From the NCBI RefSeq assembly GCF_040954645.1, contig NC_092811.1, forward strand, positions 87,287,199-87,351,198: a stretch of DNA of 64,000 bases, given 5' to 3'. The position numbers and the translations under genes were made by a program. The notes below the pieces were generated by a model. The model ran no database searches and was not told where the DNA came from. It saw nothing but the letters and a program-made list of their open reading frames with translations. Shown in pieces: positions 1 to 64,000 of the stretch. The DNA comes from Diabrotica undecimpunctata (taxonomy: Eukaryota > Arthropoda > Insecta > Coleoptera > Chrysomelidae). The number at the start of each line of letters is the position of its first letter. Position 1 is the stretch's first letter.

Positions 1-442
1 TTTTCGTCTGGGAAACACCTTAAACCTTATTCTGGGTTATCTCATGAAAGTGATTATGTAAAATAATCTTATGGGAATATTTGTCCGAACGAACCCGAAC
101 TTTTCGCCTTGTCTAGATCAATATCAGCTAGAATTGATGAGGTAGCTACTACACGTACGCAACTTTCTAATCGAGAATTACTCAGTTTTGATCGGTGGTC
201 ATTTTTGATTATTTTTAGGATAGAAATAATTTTTTTCAAACATACGTTCTTCCGAACAAAGACATCATTTACTTTGCATTTTTCGTCAAAAGCGGAAATT
301 TATCAGGGCTCACATAAAATTTATAAACATTTTCAATGTTTACTAAGAAAAATACATTTTTTAAGTGTGAAAGTCTTCGGGATCTGCATCCACATCTATA
401 TTAAATGGCGAGGAAAACATTTTTATAGAAACCAATATCTTC
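1..442. other. unannotated AT-rich stretch
   Basis: No coding homology, splice-framed exon or repeat structure could be recognised here. It lies downstream of the last visible mannosidase exon on the minus strand, so it is presumably intronic or degenerate repeat DNA. Confidence 0.4.
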
Positions 443-1462
443 TCAGCTTTGAACATTTGGAATCGTAATTGAAATTCGTTGATTAAAAGGTCTATATATT
501 GTACGTATTTTCGAGAAGTAGTAACGTTTTCTTTTTCGAAATGTTGAAAGTGACACATTATCCTGCGCATTATGATCATTGAGATGCTGAGTCACGTCGA
601 TAAAAAACCCAAAGTCGCACATCCATTCTTTATTACCAAAATGAGGAAAAATATATTCCTTTATATTCAAGAACAATTGCATTTCGCTTTTTAAGTTGTA
701 TATTCTTTTTACCATTGCATCTCTACTAAGCCAACGTACTTCGGTTTTAAAATCCACGTCGCCATATTAAGCTTCTAATTCTTTTAGGAATTCTTTAAAT
801 TCACGGTGATTTAACGCGCACTACTTTATAAAATTGAATAGTATAATATTTATTGGTAAAGTTTGTTTAGCAGTAAATGGTTGACTTCAATTAGTACCGA
901 ATATAAACATCCTGGGTTAACCGATAATAGTATAAAAGGCCCAGTTTCAGGTAACAATGGTTTACCTGAGGTACAAGGTCTTAACAATGGGCCAAGTCAG
1001 ATAAATTTAATAATATTTACGACCGCACTAATTGAAGTCAACCATTTTCTGCTAAACAAACTTTACTGTGACATGTGGCAAACTCAATATTTTCACACCA
1101 CAATGTTATTGGTAAATTATGTAATGGTTAACGAATATTTCCCTGACTGTGACCTTTTTAATGTATTGAAATAGCCTTCCCTATACTCCTACCTCCATGC
1201 TTGACATTGTTCGTGATACGTCTGTCCATATACCAATATTCTTTTCTAATAAAATTGAAAAATTTTCCAACAGACTTTACTTTATCGTACAGGTCTTTGC
1301 TGGTTGGAGTCCCTTGCATTGAAATCAGTGAAAACAATTCTTCGGTAATATTAAATTTGGTGTCAATACCACGTAAAAATATAGCCAGTTGTGCTGTATC
1401 GCTAATATCGCAACTCTCATCAAGTGCCAAAGAACAGTATTCGAATTTTGCAATGATTTCAC
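443..1462 (-). pseudogene. hAT-derived GTF2IRD2/ZBED-like transposase relic
   Basis: Two minus-strand blocks look like the middle of the hAT-derived protein family that includes vertebrate GTF2IRD2 and ZBED-like proteins. The upstream block (about 1462-1158) contains 'SLALDESCDISDTAQLAIF' and continues through a segment resembling 'ITEELFSLISMQGT'. The downstream block (about 757-443) contains 'TEVRWLSRDAMVKRI' and 'KEWMCDFGFFIDVTQHLN', both typical of this family. The blocks are in different frames, and a small inverted-repeat element (857-1065) sits between them. There is no complete reading frame, so this is a dead copy. The sequence at 1589-1611, read on the minus strand, begins CAGGGATGAGCAACG and could be the 5' terminus of the original hAT element; no matching left terminus or 8-bp duplication was found. 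Confidence 0.7.
857..1065. mobile_element. small MITE with 40-bp inverted ends
   Basis: The two ends are inverted copies of each other over about 40 bp (857-898 and 1024-1065), differing at one or two bases, and include GTTTGTTTAGCAG followed by TGGTTGACTTCAATTAGT. Each arm is bounded by TA, as expected for Tc1/mariner-type integration. No coding capacity. It splits the two blocks of the hAT-derived pseudogene, so it inserted into that older copy. Confidence 0.65.
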
Positions 1463-1479
1463 GAACGTATGTGTTTTTG

Positions 1480-2230
1480 TTTTATATTCGGTTGTATTTA
1501 TATTTTATAACGAAATATTGATGGGAGAAAGTCGATAAAATAAATTCAATTTTAGAAATGCTTCACTGGCCACATAAACATGTTTAATGGGCCGCACGTT
1601 GCTCATCCCTGTTGTAGAATATTATTTTATTTGTATGAAATATACACTTGACACTTACCTATCACGTGAGATCTTTGTCCTACAGTTACCAATAAAAAAA
1701 AAATGGTTTTGTGGTATTAACAACACTTTTAAACGTGGGACCAGAATAACGTGCCATGCAATTTGTAGGACAATGTAGGTGTTAAATTATATAAAGATTA
1801 ACTAACAGAAAAACAGAATTTATACAGAAAAAAAATGTGGTTAGTAATTATTTTTCATGACCTCGTTAATGATATACGAATATGTTGGAAAGGGGGACTC
1901 TTGGATAAAACCTTGCATTTTGTAGGACACATTTTTTTTGTGCTACTCGTCAAATTAGCTTGCAATAAATGGTAAAAATGGTCCTGGGATCCCGGGCTAG
2001 AAGGATAGGGTAAGAGAGAAATAATTTCAGGATCCCACTAGAATTTAGTACTGGGAAATATAGTAAAATTAATGATTCGTTTCATTGAACAGCTTTTTTA
2101 AAGACTAGTTTTAAATAATAAAAACGCAAATAGCAGGTATTTTACTAAAAATATTGTAAAACATTATTTCTTATCATCATTTGATTATATCGGAAGTAAT
2201 TAATAAATAATTGATATGGTTTTAATATAC
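1480..2230. other. no recognisable feature
   Basis: Intronic AT-rich DNA next to the last visible alpha-mannosidase exon. No later exon of that gene could be found here, so the C-terminal part must lie beyond the left edge. Short open frames at 1587-1778 show no family resemblance. Confidence 0.4.
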
Positions 2231-2430
2231 CTTAGCGCTGTTGCAGTTATCCATTCACACTCTTTGATTCCGTTGGACAGTATTCTGGCATAATCGTTGG
2301 CAACATGTTGCTTTTCAGTTCCTGTGATTGCATCATGATGTTGCATTACTCCCATAGCTTCGCGAAGAGCATTGAGGTCAACTTTGTCGACTGGATCTAA
2401 GTCAGCTAAAGCATAAAGCTGTTTGCATAT
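2231..2430 (-). CDS. lysosomal-type alpha-mannosidase (GH38), exon 8
   Basis: This exon completes the catalytic N-terminal half visible here. It begins phase 0 after an AG acceptor at 2431-2432 with 'ICKQLYALADL', and ends phase 2 at a GTATAT donor. It holds the family signature 'LREAMGVMQHHDAITGTEKQ'; the HHD motif supplies a histidine ligand of the active-site zinc in GH38 enzymes. 'HVANDYARIL' follows. All 200 nt are open in the frame required by exon 7. Family knowledge: class II alpha-mannosidases release terminal alpha-mannose from N-glycans in lysosomes. The remaining beta-rich C-terminal exons would lie left of position 1. Confidence 0.93.
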
Positions 2431-3610
2431 CTGAAAATGAATAGTTAAAATGTTAACATTAGTTTAGAATAATTACTAAAATAGAAAGTATGTATATAAC
2501 AAAAAAAAAAAGGATTTTGCAGAACATGTAATATATATGAACACGACATAGACATAATTTTTATTTTTCCCGTCTGATACATTTTTTTTCTCAATAAATT
2601 TTCACTGATTTTGCAGAATGAATCCCAAGTAAAAATAGATACTATAATGACTTTAACTACTTTCACAACTACCAACAGTTTTGGTGCACGAGATTATGGG
2701 CTATTCATTATGTAGGAATTAAAGTTCCTTTTCTAATTTAGAAAGAAACTTCAATGTTAAAGAGATTTTAGTGTTTTATATGGTCAATGGTCCCCCAGAT
2801 ATGAAAAAACCGCGGAGTGCTACTATTTAAAGGGGTGCATTTGTGAGAAAGGAGTCAATTATATTTACCTTTCGTAAATATACATGTACAGAAAAGTTGT
2901 TTATAATAAAATTTTCTATCGAAATATCACCTTTAGACTAAAAAATATATTTTGAAAACGAAGTAAACAAAAACACGAAAACACTCGATTTTTCTTTTTT
3001 GTCCCCATACATTTTTCCCAAGGAGATATAGATACAGGCATTGCTTCACAGAAAAAAATTTTCTATTCTTTCTCTTTAAAATGGTGTTTGACAGAAGTCT
3101 TTAAGATTCACAGTATTCGAGATACGATTTTTTAAAGTTCGCCACTAACACTATTTTTGCGCCATTTTCCCTATTTTTTCGAACATATTGCTTTATAACT
3201 TTTTTCTGCTCAGTTTTAGGTATATGAGTCGCCTATTATCAAAGTCGCCAATCTCCACCTTGACCAATTTTACAGCAACCGCGAAATTTTGTGGTAGCTT
3301 TATTTCGGTTACGATTAGCCTAGTTATTATAATTTTTGTTGTAATTATGTAATGAGGATTTTGTTTCACACATATTTTTTATAGTCTGTCAAGTATCTAC
3401 TAAGAAAGTTCAAAAACAAAAATGAACATTGGCGATTGTGATACAATACCACAGAATAAATAACAAGTGTTTTATTATTCGGTGCTAATACTGTAACTTT
3501 GGTTAGTTTAATACAAATTTCGCTGCCTTCAAGTCATTTGAAATGGGTCTAGTTAAATCAAAAGTCATTCTTGCCAAAATTAATTTTATTTTAATGAAAT
3601 TTTAACGAAA
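2431..3610. other. intronic DNA, nothing recognised
   Basis: AT-rich intron between exons 7 and 8. The motif TCGCCAATC occurs at 3243, in reverse near 3424 and again near 5208. It may be a subterminal repeat of the transposon whose transposase fragment lies at 3611-4066, but no clear terminal inverted repeats were found. Confidence 0.3.
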
Positions 3611-4066
3611 TTATACAGATAGTGCTACATTTTCTTCACTTTGTCGACCACAGAATGAGTCTTCGTGGTTAGGTACGCTAGGTAGATCCATGTTCTGTAA
3701 AGGTGCTGTGTAGTATTCCAACCTTGGAATTTGGACCCAAGTGTCTCCAAAATGAATTTCAAGTAAATTCTTGACGTCTTTTAACTTCTCCCGACTGACC
3801 TTTTGTATATTGTTAACTTTAAGTATGGTAGGCTTGATACGAGATATCCTTTCTTTAATCTCGGTTACGCTTCGAAACACTCGTTAAAACGTTGAAATTT
3901 AGATCACCCTTCACCAAAATGTCTCCAGGTTTTTTGCTTGATCGCTTCAGATAAAGTAATTTACATTCGGTAAGTGTAAAATGCCACTGTCTTATAGCTT
4001 TAATGAAGCTATCGGCCTCGGTCTTCCAGTCGAAAAAGTTAATATCTTATTTTGCGCAGCAGATGA
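3611..4066 (-). pseudogene. C-terminal fragment of an uncharacterised transposase family
   Basis: Minus-strand fragment resembling the C-terminus of the transposase-like family seen twice more on the right side of the window. Reading from 4066: 'FFDWKTEADSFIKAIRQWHF', then 'KKPGDILVKGDLN', a frame change near 3890, then 'KLKDVKNLLEIHFGDTWVQI' and 'PRLEYYTAPLQ', ending at a stop near 3611. The 'LL..HFG..W...P.L..YY' pattern also occurs at 59174-59359 ('LLKKMFGEDWPTSDPRL'). Upstream, the reading frame is lost and a LINE tail follows at 4050-4151. The domain resembles a family common in uncharacterised arthropod proteins (possibly a Pfam DUF; name not checked). Confidence 0.5.
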
Positions 4067-4151
4067 TAGTGAAAGGTTTTAGGTAGGTAATTGTAAATAT
4101 AATGAGAACCGACGTCTGTATACCAGCACGGCACCTAAAGAACAAGAAACA
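4050..4151 (+). mobile_element. LINE 3'-tail fragment (RTE-like)
   Basis: About 100 bp matching the 3' end of the RTE-like LINE at 32633-34876. Both contain GAAAGGTTTTAGG followed by TTGTAAA, a segment around GACGTCTG/AACGTCTG, and CACGGCACC followed by an A/G-rich tail. It is a severely 5'-truncated copy lying against the transposase relic. Confidence 0.6.
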
Positions 4152-5305
4152 TCATAAAGTTTAAAAATGTTTTTTCTGATTCTTATTATTAGCTAAGATG
4201 GGATATTCCTACCTGTTGCACTTGGTCGGGGTTCCTTTATACTAAACCTTGTTCTTTAAATTTCATCAGGAATTACTTTGTGTGCTCTTAATAAAAGCTA
4301 GCAACTTTTTTATAGGTAGTATAAGGATTTAACGGTATATATCGACCTCATTCCACTAACCATTTCATATTCACAGTAGTGTGGCGGTTTTTTCTTAACT
4401 TCACATAACTGCACCCACCTTATCCATGTTGTAGAATTGTTTCCTCAACGGTCGGTGTTTATTTCAATTTCTGCCTTGCTGTTGAAGCATCTGTGCTTGC
4501 CAATAGTACAAAAAATACATTTCGGCTTGAAAAACGCGAAATGTTGGATCAGGCTATATAATTTACTTTACCTAGGAGCCTTGTTATTCATTATTTAGGA
4601 TATAAACTTATTCCTTAAATGGTATGAGCGTGTTAATTTTCAAGTGAAGTTTCTCCCCCAAGAGTATTATTTGTTGTTTGATTATTAACTATCTACTCAA
4701 AAATATAAATTAACTACAGCTTAATAATATGTACGAGTAAAAAAAGTATTAAGTATGATCGCAGAATATAGAAAAATAACTACCGAAAAATTTAAAACCG
4801 TAAAAAAGTATTAGACTGAAGAAAAATATCTCTTTTCAGACTTAAGAGAGTATAGTGATTGTCGGGATATCGTGTATGTCCGTCTCCATAAACTTTTATA
4901 TTACCTCTAAGTAACCGTTTTTGTTACAGTAAATCGCTTTAACCAATTAAAAGACTCCTCAGAGAATAATATTACAGAGAAGATGTAAGAAGGTACGATC
5001 CCTTAAAGATAAGCCTAACCGAAGGTACAATAAGAAGTCCAGAGAAAATCTACAAGCAGTCACAGTCATTAGTAAACAGTCCATATTTGCATTCAGAGAT
5101 CTTGTCACCTTGAAGTGCTTTTAGAAACAACACAAAGTCACCAGAATTTCACGAAACGTAAGTTATTGTATATATTTCTTTATTCGTGTAAATTTTGCCA
5201 GAAAACACAAATCGCCAATCAAGAAGACCAAATTTGTGATTATAAGTAGAAACAAGTAGATGGAAATAATTTATATGACTTACTTGGTTAAATTTATTTA
5301 TTTAT
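4152..5305. other. intronic DNA, nothing recognised
   Basis: No exon, RNA gene or clear repeat boundary was found. A TCGCCAATC motif near 5208 matches ones near 3243 and 3424. Confidence 0.3.
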
Positions 5306-5735
5306 TTACTCCATATTGCTATACGGAGTGGAAACATGAACACTCGGAATTACAAGTACGAGGCGTATAGAAGCCTTTGAGATGTGGGTTTTTCGAAGGA
5401 TGCTGAAGATCTCTTGGACAGAGCACGTGGCCAACAACGAGGTGCTAAGAAGAATGGGTACTGAGAGAGAACTCCTAAATATTGTAAAAAACAAAAAAAC
5501 GAGTTATCTAGGACATATTTACAGAGGAGAAAAATACAACTTCCTACGACTTATAATGGAAGGGAAAGTGGAAGGAAGAAGAGGTCCAGGAAGAAGAAAA
5601 TGCTCCTGGTTGAAGAATGTAAGAGACTGGACAGGCATGGACACACATTTGATACTAAGAACAGCACAATTTGCTGTAGTTATAGCCAACTTTCAGTACT
5701 GGAGAAGGCACCTTAGAAGAAGACTTGGTTAAAAT
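5306..5735 (+). mobile_element. RTE-like LINE, C-terminal fragment
   Basis: The translation begins 'LLYGVET', hits an in-frame TGA where Trp is expected ('ETWTL'), then continues 'RRIEAFEMWVFRRMLKISW', 'HVANNEVLRRM', 'SYLGHIYRGEKYN', 'GKVEGRRGPGRRKCSWLKN'. This is the conserved C-terminal tail found in all the RTE-like LINEs of this window (compare 34301-34813, 55013-55500 and 62057-62323). Only the last 130 or so residues remain, so it is a 5'-truncated dead copy. It lies antisense to the mannosidase, just downstream of exon 7. Confidence 0.8.
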
Positions 5736-5878
5736 TACTTACAAAAAAAAAACACAGCCAGTGAAATTAAACTGGAAAGAGTCCAAAATTCATATTTATT
5801 TATTATCATTTATCTACAGTACCTATCAAATAAAATGATATTATTTATTAATAATAACTTTTTGACATTTCATCTTAC

Positions 5879-6107
5879 CTGTAAGAAATTATTTCCTTCT
5901 CTCTCAAACCTTTTGAGCGTGGGCCTGGAGGTAAAGTAACCGGTCCAAAAAGCGTGAGGATCGGACGCATAAGGGAAGAAATCGTCTTGCTTAACAAACC
6001 ATTTCTTCTTTCCTTTAGTTTCATCATATATAGCTTTGACATAACAAGATGGTGTAGAGTAAATAAGATTATATCTGGAGCCATTAGATTGACGGGCATT
6101 TGCGTAG
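5879..6107 (-). CDS. lysosomal-type alpha-mannosidase (GH38), exon 7
   Basis: The exon runs from an AG acceptor at 6109-6108 to a GTAAGA donor after 5879, giving 229 nt that start with one base completing the exon-6 codon and end in phase 0. It encodes 'YANARQSNGSRYNLIYSTPS', then 'KQDDFFPYASDPHAFWTGYF' and 'TSRPTLKRFEREGNNFLQ', which closely follow the GH38 consensus around DDFFPYAS and WTGYFTSRP. The first base completes a serine codon with either version of exon 6 (AG+C or TC+C), so both splice forms give the same residue at the junction. A TA microsatellite and a Penelope-like relic lie immediately upstream in the intron. Confidence 0.93.
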
Positions 6108-6170
6108 CTAAAAGATAAAGGAGAATAAAATTAGAACAATATTCGACGTAGTAAACAGCTGCAATAATTC

Positions 6171-6172
<2 letters not shown>

Positions 6173-6217
<45 letters not shown>
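6173..6217. repeat. (TA)n microsatellite
   Basis: About 45 bp of uninterrupted TA dinucleotide about 65 bp upstream of the exon 7 acceptor (minus strand), at the left border of the Penelope-like relic. Confidence 0.95.
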
Positions 6218-6222
<5 letters not shown>

Positions 6223-6239
6223 ATAGGAATATCCTGAAT

Positions 6240-7560
6240 TGTGAAAAGTCTTCCAGAATACCTCGAATATATAGCCTACCCAAAGCTCGCAAACCCTACG
6301 TCCCATTGTCAGTGCGTACAAGAGCTCTACACAACCATTGGCTAAGTACTTGGCCAAAACTCTACAACCTCTCGCCAAAAATGCTTCATCCTTCGTCAAA
6401 AATTCTTTTCATTTCATCGAATTTCTTAAACAATACCCTATTTCACCGTCAGATATTTTAGTAAGTTTCAATATCGTTTCACTCTTTACAAACATTCCTA
6501 TAGACGAAACTCTAAACATTCTGAAAACTCAATACTAGTATCCAGCAAGACCACTTATCTCTAGTTAAACATTGTATGTCCAACCTTCCAAAATTAATTC
6601 TACAGACAAATAAATAGTGCCTCAATGGGCTCCCCACTATCTCCAGTAATTGCCAATATCTTTATGGAAGATTTCGAGACCAGAGCACTATCCACATCAA
6701 TGCTCAAACCCACATGTTGGCTACGATATGTTGCCGATACATTCGTCATTTGGCTCCATGGCAGGGATGCTTTGGTGTCTTTTAAAACCCATCTAAATGG
6801 TATACATCCTAGTATCCAGTTTACAATGGAGGTAGCAACTGATTCTTCCCAACCGTTTCTCGACGTTATTATAAAGAAAAACCAATCCCAAGGTTTTCAT
6901 CACCCTGTTTATCTAAAACCCAACCATACCAACCATAGCATCGTTACTTGCATGCCAACTCTCATCATCCCCCTTTACAAATTAATTCAGTCACTAATAC
7001 GATTGTCCCAGATTAATAAGCCTTTGCGATGATGCAAGTAGACCCGCTGAGCTAGTTTAAAACAAGCCCTCATCCAAAACAGTTACCATGAAAATCACAT
7101 CAACAGGAGCATCCACAGACATCAATCTCCCACTCAATCTCAACTCAAAGACTCAGACTCTCATCTAACGAAAGCTTTTCTTCATCAAAAGTGTCACTGA
7201 TAAAATCGACAAAATTCTTAAATCAAGAGATATAAAGACAATATTTACCCCTCAACAAAAATTTGGATCTCTTGTCCGATCAATCAGAGACAACACTCCA
7301 AATGAACACGGAGTTTATGAAATTCCTTGCGCAGACTGCCCCCGATCCTATATAGGCCAAACCAATCGTAGAATCCAAAATAGGATTTATGAACATTAAA
7401 ATTCTGTTCGCAATTCCGACTCAATTTCAGCTATAGGTCAACACCATCTTCATACAGGTCACAAAATTGATTTTGAAAACTACAGAACCATAGCCCCCTT
7501 GGTTTATAGAAACCAAGGTTTATAGAAACTTTGGTTTCTATAAACCAAGAATTATCCATT
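6240..7560 (+). mobile_element. Penelope-like element, degenerate RT plus GIY-YIG
   Basis: The plus strand carries reverse transcriptase blocks typical of Penelope-like elements: 'QPLAKYLAKTLQPLAKNASS', 'DILVSFNIVSLFTNIPIDET' (about 6459-6518), then after frame breaks 'MGSPLSPVIANIFMEDF' (6625) and 'CWLRYVADTFVIW'. The catalytic YVDD box reads YVAD, so the polymerase is dead even apart from the frameshifts. From about 7310 the GIY-YIG endonuclease follows: 'GVYEIPCADC' and 'SYIGQTNRRIQNRIYEH'. A short local palindrome (GGTTTATAGAAACC and its reverse) lies at 7498-7552 near the end. The copy is 5'-truncated and sits antisense in the mannosidase intron between exons 6 and 7. Confidence 0.85.
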
Positions 7561-8397
7561 TTTTTTACCATGCGCTTATTATATTTGGACGGAATGTTAA
7601 TAACACACGCAATTTTTAAGTCACAATATTTAAAATCGCAGTCAAATACAAATTTTAGAATGTCAGTTGATTAATGTTAATGATTTCAATTGTGTGCAAC
7701 GCTAACCTGACCAAAAATGAGTTTCAATTGAGCAAGCGTATATTAATCTTTTTTGACTTTCATTAGAGACATCTTCGCCATAGTTTCCTATAGTTGAATC
7801 ATTTTAAGTTCTTCCTTGCATTTAAGTGGCCCATCAACTCCCACTATGGTACATTTATGTCCGTAGAAGTTAAGGATGACAACTATTATTCGTTTATTAT
7901 TTACCAATTTGTTAAAATAAAAAAAATATAAAACAAAAAAAAAACACATACATGCAACAAATCATAACCATTCTCTAAACTTTGTAGTAAATAACTATAT
8001 TTATAAACTTACTACATGTTTGCTTCTCTTTTAGCAAACAAATGCCTTAACTTAAACTGGAGTTATCGATGGGTTATTGCTGACTATCAGTTAATAATGA
8101 TAAAAAAGACAAACTTGGTCTAGGTAAAAGAAAAACATCATGGCTAAAGCAGTTACGTCAATAATAATGAGTTTGTATCAGGCCTTTATTTCGAGCAAGT
8201 ATATAAAATGAAGATCATGCAGTTAGTTGTCAATAATATAAGGGACCTTAAAGCTTGAAGAAAAAAAATATTAAAACAAAAAAATCTACTATGAACAGTT
8301 TTTTTCAGTGTTTTTCTCGATACATGAAAAAAATAATAAGAAATCAAATTCCTGTCTATACTAGTTTAAGGGAAATAAATCTAAGGAATATAGATTA
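7561..8397. other. intronic DNA, nothing recognised
   Basis: No exon, RNA gene or repeat boundary was recognised. Confidence 0.3.
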
Positions 8398-8612
8398 AGT
8401 GCAGAGACTTAGAGGGTCTGGACACATTGCTAGGATGTCAGAACACGAATACAGAACACGAAGAGATTAACATTTTTAAAACCAGAGGGCTGAAGGAGTA
8501 GAGGACTACCACGAAGGAGATGGATTGATGATGTGGAAGAAGACCTACAGATTTTAAGGGTCAGAAGATAGAGGGAAATTGCCAGGAATCTATAGGAGTG
8601 GCGACTTTTTTG
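8398..8612 (+). mobile_element. LINE C-terminal fragment
   Basis: Translations in shifting frames give 'LRGSGHIARM', then a segment with 'RRGRPRRRWIDDVEEDLQIL' and 'REIARNL'. This is the usual C-terminus of endonuclease-reverse transcriptase LINEs (a GHIARM block, a basic GRP.RRW stretch, then WIDDVEEDL). It is a short degenerate relic about 180 bp downstream of exon 6b. Confidence 0.6.
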
Positions 8613-8789
8613 TGAGCAGGTTAAGATCGGTTTGTCATGCCACTTATGATGAATATAGAATAATTATTAATGAACTAAAAATGAAAGACAAACACAAAAA
8701 TACACAAAAAACATATACATGCAACACGACGACAGCCTCTGTTGAAGCTACGAGACAAAGCAAAAAGCGGACTATCTTTCTCTACTTAC

Positions 8790-8923
8790 GAAATCAATTT
8801 ATCTAAGTTTTTGAACCAAGTTGCGGCGTCTTGGTAATTGAAGTCTTCACCCATGGTTATAATTAGGTTGTGGGTGTCGTAAACGCTTGTCATGTTATCG
8901 AGAACTCGAAAGAATTCATTAAC
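8790..8923 (-). CDS. lysosomal-type alpha-mannosidase (GH38), alternative exon 6b
   Basis: 134-nt exon bounded by a strong acceptor (a T-rich tract ending TTTTTGTAG) and a consensus GTAAGT donor. It encodes 'VNEFFRVLDNMTSVYD' followed by 'THNLIITMGEDFNYQDAATW' and 'FKNLDKLIS', the GH38 block with TMG.DF and WF.NLDKL. It starts phase 0 and ends phase 2, exactly as needed between exons 5 and 7. An independent version of the same block (exon 6a) lies 24 nt upstream. The two share 25 of 44 residues by my count, and the differences concentrate in the first 16. Either version alone keeps the frame; using both or neither shifts it. Confidence 0.9.
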
Positions 8924-8947
8924 CTACAAAAAGAAAAAAATACGAAC

Positions 8948-9081
8948 CTTATCAGTTTGTCTAAATTGGTAAACCAAGTGGTCGCATCTTGGTAGTTGAA
9001 GTCTCCTCCCATGGTGACGATAATATTATTGGTGTTATAATACTGACTTTGGCGGCCCATTAGGGCAAGGAATTGGTCTAC
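8948..9081 (-). CDS. lysosomal-type alpha-mannosidase (GH38), alternative exon 6a
   Basis: 134-nt exon with the same length and phases as exon 6b. It encodes 'VDQFLALMGRQSQYYN', then 'TNNIIVTMGGDFNYQDATTW' and 'FTNLDKLI'. Its acceptor (CACTAG) has a weak pyrimidine tract and its donor reads GTTCGT, a poor match to consensus, so exon definition may need an enhancer or regulator. The 24 nt between its end and exon 6b are shorter than any usual spliceosomal intron, which would physically prevent 6a-6b splicing. I call it a real exon because the frame is fully open and every family-conserved residue is kept. Confidence 0.87.
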
Positions 9082-9421
9082 CTAGTGCATGTATAAATTG
9101 TTATTGATGAATAAGAAAATACAAATAGGTTTAATGAATAAAAAAAAAATAAGAAAATTAGTGTTACATAACCTTCTTCGTTTTTTATCTTTGATTTTTT
9201 CTTTATCGTATAAAAATATATAGGATCTCCTATAAATATATAGGAGGAACTTTGTAAACACATGATGTTTCTAAAAATACTCTAATATATTGTTGAAGGA
9301 GAATTGTCATTTAATTTTAGGACTAAAAGTTCGTATAGACATGTGTTATACGTTTTGTCGTTATTGATACACAGGGTATCGAATTTTTTGTAAAAAATGT
9401 GCATTGTAAGTGAAATTTATT

Positions 9422-9560
9422 GAAATTTTTGAAGTTATACTTCTATACGCGCGGTCGACGTTGGAAATTTACACGGAAGTGAATCGGTGAAATCATTACA
9501 TATGTAATATATGAGTAAGAGAGAGACGGAAGATATATTTTCTCTCTCTTTCTCTTTTTC
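9422..9560 (+). repeat. copy of an interspersed repeat (partner at 12366)
   Basis: About 135 bp closely repeated in the same orientation at 12366-12500: ACTTCTATACGCGCG, then CGACGTTGGAAATTTA, CATTACATATGTAA and AGAGAGAGAC, ending in a CT-rich run. A mariner-type element begins 24 bp later, so this copy was probably split by that insertion. Confidence 0.65.
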
Positions 9561-9583
9561 TTTCTTTCTTAATATTATATATA

Positions 9584-11923
9584 CAGGGTGGTCCTTAAGT
9601 AATTGTACAAGTGAAAACCGTAAATTCTACACTTTAAAATATTACGATTTAAGCCAACTTGCTTTAATAAAATGTTGATATTAAGAAAGATACAGGGTGT
9701 TAAAGTGGAAATTTAAAATTCTATTTTTCGCTATAACTTTTACGTTTGTAAATATTTTTGGACAAAAATTTATAATTGGATGCTTTAAAGCAGGATAAAT
9801 TATAATTTTATAAAAACTTTAATGTAACTTATAGAAGGCGCCACATCTACCACATGTGTGGCATAGATTTGCGCTTAATTTTTTTGCTCTTAAAGTTAGC
9901 TCTATTTGTGTTAAAAAATATTAAAGATATATTATTTTTACAAGGAAAAGGTATACTTGTTGATAACCTCAAAATTTAACCGTTTTCGAGATATTCGCAT
10001 TTTATAAGTCAGCTGCATAATAATTCTTAGTTGTAGTATTTGTGCGGTGAAGCACTGAATACCTGTAGATAAGCATAATTCACAGTTTATTCTTATTACA
10101 ACAACTCAAAGATGATAATGTAACATTACAAAATTTTTGTTATGGCTGCTAAATGTCTTATAAAAATATTCTTCATCTTCTTCTTTAGGTGCCGTGTCCG
10201 TATTCAGACGTTGGCCGTCATCATATTTACAATTTCCCTTTTATATCGCTTCTTAAGTTTCCATACCTACTGGAGTTGTATTACTTTTTCCCTATTGTAA
10301 AATGCTGAAAACCCAAAATATGTGGTTTATGAAAGATGGTACACCACCACATTCTAGAGAGAAGGCAGTGAGAACATACTTAAATATAACTGTTCTGAAC
10401 GTTGTATTTATCGTGGCAGTAATATTCCTTTGCAATGTGGTGAGATATTGACATAATTATTTATAATTATAATACATAATTATTTAATTTATAAAACATC
10501 CCAAAAATACTTATCATTCATTACGTAAATTATTTAACCATTTTTATTAGGACAATTAGAAACTAAAGCCCAGGTATTGAATAACACATATGTGTCTTGT
10601 TTCATAATACTTTTGCTACAAATCTAACCAGAAAGACTCAGCATTTTTACAAAAACATCATCGTTGGCCTAATAACCGATATTGTTATAAATATAGTAAA
10701 CACACAGGTAATTTAGTTCAGCATAATATTAGTTCGTTAGTTAATCATAATAGACCATTTGTTCGAGATGTAATTATAGTTACTCGTAAGCTGTAACGTA
10801 ATCATATAAATAAGTAATGACATCTATATTCTGTGTTTATGTAAGTAACCAATGAATCAAATACATCACAGTTTAACCTCTGCCACAAATAAGATGTAGT
10901 TCCATAATATACCATTAGGTTTGGATATGTATCCAAAAGAATATATTCATCCATTATACATTATAGCCACCACGTAGCCCAGAATTTAATCCGCTTGATT
11001 TTGGTGTATGGGGCGTATTAAAACAACGTGTCTATAAGAATTCAATAAACATTCGCAACCAACTATGATAAGAAATAAATACTGCAGCAGTTTCTTTAGA
11101 ACCAATGATGTTATTTAACATGAGACGTAACGAGACGATCTTTTATGTAATATATTGACAAATGAATTAAAGAAAATGGTGGACATATCGAACACTTACG
11201 TTGACAAAAGTTATGTTATTTAGTTTAACTATTTCTTAATTTGGTTTGTAAACAAAATGTTTTGATTATGACTTTAATTTAACATAAAACGTAAAATGTT
11301 TGATGTAAAATCCCTATTATTCTGTTTTTGTCAAATCCTGTTATTAATTATCCTGCTGATATATTTATTTTATTTAATATTTCGTTAACTATTGACTTTA
11401 GTTAAAGGTATTTTATACCAAAATTTAGATTTATTAATGTTTTTGTCTATTTTTAATTCTTTGCTTGGAGTAATTGCCTTAAATCAGAATTATGCAGCTG
11501 ATTTGTAAAATGCGATTATCACGAAAACTGTTAAGTTTTGAAGTTATTAAGAAGTATACCTTTTTTTTGTTAAAATAATGTATCTTTAATATTTTTTATC
11601 AAAACTACAGGTAACTCAAATAGCAAAAAAGTTAAGTGCAAATTTATGCCACATATGTGGCATATGTGGCGCCCTCTATCAGCTACATCAAAGTGTGCAT
11701 CAAATTATAATTTCTCATATTTAAAAGTACATAGTTGTAAATTTTTGTGCATAAATCTTTACAAACATAAAAGTTATAGCGAAAAATAGAATTTAAAATT
11801 TGCACTTTAACACCCTGTATCTTTCTTAATATCAACATTTTATTAAAGCAATTTGGCTTAAATCGTAATATTTTAAAGAGTAGAATTTACGGTTTTCGTT
11901 TGTACAATTACTTAAGGACCACC

Positions 11924-11926
<3 letters not shown>
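9584..11926 (+). mobile_element. mariner/Tc1-type element with about 440-bp inverted repeats
   Basis: The element begins CAGGGTGGTCCTTAAGTAAT at 9584 and ends with the inverse at 11926, each end flanked by TA. The inverted repeats extend inward to about 10025 and from about 11488. Between them are degenerate transposase pieces on the plus strand: 'WFMKDGTPPHSREKAVRTYL' near 10320, and a block with 'PPRSPEFNPLDFGVWGVLKQ' near 10975-11035, preceded by TAG where Trp is usual. These match the 'DGAPPH' and 'SPDL.PLDFFLWG' boxes of mariner-type DDE/D transposases. The middle is disrupted, in part by a LINE tail at 10172-10240. Not autonomous. Confidence 0.82.
10172..10240 (-). mobile_element. LINE 3'-tail fragment inside the mariner-type element
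   Basis: The plus-strand text CTTCTTTAGGTGCCGTG, TCCGTATTCAGACGTTGG and CCGTCATCAT is the reverse complement of the 3' end of the LINE at 32633-34876 (around 34813-34870). It is a tiny 5'-truncated copy on the minus strand. Confidence 0.65.

Positions 11927-11986
<60 letters not shown>
11927..11986. repeat. (TA)n microsatellite
   Basis: About 58 bp of TA repeat directly after the right end of the mariner-type element, consistent with insertion into a TA tract. Confidence 0.95.
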
Positions 11987-11992
<6 letters not shown>

Positions 11993-12365
11993 TATTATAT
12001 ATAATATATATTAATATTATTATTTATGTGATATGTTTTGTATTATTTATTAAATGTTCATAATTATTTTAGGCTTTTGTATTTCAAAATAATAATTACA
12101 ATAAATCACTGTATGACCGAGAACTGTCAATTTTGAATTACGTTAGTGTCATGTCTAATTGGAAAATTTCTTACGTGTTTGGTTTGTACGTTGGTATATG
12201 TGAGCTCGAATCCCAATATGAATTTCCTTTTTTATTTTTGAAATATTTAAAAACCCCACGTTAGTCTTATTAAATATATGTAATATACGCAAAAATGCTA
12301 AAGAAAATTTACAACATAATCCGAGTTGTTGGTTTTTTATTTTTATCTTCCACAAAAAATTTTTG

Positions 12366-12998
12366 ATGTTATACTTCTATACGCGCGTTCGACGTTGGAA
12401 ATTTATGTGTATTCGTATATATTGAGTGAATCGGCAAAATCATTACATATGTAAGATATAGGTAAAAGAGAGACTGAAGATATATTTTCTCTCTCGAGAA
12501 TAAAAATGTTCCATGTAAACATATTTAATATTTATTAATATTATTATTTTTTTATTAATATTATTATCATGGTAAATAAAACATATGCGTAAGTTATGTA
12601 TATTGTCATTTTTACATACTTATGAATATTGCATTTTAATTTGTATTGTATTAAAATATTGAATTATGTGGCAGTGTATTGTATTGTATTTTTATATTAA
12701 TAAAAAAATTAACAATGAATTTTACTGCAGAGTATGTGTAAAAAAATTCCTTTTATACATATATGAAAATAAAAATATATATTTTCATTAAAATATTCAT
12801 TCAATCCTTCATTTACTTACTATACTCCTATTACAGGTCAAATGTTTATATACAGCGCAACGATGCGCCATATACCTGTAAACCTAATTCTTTTTCTATT
12901 TCTGCTCTTTCTTACCTATAGCATTACATATGTAATGATTATGCAGATTGACTCCCATATAAATTTGTAACGACGAACGCGTGTATAGAAGTATAATT
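12366..12998. mobile_element. non-autonomous inverted-repeat element (MITE-like)
   Basis: The left end TTATACTTCTATACGCGCG and the right end (12975-12998) are inverted copies, and CATTACATATGTAA occurs near both ends. The interior (about 580 bp) is AT-rich without coding capacity. The left end is closely repeated at 9422-9560. The superfamily is unknown; no clear target duplication was found. Confidence 0.5.
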
Positions 12999-13986
12999 TC
13001 TACCGGCAGTCCCACCGGACTGCCACACCCGTTTTTTTTATTTCAAAAATCCTTTATAAAAGGTATAATAATATAAAAGAACCCTTCGGGCTACATTACA
13101 GAACGGCATCGGAATGGCTCTTCCATCATCAGTACCGTAAAATGGGGTGAATAGAAACAGTGGGATGAACTTTCAAAATAGTTTTATGTCACATTTCAGG
13201 GGGTAAAAAGGGGTAAATTTCTGGTTGCAAGTTGATAACACTCTAAATTTGAAGGGAAAAATAAGTTTATGTGGTTGGCAGCATTGAGAGTCAGATTAAT
13301 AGACTGCCGGAGTGATGACGTCTTTTTATTGACATCTGTCAGTTTTACTTTACAAACAAACTTTGTTTAGTGTGGATAATTTGTATTTTTCGTTATTTTT
13401 TCATTTTTTTTACAGAATCTTTCCGTTTTATGCAATATCTAAATATTCTAATATTACAATTGTTAGTACAACAATTTTACAAGGTTGTGTAAATAATAGA
13501 GCATGTTGTTTTATAAAAGTAGCAATAAAATGAATTTATCAGTGAAGTAAGATTAGAATGTCTTTAATTTAAACTTTTTAATTATATTTCATAGAAATAT
13601 AACACCGACTTATGATGGTATTATTGTAAAAACACTATACTTAAGAAGAAAAAGCAGCAGCAGCATAACTTTACATGTAAGTATTATATCATGTTATGTT
13701 ATTGATTTGTACTATTTTTTAGTGTTATATACCTATAAAAAGGATAACATACTTTAGGAATGTATAAATAAAACACTTTCCTATTTTCAGAATGTTATTT
13801 GAGGTTATGTCACATATTTAGGATGTGTAGGGTGAATAGAAATACAGTTACAGCTGTTTCTATTCACCCCACAAATCCAAAAATCCTTATTTTTTTTGTT
13901 TTATTAGTGGTAAATAGGAATGAAACATGATAATTAGTTTAGGATACCTATTATGCTTGACAAAATATCTAACATACTTATTTACT

Positions 13987-14507
13987 TTCAGCATGCTAAG
14001 GAATTACAAACCTGTGAAACCGACAAAAATACAAGATCTAGAGGTTTTTCAGAAAGCTGTAGCAGAGATAGCCAATGGTCTCAGCCTCAGAAAAGAAGAG
14101 AGTAAATTTGGCATCAACTATAGTGTTATTTATAGACATTTCAGAAAGGGTGATCAGCTAAAAAAGAGAAGGGGACAAACCACTTTGACTGAAGTGAAGG
14201 AAAAAACTTTTGTGAGTCGCCTAATTATTTGCCGTGAATGGGTCGTTTACTCTGAGACCCGTTTATTCCATTGAGTCGTTTACTCTGAGACTTTTAATTA
14301 AAAATTCGCTGGAACGCCAAGGCAAGACTAGGAAGCAATTTAAAGACAATTTACCTGGTCGGGAATTTGTCTACTCTTTGTTGAAAATGCACCAGGCTAG
14401 TTTGTCATTCAGATTATGCCAAAACATAAAACGAGCCACAGCAGCCATCTCTCCGGAAACAATTAATGAATACTTTGACAGACTTGGAGTAGAACTTGTT
14501 AACATTC
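13987..14507 (+). pseudogene. pogo-type transposase, N-terminal DNA-binding part
   Basis: After a TTTCAG acceptor-like sequence at about 13986 the translation reads 'MLRNYKPVKPTKIQDLEVFQ', 'KAVAEIANGLSLRKEESKFG' and 'INYSVIYRHFRKG', the psq-type helix-turn-helix of pogo-family transposases. A disrupted linker (14220-14290, with GTCGTTTACTCTGAGAC occurring twice) is followed by the second, CENP-B-like helix-turn-helix: 'FKDNLPGREFVYSLLKMH', 'LSFRLCQNIKRATAAISPET' and 'INEYFDRLGVELVNI'. The frame is cut at 14507 by the ribozyme array. It resumes beyond it with an 'NYDETN'-like block. Confidence 0.8.
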
Positions 14508-14538
14508 AGAATGACGGTATTAGATTTTTGTTTTGATA

Positions 14539-14606
14539 CAGTGCAGCAACAACCGCTGATACGTATTTCGACCTTCTTAGGTCTCTTCAGAACGGTATAG
14601 TCACTG
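14539..14606 (-). ncRNA. type I hammerhead ribozyme, unit 1
   Basis: Read on the minus strand: outer stem I CAGTG/CACTG and inner stem I ACCGTT/AGCGGT (one G-U pair), core CTGAAGA (fits CUGANGA), stem II GACCT/AGGTC with loop AAGA, core GAAA, a very short stem III made from the palindrome ATACGTAT, then the cleavage triplet ATC. All invariant core bases of the hammerhead consensus are present. The short palindromic stem III is typical of hammerheads that work best as dimers in tandem transcripts. Confidence 0.85.
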
Positions 14607-14924
14607 CTCTGAACCAAAACAAAAATCTCTCCCGTCCTAGACAATAGTTATTAAAATAACTATATACGGACGTAACTACGCCTTTTAAAAACAAAAAGAG
14701 AAATCAAACGATTTCTACTTAGCGAAACCGAATTCAAATCTTAACCACTGTGTTTCCTAAAATTTGCGAAACAAACAGCTGGATGAATTACTCGGCAAGG
14801 GAATCTAAAATTGCATTCCACAAGCCGTTCATCCTAGTCAAAATTCGTAGTGAATTCAGTTTCTCGTACTTCCAATGAAGTAAATAACAAAACAGAATGA
14901 CGGTATTAGATTTTTGTTTTGATA

Positions 14925-14992
14925 CAGTGCAGCAACAACCGCTGATACGTATTTCGACCTTCTTAGGTCTCTTCAGAACGGTATAGTCACTG
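14925..14992 (-). ncRNA. type I hammerhead ribozyme, unit 2
   Basis: Same 68-nt motif as in unit 1, 386 bp further along, with all core residues kept (CTGAAGA, GAAA, ATC before the cleavage site). Cleavage at this and the neighbouring site of a minus-strand transcript would release a 386-nt monomer. Confidence 0.85.
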
Positions 14993-15310
14993 CTCTGAAC
15001 CAAAACAAAAATCTCTCCCGTCCTAGACAATAGTTATTAAAATAACTATATACGGACGTAACTACGCCATCTAAAAACAAAAAGAGAAATCAAACGATTT
15101 CTACTTAGCGAAACCGAATTCAAATCTTAACCACTGTGTTTCCTAAAATTTGCGAAACAAACAGCTGGATGAATTACTCGGCAAGGGAATCTAAAATTGC
15201 ATTCCACAAGCCGTTCATCCTAGTCAAAATTCGTAGTGAATTCAGTTTCTCGTACTTCCAACGAAGTAAATAACAAAACAGAATGACGGTATTAGATTTT
15301 TGTTTTGATA

Positions 15311-15378
15311 CAGTGCAGCAACAACCGCTGATACGTATTTCGACCTTCTTAGGTCTCTTCAGAACGGTATAGTCACTG
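15311..15378 (-). ncRNA. type I hammerhead ribozyme, unit 3
   Basis: The motif of units 1 and 2 repeated without change in the core or stems. Confidence 0.85.
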
Positions 15379-15696
15379 CTCTGAACCAAAACAAAAATCT
15401 CTCCCGTCCTAGACAATAGTTATTAAAATAACTATATACGGACGTAACTACGCCATCTAAAAACAAAAAGAGAAATCAAACGATTTCTACTTAGCGAAAC
15501 CGAATTCAAATCTTAACCACTGTGTTTCCTAAAATTTGCGAAACAAACAGCTGGATGAATTACTCGGCAAGGGAATCTAAAATTGCATTCCACAAGCCGT
15601 TCATCCTAGTCAAAATTCGTAGTGAATTCAGTTTCTCGTACTTCCAACGAAGTAAATAACAAAACAGAATGACGGTATTAGATTTTTGTTTTGATA

Positions 15697-15764
15697 CAGT
15701 GCAGCAACAACCGCTGATACGTATTTCGACCTTCTTAGGTCTCTTCAGAACGGTATAGTCACTG
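15697..15764 (-). ncRNA. type I hammerhead ribozyme, unit 4
   Basis: Last direct-orientation copy before the fold-back at 15991. Core and stems are intact; the unit itself is truncated downstream on the plus strand. Confidence 0.85.
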
Positions 15765-16261
15765 CTCTGAACCAAAACAAAAATCTCTCCCGTCCTAGAC
15801 AATAGTTATTAAAATAACTATATACGGACGTAACTACGCCATCTAAAAACAAAAAGAGAAATCAAACGATTTCTACTTAGCGAAACCGAATTCAAATCTT
15901 AACCACTGTGTTTCCTAAAATTTGCGAAACAAACAGCTGGATGAATTACTCGGCAAGGGAATCTAAAATTGCATTCCACAAGCCGTTCATCGTTGGAAGT
16001 ACGAGAAACTGAATTCACTACGAATTTTGACTAGGATGAACGGCTTGTGGAATGCAATTTTAGATTCCCTTGCCGAGTAATTCATCCAGCTGTTTGTTTC
16101 GCAAATTTTAGGAAACACAGTGGTTAAGATTTGAATTCGGTTTCGCTAAGTAGAAATCGTTTGATTTCTCTTTTTGTTTTTAGATGGCGTAGTTACGTCC
16201 GTATATAGTTATTTTAATAACTATTGTCTAGGACGGGAGAGATTTTTGTTTTGGTTCAGAG

Positions 16262-16329
16262 CAGTGACTATACCGTTCTGAAGAGACCTAAGAAGGTCGA
16301 AATACGTATCAGCGGTTGTTGCTGCACTG
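16262..16329 (+). ncRNA. type I hammerhead ribozyme, inverted copy
   Basis: The same 68-nt motif on the opposite strand, within the inverted block. Its core is identical to that of the direct units, so transcripts of either strand through the array would carry at least one complete hammerhead. Confidence 0.85.
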
Positions 16330-16562
16330 TATCAAAACAAAAATCTAATACCGTCATTCTGTTTTGTTATTTACTTCGTTGGAAGTACGAGAAACTGAAT
16401 TCACTACGAATTTTGACTAGGATGAACGGCTTGTGGAATGCAATTTTAGATTCCCTTGCCGAGTAATTCATCCAGCTGTTTGTTTCGCAAATTTTAGGAA
16501 ACACAGTGGTTAAGATTTGAATTCTGTTTCGCTAAGTAGAAATCGTTTGATTTCTCTTTTTG

Positions 16563-17055
16563 TTAACATTCCTCCATAAAATATGACGAAACTAACTTAT
16601 CTGATGAATCGGGCCAAATGAAAAAAAATCTAGACGAGAATGTAAATACCCTGAAAGGGTGATGAATTCTACTTAAAGCTCCACCTCAGTTATGTTTTCT
16701 GCTACTGCTGATGGTGAAATTTTAAATAGGACCAAAAGTGGTTGGTTTGACAATTTCTGTTTTCAGATTATATCGAAACCATCACACTTCCATTTTTTAG
16801 ACGATATGACGGTAAAAATACTTGATCGGAGACAACTTAGCTAGCCACCTGTCACTTTATATCATACGAATGTGCTTAGAGAACAATGTTCATTTCATAT
16901 TTTTACCAGCAAACTCGACGCATCTAACACAGCCGTTAGATGTAACATTCTTTCAGCTAATGAAAATTGCATGTCGGGCAATCGTTGCTGAATGGAAAAA
17001 AGGACCTGGCAGATATGAAGCTACTACAGACTTTACAACCAACAAAACAACAAAT
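16563..17055 (+). pseudogene. pogo-type transposase, DDE domain remnant
   Basis: Beyond the ribozyme array the duplicated GTTAACATT is followed by 'NIPP', a stop, then in shifted frame 'YDETNLSDESG', the pogo 'NYDETN' box with the first catalytic Asp. At about 16825-17000 comes 'IGDNLASHLSLYIIRMCLEN', then 'NVHFIFLPANSTHLTQPLDV' and 'FFQLMKIACRAIVAEWKK', the second catalytic block (GDN..SH) and the family-typical LP.NSTHL.QPLDV. Several frameshifts separate the pieces. A LINE fragment begins near 17056. Confidence 0.8.
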
Positions 17056-17325
17056 CAGGCAAAGATCAGGAGTTCAAGACGTCATCGAAAGAACCACGAC
17101 GCTTAAGTGGAACTGGGCAGGGCACTTATCCAGAACACAAGGCGGAATGGTATAATAATATTATGGAATGGAGGCCCAGAAACTATAAAAGAAGCCGAGG
17201 ACGACCACCGACTAGATGGACCGATGATATAAAACGTGTAACGGAAAACTGCTACAAGCGGCCCAGTGTAGAGAACACTGGAAATAACTGAGGGGGGCCT
17301 ATGTCCAGCAATGGACGTTTACTAA
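17056..17325 (+). mobile_element. LINE 3' fragment inside the pogo-type element
   Basis: Frames give 'GVQDVIERTTTLKWNWAGHL', then remnants of a GRGRPPTRW-like block and 'AQCREHWK', ending in the equivalent of 'AYVQQWT'. The same order is seen in the better preserved copy at 18121-18824 ('KWRWAGHVARM', 'RGRPPTRWTDDL', 'ENWRRLEEAYIQQWM'), so both belong to one LINE family. Boundaries are approximate. Confidence 0.65.
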
Positions 17326-17369
17326 AAGTTTCCTAGTTTACTAAAAAACTATGTGAAGCGTGTAAATGA

Positions 17370-18120
17370 GAGAACATAATTGCTGGTTTTAGAAAATGTG
17401 GTATTGTGCCTCTTTGTCGCAATCAAGTACTAAAGATGTTACCATCTTTAGATGACTCAGGAGGCACAACTCCTTTCGCTGCTATTGACGACACTTTCAA
17501 GGAACTCCTGAAAGTTCTCAGACAACGAAAAACAACTGCACCTCGCAAAAAACATGTAAAAGTTTCTCTTGAGCCTGGAAAAAGTGTTTTTGTGGCAGAT
17601 TTTCCAATTCCAGAATATCCAGTTCAGGTCGAACCTACCGGTGTTGCTTGTATAAGCACTGAAAATGGAAGTCATATTATGTCTAAAAATAAAATAACAA
17701 GAAGGTCAAAAAATAAATATGGAAAAGTAAAAAAAAAATGTTAATTCCTCATCTGAAGAAAAGTCAGAGTACTTTCCTCAAGATAGTGATCCAGAACTTA
17801 TTTTATCTGGCATCGAAGAATCTGATATGGCAAACTATGCTTAAGAACTTGACAGTAACCTCCAGGTTAATGACTTTACAATTGTGAAAGTATATGGGAA
17901 AACTAAAAATGTATTTCGAATGTACATTGTACATTAGCAAAATCTGTCGCCTTGAAGATAATGGCTATGTTGGAATTTTTTACAAGAAATCAATTTATAA
18001 CAACACATTTTTACCAACTAAAGAAGAGTACTTTTTCCTAAAGGACGATGTAATGAAGAAACTCATGAACACTCTCGTATGAAAACAAGCATTAGTTTCC
18101 TTGATGATCTCAGTAACTTT
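17370..18120 (+). pseudogene. pogo-type transposase, C-terminal part
   Basis: The frame after the LINE piece reads 'IIAGFRKCGIVPLCRNQVLK', equivalent to the 'GFRATGICPLNRD.VL' block that closes the pogo DDE domain, followed by 'PSLDDSGGTTPFAAIDDTFK' and a basic tail. After a frameshift at about 17744 an acidic segment follows ('SEEKSEYFPQDSDPEL'), then a stop at about 17843, and 'VNDFTIVKVYGKTKNVF' with more breaks. This is the variable C-terminal region of long pogo-like proteins. It ends at 18120, where a LINE inserted. Confidence 0.65.
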
Positions 18121-18824
18121 CATCATCCAGCCCCATTTTCACATCCATTGTTGGATATAGGCCTCCTCCAAACGTCTCCAGTTCTCTCTATCTCTAGCTG
18201 CTGCAATCCAGTTTGTTTCTATTCTCCTTAGGTCGTCGGTCCATCGGGTGGGTGGTCTGCCTCGACTTCGCTTGTCGGTTCTTGGTCTCCACTCCAATAA
18301 TCTCTTCGTCCATCTTCCGTCTTCCATTCTAGCAACATGTCCAGCCCACCTCCACTTTTGTTTATTGATTCGCAGTATAATATCGTCTACGCCAGTTCGT
18401 CGGCGTATCTCCTCATTTCTCACGCGATCTTTCAAGGTCAGGCCGAGCATTGATCTCTCCATTCGCCTTTGTGTTACCCTCAGTTTTTCGGCAGTAGCTT
18501 TCGTTAAAGTTAGGGTCTCTGCTCCGTAGGTCAAGACTGGTAAGATGCATTGGTTAAATGCCTTCCTTTTCAGGTGAATTGGGGTATTTGTTTTAAAAAT
18601 GTCTCTCATCCTTCCATATGCCGCCCATCCCAACGTGATTCGTCTATTTAACTCGCAGGTTTGGTTGTCTCTGGTTATTCTAATTTCATGACCCAAGTAT
18701 GTGTATTTATCGATTAATTCTACCTTGCTGTTATTGATCTGTATCTCTTCGCTGGGAACCATATTGGTCATCATTTTGGTTTTCTCGAAATTTATCTCCA
18801 GCCCAGTTTCTTGTAGTATGTAGT
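18121..18824 (-). mobile_element. 5'-truncated LINE with 9-bp target duplication
   Basis: Minus-strand insertion flanked by AGTAACTTT at 18112-18120 and 18825-18833. The open frame (18774-18139) is the C-terminal part of a non-LTR reverse transcriptase: 'KVELIDKYTYLGHEIRITRD', 'YGAETLTLTKATAEKLRVTQ', 'RRMERSMLGLTLKDRVRNEE', 'KWRWAGHVARMEDGRW', ending 'ENWRRLEEAYIQQWM'. The polymerase core is missing through 5' truncation, but the remaining 211 codons are uninterrupted, so the insertion is young compared with the pogo copy it sits in. The 3' end lies at the left, with a short ATG-rich tail. Confidence 0.85.
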
Positions 18825-19055
18825 AGTAACTTTACCATCTATTAATTAAATTAACTTGACTAGCAATGATCCATTTTGTCATTTTTAATTTGATATTTGT
18901 CATTTATAAATTGATATTTACATTACATAAACAAGTGTTGTTTCTTTTGACAGTGCTAACTGTTTCTATAAGCCCCACAGGTTTTGCAGTTGAAATATAC
19001 TTGGAAAGTAGTGTTTGTTTCTATTCACCCCACTCAATGGGGTGAACAGAAAACA

Positions 19056-20170
19056 GCATGTTTAAATTTTTTTCCTTGTACTTAAAAGAACAAAACAATG
19101 GTGTAGGTTTGTAGAGGCCCATTACAAAAAAATCTTTTTCCTTGTCGTTTGTAATTATATTTTATATTACTAATTATTTAAAAAAATAGAATCGTAAATC
19201 TGAAAGTCTTGAGATATAGACGTCGGTGAAGAGGCTTAGTAACTTTCTAAAGTCTGTCTTTGCGGATTAAGAACGGGTTGTGAAGCCAAGGGCGACTCAT
19301 ATTAAAATCAATGTGATATTTATTGCTGGTGACTGAATGGTGTCAAGGTACCAATCGTAAATGGGATATTTAGAAACTAGGCGACAGCCAGTTGTACTAC
19401 CCAGGAATGCGCGGCATTAATATTACGCGGGCATGCGCGGTTCTGCTCGAACGCACCAGATATTTCCCTTTCTAATTATGGAAACTAAATGTGTTAATAA
19501 AAAAAAAAAAGTAATAATAGTAAGAATACGGTTAAGGTAACTACAAAAGACTTTAAAGACACTGCTAACGAAGCCATAAGTATTAAGTCCGGGAACTGAC
19601 AGAGTCAACTCCGCTGAGAAGGTTGATTTAATGGCTTATGAAAAGGTTAGTGCAGACCAAGTTCCAAAAAAGGCTGAAAAATTGGGTTAAAAAGGTTAAA
19701 TCTTCATACAAGCCTAACGCTGTGTGATTAAGGCAAAGTTCGGCTGGACTCTAGATTATCTAGAGACAGTCCAGACAAATTAAATGATGGAAATAGCCAC
19801 GCAGAAACCTAAGAAATGATCATGATTATGGTGGCTATAACCTAAATGACCAGCTGGTATAGTGAATTTTAATTTCCACAAAGATCAAATGAACCTTATA
19901 AAGCTAAAGCAGTAGAAAGTTTTATTATTAAAACCGTGGGGAATACTGTCAAATGAAGCCAAAAAACCCCAAATAAGCAAAGATAACTTGTTGTGACGTG
20001 TGATGACAACATGAACGCACAATAGTTTAGGGAAATAGTTCCTAGTCTAAAATCCTTAAAAGGCGCAATCCTTCAGGCTAACACTTGGAGCGAAATCTTT
20101 TAAAGTTTTGCGCATGTACTGTCTATGTTATCAAAGAAAATGGGGCTAGGTTAGAGCGTTGATTAAAATA
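19056..20170. other. intronic DNA, nothing recognised
   Basis: No exon or element boundary was identified between the right side of the pogo-type element and the small palindromic repeat at 20174. Confidence 0.3.
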
Positions 20171-20173
20171 TTG

Positions 20174-20380
20174 GATTAAATGGCCAAATATATGTCCTGG
20201 GAAGACAAATTCGTTAAACTTCCCGTGCTCGAATCAGTATCAATAGAGTATTATGACCCATTTCGGCATCCCTGCTTTATCAGACACTGAAATAAGACAT
20301 AACACTCTATTGATACCGATTCGAGCACGGGATGTTTAACGAATTTGTCCTCCTAGGCCATATATTTGGCCATTTAATTC
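20174..20380. mobile_element. palindromic MITE-like repeat
   Basis: The arms 20174-20243 and 20306-20380 are inverted copies: GATTAAATGGCCAAATATAT, then GACAAATTCGTTAAAC and CGTGCTCGAATC on the left, with the reverse on the right. The centre holds TCAGACACTGA. The right arm plus about 45 bp beyond it (20342-20427) is repeated directly at 20588-20680, so part of the element is duplicated. Confidence 0.6.
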
Positions 20381-20587
20381 AACAAAACAATAGCAGCTTT
20401 TGCTAAAAGATTTAATGTTTTACACATTTCGTATAGTCCAGGGGATCGAAAACAATATTATTAAATCGTTTTCGTTTATGGCCACCAAGGCAGGTAGTAC
20501 CTCTGTACGCTAACCAGTGCAGTGGTAAAGTTTTAGGAGACATTCGTTGAACTTTCAGAGTTTAAATTTGTATCAGCCCGAGTGTCT

Positions 20588-20680
20588 GTAACGAATTTGT
20601 CCTCCTAGGCCTAATATTTGGCCATTTAATTCAGCAAAGCGATAGTAGCTTTTGCTAAAAGATTTTATCTTTTACATAGA
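20588..20680. repeat. direct repeat of 20342-20427
   Basis: About 88 bp matching the right arm of the MITE-like repeat: GAATTTGTCCTCCTAGGCC, then TTTGGCCATTTAATTCA and TAGCTTTTGCTAAAAGATTT, with scattered mismatches. Confidence 0.6.
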
Positions 20681-21015
20681 TACGTAATCTTATGGTATAC
20701 ATTTTTTTTTGAATAAAAAAACGTTTGAAGAAAATTCTGTTTATAAACAATGTTCATATTGACAGTGATAATGGCACAAATTTAACCCACTTATTTATAA
20801 TATGCAAAATGGCAGAAAAGTCGGCAGTGTTAACAACCTATAAAATGATCTAGTAAAGATTGCACTTTAAGATTTCCGTTTTTTAAAATCTTGTAATACT
20901 TTTTGGGAAGAAAGCACTTTGATTTTGTATGGTCATACAAATATATACGTGTCATAAAATATTTTACATGCTTTTGTTCAAACGATACATCTTAATCAAT
21001 ATTAACAGATCTTAC

Positions 21016-21152
21016 CCTTTTATCAACGTTGTAATCTGGACTTTTTTTGTCGTCGATAATTGGCTCGTCTGAACATAACAAATCAAAACAGAATCCTCTG
21101 GGAGGTGAATAGACGTTGAACATGGATCCAGTAAATATGTTACTTTTTTCTC
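21016..21152 (-). CDS. lysosomal-type alpha-mannosidase (GH38), exon 5
   Basis: 137-nt exon. It starts after an AG at 21154-21153, supplying two bases that complete the last Gly codon of exon 4, and ends in phase 0 at GTAAGA. It encodes 'EKSNIFTGSMFNVYSPPRGF', then 'CFDLLCSDEPIIDDKKSPDY' and 'NVDKR'. This matches the family block with 'LFTG.....Y.PP.GFCWD.LC.D.P..DD..S..YN'. It is a lone exon in a repeat desert: a TA tract and an 8-kb gypsy element lie 130 bp upstream on the minus strand, and exon 6 is 12 kb downstream. Confidence 0.92.
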
Positions 21153-21281
21153 CTAAAATTAAGTTAAAATAAAAGAAATAAAGTAGCAAAAGTATGTTTC
21201 TAGATGTTGAACCGAAGAGAAAAAGTACACAATTACAACAGATACAAGTTATACGTTAGGCGTTAATCCATGTTAGGTGTT

Positions 21282-21282
<1 letters not shown>

Positions 21283-21342
<60 letters not shown>
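21283..21342. repeat. (AT)n microsatellite
   Basis: About 58 bp of AT dinucleotides abutting the left LTR of the gypsy element. Together with the tract at 29646-29715 it shows insertion into one TA-rich tract. Confidence 0.95.
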
Positions 21343-21343
<1 letters not shown>

Positions 21344-21346
<3 letters not shown>

Positions 21347-22752
21347 GATATTTAAAGTCTTGGTGCGCCAAGCAATAATTAGCTAATTAATTTTTTTGAT
21401 TAATTAAAATTATTTAAATGATATGATTATGACTCTATCACAATTTTTAATTCTTTTATCTCAGGGTTAAATTCGTGCTTCCATATCTATGCTATTACAT
21501 GTGAAAGGTAAGGTCCAGAGAATACCGGAATAATAAAAAAAACACATATGATCTAACACTATATATTGAAATAAAAATAATGAAATAATTCACACTCAAA
21601 AGTTTTCAATAAACAAATCTCATATAAGGATTCTCAAAATTTTGTTCTCCGTACGTGAACAATCAAAATTTATGGTACAAACAATATTAATTGAAAACTC
21701 AAAATCCCAAACTATTCTAACTCTCCTAATCAAAATATTTATATCCTTTCTAAATTACGAGTAAAAATTGTGTTATCAATAAAAGAAAAAAGAAACTGCA
21801 GAAAACAAAAATATCTCTCTCTGATGATGAGTGGTCCAAATCCTTGTTCCTTGTAGACTGTATTATCTCCTCTCAACCGCTCCCTATGTAATCAGCAATC
21901 TTACAACAGATTGTTGCAAGTATATCGTCCTTAATGATCTCCTTCAAAAGCAAAAATCATTCAAATTATGATAGCCTTTCTCCTCTCGATAAACTGAATC
22001 TCTCGTTGGCCCGAGTGAAAAATGACTCTTGGAATATCTTCTCTTTACGATAAACTGAATCTCTCGTTGGCCTGAACAGTGACTCTTGGAATATAAGTAG
22101 GAAAATATGACTTACAATATTTTGCTGCTTCAGCTTCTGTCAGATACACTAACTCCACAAAAACTCACTAACATTCACCACTACTGCTTGCTACTTCTTT
22201 GGAACCACCAGAGAACAATCACTGTTCCTCTTACAGACTTGGAAAATCAACTGACTATATCTTTTCTCTCTCCTCAATCTCGCTAAACTTTTTCCTACAT
22301 ACTAATCCCACCTTTTTCAATCTCCGCCAATCACAACTCGTCACAATTCCCCCATTTTTTCATTTCGATAACAAACAAATTTTTACCTATACTTATAAAT
22401 TTCCTAAAACTTATTTACAAATAATATTTTTCTATAATTCTTAAAAACTAACAAAAACCACTTTCTATAATCCCTTCTATTGTCTTTAATCACTGCACTA
22501 ATGTATTTTGAAAAACCCCGTTCAATTGTCTGTGGCTTTCACTTAAACTTATGCGGGTCACTCAAGTATAACAAAGAAATAAATGCAAAGCTTACACTTT
22601 GTTTAGTACAGGAAATCCAAGGATTTAATAACTTTCCTTCTCCGAAATGTTTGTTGGATATTATCCTACTTATCTGAATTATTTTAATGTTTTTGAACTT
22701 TGAAATATTTTTAAACAAACCAATATTTTTCTCGATTTTACATATCATAACA
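21344..22752 (-). repeat. gypsy 3' LTR (left copy)
   Basis: Plus-strand boundaries are TGTGATATTTAAAG and CATATCATAACA, i.e. TG...CA ends. The same 1409 bp recur at 28237-29645. Short open frames inside (22199-22444, 22480-22677) are mirrored in the other LTR and are not taken as genes. Confidence 0.95.
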
Positions 22753-22770
22753 AATCCCCGCCATTTGATC
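22753..22770 (-). promoter_or_regulatory. polypurine tract
   Basis: Read on the minus strand, GATCAAATGGCGGGGATT directly precedes the 3' LTR. A purine-rich GGCGGGGA stretch at this position is where plus-strand DNA synthesis is primed in LTR elements. Confidence 0.65.
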
Positions 22771-22847
22771 TGCCGAAAACTCTTTGTTAAATTTTAAAAA
22801 TGACAAAAGTTTTCTAGGATCAAATTATTTCACTATGTTATTAAAAT

Positions 22848-25800
22848 CTATTCATGATATTGATAGATGTCGTGAATGTTGAAAATACCCCGTATATTTC
22901 CTGTCTCTATGTGCGCTAATTCATAACTATTTACCCCATTTTCCGTATTGACCCTATATGGACCTTCAAATATCGGCATCAATTTAGCACAAATACCATT
23001 TTGTAAATTCGACACCCTCAGTGCCTTCACTAAGACTTTATCTCCTTTCTGGAATTTGATCGGCCTTCTTCTTCGGGTTCTCTCTTGTCTTTGGAGATAT
23101 TTCTCTCCACTTCGTCTCAATCTTCTTTGAACCAATTCGATCACTTCTTCGTATTGTTTGGGGGCGGTGTCTTCCCACGGTCTTGTAGGCATTGTTCCTT
23201 TCATTATATATAAAGGCGTCTCTTTGGTAACCGTATTTGGAGCACAATTCAAATAGGTCTCGATCTCAAACACTTTTCTGTCCCAATGTCGATGATGTTC
23301 TTCCGCGGCAATTCGTAGAAATTTTGTGACTTCTTGTATAAAACGCTCCGATGGGTTGCTCTGTGGATGACGGATGCTTATAAATTTTGTATCGATGCCT
23401 CTCTCTTTTAATTCCCTTTTAAAACGTTCGTTCCTAAAATATGTCGCATTGTCCAATAAAATATTGTCTGGTCTTCCCACCGTTTCTATAAAATTGTCTA
23501 TCTTCCTAAGTATTTCAATTCCTTTTGTGGTTCTGCATGCGTACAATTTAACATATTTTGAGAAAAGATCCACCATCACTAATATGTGTTTATTCCTTTG
23601 AGTTGTTGGTATCAAATCGCTCAACATATCAATAGCAACAATATCCAGTTTCTTCCGAGCTACGACGTTTTTTGTGACGTTTTCATTTTTAAAGTTCCTA
23701 CTTTTACACTTTTGGCATGTCACACAATTTCGAGTCACCTCCTTGGCTATTGTATAGTCCTGTCGACAAATGTAGTTCTCCCTGAACATAAGCCACACCT
23801 TTCTACTTCCAATATGTCCGTTGTCACAGTGTAACTTTAAAAAAACTTCTTTTGCCATTTGCTCCGTGATTACATAGAGTTCTTTACCATCAACCCTCTT
23901 AAAATATAGGTTATTTTCTTGTTCAGCCCTTTGCTTTTCTCTTTCATTCAATTCTTCCTGATTTTCCCTGATTTTGGCCAACGAAAATAAGCCTGCTTCT
24001 TCTCTCATTATGTTCATGCCTACGTGGAGAGTTTTGTGATCCTCTTTGCGGAATTGTTCATCTCTCGTCAACGCATCAGCCAAAATATTGTCCGTTTCTT
24101 TGATATATTTAAATTCAAAATCATATTCTTGGAGTAAAAGAATGCCCCTATGAATTCTATTATTTACCAACCTATTTTTCATTATGTGTATCAACGCTGC
24201 GTGGTCCGTTTCAATGGTGAATCTTGCCCCAAGTAGGTAAAAACGTAATTTGTTTACACAAAATAACACACTGGCAAACTCTAATTCAGTAACGCTGTAT
24301 TTTCTCTCATACGTTTTGGTTACACGGGAAACAAAACATATTGGCACCTCTATATCGTCTTGTATCTGTGATAACACCCCTGCAAATTTTTTTATGGAAG
24401 CATCGGTCCTGAGAATGAAAGGTTGCTCATATCTTGGGTGGTGCACTCTTACAGCTGTGGAAAACGCTCCTTTTAAATTTTTGAAAGCGATTTCTTGTTC
24501 CGTTCCCCATTTCCATCTGACATTTTTCTTAAGTAATGCTATTAGCGGTATTTCTTTTGTACTGAGGTCTGGTATCAGCTTTTTGAAATAGTTTACCATT
24601 CCTAAAAATCCCCGCAAAGTTTTTAAATTGGTTGGCCTAGGGTAGTTGTTTATGACTTCGATTCTATCTTCTGCAAGACTAATCCCTTTTGTGTCTAATT
24701 TGAATCCTAAATACAATACCTCTTTTTGGAAAAACTGACACTTTTGAATATTTAATTTTAATCCGGCTTGATCAAGTTCTTCGAGAACAGTATGAATATG
24801 TCGTAGATGGCTTGTTATATCCGGTGAGAAAATTAATAAATCATCTATGTAATGTACAACAAATTCTCCATGCCTATTTAAAATTGTGTGTAATGCGCGA
24901 ACCAAAGCAGCGCATGCACTTTGTAGTCCAAATGGTACTACCCTAAATCGGTACACCACTCCGTCGATAGAAAAAGCGGTATAATTTCGACACTTTTCTG
25001 CCAAAGGTATTAACCAAAAACTGTGTTTCAAATCGATTTTGGAGAAAATGTGTGATCCTGTGATTCGTCCAAAAATGGCTTCTATGTTCAAAGGCGCTTC
25101 GTATTGCGCGATTGTGTGCGAATTAATGTTTCTTGCATCTAAACATAATCGCAAATCACCATTTGATTTTTTTACGCATACTATCGGGTTGATATATGGA
25201 GAATCACATCTTTCGATCACCTTGTCTTTGATCATATTTTCAATTTCCTGTCCGACGCTTTGCCTGTATTTATACGGGATTGGATATGTTTTCGATTTAA
25301 AATTTTCTAAGTTTTTAACTTTAAAAGAATGTTCATAATTTTTAGCCACTCGGCTTTCTTCATTAATAAGATCTCCATAATTTTCTAAAATCTTCTCTAT
25401 TTCCTTCTCCATGTTTTCTCCACATATTATTTTTCTTTCATCCTCAGTTTGTTCACATGTGTTCACTGTCCGTATTACTTCTTCACAAAATTCTGGATTC
25501 TCGTCCATAATTGCCATTTCTTCTCTGTCCTCTTCCGTTATTTCTTCTTCTATTTTTTCTTTATCTTTAATTTCTATCTGGTATTCCGAGCACCATTTTT
25601 CGGCTCCTTCCATTTTTCTGCTTATAACTTCCTTTTTTTCCTGCTTTCTTTTCGAACTCTTCTTCTTTTTTTTTATTCTCTTTTCCTCTTCGGGTTGATT
25701 TTTTTCTTGAGCTTTCGATTTATCCTCTACCGTCATATTGATTTCTTTATGTTTTTCTTGTCCATTTATCCTTTCAGAAAATTTTCTCCTGTCTGTTTCC

Positions 25801-26201
25801 TTTTCTTCTTCTATGTTGTCTGGTTCTGCTCTGATTTCCAGTTGATTTTCCGAAAAATTGATGGTGATATGTTTTTCACTCAATTCATCAATTCCCGCTA
25901 TCATATCATGATTTAGATCTTCGATCACCACACATTGCATAATATAGAATTGGTCTCCCACTCTGATCCGTACTCCTAAACCTTCGTTTACTGTCGTCAA
26001 TTTTTTATTATTTGCACCCACTAAAGCCACCCTCGGAATCTTATACACAAATCTGTCCATATTTAATTCTTTTACTAGTTTTTTATTGATTAACGAAATT
26101 TCCGATCCAGAATCAATCAGAATTTTAATCGCTTTATGTTTTATAAATGCATCTAAAAAAATTAGACTGGAATTAGAATTTTGTTTTTCGTTTCCCGCCA
26201 A
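22848..26201 (-). CDS. pol: gypsy Pol polyprotein (PR-RT-RH-IN)
   Basis: A 1117-codon open frame with no breaks. Order: aspartic protease ('ILIDSGSEISLI', residues 27-38); a lysine/glutamate-rich linker (about 145-265); reverse transcriptase with 'RLCLDARNIN', 'VPFGLQSACAAL' and the catalytic 'VHYIDDLLIFS'; RNase H starting 'ILRTDASIKKFAG'; integrase with the HHCC zinc site ('HCDNGHIGS' to 'CVTCQKC') and DDE core ('VAIDMLSDL', 'LLDNATYFRN', 'NPSERFIQE'); and a C-terminal barrel-like region ('KFQKGDKVLVK'). The frame begins without an ATG; it is in the -1 frame relative to gag and stays open upstream past the gag stop, so expression by -1 frameshifting is likely. No chromodomain was seen. Confidence 0.95.
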   Translation of the reverse strand: MAGNEKQNSNSSLIFLDAFIKHKAIKILIDSGSEISLINKKLVKELNMDRFVYKIPRVALVGANNKKLTTVNEGLGVRIRVGDQFYIMQCVVIEDLNHDMIAGIDELSEKHITINFSENQLEIRAEPDNIEEEKETDRRKFSERINGQEKHKEINMTVEDKSKAQEKNQPEEEKRIKKKKKSSKRKQEKKEVISRKMEGAEKWCSEYQIEIKDKEKIEEEITEEDREEMAIMDENPEFCEEVIRTVNTCEQTEDERKIICGENMEKEIEKILENYGDLINEESRVAKNYEHSFKVKNLENFKSKTYPIPYKYRQSVGQEIENMIKDKVIERCDSPYINPIVCVKKSNGDLRLCLDARNINSHTIAQYEAPLNIEAIFGRITGSHIFSKIDLKHSFWLIPLAEKCRNYTAFSIDGVVYRFRVVPFGLQSACAALVRALHTILNRHGEFVVHYIDDLLIFSPDITSHLRHIHTVLEELDQAGLKLNIQKCQFFQKEVLYLGFKLDTKGISLAEDRIEVINNYPRPTNLKTLRGFLGMVNYFKKLIPDLSTKEIPLIALLKKNVRWKWGTEQEIAFKNLKGAFSTAVRVHHPRYEQPFILRTDASIKKFAGVLSQIQDDIEVPICFVSRVTKTYERKYSVTELEFASVLFCVNKLRFYLLGARFTIETDHAALIHIMKNRLVNNRIHRGILLLQEYDFEFKYIKETDNILADALTRDEQFRKEDHKTLHVGMNIMREEAGLFSLAKIRENQEELNEREKQRAEQENNLYFKRVDGKELYVITEQMAKEVFLKLHCDNGHIGSRKVWLMFRENYICRQDYTIAKEVTRNCVTCQKCKSRNFKNENVTKNVVARKKLDIVAIDMLSDLIPTTQRNKHILVMVDLFSKYVKLYACRTTKGIEILRKIDNFIETVGRPDNILLDNATYFRNERFKRELKERGIDTKFISIRHPQSNPSERFIQEVTKFLRIAAEEHHRHWDRKVFEIETYLNCAPNTVTKETPLYIMKGTMPTRPWEDTAPKQYEEVIELVQRRLRRSGEKYLQRQERTRRRRPIKFQKGDKVLVKALRVSNLQNGICAKLMPIFEGPYRVNTENGVNSYELAHIETGNIRGIFNIHDIYQYHE

Positions 26202-26266
26202 CTGTATAAACTCTCTCGGGTGACAAAATATACCGGAGAGTTTTTTACTTTTGTTTAGTGGATGCC

Positions 26267-27829
26267 TTATTGAAAATCCTGTCTGGATTCATTGAATACT
26301 TCTTCTTCCTCTTTTTCTATTGCTACATGATTCATCTCTCTTCTGTTTTGTCGTTGGAATCTCTGATTATTTCTATCGTCCCTTTGTTCGTTCGTATTCC
26401 TATTCGGAGGATTTTGTGCATCTCTATTCCTGTTGTGATTTTCATTTGTTCTATTTTGTGTATCATTCCGTTTATCGTAATTTTGTTGTCTATTGTAATT
26501 ATTGTAATTTCTCGGCCTATATTCGTTTGTTGATCTGGGATGTCGGTTTCTCTGGTCATAATTTGATGAATACCTTCTTTCCGGTCCATTATATTGGTCA
26601 TGTTGTCTTCTATTTCTCATTTCTTTTCTTTTCGCTTCTTTTAATTGAAGGAATTGGCACAAACTATCAATATCTTGATAGTTTCTCAAAATCACGTGAT
26701 CTTCCAACGTTTCCTCAAAATGTCTGCTGATCATTTCTACCAGCTGTTCGGTAGAATATTTGTATTCTAGATATTTTGAATTGTTATATATCTGCAAAGC
26801 ATATCTTTCTTCAGATATTCCCATTTTTTCGTGATATTTTCCATTCTGTAGCTCTTGGTTGATTTCTCTCTGTTTATTTTTCCCCCAGAAATAGTTGAGA
26901 AATTTATTTTCAAAATCTGTCCAATTTTCAAACTCATCTTCCTTGCTTTCATACCATAACGCTGCTCCTTCTTTCAAATGGTTTCTAATTGTTTCTTTGC
27001 AATCGTCAAAATATCTAATATGTTGTAATTTGGTTTTCAAATTTTTAACAAACGGTACTGGGTGTGTTTTCCGAATATCCCCGCCAAATTGTATTTTCGA
27101 CTCGCTTGTTCCATGGATGATAACTTCTTTTCTCTCTACCCCTCTTAGTTCAATTTCTGCCATTTGTTTTTCATTTTGCTTTAATCTTCTTTCTATTTCC
27201 TTCCTGTCTTCTTGTAGCGCCATTTCAAATTTTTCTTCTAACTGTTCTAATTCCTTTTTCTGGACAGTCTTACTATCTTTCATTTTAGTTTCTATTTCTT
27301 CTCTCTGCATCTCTAGTTCCTTTCTCTGGCAATTTTGTATCTCCTTCATTGTATTTTGGATATCTTTAATCTCTGTCTCTTGTTTTGCATTCTTTATGGT
27401 TATTTCTTCTATCTGTTGTATCAGTTCTTTCTTTATCCCCTCAACACATCCTTTAATTTCTTGTTCATAGTTTTCCAAACGCTTCTCTATATTCCTGTTA
27501 TTTAGTTCTATTGCTTGCCTTGTTTCCCGTTGGTTTTCTTCCATTGTTTGTTTCGTTTCAATTTGGTTTTTTTCCATTTTTAGTGATGTTTCTTGTTGAT
27601 TTCTATCCATTTTATCCATTTTCTTTGATGTTTCATTTTGGTTTTTCTCTATTGTTTGTGTCTGTATTTGCATTAGTTGTAATATTTTCTCTATTCCTGA
27701 TAATTCTTTTTTCTCCTCAACTATTGTAACATTTCCTTCATTATCCGATCCTTCTTCAACAATTGTTTCCTCTTCTCTGTTATCCTCCTTCCTTTCTTGC
27801 ATTTTGCTTTGACTCCTTGTGGTCGACAT
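26267..27829 (-). CDS. gag: gypsy Gag protein
   Basis: 520 residues from the first ATG (27829; the frame also opens slightly upstream without ATG). The N-terminal half is a long, highly charged coiled coil rich in repeated 'KMDRNQQETS'-type heptads (about residues 50-235). A retrotransposon-gag domain follows, about 265-410 ('FVKNLKTKLQHIRYFDDC', 'GAALWYESKEDEFENWTDF', 'FLNYFWG'). The C-terminus is an Asn/Arg-rich tail ('NRHPRSTNEYRPRNYNNY') with no CCHC zinc knuckle, so RNA binding presumably rests on the basic tail. It ends 'ESRQDFQ' before TAA, overlapped by the open pol frame. Confidence 0.9.
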   Translation of the reverse strand: MSTTRSQSKMQERKEDNREEETIVEEGSDNEGNVTIVEEKKELSGIEKILQLMQIQTQTIEKNQNETSKKMDKMDRNQQETSLKMEKNQIETKQTMEENQRETRQAIELNNRNIEKRLENYEQEIKGCVEGIKKELIQQIEEITIKNAKQETEIKDIQNTMKEIQNCQRKELEMQREEIETKMKDSKTVQKKELEQLEEKFEMALQEDRKEIERRLKQNEKQMAEIELRGVERKEVIIHGTSESKIQFGGDIRKTHPVPFVKNLKTKLQHIRYFDDCKETIRNHLKEGAALWYESKEDEFENWTDFENKFLNYFWGKNKQREINQELQNGKYHEKMGISEERYALQIYNNSKYLEYKYSTEQLVEMISRHFEETLEDHVILRNYQDIDSLCQFLQLKEAKRKEMRNRRQHDQYNGPERRYSSNYDQRNRHPRSTNEYRPRNYNNYNRQQNYDKRNDTQNRTNENHNRNRDAQNPPNRNTNEQRDDRNNQRFQRQNRREMNHVAIEKEEEEVFNESRQDFQ

Positions 27830-28212
27830 GTTGTTTCTTTTCGTTAATGTTTTTGTCCCCGCCAAATGTGAAATTTTACAACACTCTATATGTTTCAGAA
27901 CACGACAATATTTCTCCCCAAATGTATTAAATTTTCACGACAAATATCAAATATGCAATCAGTAAAATTCAAATAATTCAAAATAAATATCAAATGTACG
28001 ATTGGTAAAGAAAATAAAATCAATTAATTCAATAGCAGTAAATATCCACTAACTACGATCAATCAATAAATCAAATTTATATTCCCTGGAAAAATTGTCA
28101 AAATACTTTCAAATTCAAATTCCCTCAATGTTATATGTTTTTATCTCTGGATCACCTGTACTTATTCCAGATCTCTTTCCCTTCCTTCAAATGTAAAGCT
28201 GCGATATTTTCA

Positions 28213-28231
28213 AGCCCCACGTTGGGCGCCA
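28213..28231 (-). promoter_or_regulatory. primer binding site for tRNA-Lys
   Basis: Read on the minus strand, TGGCGCCCAACGTGGGGCT lies 5 nt inside the 5' LTR. It is complementary to the 3' end, including CCA, that I recall for the insect lysine tRNA (CUU). Confidence 0.85.
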
Positions 28232-28236
28232 GTTAT

Positions 28237-29641
28237 TGTGATATTTAAAGTCTTGGTGCGCCAAGCAATAATTAGCTAATTAATTTTTTTGATTAATTAA
28301 AATTATTTAAATGATATGATTATGACTCTATCACAATTTTTAATTCTTTTATCTCAGGGTTAAATTCGTGCTTCCATATCTATGCTATTACATATGAAAG
28401 GTAAGGTCCAGAGAATACCGGAATAATAAAAAAAACACATATGATCTAACACTATATATTGAAATAAAAATAATGAAATAATTCACACTCAAAAGTTTTC
28501 AATAAACAAATCTCATATAAGGATTCTCAAAATTTTGTTCTCCGTACGTGAACAATCAAAATTTATGGTACAAACAATATTAATTGAAAACTCAAAATCC
28601 CAAACTATTCTAACTCTCCTAATCAAAATATTTATATCCTTTCTAAATTACGAGTAAAAATTGTGTTATCAATAAAAGAAAAAAGAAACTGCAGAAAACA
28701 AAAATATCTCTCTCTGATGATGAGTGGTCCAAATCCTTGTTCCTTGTAGACTGTATTATCTCCTCTCAACCGCTCCCTATGTAATCAGCAATCTTACAAC
28801 AGATTGTTGCAAGTATATCGTCCTTAATGATCTCCTTCAAAAGCAAAAATCATTCAAATTATGATAGCCTTTCTCCTCTCGATAAACTGAATCTCTCGTT
28901 GGCCCGAGTGAAAAATGACTCTTGGAATATCTTCTCTTTACGATAAACTGAATCTCTCGTTGGCCTGAACAGTGACTCTTGGAATATAAGTAGGAAAATA
29001 TGACTTACAATATTTTGCTGCTTCAGCCTCTGTCAGATACACTAACTCCACAAAAACTCACTAACATTCACCACTACTGCTTGCTACTTCTTTGGAACCA
29101 CCAGAGAACAATCACTGTTCCTCTTACAGACTTGGAAAATCAACTGACTATATCTTTTCTCTCTCCTCAATCTCGCTAAACTTTTTCCTACATACTAATC
29201 CCACCTTTTTCAATCTCCGCCAATCACAACTCGTCACAATTCCCCCATTTTTTCATTTCGATAACAAACAAATTTTTACCTATACTTATAAATTTCCTAA
29301 AACTTATTTACAAATAATATTTTTCTATAATTCTTAAAAACTAACAAAAACCACTTTCTATAATCCCTTCTATTGTCTTTAATCACTGCACTAATGTATT
29401 TTGAAAAACCCCGTTCAATTGTCTGTGGCTTTCACTTAAACTTATGCGGGTCACTCAAGTATAACAAAGAAATAAATGCAAAGCTTACACTTTGTTTAGT
29501 ACAGGAAATCCAAGGATTTAATAACTTTCCTTCTCCGAAATGTTTGTTGGATATTATCCTACTTATCTGAATTATTTTAATGTTTTTGAACTTTGAAATA
29601 TTTTTAAACAAACCAATATTTTTCTCGATTTTACATATCAT

Positions 29642-29645
<4 letters not shown>
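28237..29645 (-). repeat. gypsy 5' LTR (right copy)
   Basis: Same length and ends as the left LTR. On the minus strand this copy carries the promoter and transcription start of the element; the primer site follows 5 nt after it. Confidence 0.95.

Positions 29646-29715
<70 letters not shown>
29646..29715. repeat. (TA)n microsatellite
   Basis: About 70 bp of TA repeat directly after the 5' LTR. It makes the target-site duplication of the gypsy insertion unreadable. Confidence 0.95.
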
Positions 29716-29717
<2 letters not shown>

Positions 29718-30380
29718 CAAATGTCTTATTCTTGATTTGAAATATCTAATGCAGCGAGTTACACCAGTTGCTGACTTTGTGACGAAGGAGTCGCCCGTGC
29801 TCGTAACTCTTCGATTCTCTCTAGTGTATAAAGAGTTGATTTTTTTGGAACATGTTGCTTGTTTTTTGTTTAGGTGAAAGTTATAATAGTGACAATAAGA
29901 TATAAGTCAAGTAACTGATTAAAATGCTAATAATATTTATGTGATTTTGATATTAATTCAATATGTACCTACATACTTTTAAATACAGAATATAGTATAC
30001 TAATTATTTTTCTTAAGTAAACTAAATATTTTGTTTTTGATTATCAGACATTTATTTCGTTTACTAAACCATCTTTTCATACATATTTTCTATACAAAAT
30101 AATTTAGATGTTTGTCAAACTAACTATATCCTATGTTTCCATCGCATTGTTTAGATGTGTGTTAGTATGATTAGAATTTTAAAAGTATTCTGGTTGACTC
30201 ATTTTGTCACTTTGTCCATATTCATCTGTCTTTTTGTCGGTATTTATCTGTCTTTACCTGTATTTATTTGTGTTTTATATAAAAAAAAACAATATCATAT
30301 TCATATTTGGTCTACCCTCAAACTCAAATATACCTTTAGTAAGGTTGTGAAATTGTTAGTGGCGTGTCTAAGTAAAATAT
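29716..30380. other. intronic DNA, nothing recognised
   Basis: AT-rich sequence without family resemblance; an 80-codon frame at 30155-30397 is unsupported. Confidence 0.3.
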
Positions 30381-30500
30381 TGTGTTATATGGGATAAATC
30401 CACAATTGGTTGTAATTAAAAAACATTTTGGACTAACTAAAATTTGACGTTTCGATTTCCACTCCGGAAATCATTTTCAAAAATATTATTTAAAAATGTT
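30381..30500 (-). repeat. Penelope-type terminal repeat, outer left copy
   Basis: On the minus strand it contains GATTTCCGGAGTGGAAATCG followed by AAACGTCAAATTTTAG. It is an 8-bp stem (CGATTTCC/GGAAATCG, one mismatch here) before GAAAC, preceded by TTTTGAAAA. The inverted partner is at 35971-36090. The layout resembles a decayed hammerhead of Penelope-like elements: stem II and GAAAC survive, but CUGANGA is not intact. Confidence 0.55.
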
Positions 30501-31200
30501 GTTGAAAAGACTGTATAACTGACAAATTTGAGGTTATATCTTCTCAAAAAATTGAGAATCGACTTACTTTATTTGGGCCACGGTGGCCTTGGTGTCATAA
30601 ACAACAGCCATGCGTGGGTAGAAAGATGAGGGTAGATTTTATGCCCTATGGAACTTCTATGTGGGTACCCTATGTGGGAGAAACCGCAAGACCACTAAGG
30701 GTCAGGAAAAACGAACATAAAACTAACATCAAAAACATCGACTTCGACAGATCAGATATTTAAACATGCCTGGGACAAAGAACACAGAGTACAATGGAAA
30801 GATGCATCAATAATCATGAAATGTGTGATGATAATCATCAATGAAGAAAAAATGTGTAGCAAACCCATCAGCAGAATGTAACAGGCTTTGGTTGCCAATA
30901 CTAAAAGAAGTCAATACCAAGAATATAATAACAATAGCGGATTAAGAAACTCTGAAACACATCACAGACACACAAACAGAATACACTAACGCTCACAAAC
31001 CTTTAAGCACATACAAATAATGCAGAAGCGCAATTAATAATCAGAATTTGAAGTTCCATAGGGCATTAAATCCACCCTCATATCTTTCCGGCCACGCATG
31101 GCTCTTGACTATGACACCGAGGCCAAGTTCCAAGTTAGTTAACTGAGAAGACATAACCTCAAATTTTGTCGGTTATACAAACACAGTCTGTATAATACTG
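30494..31200 (+). mobile_element. Penelope-like element relic between inverted repeats
   Basis: Inverted arms at about 30494-30658 and 31050-31200 (for example AGGGTAGATTTTATGCCCTA against TAGGGCATTAAATCCACCCT, and GACAAATTTGAGGTTAT against ATAACCTCAAATTTTGTC) flank a fragment whose translation, in broken frames, reads 'PYVGETARPLRVRKNEHKTN', then 'AWDKEHRVQWKDASI'. This resembles the GIY-YIG endonuclease end of a Penelope-like element ('YIGET.R.L..R..EH', 'A..E..H...W'). Confidence 0.6.
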
Positions 31201-31334
31201 TTGCATTACAGTCGCGTTCCCCCAATGCGACAGAGAAAAATGACGTGAAGCAGCCGCTGCATCTTTGTCTCTCGGGCCGGATTTATCGACCACGTGACCT
31301 TCTCGGTGTTTATTTAGGTAATGTGGTCGATATA

Positions 31335-31440
31335 CACTATTTTAAGGGGAATTAGCCACAATACAAGGTTAAAATAGGTTTATTGACATTTCAATTTTCA
31401 CTTCGGAAATCGTTCTCAAAATACAAACATTAATTTAAAT
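31335..31440 (-). repeat. Penelope-type terminal repeat, inner left copy
   Basis: Related to the outer repeat but diverged: on the minus strand it has CGATTTCCGAAGTG and GAAATGTCAATAAACC. Its inverted partner is at 35825-35930, with matching flanks (ATTGTGGC on both sides). Confidence 0.55.
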
Positions 31441-31499
31441 AAATAAATTTTGAGCTTATTGAATGGTGTTAAATTTGTACTTTCATTGAAAGTTTTTAA

Positions 31500-32632
31500 G
31501 AAAAAAGAGACAATATTCACACCATAAGAGAAACCGAGTTAGCAGACATTGACGATAACCAATACAAGAAGATACGGAAGAAAGATGACAGAAATTCTCA
31601 TGTCTGCACGATTATTCAAGCTAAGGAAGTTTGTGATACTATATCTGATCTTAAAAGGTTTACAGGAAATTTGGAAATAGCAAAATTATTTTCAGTGAAA
31701 AATTTTGCAAGAATTATTCGAAGATACAGCACGAAGTCCGACTGAAATAAACAATCTCTACGGCTCAGAAATAACAAACGAAGAAGTAACTATGGTCATT
31801 AAGCGGATTAAAGATGGGAAATCATCAGGACTTGATGAGGTGTATGGTGAAATTTTAAAACTATTAGAGGCACACCAAATCACAGCTCTTACGAAGCTAT
31901 TCAACAACATCTACGAGACTGGTTATTTACCAAAAGAATGGCTACTATAAATATTCATTCCACTTCCTAAAAAACCAAACGCTAGAAAATGTGAAGAACA
32001 TAGATAGGACTCGGAACGAGGGAAGCACTTTTTAGTTTGCAAGTTTTAATACAGAGAGCCAGTGATGTCAAATGCGATGTATATGCTTGTTTTATTGATT
32101 TCGAGAAGGAATTTGATAAAGTCCCACATGGAAAATTAATCGATATCCTAAATACATTAGGACTCGATGGTAAGAATATAAGACTGATCTCAAACTTATA
32201 TCTCCAAAAAAAAGCAATAGTGCGATTAAAAAATGAACTGTCCGATATCTTCACAGTCAAAAAAGGAGTTAGACAGGGTTGCATATTGTCACCGGCATTA
32301 TTTAACATATACTCTGAAAACATCTTTAGAGAGGCCTTGGACGAATCAGTAGATGGGATTGCAGTAAATGGCCGACTTATAAATAATATTAGATATGCAG
32401 ACGATACAGTGTTGCTGGCAAATAGTGCGCAGGGGCTCCAAAGGATGATGGATAACGTTATAGAAACATTTAATAAATACGGCCTAAAACTTAATTGCAA
32501 GAAGAAAAAAATAATAATCACTAGTAAGGACACCAACATAAACGCCCAAATTACAATAGGCGATACACCGTTAGAAAGAGTGGAAAAATATCCTATTTGG
32601 GCTGCAATATTATGGATACTTGGGATCACAGG
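31500..32632 (+). mobile_element. RTE-like LINE A, 5' part
   Basis: Degenerate reverse transcriptase. 'NLYGSEITNEEVTMVIKRIK', 'GKSSGLDEVYGEILKLLE' and 'YETGYLPKEWLL' precede a stop; a deletion follows, then 'QVLIQRASDVKCDVYACFID', 'FEKEFDKVPHGKLIDILNTL', 'VKKGVRQGCILSPALFNIYS' and the catalytic 'INNIRYADDTVLLANS'. The coding sequence is broken at 32632 by insertion of LINE B and resumes at 34886. No endonuclease is left. Confidence 0.85.
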
Positions 32633-34876
32633 TTTTCGAAACAATATTAAAGATGTAAAAAACTTACCCCGGCGCTGACATCAACTCAAATCACAATTTA
32701 CTCTGCTCCAAATTACAAATTAAATTAAAGAAATTAACAAAGCCAACTAAGCCTTGTAAGATATATCTCGACCCCCTGAAAAACCCTCAAACGCGCGAAC
32801 ACATATCACAGCAGATAAATAGTAAAATACACAGAATATCAAATATACCAATCGAAAACAGAACCATTAACGAATGCTGGTATGATATTCAAAACTCGAT
32901 TTTAGAGAACGTACAAGAGTCTTTGAAAACACCTACCATGTTGGCAAAAAATGAGTGGATGACACAAGAAATTCTAGACCTGATGGAAGTTCGACGGCAA
33001 CAAAAAAATAGAAATATTATCGAATACCGTGAAATCAATAGACGCATAAAAAGAAAAATTAAACAAGCCAAAGAATCCTGGCTTGAGAATTTATGTAAAG
33101 AAATAGAAGACCTCCAAAAAGAGCATGACAGTTTCAACCTCCACAAGAAACTTAAATATACTGCCGGAATTAGAAAACAGAAAAATGCTCACATGCTTAA
33201 AAGCGCGGACGGAAAAATTTGTGATCACGAACAACAGTGCAAAGAATGGGAGAGATACATCACTGACTTTTTTGACGATGCTTCTAGAGAAAATGCTCCA
33301 AATACTGCCTGTGACAACCAGTTAGACAGAGGTCCCAGTATACTGAATTCGGAAGTCAAAAAGGCAATACAGCAAGCCAAAAACAATAAAGCACCTGGAC
33401 CAGATCAAATCCCTGCTGAGCTACTTAAACTTTTGGATGAGGAAAGCATTGCCTGTTTAACCACTTTCTTCAACAAAATTTACAGCGAAGGAAAAATTCC
33501 AGATGATTGGTTAGAGTCACTGTTTATAACATTACCAAAGAAAAGCAGGCCCACCAAATGCAGCGATTTTAGACTAATCAGTTTGATGAGTCACACACTG
33601 AAGATACTCTTACGAATTATACAAAACCGAGTATTCCTTCTATGCGAAAGTAGGACGGGTAATAAGCAATTTGGATTTAGAAACGGTCTAGGAACTAGAG
33701 AGGCACTATTCTGTATGCACGTTCTATTACAAAAAAGTTGTGAATTCCTAAAGAATGTTTATGTTTGTTTCATCGACTTCGAGAAGGCGTTCGACAGAGT
33801 ACAACACGATACACTTTTCGATTGCCTACGGGCAGCAGGACTTGACCACTATGGTATAAGACTGCTGAAATACTTATATTACAATCAAGTAGCCTCTATC
33901 CAAATTGAAAACAGTCCGACTAAAAAAATATCCATCAAACGTGGAGTACGGCAGGGTTGTGTTTTGTCACCCACTCTTTTTAATATGTACTCTGAAGAAA
34001 TCTTTAGGGAGGCTTTGGATGACAGACAAGAGGGAGTAAGACTAGGCGGAGAAGTAATCAACAATATTAGATACGCTGACGATACAGCCATTCTTGCAGA
34101 AAATTTACAAGATCTCCAAACATTACTAAATCTAGTCAGTGAAGCAAGTTGTCGGAGAGACCTTAAAATCAACATTTCAAAGACAAAGTGGATGGCAGTT
34201 GGAAAGATCGATATAGATCAAGGTCTGATTTCTCTTAATGGAGAGGAGATCGAAAGGGTAAATCATTTCAAATATCTTGGCAGCTGGTTAAATGTAAATT
34301 GTGACTCTGATGAAGAAATACTTAATAACCAGGATCGAAATATCACGTAAGGCTTTTATGACCTGGAAACCAGTTTTATGCAATAGAAACCTGTCGATGA
34401 ATATTCGTACGAAGGTCCTGAAATGTTATGTGTGGTCCATCCTGTTGTATGGTTGTGAGACATGGACGTTAAAAACCACAATTCTAAATAAGTTAGAAGC
34501 ATTCGAATTGTGGTGCTATAGACGAATCCTAAAGATATCGTGGGTTTCGCACACTTCCAATGAAGATGTTCTTCAAATGATCAATTCAGAACGTCTGCTC
34601 ATAAACGCCATAAAGAGGAGAAAAACAGAATACTTCGGCCATATAATTAGAGGACCTAAATATCATCTACTTCGCCTTATAATACAAGGAAAAGTGGAAG
34701 GAAAGAGATGGATTGGTCGAAAGAAACTTTCATGGCTGCGTAATATTAGACAATGGCGTGGTTCCACAGTAGAAGAATTATTTCGCGCAGCAGCCGACAG
34801 AGAAAGGTTTTAGGAAATTGTAAACATGATGACGGCCAACGTCTGAATACGAACACGGCACCCAAATAAGAAGAAA
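32633..34876 (+). mobile_element. RTE-like LINE B inserted in LINE A
   Basis: Flanked by GATCACAGG at 32624-32632 and 34877-34885. A 475-codon frame (32923-34350) covers the linker ('ILDLMEVRRQQKNRNIIEYR'), the thumb and fingers ('KAPGPDQIPAELLKLLDEES', 'LISLMSHTLKILLRIIQNRV'), palm ('YVCFIDFEKAFDRVQHDTLF', 'IKRGVRQGCVLSPTLFNMYS') and the catalytic 'INNIRYADDTAILAENLQDL'. A single frameshift near 34325 leads into the C-terminal tail ('RRILKISWVSHTSNEDVLQM', 'YFGHIIRGPKYHLLRL', 'KLSWLRNIRQW'). The N-terminal endonuclease is missing, so it is 5'-truncated. The 3' tail is A/G-rich. Confidence 0.9.
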
Positions 34877-34885
34877 GATCACAGG

Positions 34886-35430
34886 TACGGAATAAAAAGT
34901 CGTATTGAAAAAGTAGAAGCTCTTTTAACATCCTTAGAAAGATTCTCTGCAACATATCTTTAAGTATCAATATACGCATAAGAATTCTTAGATGTTACGT
35001 CTGTAGTGTCCTCCTCTATGGAGTAGAAAGCTGGAGCCTTACAGAAGATGCCAAAGAATGATTAGAGGCATTTGAAATGTGGTGCTACCGACGTATGTTG
35101 AAGGTCTCATATATACACCACACAAGTAATATAACTATTCTCCAGAGGCTAAGAAAATACAAAGAAATTATTAACACCGTAAAGAATAGAAAATTGGCTT
35201 ACTTCGGCCACATATTGCGTAATAATAAATACCGAGTTCTACAGTTGATTCTACAAAGCAAGATTGAGGGTAATAGAAGCTCTGGACGTCGGCGTATATC
35301 CTGGCTGGCTAATCTTAGGAAGTGAACTGGTCTAACGTCAACTAATTTATTTCGAGCTGCTGTGAATAGAATAAGATGGGTCAATGTGGTCGCCAACATC
35401 TCTAGAAGATAGGCACATTTAGAAAAAGAA
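34886..35430 (+). mobile_element. RTE-like LINE A, 3' part
   Basis: Continuation of LINE A after the nested LINE B: 'YGIKSRIEKVEALLTSLERF' in broken frame, then 'MWCYRRMLKVSYIHHTSNIT', 'LAYFGHILRNNKYRVLQLIL', 'GRRRISWLANLRK' and, past a stop, 'NLFRAAVNRIRWVNVVANIS'. The last part is the usual tail of this LINE class. Confidence 0.85.
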
Positions 35431-35628
35431 AAATTTTAAAACATACAAGTCACATTTTTCGATATTGGCATTCCAATGCCAATTGAAAAGTGTTCCACAC
35501 TTTCCAATTGGAATTGGATTCCAATTGGAAATTCCAAACGATTTTAAAGCACTTTCCTGAGCAGTTCACTTACTTAAATTTTTGCAAGATTTTTCTGCAA
35601 TCATTTTCATTCTTCAAGTACTTGTTAC

Positions 35629-35760
35629 GGCGCCAATGACGTAGAACGATGTTTCTCTACATTGAAACGTACCAAAACTTTCCTTAAAAGTACTATGGGC
35701 CAGGATCGATTAACTGCACTCGTGATTACTACACTCGATCAACGTGATATAAATTGAAAA
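35629..35760 (+). pseudogene. hAT transposase dimerisation-domain remnant
   Basis: The frame reads 'NDVERCFSTLKRTKTFLKST' then 'MGQDRLTALVITTLDQRDI' and a stop, the C-terminal dimerisation block of hAT transposases ('S.AERSFS.LRRIKT.LR..M.Q.RL..L..L'). Only about 40 residues remain. Confidence 0.75.
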
Positions 35761-35824
35761 AAAATTATTCAAGAAATTGCAAATTTAATGAATTGGTTAT
35801 TAATTGATTAAAAAAAATTAAATT

Positions 35825-35930
35825 CATTAATGTTTGTGTTTTAAGAACGACTTCTGAAGTGGAAATTGAAATGTCAATAAACTTATTTTAACCTTCAATT
35901 GTGGCTTATTCACATTAAAATAGTATCTAC
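35825..35930 (+). repeat. Penelope-type terminal repeat, inner right copy
   Basis: Inverted partner of 31335-31440: AAGAACGACTTCTGAAGTGG followed by AAATTGAAATGTCAATAAAC, then CAATTGTGGCTTATTC. Confidence 0.55.
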
Positions 35931-35970
35931 TTAAAAATCAAAAATGCCACAAGAAAATTTTCACAAATTA

Positions 35971-36090
35971 TTAAATATTCTTTTTGAAAACGATTTCCGG
36001 AGTGGAAAAAAAAACGTCAAATTTTAGTTAGTCAAAAATGTAATTTTAATTAAAATCAATTGTGGCTTACTCTCATATAAACACAATATT
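35971..36090 (+). repeat. Penelope-type terminal repeat, outer right copy
   Basis: Inverted partner of 30381-30500: GAAAACGATTTCCGGAGTGG, then an A-run where the GAAAC box stood, ACGTCAAATTTTAGTTAGTC and CAATTGTGGCTTAC. Confidence 0.55.
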
Positions 36091-36153
36091 TATACCTTCA
36101 GTAAGAGAAGAAAAATTATTTTTGTTATCCTCAAATATAAAATAAAAACTAAC

Positions 36154-36359
36154 CTAAATTTTGGCTAGATCTCCAAACTACTTCGGCAGTTTTTGTCGAC
36201 AATCTAAAATCCTTTTCTTGGTAATCGATTCTGCCCAATAATAAACCGTCGAAACCCAACTGAGCAAATATGGAGGCCATCTCTCTACTATGACCAAATG
36301 GATCGATCTGCCATCCCATTTTTGGCCTACCACATTCTCCAAAGGAATCATTTAATTTT
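36154..36359 (-). CDS. lysosomal-type alpha-mannosidase (GH38), exon 4
   Basis: 206-nt exon starting after a TTTTAG acceptor and ending in phase 1 at GTTAGT. It encodes 'KLNDSFGECGRPKMGWQIDP', then 'FGHSREMASIFAQLGFDGLL' and 'LGRIDYQEKDFRLSTKTAEV' followed by 'VWRSSQNLG'. The IDPFGHS motif carries the aspartate that acts as catalytic nucleophile and zinc ligand in GH38 enzymes, and it is intact. The exon lies between the Penelope/LINE cluster and a piggyBac relic whose left TTAA is only 34 bp upstream on the gene strand. Confidence 0.94.
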
Positions 36360-36396
36360 CTAAAACAAAAACCAGGTATATAAATAATACGGTTAA

Positions 36397-38683
36397 CCGT
36401 TATGTCAATACCCAAGTACCTGATACGGGAGTCTATACCCGTGCTACCCAGGTACCCGGCATTGTTTCGGTAAACTTCGCTTGTACATTCCGAAAATAAC
36501 AGACAATTGGGATTTTTCTTTGTTTGCTATCAGTGTTTATTTAACTGTGCTTACAAGTTGTTAATATTTTTGTGACTATATGCGTGTTTTATGTTGTAAT
36601 TACTTGTAATAATGGCAAGAAGAGAAGTGAGTGCTAGCGAATTTAGAGGGTAAGTTATTACTGTTTATTTTTACAATGTTTTATACATAGATCATTCAAT
36701 TTTAGAATGACGTATAAAAAGCAACAGAAGTACTTGCAACAATTTATAGACGATATAGATGAGAAAGTAGACAAAAATATCGAAAACCAGGAATCAGATG
36801 AGGACTATGTTTCGCAAAGCAAACCGGATGGAGATGAAGCTTCTGACGTAGTGATGAAGATTTTGACGATTTTCAAGAAAGTTCTTCCCAAAGTGATGTT
36901 CTGGTTGCAAAAGATAAAACGATTTGGCAACGAAAACCGTTTACTGCAAGTCGAACACTGAAACGTAACCTTTTGCTTGAAAAAACGGGCCCAGTACGTT
37001 CTACTAAAACTCTTTCAATTAGAGATACATTCAAATGTGTTTTCAGTGACGTAATGTGTGACATAATTATACGCGAAACCAATCGAAAAGCTAATAGCGT
37101 TTGTGAAAAGTATAATGTTGAAAACCCCGACAAACCTCGAAATGTTTGGAAGTCACTCACAACAGAAGAATTTATACTTAGGTATTCTTATTACAGCAGG
37201 AGTACGGCATTCAAATTCAGAGCACTCGAAAGATTTATGGAAAACAGACTCTCATCCTTTGTACCGAGCAAGTATGGGCATAAATCGCTTTTGGAGCATC
37301 AGCAGATTCTTACGGTTTGACAATGACAAAACACGTGCAGAACGTTTGCAAAATGATAAAGCTGCAGCTATTACAGATATATTCCATCTTCTCAATGATA
37401 ATTTACGTCGTAACTATGTACCGTCGGATTCTCTTACTGTGGATGAACAGTTATTTCCTTTTAGAGGTAGGACACGTTTCACGCAATATATGCCATCAAA
37501 ACCTGCCAAGTATGGCATCAAGGTTTGGTGGGTTTGTGACGCCAATAATTCGTATTCAAGTAAAAAATTCTGGACGAAACATAACAATGGATAATTTTTT
37601 CACAACTCTTCCACTAGCCCGTTTCCTGTTGTCTTGGAATTTATCATTAGTTGGTACTTTGAAAAGAAACAAACCATATATTGCACAAGAAATGCTGCCT
37701 TTGCCAGAGCGTGAGCCTGAATCGTCATTACACGGATTCAGTGCAGATCGTGTTACTATTTGTTCATATGTACCAAAAAAGAAAAAAAGCGTTATCTTGC
37801 TGTCAACAATGCATGACAACGATAATGTAAGTGGCCTAAAAAATAAACCTGAAATAATTCAGTTCTATAATACAACTAAAGGAGGCGTAGACAACATGGA
37901 CAAAATGGTTTCTCATTATTCCCCTAAACGCAGAACTTTGCGTTGGCCAGTAGCCTTCTTTTACAATATCCTAGACGTAGCTTGCCTAGCAACCTCTATA
38001 ATTTATACAGAGAATAATCCACAGAGTTCTACTGAAACCAGTAAGTGTAGAAATTTTTTACAAGACTTAGGGAAACAACTAGTGATGCCTGCAATTTTTG
38101 CTAGATCTAAAATACCAAATGTATACCGAAATTTTTCATCAAGGTCAGGAATTGAGTGTATGTTAGGAAAACCTCTACCTACAGATTCAAGTAATACTGC
38201 AGAGTCATTACCACTTCGAGATTCCACTGGACGCCTCAAAATTGTTGGAAACTGCTACATATGTATGTCTTTAGCGAAAAAGCGGCTAAGAAAGACACGA
38301 AAATCATGTAATGTTTGTAATCGTCCACTATGTAACGAACACTCAGTAAATATAAGTAAGTGTAGACAATGTGTTTAAAATGTAACTTTTATTTACGTTT
38401 TCATATCACTTTTATTATAAAAAAACTAGACAGAGCTTCATAATTGACTAAACATTAGTGTTACCCGGGTGCCACGGGTGTGGACGTAATGGTGTAAAAA
38501 CTTTGACAGTTAATTTTATTATATTATATGCATTTTTTTTCTTTGGTTTTTATTATAAATCTCTTCGTTCTAAATAATTTTAGGAATAACTAGAAGCTCG
38601 AATAAAAATATTTATACTATCGTCAATGATTCAGATAAAACAATTACCAAGGATACCCAGGTACCTGGGTATAGACACAAATG
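36397..38683 (+). mobile_element. piggyBac element, decayed (copy 1)
   Basis: Bounded by TTAA at 36393-36396 and 38684-38687, the canonical piggyBac target duplication. The ends are imperfect inverted repeats: CCGTTATGTCAATACCCA followed by GTACCTG at the left, against CATTTGTGTCTATACCCA followed by GTACCTG read inward from the right. Related GGGTA/CCCGGGT blocks lie subterminally (36432-36460, 38460-38480). It lies within the intron between mannosidase exons 3 and 4. Confidence 0.9.
36612..38378 (+). pseudogene. piggyBac transposase pseudogene
   Basis: Starts ATG at 36612 ('MARREVSASEFR'). A 56-bp GT-AG intron (36650-36705) leads in phase to 'GMTYKKQQKYLQQFIDDIDE'. Frame breaks follow near 36880, 37150 and 37570. 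Recognisable blocks: 'YLGILITAGVRHSNSEHSKD', 'TVDEQLFPFRGRTRFTQYMP' (first Asp), 'GRNITMDNFFTTLPLARFLL' (second Asp), 'TTKGGVDNMDKMVSHYSPKR' (third Asp) and a Cys-rich C-terminus ('NCYICMSLAKKR', 'CNVCNRPLCNEHSV', 'CRQCV') forming the usual RING-like zinc domain. About 40 residues that should separate 'CDANNSY' from 'GRNITMDNFF' are gone. It cannot make active transposase. Confidence 0.88.
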
Positions 38684-39235
38684 TTAAGGAAGAATTCAAA
38701 AATCTGTGACAAATGGACTAGTTTCCATGCCAAACACACTACCATCATTATCATCATCAAGGAAGAATACAAAAATTATCTCAACACATTTTTGACCTTC
38801 CATCAGGTTGGATTTGTAACAAAAATGTACAGTGTTTGTTTGTCAGAATCTCTTTGCGGGACTTCCTTTTTCTTTAAGTTAATATTTTTTATGTAACTCA
38901 TTTAAATCTTGGAAAATAAAACTTTCATCGAAAAATTACTCTAGGTCTTATATAGGCAAAAATCATAATTGGATTATACTAAGAAATGTAAATCTTTTGG
39001 ATTGCTTCATTACTCAATCATACATATACGTACAAAAAAATAAGTTATAATTATCCAAAACAAAAAATATTTGTAATGTATTGCTCCACAAAATTAACCT
39101 TTGATGATGAAGCAACTATTGAACCATAAGGTTTAGATCGGGATGGGAAGTTTAATTTGGCATTGTCAAAATTCTCGGATAGTGCGATTGATATGTGGCC
39201 TTGACCTCATATAGGCTTCTATCCCAAGGTAACAA
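38684..39235. other. intronic DNA, nothing recognised
   Basis: No exon or repeat structure was recognised between the piggyBac copy and the R1-type LINE. Confidence 0.3.
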
Positions 39236-41470
39236 TGCTCTCTTTTTTACCTAACGGGAGTCCGGAGAGGTCGAGCGACGTTAGCTTCTTTTAACTCAGA
39301 CAGAGTTGCTAGAAAGAAGAGGTGGAAGATGGGAAGGTTTAGGCTAGATTGGTGGAGTGTGGACATTAAGTCAGTAAGATATAGCCATGGGAAGAAAGTT
39401 AATGACAGCAAGGGGAAGAGCAGGGATTTCACTGATGTCGAACAGATCGAGAAAGAGTACCGCGCATGGAAAAGGGAACTTTACAGGAAAGTTCACACAG
39501 ACAAAAGAAGGCATTGGAAAGAACTGGGTGAAATTGATAAGGACATCTGTGGTCAGGGATACAGGATCGCCATAAAAAAGTTCCATGCATACCTTCGTAC
39601 GAAATGCCTATGGACAAGAAGCTCGAGGTAATACGGAAGCTCTTCCCGTCCGGCAGATGGTATGGAGTTTGAGGGAGCTGAGTACGCTGTTCTTTTTACC
39701 ATGGATAAATTAGCCGAGGCAGTGGGCACACTCAAGGTGCGCAGGTCTCCCGAACTGGGTCAGATACCAACTGAGACGGTGAAGGGTCTAGGAAGGGCAA
39801 AGCCTGCGTAACTTCTGGACACATGAATGCACAGCTGGAAATAAAGCTGAAGAAAAGTATCGTCTCATCTGCTTCCTTCCGTGAATCGGTCAGCTGTATG
39901 AAATGATGGTACGAGGGCGCATAGATAACATGATTAAGAGAGCAGGAGGCTTATCTCTAAGGTAATTTGGTTTTTGCAGAAAGAAAAACACGATGTATGC
40001 AATCGTGAGTGTATTTGACAAATTGCGCAACACAGTGGATGGACACCACTGGGCGACCCTGCTGTTGTTCCATGTTAGAAATGCACTCAATACTCTGCAG
40101 TATAACGAGGTAATGAAGGCAATAAAGAAGAGATAATGTCCTGGTTACTCGATGTATGTGGTGGTGGAGTATATGACGAGGTTATAAACTGTGAATACGG
40201 AGTCTAACATCCAAGAAACACATAAAGTACCTGAGAATGACGTAGCACCATAATGGAAAGTAAGGGAGCACGTGCGAAAAGTTGTCGAGAATGTTGAAAA
40301 TAGTGCGGTCGCGCCTAAGATTAGGTAACCCAAATTTAAAATGGGAAGGGCTTTACACGGTGTTTTGCAGTCGATCATCTTCTACGTGGCACCAGTCTGA
40401 AGCGATAGAGATACCAGCCTACAGGAGGCTCATGACACGAGTAAACAGAACAAGTCTGCTGCGAGAAGCATACACCTACAGGATTGTTTCTGCGTCAGCC
40501 TTGTAGGTCATCACTAGATATGATTATCTGCATGTTTTGACAGTGAAAAGAAAAAACCTATTTAACCTATTTGTGAAAATAGACCTAGAACTTACTATGG
40601 TCGTGGGAAAACAAGGAAGGGAAAGGGCAATTAAAAGATGAGTATGAGATAACAGAGTATGTGGCACAGTGGACAAAGATGCTGATCCCGAACCTAAGAG
40701 ATTGGCTGGACTGTGGTCACAGGCGACTGGATTATTTCCTAACGCAGATACTCACAGGACACGGATGTTTTAGGGCCTACTTCTCTAGGTACAGAAATAG
40801 TATCACATACGATTAGAGTGCAACGGATGGATAGTAGAAAGGAGCAGAATGAAAAGAGACAGGTGTGAATTTTGTGACATGTGACAGAAATAATTAAATT
40901 AATGATTGAAAATAAAGTAGCTTGCACTAGAATACCTAACTACTTCTGTGTAGCGATCAAGAAGAAAAAAGAAGAAGAAAGACAGCTAGATCAAGGACAA
41001 ATGGAAAGTGGAACTATATTTTAAGCTGCAGATATAGACCATACGTTTTAATAAGAGGCTAACAAGTGAGGCAGACTGTGGTAAACGAGAAGATGCCATT
41101 TTAGGAGCGATAAGGGTCTTCCACTCACTATGTGAAAAGCCGTTCCTCTTAAAAAGATCCCAATTTTGGAACCAAAAAAGGTAAAACACGGAAAAGGGAT
41201 AGGGAGCCTCGTTGCTGACAGTCTGTATATAAATGAGGGTAGTGCGTTGGAAAGGTTGCTCGGCCTTACAGCGGCGTGCTGGGAGGAAGACAGAGGAGGG
41301 TCTGTTTTAGCGGGTAGACGTTCGGAGTTGAATCAGCGATAAGAAGCATTTTAAAGTATCTCAGGAACTATCGTCGGGACTACTAAGAACGAATAATGCG
41401 CTAAGCTCAGTCAGGAGGTATCCTGAACTGAGATGTCTTTTGAAGATTTCGGAGCCCCCTATAAAGACGA
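39236..41470 (+). mobile_element. R1-type LINE, degenerate
   Basis: Fragments in changing frames follow the order of an R1/Jockey-group reverse transcriptase: 'LDWWSVDIKSVRYSHGKKVN' and 'REYRAWKRELYRKV'-like linker (39330-39600), 'KYRLICLLP' with 'GRIDNMIKRAGGLS' (39855-39960), 'VRNALNTLQYNEVMKAIKK' near 40075, 'SLLREAYTYRIVSASAL' (40455-40503), and 'LDCGHRRLDYFLTQILTGHG' with 'CFRAYFSRYRN' near 40690-40800. The last block is the connector found before the CCHC motif in R1 elements. Many stops; no catalytic YADD box was found. Boundaries approximate. Confidence 0.75.
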
Positions 41471-42270
41471 AAAAAATCTACGTCATATAAATTACCCGAA
41501 AACAAGCAAGATGAAACTTTATCCTATTTATAATGCACATGTGGCTCTTAGGTGAATATATTCAGTACACATATACAATTTTATATCAAAAACATGAACA
41601 TCAAATCAATGAAATTCGAATAAAGCAACTTTTGACAAATAGATAATAAATAAATCACAAAATTCAAATGGATCAGGATTTATCTAATAACGTATATGAT
41701 TTATCAATAAAATTATGAACAAATCGTACGAAACAAAAAATGTAACAAAAGAAACAAGTTTTAAAAATAAGTTTAGAAATAAATTAGAAAAAAAAATCTG
41801 GTTAAAGGTATTATATGTGTATGGGATTAAATTAAATGGGTACTTGTCTTTCATTGGATCCAATAAAAGAATAAAAAAAGCTAAATTACAGCTTTTAAAT
41901 TGAATATGTACCTTATTTGGTTGTAGGGACATCAAGAAATTAATGAAAATTCAAATATATCAAGACAAGCATTATGTAGCAAACATATCTAACAAACCAT
42001 AACTAATTTTCTAAAGGGTTCTAAAGCTTTCGCTTACAATTTACTTACAGTGATAATTTTTCGACTGTTCTAACAACCATTCAAATTTCGTCATTTTGTG
42101 TCATGTGGAACAATTTCACCCAATCATGTCAACATTAGACTGATAATTGCATTCAATGCAATTTTCAATCCCTATGACAACACGATCGAGTTTGACAACT
42201 TCATCCAAATAAATTTATAAAACCATACTTGAATCTCGATCAAGAACACCACAACAAGATTATAAATATT
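41471..42270. other. intronic DNA, nothing recognised
   Basis: AT-rich; open frames at 41684-41935 and 41715-41903 are low-complexity and unsupported. Confidence 0.3.
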
Positions 42271-42372
42271 ATGCGTGGTAATAGATCTTCTATAGTAGAG
42301 AACAGCAACGAATCTAATGTTAACTTAAATTTTAATAATTGTACTTTCACTAACTGTACTTTTAATAAATAG
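42271..42372 (+). CDS. hypothetical small ORF (33 codons)
   Basis: ATG-initiated frame reading 'MRGNRSSIVENSNES' and ending in 'NLNFNNCTFTNCTFNK'. The short NCTF repeat is striking for chance sequence, but there is no homology or splice support. Most likely repeat-derived or non-coding. Confidence 0.12.
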   Translation: MRGNRSSIVENSNESNVNLNFNNCTFTNCTFNK

Positions 42373-42423
42373 ATGTTTCGTTATGTTGAGTTATGATTTT
42401 TTTTTTCGAAAAATTATCCGCCG

Positions 42424-42586
42424 AATATCCCTCGGACATTGATGAATGCCTCATAATTTCATGACAAATTTCTCAAGCTCGTTGCTTGGTAACAGCACTC
42501 AGCCTTCGGCTTCGTGCTGTTACCAAGGAACGAGCTTTCGATTGTCATGAAATTATCTCGTCTGTTATCAATGTCCTAGGGATATT
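42424..42586. mobile_element. fold-back MITE-like element
   Basis: A 163-bp hairpin. AATATCCCTCGGACATTGAT at the left pairs with ATCAATGTCCTAGGGATATT at the right, then ATAATTTCATGACAA with its inverse, and TTGGTAACAGCAC with GTGCTGTTACCAA around a small loop (TCAGCCTTCGGCTTC, itself with GCC/GGC pairing). No coding capacity; it lies 94 bp downstream of exon 3 on the gene strand. Confidence 0.7.
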
Positions 42587-42679
42587 ACTACTGACAATTT
42601 CCACATACTTTTTAAATAATAAGTAATTTACAAAAGTGTGGAGATCATGTTAGGCGTTAAATATTTAAAAAAAATGTAC

Positions 42680-42865
42680 CTCAAACCCCAGGTCATTTGA
42701 TCAATAATTGACTGGTAGTGTGTGGCAGCTTCATCGTTCATGCTCCATCCTCCACTTATAAATTCTAATTGTCCATTTTTCACAAATTTCCTAACTTGAG
42801 CTTTAACAATATCATGTTGTTTTATCCACCATTTCCAAAAGAAGGCTGTTTCGACATAAATAAAC
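42680..42865 (-). CDS. lysosomal-type alpha-mannosidase (GH38), exon 3
   Basis: 186-nt exon with a TTTTTAG acceptor and a GTACAT donor, phase 2 on both sides. It encodes '[20 protein letters not shown]', then '[20 protein letters not shown]' and '[20 protein letters not shown]' ending 'LR'. The FIYVE..FF.(K/R)WW, GGW.MNDEA..HY and IDQM..G blocks are diagnostic for class II alpha-mannosidases and line the active-site pocket. Confidence 0.95.
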
Positions 42866-42943
42866 CTAAAAATGGATATTTGTTAAAAAATATATACCCT
42901 GCTCAAATAAATATGGAAATTCGTTTTTAACAGTACAACTTAC

Positions 42944-43025
42944 CTTCTATTCGGATCCTTTCGTAAAGAATCTATTACTGAATCCAAAATGTATTGCACG
43001 CCTGCATTCTGTATGAACGTTTTGC
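42944..43025 (-). CDS. lysosomal-type alpha-mannosidase (GH38), exon 2
   Basis: 82-nt exon encoding '[20 protein letters not shown]' and 'RKDPNRR', the conserved AGVQYI.DSV block after the first zinc motif. The acceptor ATTCCAG and donor GTAAGT are both good. The exon-1 side is separated by a 54-nt intron that is itself open in frame. Confidence 0.93.
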
Positions 43026-43079
43026 CTGGAATAAATCGATAATTGTTTACAAGCTTCAACAAATATCTGGACAACTTAC

Positions 43080-43185
43080 TGCCATAGAAGTATTGATCAA
43101 CAGTTTTCAGCCAACCAACATCATCGTGAGTGTGAGGAACAATGTGAACATTTATAAAATTTTCGCCCTTTATCGGATGGCATGA
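43080..43185 (-). CDS. lysosomal-type alpha-mannosidase (GH38), first visible exon
   Basis: 106-nt exon after a T-rich TTTTAG acceptor. It encodes '[20 protein letters not shown]' then '[15 protein letters not shown]' and ends in phase 1 at GTAAGT. HTHDD provides a histidine and an aspartate of the zinc site. In insect relatives this exon follows a short region with the signal peptide; that upstream exon was not found in 43186-64000, so the 5' intron may exceed 20 kb or extend beyond the window. Confidence 0.94.
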
Positions 43186-43489
43186 CTAAAACAAAAAAAA
43201 ACATTGAATGTTTTTGAGTGTCAAAAGACTACACAACTATTCTTATGGAAAACCGGCCCGGTTCAAATTATATGAAAGTTCGGTCAATCATAGTTCTCAG
43301 TGCGAGGGACCTAAGTCTGAAAAACTATTATTCTGAAGTTACAACCTTCTGAAGTGATTGAATTCAGGTGCTCAGTGTACGTCAAGCGCTCTTATTCGCA
43401 GTCAAGTGAACGAAAATATTGATTTATGAATGAACAGAAACATATTTTCTTGCTGCATATTTTCACGCTTGTAGCATTTGAAAATTCTT
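43186..43489. other. intronic DNA, nothing recognised
   Basis: Sequence upstream of the first visible mannosidase exon. No ATG-bearing signal-peptide exon was recognised. Confidence 0.3.
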
Positions 43490-43725
43490 TGGATATGTAT
43501 TGAAATCCCCTCGTATTTGTTAAAGTATCAAAGAATAATCTTATTGGATTTCATTTCCCATTCGTACGTATTAAAACACCGAATTCTTCCAATTCATCTT
43601 TACGTCGCCGAAGCTAATGTAAACCATTTCATAGTTTGTTTATATTTCGCAAGATGCGTATTTTGTCGGTATTCTTTGATCGAAGCCTCTTTTAGGATAG
43701 TCCGAATTTATTTTACACATATATA
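43490..43725 (+). repeat. LTR fragment (lysine-primer LTR family, copy 1)
   Basis: Shares with 46664, 50160 and 60066 the order TACGTCGCCGAAGCTAATG or variant, a stretch like ACCATTTCATAGTTTGTTTA, and TATTCTTTGATCGAAGCCTC. It is truncated: after TTTTAGGAT it jumps to AGTCCGAATTTATTTT and ends where the LINE begins. Confidence 0.65.
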
Positions 43726-46662
<2,937 letters not shown>

Positions 46663-46663
46663 A

Positions 46664-47715
46664 CATACACGTATTAAAACACCGAATTCTTCCAATTCAT
46701 CTTTACGTCGTCGAAGTTAATGTAAACCATTTCATAGTTTGTTTATATTTCGCAAGATCGTATTTTGTCGGCATTCTTTGATCTAAGCCTCTTTTAGGAT
46801 ATTCGTTTCAAATAAATATTCCAGTTTATATGTTTCGTTTATGCTAAGTTAAGCGAATGAATTTAAAAGATTATTAGTCCGAATTTATTTTCAAATTCGT
46901 AATTTTTTTTCGTTTTTCTTTCTTGTCATGGAAATGTAGTATGAAGTGACAGTAGCAGTTGGATGCTTGATATTTAGTAGTTTTACAACAGTCTTTGAAG
47001 ATGGTCTCATATTGCCATTGTGCTGTGCCTGTTCCAGTCTTTGAACTAGACGAGTTTTCAAGGTTTGTGTTCCAGCCGGTGCTGGTTTCCGCCCTCATCT
47101 TCTTATCCCTGGTCGTCATCCCGGATCTGCCCCCAGTATAATTCCAGCATGATTCCAGTTCCCGACCCCAGAAATGCAGAGTGAAATTTAGTGAAATTTT
47201 AAGGTAACTTTTTGTGTTAAATTTTACCGTAAAAGTCAAGATAGACATTTTTTTTTAATAATAATTGCTTTCAATATTTAAAAAGATAATTTTTTATTTG
47301 CCACAGTTTATAGTCCAGTAACATTTGTAAGTTTTTGTAGCAACTCCTGAGTTTGTAAATGAATAGAACACATGTAAGTTTTTCATTGTTATTTTTATAT
47401 TTACTTTTGTGACTGTCTTTATGTATTTTTGAAACTGTTTGTGGTGAGACACAATAAATGTTTAATTTTTTGTAAACCATTTTGTTTGTTTATCTTGACT
47501 AACTCTCTAACCCTTTTTTAGTTTCATTTGAAAAGATATATTTTTTATCTTTAATAATTATTTCAATAGTTGCAACTAGCTGTTGTAATGGTTATAATTT
47601 GGCACCTCGAAGCAGCGTCATTTTTAAATTGCTAGAGGTATTTCCTGTTTCCTTTTGCTCCAGCTCTCCAAACAAACCCTGAGTGCCGTTCGCACAAGTA
47701 TCGATTATTTTGATA
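46664..47715 (+). repeat. LTR fragment (same family, copy 2)
   Basis: Resumes the LTR-family sequence (GTATTAAAACACCGAATTCT, TACGTCGTCGAAGTTAATG) right after the LINE tail. It then runs on through the CGAATTTATTTTCAAATTCG block, the AGACACAATAAATGTTTAAT polyadenylation-like segment and CCCTGAGTGCCGTTCGCAC. It stops short of the terminal segment seen at 53880 and 61560. Confidence 0.65.
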
Positions 47716-48230
47716 GAAACTGTGCTGCTAGAAAGACATAAGAATTACCATATTTTTAGAAATGCTGCACACTTATTTAATACCAGCATATCTGCAGTTT
47801 CGCCATATATTTAGAAAACTACTAAAGCGCCTTTAGAAACAACCACACACCGACAAGTGCTGTTAGAGCTGCGCAACACATTCCATGCTTTTATGTATGC
47901 AGAATAGATAACTTACGGTATATATATTTTTTCCTTGTGTTTACCTATTAGTTTTCCTTGTATATATTACACATAATATGCGGTTATGCGCTACTCGCGC
48001 GTCTGATAAAAATTGTGACCACTTTTTGATGAGATGATTTCTTAATATATTAAGCTTTAATGTAGAGTTGATTAAAAAGGAAGATTTAAAAATGTGTATT
48101 TGTAACACAGATTTTTAATTAGAAAAAAAAAATCGAGTAGTAAATGACGTTTTCAAAAAATCGTCATTTTGATTATAATCAAGATTAAGAGTTCAGTTAA
48201 TAATCAAGAGTATTAAAAAATTAAAATCCA
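47716..48230. other. no recognisable feature
   Basis: AT-rich sequence between the LTR fragment and the Penelope relic; nothing identified. Confidence 0.3.
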
Positions 48231-48237
48231 GTACTTT

Positions 48238-48800
48238 CTGCTCGATGACATATACAGGCAGGATATCATTAAAAATAGCCAAACACATAAAAAAAAGAGG
48301 AATAACGCCAGCTTTCAGAACATACAACAACGTAAGCAAATATATTAATAACAATAAAAGCCAAAAGAAAACGTATTTACACAGTGGCGTATACAAACTT
48401 ACATGTGGCGACTGCCCAAAAACTTACATCGGTCAAACGGGTAGAACCGTTAACAAACGGATAGTAAAACACAAAAAGGCTTTCAACGATATAAAAACAG
48501 ATTTTACTTAGGCACTTCATCCTCTAGATCACAATCATTCTTTTAATAACCAATTTCAAAATCTTCACATTCAAAATAAAGGCATTAAGCTATCAATATT
48601 AGAATCTATGGAAATCAACAAATTAAAAAATACAGATATAATTGTGAATGACCAACTTGAGACAAACAGTTCTCCCCTCCTTAACTGATTTAGTTAAAGA
48701 CTATAAAGTGTTAGACGCATGACAAAAGTAGCTCACTTGAGAAAGGCACTCTACCGAAACAGCTGTAGTTATAGTAAATTATAATAAAGTTTGTACCTAC
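48238..48800 (+). mobile_element. Penelope-like element, GIY-YIG end
   Basis: A frame from 48245 reads 'MTYTGRISLKIAKHIKKRGI', 'SGVYKLTCGDCPKTYIGQTG', 'RTVNKRIVKHKKAFNDIKTD', then after one stop 'ALHPLDHNHSF' and 'SILESMEINKLKNTDI'. GVYKLTC...YIGQT is the GIY-YIG nuclease that ends Penelope-like polyproteins. Downstream (48735-48775) TTGAGAAAGGC followed by ACCGAAACAGC resembles the ribozyme-derived terminal repeat of such elements in degraded form. The reverse transcriptase is absent (5' truncation). Confidence 0.8.
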
Positions 48801-49112
48801 TACACTACACACTTAAACTACCCCTTAAACACCATTTCACATAGACGCTGATATCACATTTGCTTCCTTATACGCAGTTTAGCCACAAACATTTTTTACA
48901 ATTGGATGGTCTCATGTTAGAGTGAACTATGTACATTTTCTTCGTTTTTACTTCTTCATTACCATTATGAGGCAAACTTTTGTTCTAAACTTATGCCAAA
49001 ATGAACTATGTGAATAAAACAAAACATCAGCTGGATACTAATAAATTATATTTAGCACAAGGATGGTAATACTGGTTGTCATATGCCACAGTGAACCATC
49101 ATCCAGTCCAAG

Positions 49113-50065
49113 ATGGCTTCCCGTGCACATAGTTCACATTGTCATAACATTGTTGATAGAAATTCTAGTGAAGATGAACTCGCTGATTTTAGTAGTGGGT
49201 CTTTAAATGATTACCATCCAAGTTCTGATTCGGATATTCCAGAATCAGATAAGATAATAATATTTATTAACATAAAACTTCATTATAAAAGAATGGTTAT
49301 GTTTTGGAATGTTTCTTTTGCCAAAGTGAACCACGTGAAAATGTATCTCTTTCAGTGTTCGCTAGGACCGCTAGTGAAATATTAGCAGTTGTACCAACGT
49401 ACGGATATGGTTTTTACCTATCTGTTTTAGAATGAAGCAATATATCTCATCATTTTGGTATTGGAATTGTAAAAAAATTAAAATCACATAGTTCACTTTG
49501 GCAAAAGAAAATGCAAATTGTCTGTCTTATGCATAGTGAATGTGTGTTTGAAAGTACTTTTTATTTATTATAACATGAAAAGTAATGGTACTTGTAAAAG
49601 ATTTAAGTATATAAAATATTAATATTTTTGTGTTTTATAGATAAAGAAAATACCAGAGATCAGGAAGAGCCTCAAAACAAGAAAAGAAAATCTAATCCTA
49701 TGAAGTGGAAAAAAATATTCGCAAGCAAAACAGGGCAGCTGGTAAAGAATATGTCAATACTTCAGGTACTGTCATACACTTTAAATCTTTTAATGACTAT
49801 TCCTGCAATTGCAAAATAAAATGACAAAATAAGCTAACAACACAGCAAAAAGAAAGTTTTTTAAAATTTGTTTTATAACGAGTCACAGTCATGGGAAACT
49901 AAACTAGCATAATAAGTGGTACTGTAAAATGTAGAACGATAATAAGACGTCGTAAAAAACTGATATTTAAAAAAAAACAAAAAATCGTAAATTTTATATC
50001 CCTTCTGAAAACGAAGATATTAAAGTATACAAATAAATGTTTATGGAAATACTACAAATCAATAG
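49113..50065 (+). pseudogene. copy A transposase, N-terminal part
   Basis: ATG at 49113 starts an acidic leader ('MASRAHSSHCHNIVDRNSSE', 'YHPSSDSDIPESD'), followed by ATAAG where a GTAAG donor would be expected, and a second exon after TTTTATAG at 49640: 'DKENTRDQEEPQNKKRKSNP', 'MKWKKIFASKTGQ', then by frameshift 'GKEYVNTSG'. This resembles the 'KRK....W.K...K..RNSG..Y' segment I recall from many uncharacterised arthropod proteins. Further pieces, 'LTTQQKESFLKF' and 'KCLWKYYKSI', run to about 50065, where the LTR remnant begins. No function can be stated beyond a likely transposase. Confidence 0.5.
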
Positions 50066-50851
50066 TAGTAGAGTACTTATACTTATATATGCATTATAAT
50101 AACGAAGAATTTTTTCAATGTTTCTTAGTTCGTATCTTTCAATTTAAAACCCAAATAATCTTTCGTTCTTTTTACGTCGCCTCAGTCGATAATAAATCAT
50201 TTTATTGTTTGTTTATGTCACAGGCGCAAATTCTTCGATATTTCTTTGTTCAAACCACCCGCTATTGCGTTTTCAAATTAATAATCTACGTCTTAATTTC
50301 CGTTGTGTTTTGTTTATACCCAAAGGGCTTTGTTTATTCTAACTTATGCGATCACTTTTTAAAGATAATTTCAGCACTTTCGTTGGAGCCGCGGTAAAAA
50401 GCGGTGATCTCCAGCGTCATGTCCAAATTCATCCATCGAATTTGTGGTTTTCTGTTTTTGGCCCCTTTTTATGGAAATATGTAGCAGTGAAAAGTAGTTT
50501 TGTAGCAGTTAATGGTTCAGTTAATGTTTTGAGTGAGGATTGGAAGAATCGTCATTTCCATCCTCGTTTTGTTTTCTCCCTGGTTGTCATCCAAGGCTTT
50601 TTGGCAGTTTGGAGATGGATTTGTTCGTGTGTTCGTTACGCAGAGAGCGAAGCCCAGGTCTACCCCCAGTTTTATCCTCCTGAGACCTGAGCTGATTCTT
50701 TTTGTTTTTTTTTTTTGATTAAATAGTAAAATTCGTATGATGTTGATTATAAAAACACATGTAAATTTTTCTAAATTTTTATTTTGTTGTTAAATATGAA
50801 AAAAATTATGTCCATTCAAAAGGACATCAGGATCGCATCAATACAAAATTA

Positions 50852-52639
50852 TTATAAATGAAACTGTTTAAAGCAATTGTTATTTCCCGTTAAACATAAA
50901 AATATGTCACATGATTCACAATAAACTTTTGTTTTACCCTTGCAACCTGGAAGCTTGCATCTAACAGAATTTTTTAACTCGGATGCCATTGCAGGAATGT
51001 GTTGTATCTTTCTTTTAGTAGAAGTTTGAAGTGATGGTCTAGGATTGGAACTGTTTCTAGTTACTAATGTTGAAGTGTTCCCAAAATCAGAATTTTCAGA
51101 ACTGTTGTCTTTAAGGAGCAACTCGGAAACAGCTATTTTAAATTCCAGGAACTTCATAACGGTTTTATTAGCATCACCAAGTTGCTTATGGTCATCTCTG
51201 TATAGAATCCAAGAATTGGCAATCGCAAGATCAAATAAGTGAAAAATGGTTTTGACTGTCCATTTTTTACTTTTAGCTCCCATTCTATAATAACTTATCA
51301 TCCTGTCAATTAAATCTATTCCCCCCATGCATTCATTATACTTTTTAACAATGTTTGGTCTAGGTACCTCAATATATCGGGAGTCCTTTTTTGACCACCG
51401 CTTACATTCATCTGAAGGTTCTATTTGCAATGCAGTTGACGCTAGCATAACTGATTTCATATCATACCATTGGACTATGTTAATTTTTCCATCAGCTCTC
51501 ACATCCTGCTCAGATGAACCACGACCCAATCGAGTCATCACCTTATCCGATGTTACATGAACTGCTTTGGGTATTCTGGATCTCATTATTGTACCAGTTA
51601 AAAAAATATTTTTGTTTAACATGTACTCAAGTAAAGGTAAGGTGGTGAAATATCTATCGATGAACACATGTGTTCCTTCTAATAACGTTGTAGATAACTT
51701 AATAACTGCGGATGGACCAACACGTAACTTCTTAACATCATCATCATTCTGCAGAAATGTATTTTTCCCTTGATAAATATCGAAGTCTAATATTAACCCT
51801 TTGGGAGTGGCACAGACAAAATTTTTTAATCCTTCTGGGTTAGGTTTACCTCGAACAAATTGTTTCATGTTACACACGCCCGTAAAAGGTATCATTTGTT
51901 CGTCCACAGCAACCTCATTGTATCTTGGAAGTGTCAAGCAACCTCTTCGTATTCTGTCAACTAAAGGCCGGATCTTAAATAATTTGTCAGCATTTCTTTG
52001 ATCTTGAGGCACATCAGCGTCAATAACTACTTTTAAGTTGCTCCTGATTTGAAAATATCTATCACGAGTCATGGCTTGTGCAATGCTGTTGACTTTTGTT
52101 GTCTTAGCCCAAAACATTCTAATTTGTGGATAATTCAGACAGGACATTAGAATAGATATTCCAAAAAATTTTTTCACCTCCGTTAGAGTAACGTTCAAAG
52201 GTTTTCCTTTTTCTTGCAAAAATTTAATATTTGTACAATTACAAATATTCTCAAAATCTGAATCATCAAAATACATACCGACATAGTGTTCAACTTTCCA
52301 ATTTTGCCTCTCGTAGACTGTATCGACAATTCCAGTAAAGTCTATATGCTGAGGGACAAAAACACCCATTTTTTTCCATGTATTTCGGTTCTCCTTTTTT
52401 TTTTCGTTCACTGAGTGGCACGTTATCTAATTCATCTTCGGGTGGCATTTCTGTATCTTGTTCATCATCTGTATGTTGGGCCGAATCTGATTGCTGAGGC
52501 TGATACGATTCTTCATTTGGATCAAAGCCGTCATCAGAGTTTTCAGAATCTGAAACGTCTATATCTGAATTTTCCAGGCATTCAAGAAGTCTTTCAATGT
52601 CAACTTCGGGTCTTAAATATTTTTTATTACCAAACACAG
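50852..52639 (-). CDS. piggyBac transposase (copy 2), exon 2 with A10 frameshift
   Basis: The N-terminal acidic part ('VDIERLLECLENSDIDVSDS', 'DDEQDTEMPPEDELDN') runs to 'PLSERKKK', where a run of ten A residues (52395-52404) shifts the frame. Beyond it the catalytic part is uninterrupted for about 510 residues: 'TWKKMGVFVPQHIDFTG', 'VAVDEQMIPFTGVCNMKQFV', 'THVFIDRYFTTLPLLEYML', 'ECMGGIDLIDRMISYYRMGA' (the three catalytic Asp), and the Cys-rich end 'RCKLPGCKGKTKVYCESCDI', 'CFKQFHL'. A one-base change in the A run would restore a complete transposase, so either this copy died very recently, the run is a sequencing error, or slippage is used. Confidence 0.88.
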
Positions 52640-52841
52640 CTGAAACAAAAAAGTCTAATATAATATTTTATGTATGCCTAAGGACCTGACGTCCATAAAA
52701 AAGGACATCTCCGTTTTAGATAAAAAACAATTTAAAAATGGTTTGATAAGACAACTACATCGCATGAATGCATTTATAATATCCTAAGTTATTAGACTAA
52801 GCAACATTTAGGTTAATAATCTAATAAAATTAGCTACTTAC

Positions 52842-52872
52842 CATCAATTGTTTTTCTATAACTGCCCGCCAT
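52842..52872 (-). CDS. piggyBac transposase (copy 2), exon 1
   Basis: ATG at 52872 begins 'MAGSYRKTID' and runs to a consensus donor (ATG before GTAAGT at 52841). A 202-bp intron (52640-52841) ends in TTGTTTCAG, and the split codon then reads Ala in phase with exon 2 ('AVFGNKKYLRP'). This start is chosen because exon 2 has no upstream ATG in frame. Confidence 0.7.
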
Positions 52873-53818
52873 TTTTGTCACTTGAGATTAACAGGTTAAC
52901 TAAGTTATAATGTGGTCACAGTAATACGGCGCGCTGTTGTCAGGGTCACTTGTATATACACTACGATGGACCGTGGGACTCGGCGCTGTAAATTTAGTTC
53001 TTTCCAAAAAAATATATAAAACGTAAATGTCCATTTAATTGGACATCAGGTCTCAGGAGGTTATGGTTTCGGAGGTTCCAGTGGCGTCTGGTTCCAGAAA
53101 TTTTAGTGCAGTTTGCTAGTGAAAAATCCAGGTAACTTTTTGATCAAATTTTAAAGTAAAGAGACATTTTTTTAACAATAATTGCTTTCATTCATTTATT
53201 TGTTTTGTTTGTTTAAAAAAAGGTTAATCTCTATGCGTTAACATTTGTAAGTTTATGTAGTATCTCCAACTCCTGGAGTTTGTAAACGGATGACATGTAA
53301 GTTTTTTCTGTACTTTTTTGAATTGTGACTATTAATATAGTGTTTTTATATTGTCTATTTTGTAACTGTTTGTGGTAAGACACAATAAATGTTAAATTTT
53401 GTTTTTTAACATTTGTTTATTTTTTTTAACTAACCCTTTTTTGAATTTTATTTGAAAAAGATATTTGTTATAGGATATTAGGATTCTTTTGCATTTCTGA
53501 TAATTATTTCCCTAGTTACAACTAACTGTTGTAATGGTTATAATTAGGCACCTTGAAGTGGCGCTCTTTATAAATTACTATAGGTATTTCCTGTTTCTTT
53601 TTATTTTGTCCCAAGAGATTCATGACCGTTTGTTTCATATTTTTGTAGTTGCCCCAATCCAAAACCCTTGATATTTTTTACTTATCCACCACCCCAGCTC
53701 TCCTAACAAACCCTGAGTGCCGTTCGCACAAGTAGCGTTTATTTTGCTTACCCTATCTCCACCCCCAATAGTTTCTGTCCCCAATTTTCAACCGTGGTAG
53801 GCAAAATAATTCGTTACA

Positions 53819-53850
53819 AAAATGGCGCCCAACGTGGGGCGCCATTTTAG
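53819..53850 (+). promoter_or_regulatory. tRNA-Lys primer site within a palindrome
   Basis: TGGCGCCCAACGTGGGGC follows the LTR end CGTTACAA by a few bases, the same primer site as in the gypsy element at 28213. Here the sequence continues into GCCATTTT, so AAAATGGCGCC and GGCGCCATTTT form a palindrome around CAACGTGG. Confidence 0.75.
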
Positions 53851-53999
53851 TAGCGTTTATTTTGCTTGCCCTATCTCCACCCCCATAGTTTCTACTCCCC
53901 AATCTTCTATCCCCAAAATCTTACCCTATGGTAGGCAAAATATATCGTTACATAGTAAGTCATTACTGTAGAACTCAATCCCAAAAGAATACTTGGATT

Positions 54000-54850
54000 G
54001 TAATTTAAATTTGTCACTAATGTACAGACTCTATGTTGATAGTTTAAGAGAGAAAAATGTCGACAAAATTTCAAGCCAACCGCTTTATGAAAAAGTGTTC
54101 AGACAGACGTGAATTTAATCTAAATTTTAAACCTCCACGAAAAGATACCTTTCAAATATGTGACAGGTTGAACATTGACATAAAGGCAGCTGAAGAAAAC
54201 AAAGATGAAGCAATGTTAAAGGCTAAGAAACTAAACCAGGAACTACACCACAGAAAAGTACAGTTAGTTCGCTCAGAACTAAATGAAGACGTAACGATTA
54301 GTACAGAAGGGAAAGCTACAGTAATTAGTTTTGATATTCAGAACGTAATGCTTCTTTCTAAACTAACCACAGGAGTTTTTACTATAAGAGGCAGCTTTCA
54401 TGCTACAATCTTGGTATACATACTTTTGAAAATGATGTCGGGACATTGCATGTTTGGGATGAGAGCACTGCCTCACAAGGTTCCCAGGAAATAGGATCGT
54501 GTATTTTAAAATTCATAAATACCCATGATCATAAGGATATATTGATTGCTTGGTCCGACTCATGTGGCGGCCAAAACCGCAATATTAATATTGCCGCGTT
54601 ATGGATGTACATAGTGCAGTGTCCTAATTTAAACCTAAAGGAAGTAGTTCATAAGTTTGCTGAGCCAGGACATTCATATCTACAAAACTATAGCGATTTT
54701 GGTGATATAGAAAAAAAGTTAAAATATCACCCTGAAATTTATGTGCTGACACAATGGCATAACATAATTTCAAACTCAAGAGTTAAAAAGAACAAATTTA
54801 AAGTAGTATGCATGAAAAAACAATAGGATTTCAAAAGAATGGATGCATTA
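54000..54850 (+). pseudogene. copy A transposase, central part
   Basis: Resumes after the LTR remnant in broken frames. 'LSLMYRLYVDSLREKNVDKI' is followed by the frame at 54057 containing 'DRREFNLNFKPPRKDTFQIC', 'AEENKDEAMLKAKKLNQELH', 'TVISFDIQNVMLLSKLTTGV', and then the frame at 54446 with 'HVWDESTASQGSQEIGSCIL', 'ILIAWSDSCGGQNRNINIAA', 'EVVHKFAEPGHSYLQNYSDF'. The 'FD.Q.....K' and 'WSDSCGGQNRN' blocks are the most conserved of this family as I remember it; acidic residues there could belong to an RNase H-like core (inference). Copy B has the matching 'FDLQKIQPLPKSPIKEAYYA' block. Confidence 0.6.
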
Positions 54851-54985
54851 AAACAAAATCTGGTAAATCTCAAAAAAGACTCAGATGAACAAAAAGTAGA
54901 ATGGTTAAAAATAAAACAAATGAAATTTACTCAAGACCATCCAGGAGTTCAAATACACACATAACAAAGAAACACAATTTTATTC

Positions 54986-56544
54986 TTCTTCTTCTTCTTC
55001 TTCTTCAGTGCCTTATCCGGTCCGGATGTTGGCGATCATCAAGGCTATCATGGTTTTGTTGACTGCTCTGCGAAACAGCTCCGCTGAGGTCATCCCAAAC
55101 CATTGTCGGAGATTTTTCAACCACGAGATACGACGGCGTCCCGGTCCTCTTCTGCCAAATACTTTACCCTGCATAACAAGTTGAAGAATTCGATATTTTT
55201 CTTCGTTCCGCATCACGTGGCCGAGGTACTCAAGCTTACGTTGTTTAATTAAATTAAGCACTTCTTTTTCTTTTGTCATGCGCTGTAGGACCTCAACGTT
55301 GGTGACATGGTCCACATAAGATATTTTTAGTATCCTTCTGTATATCCACTTCTCGAAGGCTTCGATTCGTTTTTCAGTGGCTTGCGTCAGTGTCCAGGCT
55401 TCAACTCCATATAGTAACACTGGAAGAACGTAGCACCTCACTATTCGCATCTTGGTTCCCAAACTGAGATCACTGCAGCACAGCAAGGATCTCAACTTAA
55501 TAAATGTAGACCGTGCCATTTCAATTCTGGATCTAATCTCTTGAGCGTAGTCCCATTGTACGTTGAGGGTAGTTCCGAGGTAAGTGAATCTGTTGACTCT
55601 CTGGATCTCTTCGCTACCTGCCATTAGTGCCCCGGGATCTAAATTTGTACGGCTGACAACCATGAATTTAGTTTTCTTAATATTAAGGTTCAGTCCGTAT
55701 GTTACGCTCACAGTTCGCACTCGGTCTAGTAAGGCCTGCAGATCGTTTAGGCTGGTTGCTAGTAACACAGTGTCATCGGCGTAGCGGGTATTATTGATGT
55801 ATTCACCGTTCACTCGGATTCCCATGTCTAGGTTTGTGAGGGCTTCATTAAAAATCTCCTCAGAGTATATATTGAAAAGAGTCGGCGATAGCACACATCC
55901 TTGTCTTACTCCTCGCATGATCTTCACTTGGTCGGTCAGCTGGTCTTCGACCTTGACTTGAGCACGCTGGTTCCAGTATAAATTCATGATGATCCGAATG
56001 TCCTTCTCATCCAATCCAACTCTTTGTAGGCGGTGACCATCTTCTGGTGCTGACAACGGTCAAATGCCTTGGCGTAGTCAATAAAATAAATATAGACATC
56101 ACAACTGACATCGCGGCATCTCTGAAGTAGGACTTGTAAGGTGAAAAGTGCTTCACGTGTACCCATAGAATTGCGGAATCCGAATTGCATTTCACCGACA
56201 TTTTCTTCGCATTTCTTGTAAATTCTGGCATGTATGATTTTAAGAAAAATTTTAAGTGCATGACTCATAAGACTGATAAATCGGAAATCTTCGCACGTTT
56301 TCGCAGATCGTTTTTTTGGTAGCGTTACAAATGTTGACAATAGCCATTCCTCTGGGATATTACCTGAATCGTATATGGCGTTGAACAGTTCAGTTAACTC
56401 CTTCGTGCTCACTTCACTCATCACCTTAATAAGTTCAACGGGTATTTCGTCCGGACCTGTAGCCTTACCATTCTTAGACTGTTGTAAAGCAGCCTTTACC
56501 TCGCTTTCTAGAATTGACGGCCCTGTCATGCAATTTATTTCCGT
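54986..56544 (-). mobile_element. RTE-like LINE with 12-bp target duplication
   Basis: Flanked by ACAATTTTATTC at 54974-54985 and 56545-56556. On the minus strand: 'SKNGKATGPDEIPVELIKVM', 'LISLMSHALKIFLKIIHARI', 'VLLQRCRDVSCDVYIYFIDY' (56529-56050), one frameshift near 56040, then 'IMRGVRQGCVLSPTLFNIYS', the catalytic 'YINNTRYADDTVLLATSLND', 'YGVEAWTLTQATEKRIEAFE', 'RRILKISYVDHVTNVEVLQR', 'YLGHVMRNEEKYRILQLVMQ' and the end 'MIANIRTG'. It is 5'-truncated with a (GAA)n tail at the left. Apart from the one frameshift it is well preserved, so it is younger than its host transposon. Confidence 0.92.
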
Positions 56545-56556
56545 ACAATTTTATTC

Positions 56557-56806
56557 AGTAAATCTAAATAAGAGATTGAAAGGTTGACCTGTAAACCTAG
56601 CTTCTTTAAACTTAAGCATTCTTTACTCTGAAGGACGAAAATAAAGTCAAGCAAAACTTAATGATATCACATCACGTTTGCAATTCGTACCACCATGTCA
56701 TCATCAATTTCACAATAAACTTCAACAAAGTGAAGTATTGGAAGATAACATTGAAGAAGAGAACGACAATGAAGAGGAACATGAAATGAACAATCTGATC
56801 TAAATA
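56557..56806 (+). pseudogene. copy A transposase, C-terminal part
   Basis: After the LINE the frame gives 'AKLNDITSRLQFVPPCHHQF' and 'HNKLQQSEVLEDNIEEENDN', ending in an acidic tail 'EEEHEMNNLI' and a stop. A conserved LLQF.PP.HH.FY block closes many members of this family as I remember it, so this is taken as the true C-terminus. Confidence 0.55.
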
Positions 56807-57639
56807 TTGCTACTATTATTTTTTTGTTTTATTCTTATGTATTGATAGTTCAATTTTAATGATGTGTTAATAAACCTGATTACAAACAAAAAGAACGATT
56901 TATTTATACTACTCATGCCAAACAGAACTAAATGCTAAAAAGTTTGCCAAAGTGAACCATGTACTGCAAACACTGATAAAAGAGCCTTAAAAGTACACAA
57001 AATCATGTGCTGTTACTAAAAGACTTAAATAAATGTTCTCTTGAACAGGTCTTAGAACCTTTTATACTTTAAACAAGATTATAATATATTGTGTATATTT
57101 TATAACACCTGTATAATTTTAAACTGTCGTACTGAAAACTTTTAATTTCGGCTTTTGGTTCACTCTGGCATGAGATCATCTAATGATCCTCTTATAATTT
57201 TAATTTCTAATTATATTGTTAATCTTCTTTTAAATAACTTTATTTAACACCAATTTGTTTACAATACTTTAACAGATTGACAACTATAAACAAAACTCAA
57301 AAATACTAATGTTACAAGCTGTCAAAAATACATGTAAAACAACTTAATTCCTGGTCCATGCAAACCAGCTTATTTCCAACCAACCAATAAAAGCGCTGCA
57401 ACTGTCACTCAACTGACCCAGTGAGTCTTGCCAAATTTGAGGTTATGTAAGGGTTTTGTATTATAAGTTGTGACTACTGTTTAAATTGTCAACGTATTTA
57501 GCAATAATTAGTAATTACGTTATTATTTAAAGGAGAAGGAATGGTGCAGATGTCCAAGTGTTGGTGAATGAAATAAAGGGTCTAGAAAGAGAAGAGTTAC
57601 ATGAGGAAAAAGGAAAAGTGAACAAATTACCAGGTATGC

Positions 57640-58680
57640 AGCTCCTAAAAGCCCTAGTTTTTGTACAGTGTAAGCACAACAATAAACATTTCACGTAAAA
57701 ATAAGGCCTAATTACATCAAAGCTTTCAAAGAAGAGTTTTTTAAAATTCCAGACAAGAAAAGACAAGACAATATAATTGCCAATTTGATTCATACAACAT
57801 AAATCAAAAGATATAGGCCTAGGCCAGTAAACAAAAACAAAAATAATAAACTTGGACCTGAGCGAAAGTACTAAATACAATACTTTTTCCAACTGTCTCT
57901 CATGCTAAAACTTCTGTATGTTTAAAATTGTTCGCACTGTTATTGGTGTTGGAGAAACTTGTATACAAACATAGCCAAAAGAGTGCATTTTGGGTTTGCT
58001 GTTGAAGACAAATGATCAGTGTGAAGATGAGTTAAAAGTAAAATGTAACATTTTTAGGAGGATACATGTTTAGAAGGTACCTTAGATACTTGCAGTACGT
58101 GCTGCCTTATCAAAGAACAAATTAAAAGTGCACCAGCACGGTCTGCTGAAAAGGCGCAGCTAATGGTTGAAAAGCGGATTCATTAAAGAAGAACAGAGGC
58201 GTTTTATGAGTACATGAAAATGGATGTTCTCCATTCTGTTAGGCTTTGTTTTGATCTTCAAAAAATTCAGCCATTACCAAAAAGTCCCATTAAAGAAGCT
58301 TATTATGCGAGACAAATTAGGTTTTATAACTTTTGTATTAAGTACTAATCTATCAAACTCAAAACCCCCTGTTCTATACTTGGACAAAGGAGCAGATAGG
58401 AAAAGGCAGTGTCGAAATATCAACGGCTCTCTTTAACTATTTGACAGAAGCTGATTTTCAGGGCTGTTTTGTACTAAGCTTGTTTAGCGATCGTTGTGTT
58501 TCTCAAAATAAAAATACTATTGTCCTGAGAGCACTGATTCATTTTTTGGAAACAAACAAAACATCAATCCAACAGATTTTATTATATTTCAATGTACGCT
58601 TATATAGTTTTTTACCCACCGACCGTATTTTTGGAAGAGTAGAAGTGCGAAAAAACCCATAATTTTAATTAAATAGGAAT
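57640..58680 (+). pseudogene. copy B transposase, N-terminal and central part
   Basis: Fragments in all three frames: 'QLLKALVFVQCKHNNKHFT', 'AFKEEFFKIPDKKRQDNIIA', 'RSAEKAQLMVEKRIH', 'VRLCFDLQKIQPLPKSPIKE' followed by 'AYYARQIRFYNFCI' near 58240-58340, and 'DFQGCFVLSLFSDRCVSQNK' and 'RALIHFLETNKTSIQQILLY' followed by 'PTDRIFGRVEVRKNP' to 58660. The order (FDLQK block, a 'SDRC.SQNKN' block equivalent to 'SDSCGGQNRN' in copy A, then 'FLPTDR.FG') matches copy A. Heavily mutated. Confidence 0.55.
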
Positions 58681-58779
58681 ACCATGACATCTACAGTAGT
58701 ATAGGCAAGATAAAAGCACTAGGAGAAGATTGGCCACTACTTCATACTAAGAAGCACTATAAGGACATCCAATCAATTA

Positions 58780-59015
58780 GTGAACTAAAGAGAATTTAAA
58801 TACGCTACCGGACAATTCAATTAATTGTATAAGGCAAGATAGAAGGCAAAAGATCTCAAGGGCGCAGAAGGACATCGTGGTTGAAGAACATGAAACAAAG
58901 GGCAGGACTGGCTACCATACATCTATTTAGAGCAGCTGTCAACAAAGTTGTATGGACCAACGTGATTGCCAACATCCACAGAGGATAGGCACCAAAAGAA
59001 GACCGAACACAAAAA
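58780..59015 (+). mobile_element. LINE 3' fragment inside copy B
   Basis: Translation 'GKIEGKRSQGRRRTSWLKNM', 'LATIHLFRAAVNKVVWTNVI' and 'ANIHRG' followed by an A/G-rich tail: the C-terminus of the same LINE family as 61935-64000. The flanks GAGAATTTAAA and GAAATTAAAC may be an imperfect target duplication. Confidence 0.75.
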
Positions 59016-59029
59016 GAAATTAAACTCCT

Positions 59030-59359
59030 CCGAAAAAAGGGAAGAAAGTCTTACAAAAAGATTGTGTTAGGAAGAGGCTTAAAAAACTACAAGTATGAAG
59101 GAGAAGTCCTTTGTATTTTTGAGAAAAAAAGGGAAAAAGACAAGTAAGACTAGAAGAACTACCACTTCATCATGTGTTAACCAAAGCTGTTGACAAACTT
59201 TTGAAAAAAATGTTTGGAGAGGACTGGCCTACTTCTGATCCACGCCTTGGTTGGTACAAGAGTTTAATTTTGGATGAACCCATTACAGCAGCTACTTGTG
59301 AGGAGCTGGAAGAAATGTGTGACTGCCTCGACGATGAACGCTGTGACTTGCATATTTAA
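59030..59359 (+). pseudogene. copy B transposase, C-terminal part
   Basis: 'LRKKGRKSYKKIVLGRGLKN' and 'YEGEVLCIFEKKREKDK', then in another frame 'LPLHHVLTKAVDKLLKKMFG' and 'EDWPTSDPRLGWYKSLILDE', ending 'CDCLDDERCDLHI' and a stop. The 'LL...FGEDW....P.L..Y' motif corresponds to the fragment at 3611-3880. Confidence 0.55.
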
Positions 59360-59770
59360 AACACTGTTCTTTCATTAACTACCTATTGTGACAACTTAGG
59401 TAATGCTATTTTATAAAAATAAAACTTAATTCAAAAAACTATTACTCTTTTACTTTATTGCTTTATTACTTCGTTTACATGTAAATCAGCTTCAGCTTAT
59501 GTGCACAACATTTTACATGCAAAATGACTTATTTCCACTAAGTTCGTGGAAAAGGTCTTATTTCCAAAACAAAATAAATTGTTTAAACTATTTTTTAGCT
59601 CCCTAACCGAAATAAGTATTTTAATCGCACGTTTGGAACCAATACTATTGCATAACATTGATTAGAACTCATTATCCCTTTTCAGAACAAAGCTACAAGT
59701 TTTTCATCCTCCCTGAAAAATTACTTATTTGTGACTTAAGCTTGTTTGCATTATTTTACCTCTTCATATA

Positions 59771-60065
59771 TTTTCTGACGTTTGGAACTTCATTAGAAAT
59801 TTTATGATTTTTCGATATCTCGAAAATTCTAGACTTCTTCTTTTTCATCAAGGGACTTTTTCTATATGAAATAAATTTCACGGAATTGTCCTAACACTGC
59901 TTCCTCCTATATGGTTGTTCGTCTCGAATAACTGGTTTATCAGAAACAGATTGAAGCCAACAGGGTGGATCAATTCCATGATATTGAGCTAATTTCTCGA
60001 TATGAACTACCTTGGGTTTACTTCTAGCTGAAAATAGGATGAGGTAGATTTGTAGCATTTTTGAA
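59771..60065. other. no recognisable feature
   Basis: Short AT-rich stretch between copy B and the next LTR; nothing identified. Confidence 0.3.
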
Positions 60066-61562
60066 TTCCTTGGTATATATTGAAATCTCCTCGTATAAGT
60101 TAAAACACCGAAAAATATTTTCAATCCTCTTGGCGTCGCCGAGTTGATATAAGCACATTTTACAGTTTTGTTTAAATATATCACAGACGCATATTCTTTG
60201 GTATTTTTCTTTGATCGAAGCCGCTTAATATTCTGCGTTTCAAATTCCCGTTTAGTGTTTTGTTTATACCAAGATAAGCGAATGATTTTTAAGAATTTAC
60301 TCACTCTCGGTAAGGCCGGCCGCTGTTAAAAGCGTGTTTCGTTTTATTGGAGCCCGAATTTAGCTTCAAATTCGTAGTTTTTTCGTTTATCGTCCTTTCT
60401 TATGGAAAATAAGTAGTTTTGTGGCAGTTAATAGTTGCAGTTAGACTGAGGTTTGAAATGTTGGCCATTGTGAGCAGATGCGTTTAATTTAGTCGGAAAA
60501 AACCGGCTAATTTTTTAAAAAAGGTGATTTATACTCAAAGTAATGTGTCGGTCAAAGTAAGAGTAATCACTGGTTTTTGTTGTATGGCGTCTCTCATCGT
60601 GAAATATTTGTAAAACGGCGTTCTCAACAAATTTGGAAAATACCCACATGTTCCCAGTTCTAAGCCCTTCTCATTCTAAGCCCAGTTCCTACCCCCAGAA
60701 GTTTTAGTGCAATCCGGATAACTTTTGTGTTTGATTCTTAAAGTAAAAATAAACAATTTTTAATAATATGTATTTGCTTTCATAAAAATTTAAATTGTAA
60801 TAATTAAAAGTATATGTCTCAGGGCGTGGCTTAGCTGTCATTTTGATTATTCTTAGTTTTAAGCTTTAGTTTTGACATATGACAGCTAGCTTAATATTTT
60901 TGACATCTGATAAATATCTAATCATATTTGAGATTTTGTTTCACAGTTTCACTTAAGAAGATAACTTTTTATTTGGTTATTTCTGCTACAAATTATAGCC
61001 CAGTACACCATATAACCCACACACATTTGTAAGTTTTGTAGTATCTCCAACTTGTAAACGGATAGGACATAGTAAGTGTTTCTCTTTGTTATTTTTGTGA
61101 CTATTAATATAGTATTTTTGCACTATTTACTTTGTAACTATTTGTGGTGAGACAGTAATAAATGTTTAATTTTTTTCCCTAAACCATTTTGTTTATTTAT
61201 TTAAAAAAAAAGTTCCTAACCTATCTTTTGTATTTTTTAGGACGGAAGAACCTTTTTTTTTCATCCAGCATTAAGTTTCCTCAAAACGGCGTCTATTTTA
61301 AATAGCTAGAGGTCTTTCTTGTTGTTTTGTTTGTCCATTTGTCCAGGAGATTCATGTAAGTACCTCTTTGTTTCATTTTTGTAGTTGTCCAATCCAATCC
61401 CATTGGTTCATTCACTTATCCACGACCCAGTTTCTCCAAATAAACCCTGAGCGCCGTTCGCAACAGTTTCGTTTATTTTACTTGCCCTATCTCTAGCCCC
61501 GTAATTTCTGTCTCCAATTTTCAACCCCCATAATAATACCCTACGTGGTAGGCAAAATAATT
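60066..61562 (+). repeat. LTR (lysine-primer family, copy 4), about 1.5 kb
   Basis: The longest uninterrupted copy of the LTR family: GGTATATATTGAAATCTCCT at the left, TGGCGTCGCCGAGTTGATAT, TTCTTTGATCGAAGCCGCTT, a GACAGTAATAAATG segment resembling a polyadenylation region near 61150, AAACCCTGAGCGCCGTTCG, and the terminal GTAGGCAAAATAATTCGTTA at 61540-61562. No primer site follows, so it is probably a solo or truncated LTR. Confidence 0.65.
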
Positions 61563-61574
61563 CGTTATAGATTA

Positions 61575-61855
61575 GATTGTTTATTTTTTGCACGACCTAC
61601 ACAGGGCCTACCCAGTTTCGTCGAATTTCGAACAACGTACTGTCTTACGTGTAGGATTGTATGACCACACTGGGTCACCTCTTTCGAAAATTGTACCAGT
61701 AGCATGCATGTCGAGTCTGGCCTTGGCTTTATCACTTTGAAGCTTACTTTTTTCAATTTTTCTTTCAAATTTTCGATGTACGTCAGAGATGAAAGTTCTT
61801 CTTCACAGTAAGGTATCTTGAGGAAGCTTCATTTCTCTTCCGGTGATCATCATTT
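61575..61855 (-). pseudogene. gypsy integrase C-terminal fragment
   Basis: Minus-strand frame: 'MITGREMKLPQDTLL', a stop, then 'RRTFISDVHRKFERKIEKSK', 'LQSDKAKARLDMHATGTIFE' and 'RGDPVWSYNPTRKTVRCSKF', ending in a stop. This is the C-terminal part of Ty3/gypsy integrases ('GREM.LP.D', 'DVWLYNP.R..G...K') in the 412/mdg1 style. It differs from the gypsy element at 21344-29645. Confidence 0.72.
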
Positions 61856-61934
61856 ATGGAGAATAACCGGTTGATTCATGTTCGGAACTTCTATAGACTA
61901 ACAGGAATAGAGGAATTATCCCAGTATTTTTGAG

Positions 61935-64000
61935 TCTTCTTTTGGTGCCTATCCTCTGTGGATGTTGGCAATCACGTTGGTCCATACAACTATGTTGACA
62001 GCTGCCCTAAATAGATGTGTGGTAGTCATTCCTGTCCACTGTCTGATGTTCTTCAATCACGATGTCCTTCTGCGCCCTTGAGATCTTTTGCCTTCTATCT
62101 TGCCTTGTAAAATTAGTTGAATTAGTTGATACTTCTCATTGCGCATCACATGCCCTAAGTATGTCATCTTTCTGATTTTAACGATACGCATAATTTCCAG
62201 ATCTTTATTTATACGTTGGATCACGGTGTTGTTTGTAACATGATGGATATAGGAAATTCTGAGCATGCGGCGGTAGCACCACATTTCGAAGGCTTCTAAT
62301 CGTTTGGATGTTGCCTCCGTCAAGGTTCAGGCTTCGACTTCATATAAAAGGGTAGAAAATACATAGCATCTCAAGACTCGTGTTCTTATATCAATGTTCA
62401 GGTGCATATTACATAAAAGGCGACTGAAGACAGCTCTCGCCTTTTCTATACGACATCTTATTTCCTGTGAGTGGTCCCATTCCTTATTTAGGCTGCATCC
62501 AAGGTATGTAATTTTGTCGATTATTTTCAAGGGTTCATTATTAGCTGTGAATTGCTGCAGTATTACGTCGTTTTTACTTACAAGAATTTTGGTCTTCTTA
62601 CAGTTAACAGTTTAATGCCGTATCTGTCACAGGCTTCCACTAGACTGTCTATTAATGTTTGCAGATCCTCCGCATTATCAGCAATCAAAACCGTATCGTC
62701 CGCATATCTTAAATTGTTTATGATTTCACCATTGATTTTTATACCTTCTCTTAAACCATCAATAGCTTCCCTGAACAGCATTTTCGAGTAACTATTGGAC
62801 AACGTCGGTGATAAAATGCAGCCCTGACGTACTCCCCATTTTCTCGTGAATTCTTGTGAGGTTTTGTTGTCTACTCGTACATTTGCCCTTTGCTGTAAGT
62901 ATAAATTTCTAATCAAGCGTAAATCTTTGTCATCAATACTAGATTCCTTTAGTATCTGAAATAATTTTTGATATTGCACCTTGTCAAATGCTTTTTCAAA
63001 GTCTATAAAGTATGCGTAGACTTCGCAATTTACGTCTAGAGCTCTTTGTATCAATACTTGTATGGAAAAGAGGACCTCTCGCGTTCCTAGTCCACTTCTA
63101 AACCTAAACGGAACACTGCTAATGTTTTCTTCAAGTTTTCTATATATGCGAGAGTGAATAACAGAAAGAAGGATTTTGAGTGCATGGCTCATTAAGCAAA
63201 TAATTCTGTAATTAGAGCATTTGGTGGCATTTGCCTTTTTGGGGAGAGTGGATGAAGGTGGAAACTAGCCAATCTGTAGGAAATTCTGCAGTTTCATAGA
63301 TTTTGTTCAGTAAACTCGTTAGGAGTTTGAGTTGGTTGTTTTCAAATAGTTTCAATATTTCAGCTTGTATGTTATCAGGACCAGATGCGTTGGTTTTTTG
63401 TCTTTTTATTGCATATGTTACTTCACTTAGCGTTATTTCTGGTCCTGAACCTATAGAAACACTGACTTCTGTCTCTTGCTCTTCCTTGAATAATTCTTTC
63501 ATGTATTGCCTCCATCTCTCAAGTATTCTCTCATTTTTGTACAGCAGATTGTTGTTCTCGTCTAGTATTGTTATGACTTTGTGATCGGTTTCCTCCCGTT
63601 AAGTTTTTCATCTTGTTATGTAGGTTAAAAGTCTCATGCTTCTGTTTTAGGGATTCTATTTCTATGCATTGATCTTGTAGCTATGATCCCTTTGCTTTTT
63701 TAATATTTTTCTTAATGATTTTGTTAATTTTTTTGTACCTTTCCTCCTTCTTATTTCTGTGTTTTCTTCGTTCTTCCATTAGCTCTAATATTTCTTGTCT
63801 CATCCATGGCTGTTTCTTTATATTGTTTTCTGGTTTAACTTTATTATCCACCACTGAATTATAGATATTTTTGATTTTATTCCACACATCATCCACACTT
63901 ATGTTTTCTTGATTAATATCTGAGATTACGATGCTGTTTATTTTATTTTTTTTTTGAGTATCGGGGGCTAAAACACTAATAAGGCCAGTGTTAACATACG
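61935..64000 (-). mobile_element. RTE-like LINE, running off the right edge
   Basis: Minus strand, 3' end at 61935 (GGCACCAAAAGAAGA-type tail). From the right: linker 'QEILELMEERRKHRNKKEER' (63896-63681), 'QKTNASGPDNIQAEILKLFE' (63502-63212), then 'MSHALKILLSVIHSRIYRKL', 'VLIQRALDVNCEVYAYFIDF', 'WGVRQGCILSPTLSNSYSKM', the catalytic 'INNLRYADDTVLIADNAEDL' (63192-62578), 'DKITYLGCSLNKEWDHSQEI' (62530-62327), and 'FEMWCYRRMLRISYIHHVTN', 'YLGHVMRNEKYQLIQLILQG' (62323-62057). At least five frame breaks or stops make it inactive. The 5' part is beyond the window. Confidence 0.9.

What the first reader, a model, noticed from the sequence alone, without database searches (positions are those of the whole stretch)
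14508..16559. Tandem array of 386-bp units, each with a complete hammerhead ribozyme: an animal retrozyme with a 12-bp target duplication
Five copies of a 68-nt motif fit the type I hammerhead: CUGANGA core as CTGAAGA, stem II GACCT/AGGTC, GAAA, a minimal stem III and ATC before the cleavage site, with pairing stem I (ACCGTT/AGCGGT plus CAGTG/CACTG). Unit spacing is constant at 386 bp, and the array is bounded by TTGTTAACATTC duplications that split one transposase reading frame, so it arrived as one insertion. Cleavage of a multimer would give 386-nt RNAs able to circularise. Near-identical units suggest recent insertion or homogenisation. The ribozyme and duplication are seen; the circular-RNA life cycle is inferred from what is known of retrozymes.
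Basis: partly seen in the sequence, partly recalled or inferred. Interest (0 to 1): 0.9.

Follow-up and report, generated by a model that had tools for sequence, protein, structure and literature searches.

The report
Ribozyme circle inserted from both ends
A 386-base element with a self-cutting RNA motif has been copied into this animal genome many times, and the scars suggest that one RNA circle is copied from both ends of a cut chromosome at once, each end starting at its own fixed spot.

Summary
14508-16559 holds five type I hammerheads in 386-bp units. It is not one direct array: 3.8 units run one way (ribozyme sense on -), then 1.5 units the other way, between 12-bp target duplications. 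The unit is a dispersed family in its 1.74-Gb genome (254 exact ribozyme cores, reversed control 0). I dissected 58 distinct insertions. 44 are two-armed, both chromosome ends leading into ribozyme-antisense cDNA. Outer ends fall at two unit positions, A (~51) or B (~253), in 98 of 102 cases. All 40 two-armed insertions with both ends there have one A and one B (26/26, then 14/14 in a second sample). Inner ends are spread evenly around the unit, and the two arms mostly share SNPs. Target duplications are mostly 12-14 bp; both strands are nicked before N-T-T. In the predicted circle A and B share one loop. Best reading: a metazoan retrozyme integrated by two-ended target-primed copying of one RNA circle, probably by a Penelope-like enzyme. 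RNA circles and the helper were not observed; the genome search for the helper never ran.

The parts
14496..14507 (.). Left target-site duplication TTGTTAACATTC
   Evidence: Only two places in the window; base 14507 C could also be unit position 51
14508..15989 (-). Left arm: 3.84 units of the 386-nt retrozyme, ribozyme sense on -; cDNA 5' end (site A, unit ~50-51) at 14507/14508
   Evidence: three substitutions against the common unit, all in the outermost full copy
14552..14596 (-). Type I hammerhead, copy 1 (cleavage predicted between 14558 and 14557)
   Evidence: RF00163 32.7 bits, model 1-45/45
14938..14982 (-). Type I hammerhead, copy 2
   Evidence: RF00163 32.7 bits
15324..15368 (-). 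Type I hammerhead, copy 3
   Evidence: RF00163 32.7 bits
15710..15754 (-). Type I hammerhead, copy 4
   Evidence: RF00163 32.7 bits
15989..15992 (.). Inverted junction of the two arms, 2-bp overlap (unit 111 against unit 66)
15990..16564 (+). Right arm: 1.49 units, ribozyme sense on +; cDNA 5' end (site B, unit 249-254) at 16559-16564
   Evidence: one substitution
16272..16316 (+). Type I hammerhead, copy 5, inverted (cleavage predicted between 16310 and 16311)
   Evidence: RF00163 32.7 bits
16560..16571 (.). Right target-site duplication TTGTTAACATTC (first 5 bases also match the unit)
13924..14274 (+). Target gene, left part: pogo-like transposase remnant with HTH_psq
   Evidence: PF05225 E 8e-7
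16572..17105 (+). Target gene, right part: decayed DDE_1 region of a pogo-like transposase
   Evidence: Joined-flank frames; PF03184 E 1.6e-7 for one of two pieces
6275..7522 (+). Decayed Penelope-like element: RT piece followed by GIY-YIG piece (the type of candidate helper, not part of the insert)
   Evidence: RVT_1 E 0.015 and GIY-YIG E 0.0012, both below cut-off; order RT then EN
48179..48511 (+). Second GIY-YIG piece of Penelope type
   Evidence: PF01541 E 9.7e-4, below cut-off; 33-36% identical to the first

Best explanation
It is an insertion of a non-autonomous, non-LTR metazoan retrozyme. Inferred: transcripts of older copies are cut by their hammerheads into 386-nt RNAs and closed into circles. 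Read from the insertions: an endonuclease cuts both strands of A+T-rich DNA before N-T-T, about 12-13 bp apart, leaving two 3' ends; each 3' end runs into ribozyme-antisense cDNA; one cDNA starts at site A (unit ~51) and the other at site B (~253), both U-rich and predicted to lie in one central loop; the two cDNAs mostly carry the same SNPs, are from under 0.1 to over 10 unit lengths long, stop anywhere, and are joined to each other. Inferred: the template of both is one closed circle, copied by rolling around, and the enzyme is a dimeric RT/GIY-YIG protein of a Penelope-like element.
For: (1) Two-armed loci are ordered antisense arm then sense arm on the + strand in 42 of 44; the two exceptions in the automatic test are L018 (a 25-nt side hit) and L026 (an internal duplication). 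(2) 98 of 102 outer ends lie in windows A (47-66) or B (247-260), 34 of 386 positions; 10 of 100 inner ends do, 8.8 expected (the window limits were set after both samples had been seen). (3) 40 of 40 two-armed insertions with both ends in these windows are A+B, none A+A or B+B (19 with A left, 21 with B left): 26 of 26 in the sample that suggested the rule, 14 of 14 in the second; about 1e-12 if the ends chose independently. (4) Inner ends fit a uniform spread (KS p 0.48, Rayleigh p 0.42), 2 of 100 within 3 nt of the ribozyme cut, 1.8 expected. (5) For all 21 variants seen in 3 or more insertions, both arms carry the variant in 40 cells and one arm alone in 6; 7.5 shared cells expected if arms were independent; left against right arm of the same insertion differ at 0.8% of positions, of different insertions at 1.6% (31 insertions). 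(6) T at +2 after the nick in 66 of 76 nicks (p 2.6e-21), TT at +2/+3 in 47 of 76, 8.9 expected. (7) Positions 52 and 254 share a loop in 761 of 1000 sampled circular structures; of 400 control pairs of mostly unpaired, distant positions 5 reached half. (8) A Penelope-like protein of Anolis cuts and extends both strands, prefers ATT and starts RT at two internal sites (PMC11167929); rotifer Penelope inserts can have an inverted arm, 8-10 bp duplications and a tail on one arm (PMC3846280).
Against: No RNA data: circles and cleavage are not observed, and the ribozyme scores 1.3 bits under Rfam's cut-off. No helper was found: the genome search with the RT piece did not complete 17 times, the RF00163 search 3 times. 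The window's Penelope pieces are decayed and weak. 3 of 44 two-armed insertions (L052, L056, L061) have one end outside A and B and no convincing duplication; 14 insertions score single-armed, though L027 looks two-armed with foreign DNA inside. SNP sharing between arms is not perfect: in only 15 of 31 insertions is the own right arm the nearest or tied nearest to the left arm, and 45 single-copy differences between arms exist; the fully concordant nine-SNP table used SNPs that I had picked from concordant cases. Inner ends of the two arms coincide within 2 nt in 3 of 42 insertions (L049, L051, L065), 0.5 expected. The Anolis start sites lie in an AC-rich stem-loop and are adjacent; here they are U-rich and about 203 nt apart. 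One genome and one family; the fold is a prediction on nearly identical sequences, without covariation.
Confidence: 0.7

Rival explanations
1. Same two-ended priming, but on linear multimeric read-through RNA rather than a circle.
For: A transcript of one genomic array would also be homogeneous in haplotype; in vitro the Anolis Penelope protein used unprocessed RNA and did not need ribozyme cleavage (PMC11167929); coinciding inner ends in 3 of 42 insertions could mark the end of a linear or broken template.
Against: One arm of 3,943 nt (L033) would need a transcript with ten uncut hammerheads; on a template with many copies of both sites A and B would not have to be used once each, yet A+A and B+B are 0 of 40.
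Confidence: 0.18
2. LINE-type twin priming: a LINE nicks DNA, primes at the RNA 3' end, and the second DNA end primes opportunistically inside.
For: Twin priming also gives inverted arms with duplications (recalled for human L1); RVT_1 matches outside the gypsy-like element occur in the window.
Against: No poly(A) or other tail by eye; both start sites are fixed; two arms in 44 of 58 insertions; the same NTT motif at both nicks and duplications of 12-14 bp in 35 of 38.
Confidence: 0.08
3. Snap-back: one cDNA is primed at the target, folds back and copies itself, giving the inverted arm (self-priming was proposed for Penelope palindromes, PMC3846280).
For: Explains head-to-head arms with the same haplotype, and the three insertions whose inner ends coincide.
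Against: The second arm would end at the same site as the first, or anywhere, not at the other fixed site; 40 of 40 are A+B, and in 39 of 42 insertions the inner ends are more than 2 nt apart.
Confidence: 0.03
4. Satellite DNA or an assembly artefact: local tandem amplification and inversion, or fold-back long reads.
For: Units are tandem and near-identical; an element of this kind could be misassembled.
Against: Short arrays dispersed on several contigs, in different flanks with their own duplications and the same pair of ends; fold-back artefacts would also mirror the flanks.
Confidence: 0.02

Closest known systems
Metazoan non-LTR retrozymes (Cervera and de la Pena 2020, PMC7229834; sections 13, 14 and 17, the first part of the text and passages read)
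   Same: Type I hammerhead with a short helix III, tandem units of 150-450 bp, low G+C, no LTR, target duplications over 4 bp, no evident coding; Penelope elements in the same genome
   Different: Inverted two-armed inserts, paired fixed start sites, target motif and a one-template signature; the paper proposes Penelope elements or LINEs as helper without such evidence (in the passages shown, 'invert' is always 'invertebrate'; its supplement was not readable)
Endonuclease-bearing Penelope-like elements (Frangieh 2024, PMC11167929, first two parts of four read; Arkhipova 2013, PMC3846280, passages read)
   Same: Inverted arm, short target duplication, internal RT start at two sites, cutting and extension of both strands, A+T-rich target with TT, hammerhead in the Anolis element
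   Different: Those elements encode RT and GIY-YIG endonuclease, and the tail between the two starts is 30-40 bp; here there is no protein and the starts are about 203 nt apart on a 386-nt unit
Plant LTR retrozymes (PMC4918200, passages read)
   Same: Hammerhead-bearing non-autonomous retroelement with a proposed circular RNA intermediate
   Different: Type III hammerhead, LTRs, primer-binding site, 4-bp duplications
Hammerhead satellite DNAs (pDo500 of Dolichopoda cave crickets, search listing only; newt satellite, named in PMC7229834)
   Same: Tandem units with a hammerhead
   Different: Here short dispersed arrays that look like separate insertions

Membership tests
Metazoan non-LTR retrozyme | Type I hammerhead in the unit | tested here: met
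   Five full-length RF00163 matches, 32.7 bits, E 3e-4, but below the cut-off of 34; full CUGANGA/GAAA core
Metazoan non-LTR retrozyme | Tandem units of about 150-450 bp | tested here: met
   386 bp
Metazoan non-LTR retrozyme | G+C below 50% | tested here: met
   0.37 in the two 2-kb windows that hold it
Metazoan non-LTR retrozyme | Target duplications longer than 4 bp | tested here: met
   12 bp here; exact duplications of 9 bp or more in 38 of 40 intact two-armed insertions, 2 of 400 in mismatched flanks
Metazoan non-LTR retrozyme | No coding capacity | tested here: met
   No stop-to-stop frame of 110 aa within the array; shorter frames not examined; no tRNA
Metazoan non-LTR retrozyme | Self-cleavage and circular RNA in tissue | not testable with these tools
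   No RNA data
Penelope-type integration | Inverted arm within one duplication | tested here: met
   44 of 58 insertions two-armed
Penelope-type integration | Both strands cut and extended, TT-containing target | tested here: met
   Antisense cDNA from both flanks; N-T-T after the nick
Penelope-type integration | Two internal RT start sites | tested here: met
   Sites A and B, though U-rich and far apart in sequence
Penelope-type integration | A Penelope element of this genome with the same starts, target and duplication length | not tested
   The genome search did not complete the query (last); only decayed pieces seen
Penelope-like element proper | Encodes RT and GIY-YIG endonuclease | tested here: not met
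   No frame of 110 aa in the array: it works like one but is not one
LINE insertion (L1 type) | Poly(A) or simple-repeat tail | tested here: not met
   By eye in the junction sequences of 60 loci; some flanks are A-rich
Plant LTR retrozyme | Type III hammerhead and 4-bp duplication | tested here: not met
   Type I match; duplications mostly 12-14 bp

The most novel reading that the evidence does not exclude
One circular RNA carries two separate primer-docking sites in one loop. A dimeric Penelope-type enzyme cuts both DNA strands and seats one 3' end at each site; two reverse transcriptases then chase each other around the same circle until they fall off at random, and the two cDNAs are joined. 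Single use of each site on a single circle explains the A+B rule. As a by-product, a palindromic insert gives ribozyme-sense units whichever way the locus is read through.
Probability: 0.55. Interest if true: 0.88.

Novelty: new variant of a known kind. Interest (0 to 1): 0.8.

Why it matters
Which machinery moves animal retrozymes was left open in the paper that described them, and the RNA circle was proposed, not shown, as the template. The insertion scars bear on both: two fixed starts used once each, mostly one haplotype in both arms, no run-off at the ribozyme end, and a symmetric nick motif like that of a purified Penelope protein. This makes the question testable in vitro with an enzyme already purified, and by recounting insertion ends in coral, mussel and axolotl. 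It may also explain the inverted arms and one-sided 'tail' of Penelope elements by the same rule.

Tried and rejected
Rejected: simple direct array; satellite or assembly artefact; snap-back copying; L1-type twin priming; template ending at the hammerhead cut (2 of 100 inner ends, 1.8 expected). Led nowhere: exact ribozyme 38-mer in viral contigs, 0; no tRNA in 14400-16700; repeats around the window's Penelope pieces show no clear pseudo-LTR pair; PDB search with the RT piece gave four weak matches to bacterial-type RTs, best E 0.006; NCBIfam weak. tblastn found an RT piece of Penelope type in the flank of L051 and a GIY-YIG piece in that of L059, too short to read element ends. Literature: the ten searches and the passages read showed no inverted retrozyme inserts or paired start sites; of the 32 papers holding 'retrozyme' and 'hammerhead' (30 listed) I read parts of 3, and supplements and subscription journals were not readable, so this is no proof of absence. 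The similarity of sites A and B (10 of 14 bases, top 0.09% of 14-mer pairs, best of 120 offsets) is uncorrected and only suggestive.

Full report
What is there. The region holds five identical type I hammerhead cores, four on the - strand at 386-bp spacing and one on the + strand. Rfam matches all five over the full model at 32.7 bits, E 3e-4 in 64 kb, just below the curated 34. Aligned to one 386-nt unit (numbered from the base after the predicted cut), the insert is two arms: 1,482 nt of tandem units in one direction and 575 nt in the other, with three substitutions and one. They meet at 15990 with 2 bp of overlap. TTGTTAACATTC flanks the whole (14496-14507, 16560-16571). The flanks are a decayed pogo-like transposase (HTH_psq on one side, DDE_1 on the other).

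The ribozyme. The sequence gives stem II GACCU/AGGUC with loop AAGA, GAAA, a stem III that can form two base pairs with loop ACGU (read by eye), and a stem I that continues into a long helix (the 125-nt arm folds with z -6.2 against shuffles). A two-base-pair helix III with a tetraloop is the form that PMC7229834 calls similar to invertebrate hammerheads. Self-cleavage is not shown here.

A dispersed family. The window lies in a 1.74-Gb assembly with 2,867 contigs, not named to me. The exact 38-base ribozyme core occurs 254 times; its reversed control 0 times. With the window's copy this makes 60 loci; L024 and L028 share flanks with L023 and were dropped, leaving 58 insertions.

Two arms, two starts. 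44 of 58 insertions have an antisense arm on the left and a sense arm on the right, so that both chromosome 3' ends lead into ribozyme-antisense DNA, as when each primes copying of the RNA. In the automatic test two of the 44 break this order: L018 through a 25-nt side hit, and L026, whose arms run - + - + through an internal duplication. Outer ends sit in two narrow windows: 98 of 102 in A (47-66) or B (247-260) (limits set after seeing the data). In every one of 40 two-armed insertions with both ends in these windows, one is A and the other B: 26 in the first sample and 14 in the second. There is no A+A and no B+B. The remaining four two-armed cases have one odd end: L016 has a small internal deletion just before a normal A end (seen), and L052, L056 and L061 look truncated, without a convincing duplication. 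Fourteen insertions score as single-armed, 9 starting at B and 5 at A; three of these (L034, L035, L050) have duplications of 11-12 bp, so one-ended priming also happens. L027, counted as single-armed B, has an A arm 589 bp away and a matching duplication, so it is probably A+B too.

One template. If each end had used its own RNA, arms would differ by the SNPs that segregate among insertions. Taking all 21 variants seen in three or more insertions, both arms carry the variant in 40 cells and only one arm in 6; 7.5 shared cells are expected for independent arms. Left and right arm of the same insertion differ at 77 of 9,921 compared positions (0.8%), arms of different insertions at 1.6% (31 insertions with enough overlap). 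Nine SNPs that I had picked from concordant cases agree wherever both arms cover them, for example 26 of 26 at position 159; that test is biased by the choice. No variant is fixed in two or more copies of one arm and absent from the other, but 45 differences rest on a single copy; many look like later mutations. In only 15 of 31 insertions is the own right arm the nearest or tied nearest to the left, so the sequences are too alike and too mutated to prove a single template locus by locus. A few variants are present in some copies only (for example L043), which I cannot explain well.

Why a circle. One arm runs to 3,943 nt, over ten units (L033). cDNA 3' ends are spread evenly around the unit (n = 100, L026 left out; KS p 0.48, Rayleigh p 0.42), with 2 within 3 nt of the ribozyme cut where 1.8 are expected. 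RNAs cut at the ribozyme would give run-off there. A long uncut multimer is not excluded, but would allow A+A and B+B. At the junction of the arms 12 of 44 overlap by 1-3 bp and 25 have 1-53 bases that my alignment assigns to neither arm. In 3 of 42 insertions (L049, L051, L065) the two inner ends coincide within 2 nt, 0.5 expected; both copies running off one broken circle, or fold-back joining, could do that.

The enzyme's footprint. In the 38 insertions with an exact duplication of 9 bp or more and ends A+B, 35 duplications are 12 to 14 bp; flanks paired at random between loci give 9 bp or more in 2 of 400. On both strands the nick is followed by N-T-T: T at +2 in 66 of 76, TT at +2/+3 in 47 of 76 against 8.9 expected. 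A symmetric motif on both strands suggests one enzyme cutting twice. A Penelope-like protein from Anolis, reported as the first active one in vitro, cuts and extends both strands, prefers ATT and starts reverse transcription at two internal sites (PMC11167929). Rotifer Penelope inserts show, in several families, an adjacent inverted arm, 8-10 bp duplications and a short tail on one arm (PMC3846280); Frangieh and colleagues identify the tail as the stretch between the two start sites. The rule found here looks like the same thing with the sites placed far apart in sequence.

Geometry. Folded as a circle, the unit has a long ribozyme arm and a central multibranch loop. Positions 46-61 and 249-259, the two start sites, are single-stranded parts of that loop. 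Positions 52 and 254 share a loop in 761 of 1000 sampled structures, 51/255 in 611, 53/252 in 552 and 50/250 in 440. Of 196 random pairs at least 100 nt apart one did so in half the samples; of 400 pairs restricted to mostly unpaired positions, 5 did. Six SNP haplotypes, the reference included, behave alike. UGUUUU occurs three times in the unit, at 50, 251 and 323; the third is paired in the ribozyme arm. Genomic primer ends are A in 30 of 38 B ends and 19 of 38 A ends, which fits pairing with these U runs. All of this is prediction from near-identical sequences.

What is missing. No RNA, no cleavage, no named host and no helper. The window carries two decayed Penelope pieces (RT plus GIY-YIG at 6275-7522; GIY-YIG at 48179-48511), weak by profile, and two of the fetched flanks carry others. 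The genome-wide search for an intact one did not complete. The helper is therefore inferred from the footprint and from the literature, at about 0.65 in my judgement; two-ended target priming itself at about 0.9.

Verdict. A member of the metazoan retrozymes by the features tested, with an insertion architecture that I did not find described in the papers searched and that turns the open question of their mobilisation into a countable, testable rule.

Noticed in passing
window 6275-7522 and 48179-48511, + strand: Two decayed Penelope-like pieces (RT then GIY-YIG; GIY-YIG alone), from different elements (33-36% identical).
   Followed up: partly
window 22848-26288, - strand (and the frame at 26267-27934, not scanned): A 1146-aa stop-to-stop frame with protease, RT, RNase H and integrase matches: a Ty3/gypsy-like LTR retrotransposon, described only.
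   Followed up: no
window 50852-52426, - strand; 37284-38378, + strand: Two frames matching DDE_Tnp_1_7 (piggyBac-like transposases), one 524 aa, one partial.
   Followed up: no
L023, L024, L028: Three loci on two contigs share the flanks of one retrozyme insertion: a later duplication or haplotype copies in the assembly.
   Followed up: partly
L026:1384-3202: Arms ordered - + - +, with a 570-bp internal repeat inside one 14-bp duplication.
   Followed up: no
L027:907-1495 and L037:88-1393: Retrozyme insertions interrupted by 0.6 kb and 1.3 kb of other sequence, perhaps nested insertions.
   Followed up: no
L038, L039, L045: Units of these insertions align only from the third base after the ribozyme cut and share changes at 364 and 369, a separate sublineage; by eye stem II stays paired.
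   Followed up: no
L043: Variants at 324 and 190 are present in three copies and absent from the others of the same insertion, unlike the usual all-or-single pattern.
   Followed up: no
L049, L051, L065: The two arms stop at the same unit position within 1 nt, more often than chance predicts.
   Followed up: no
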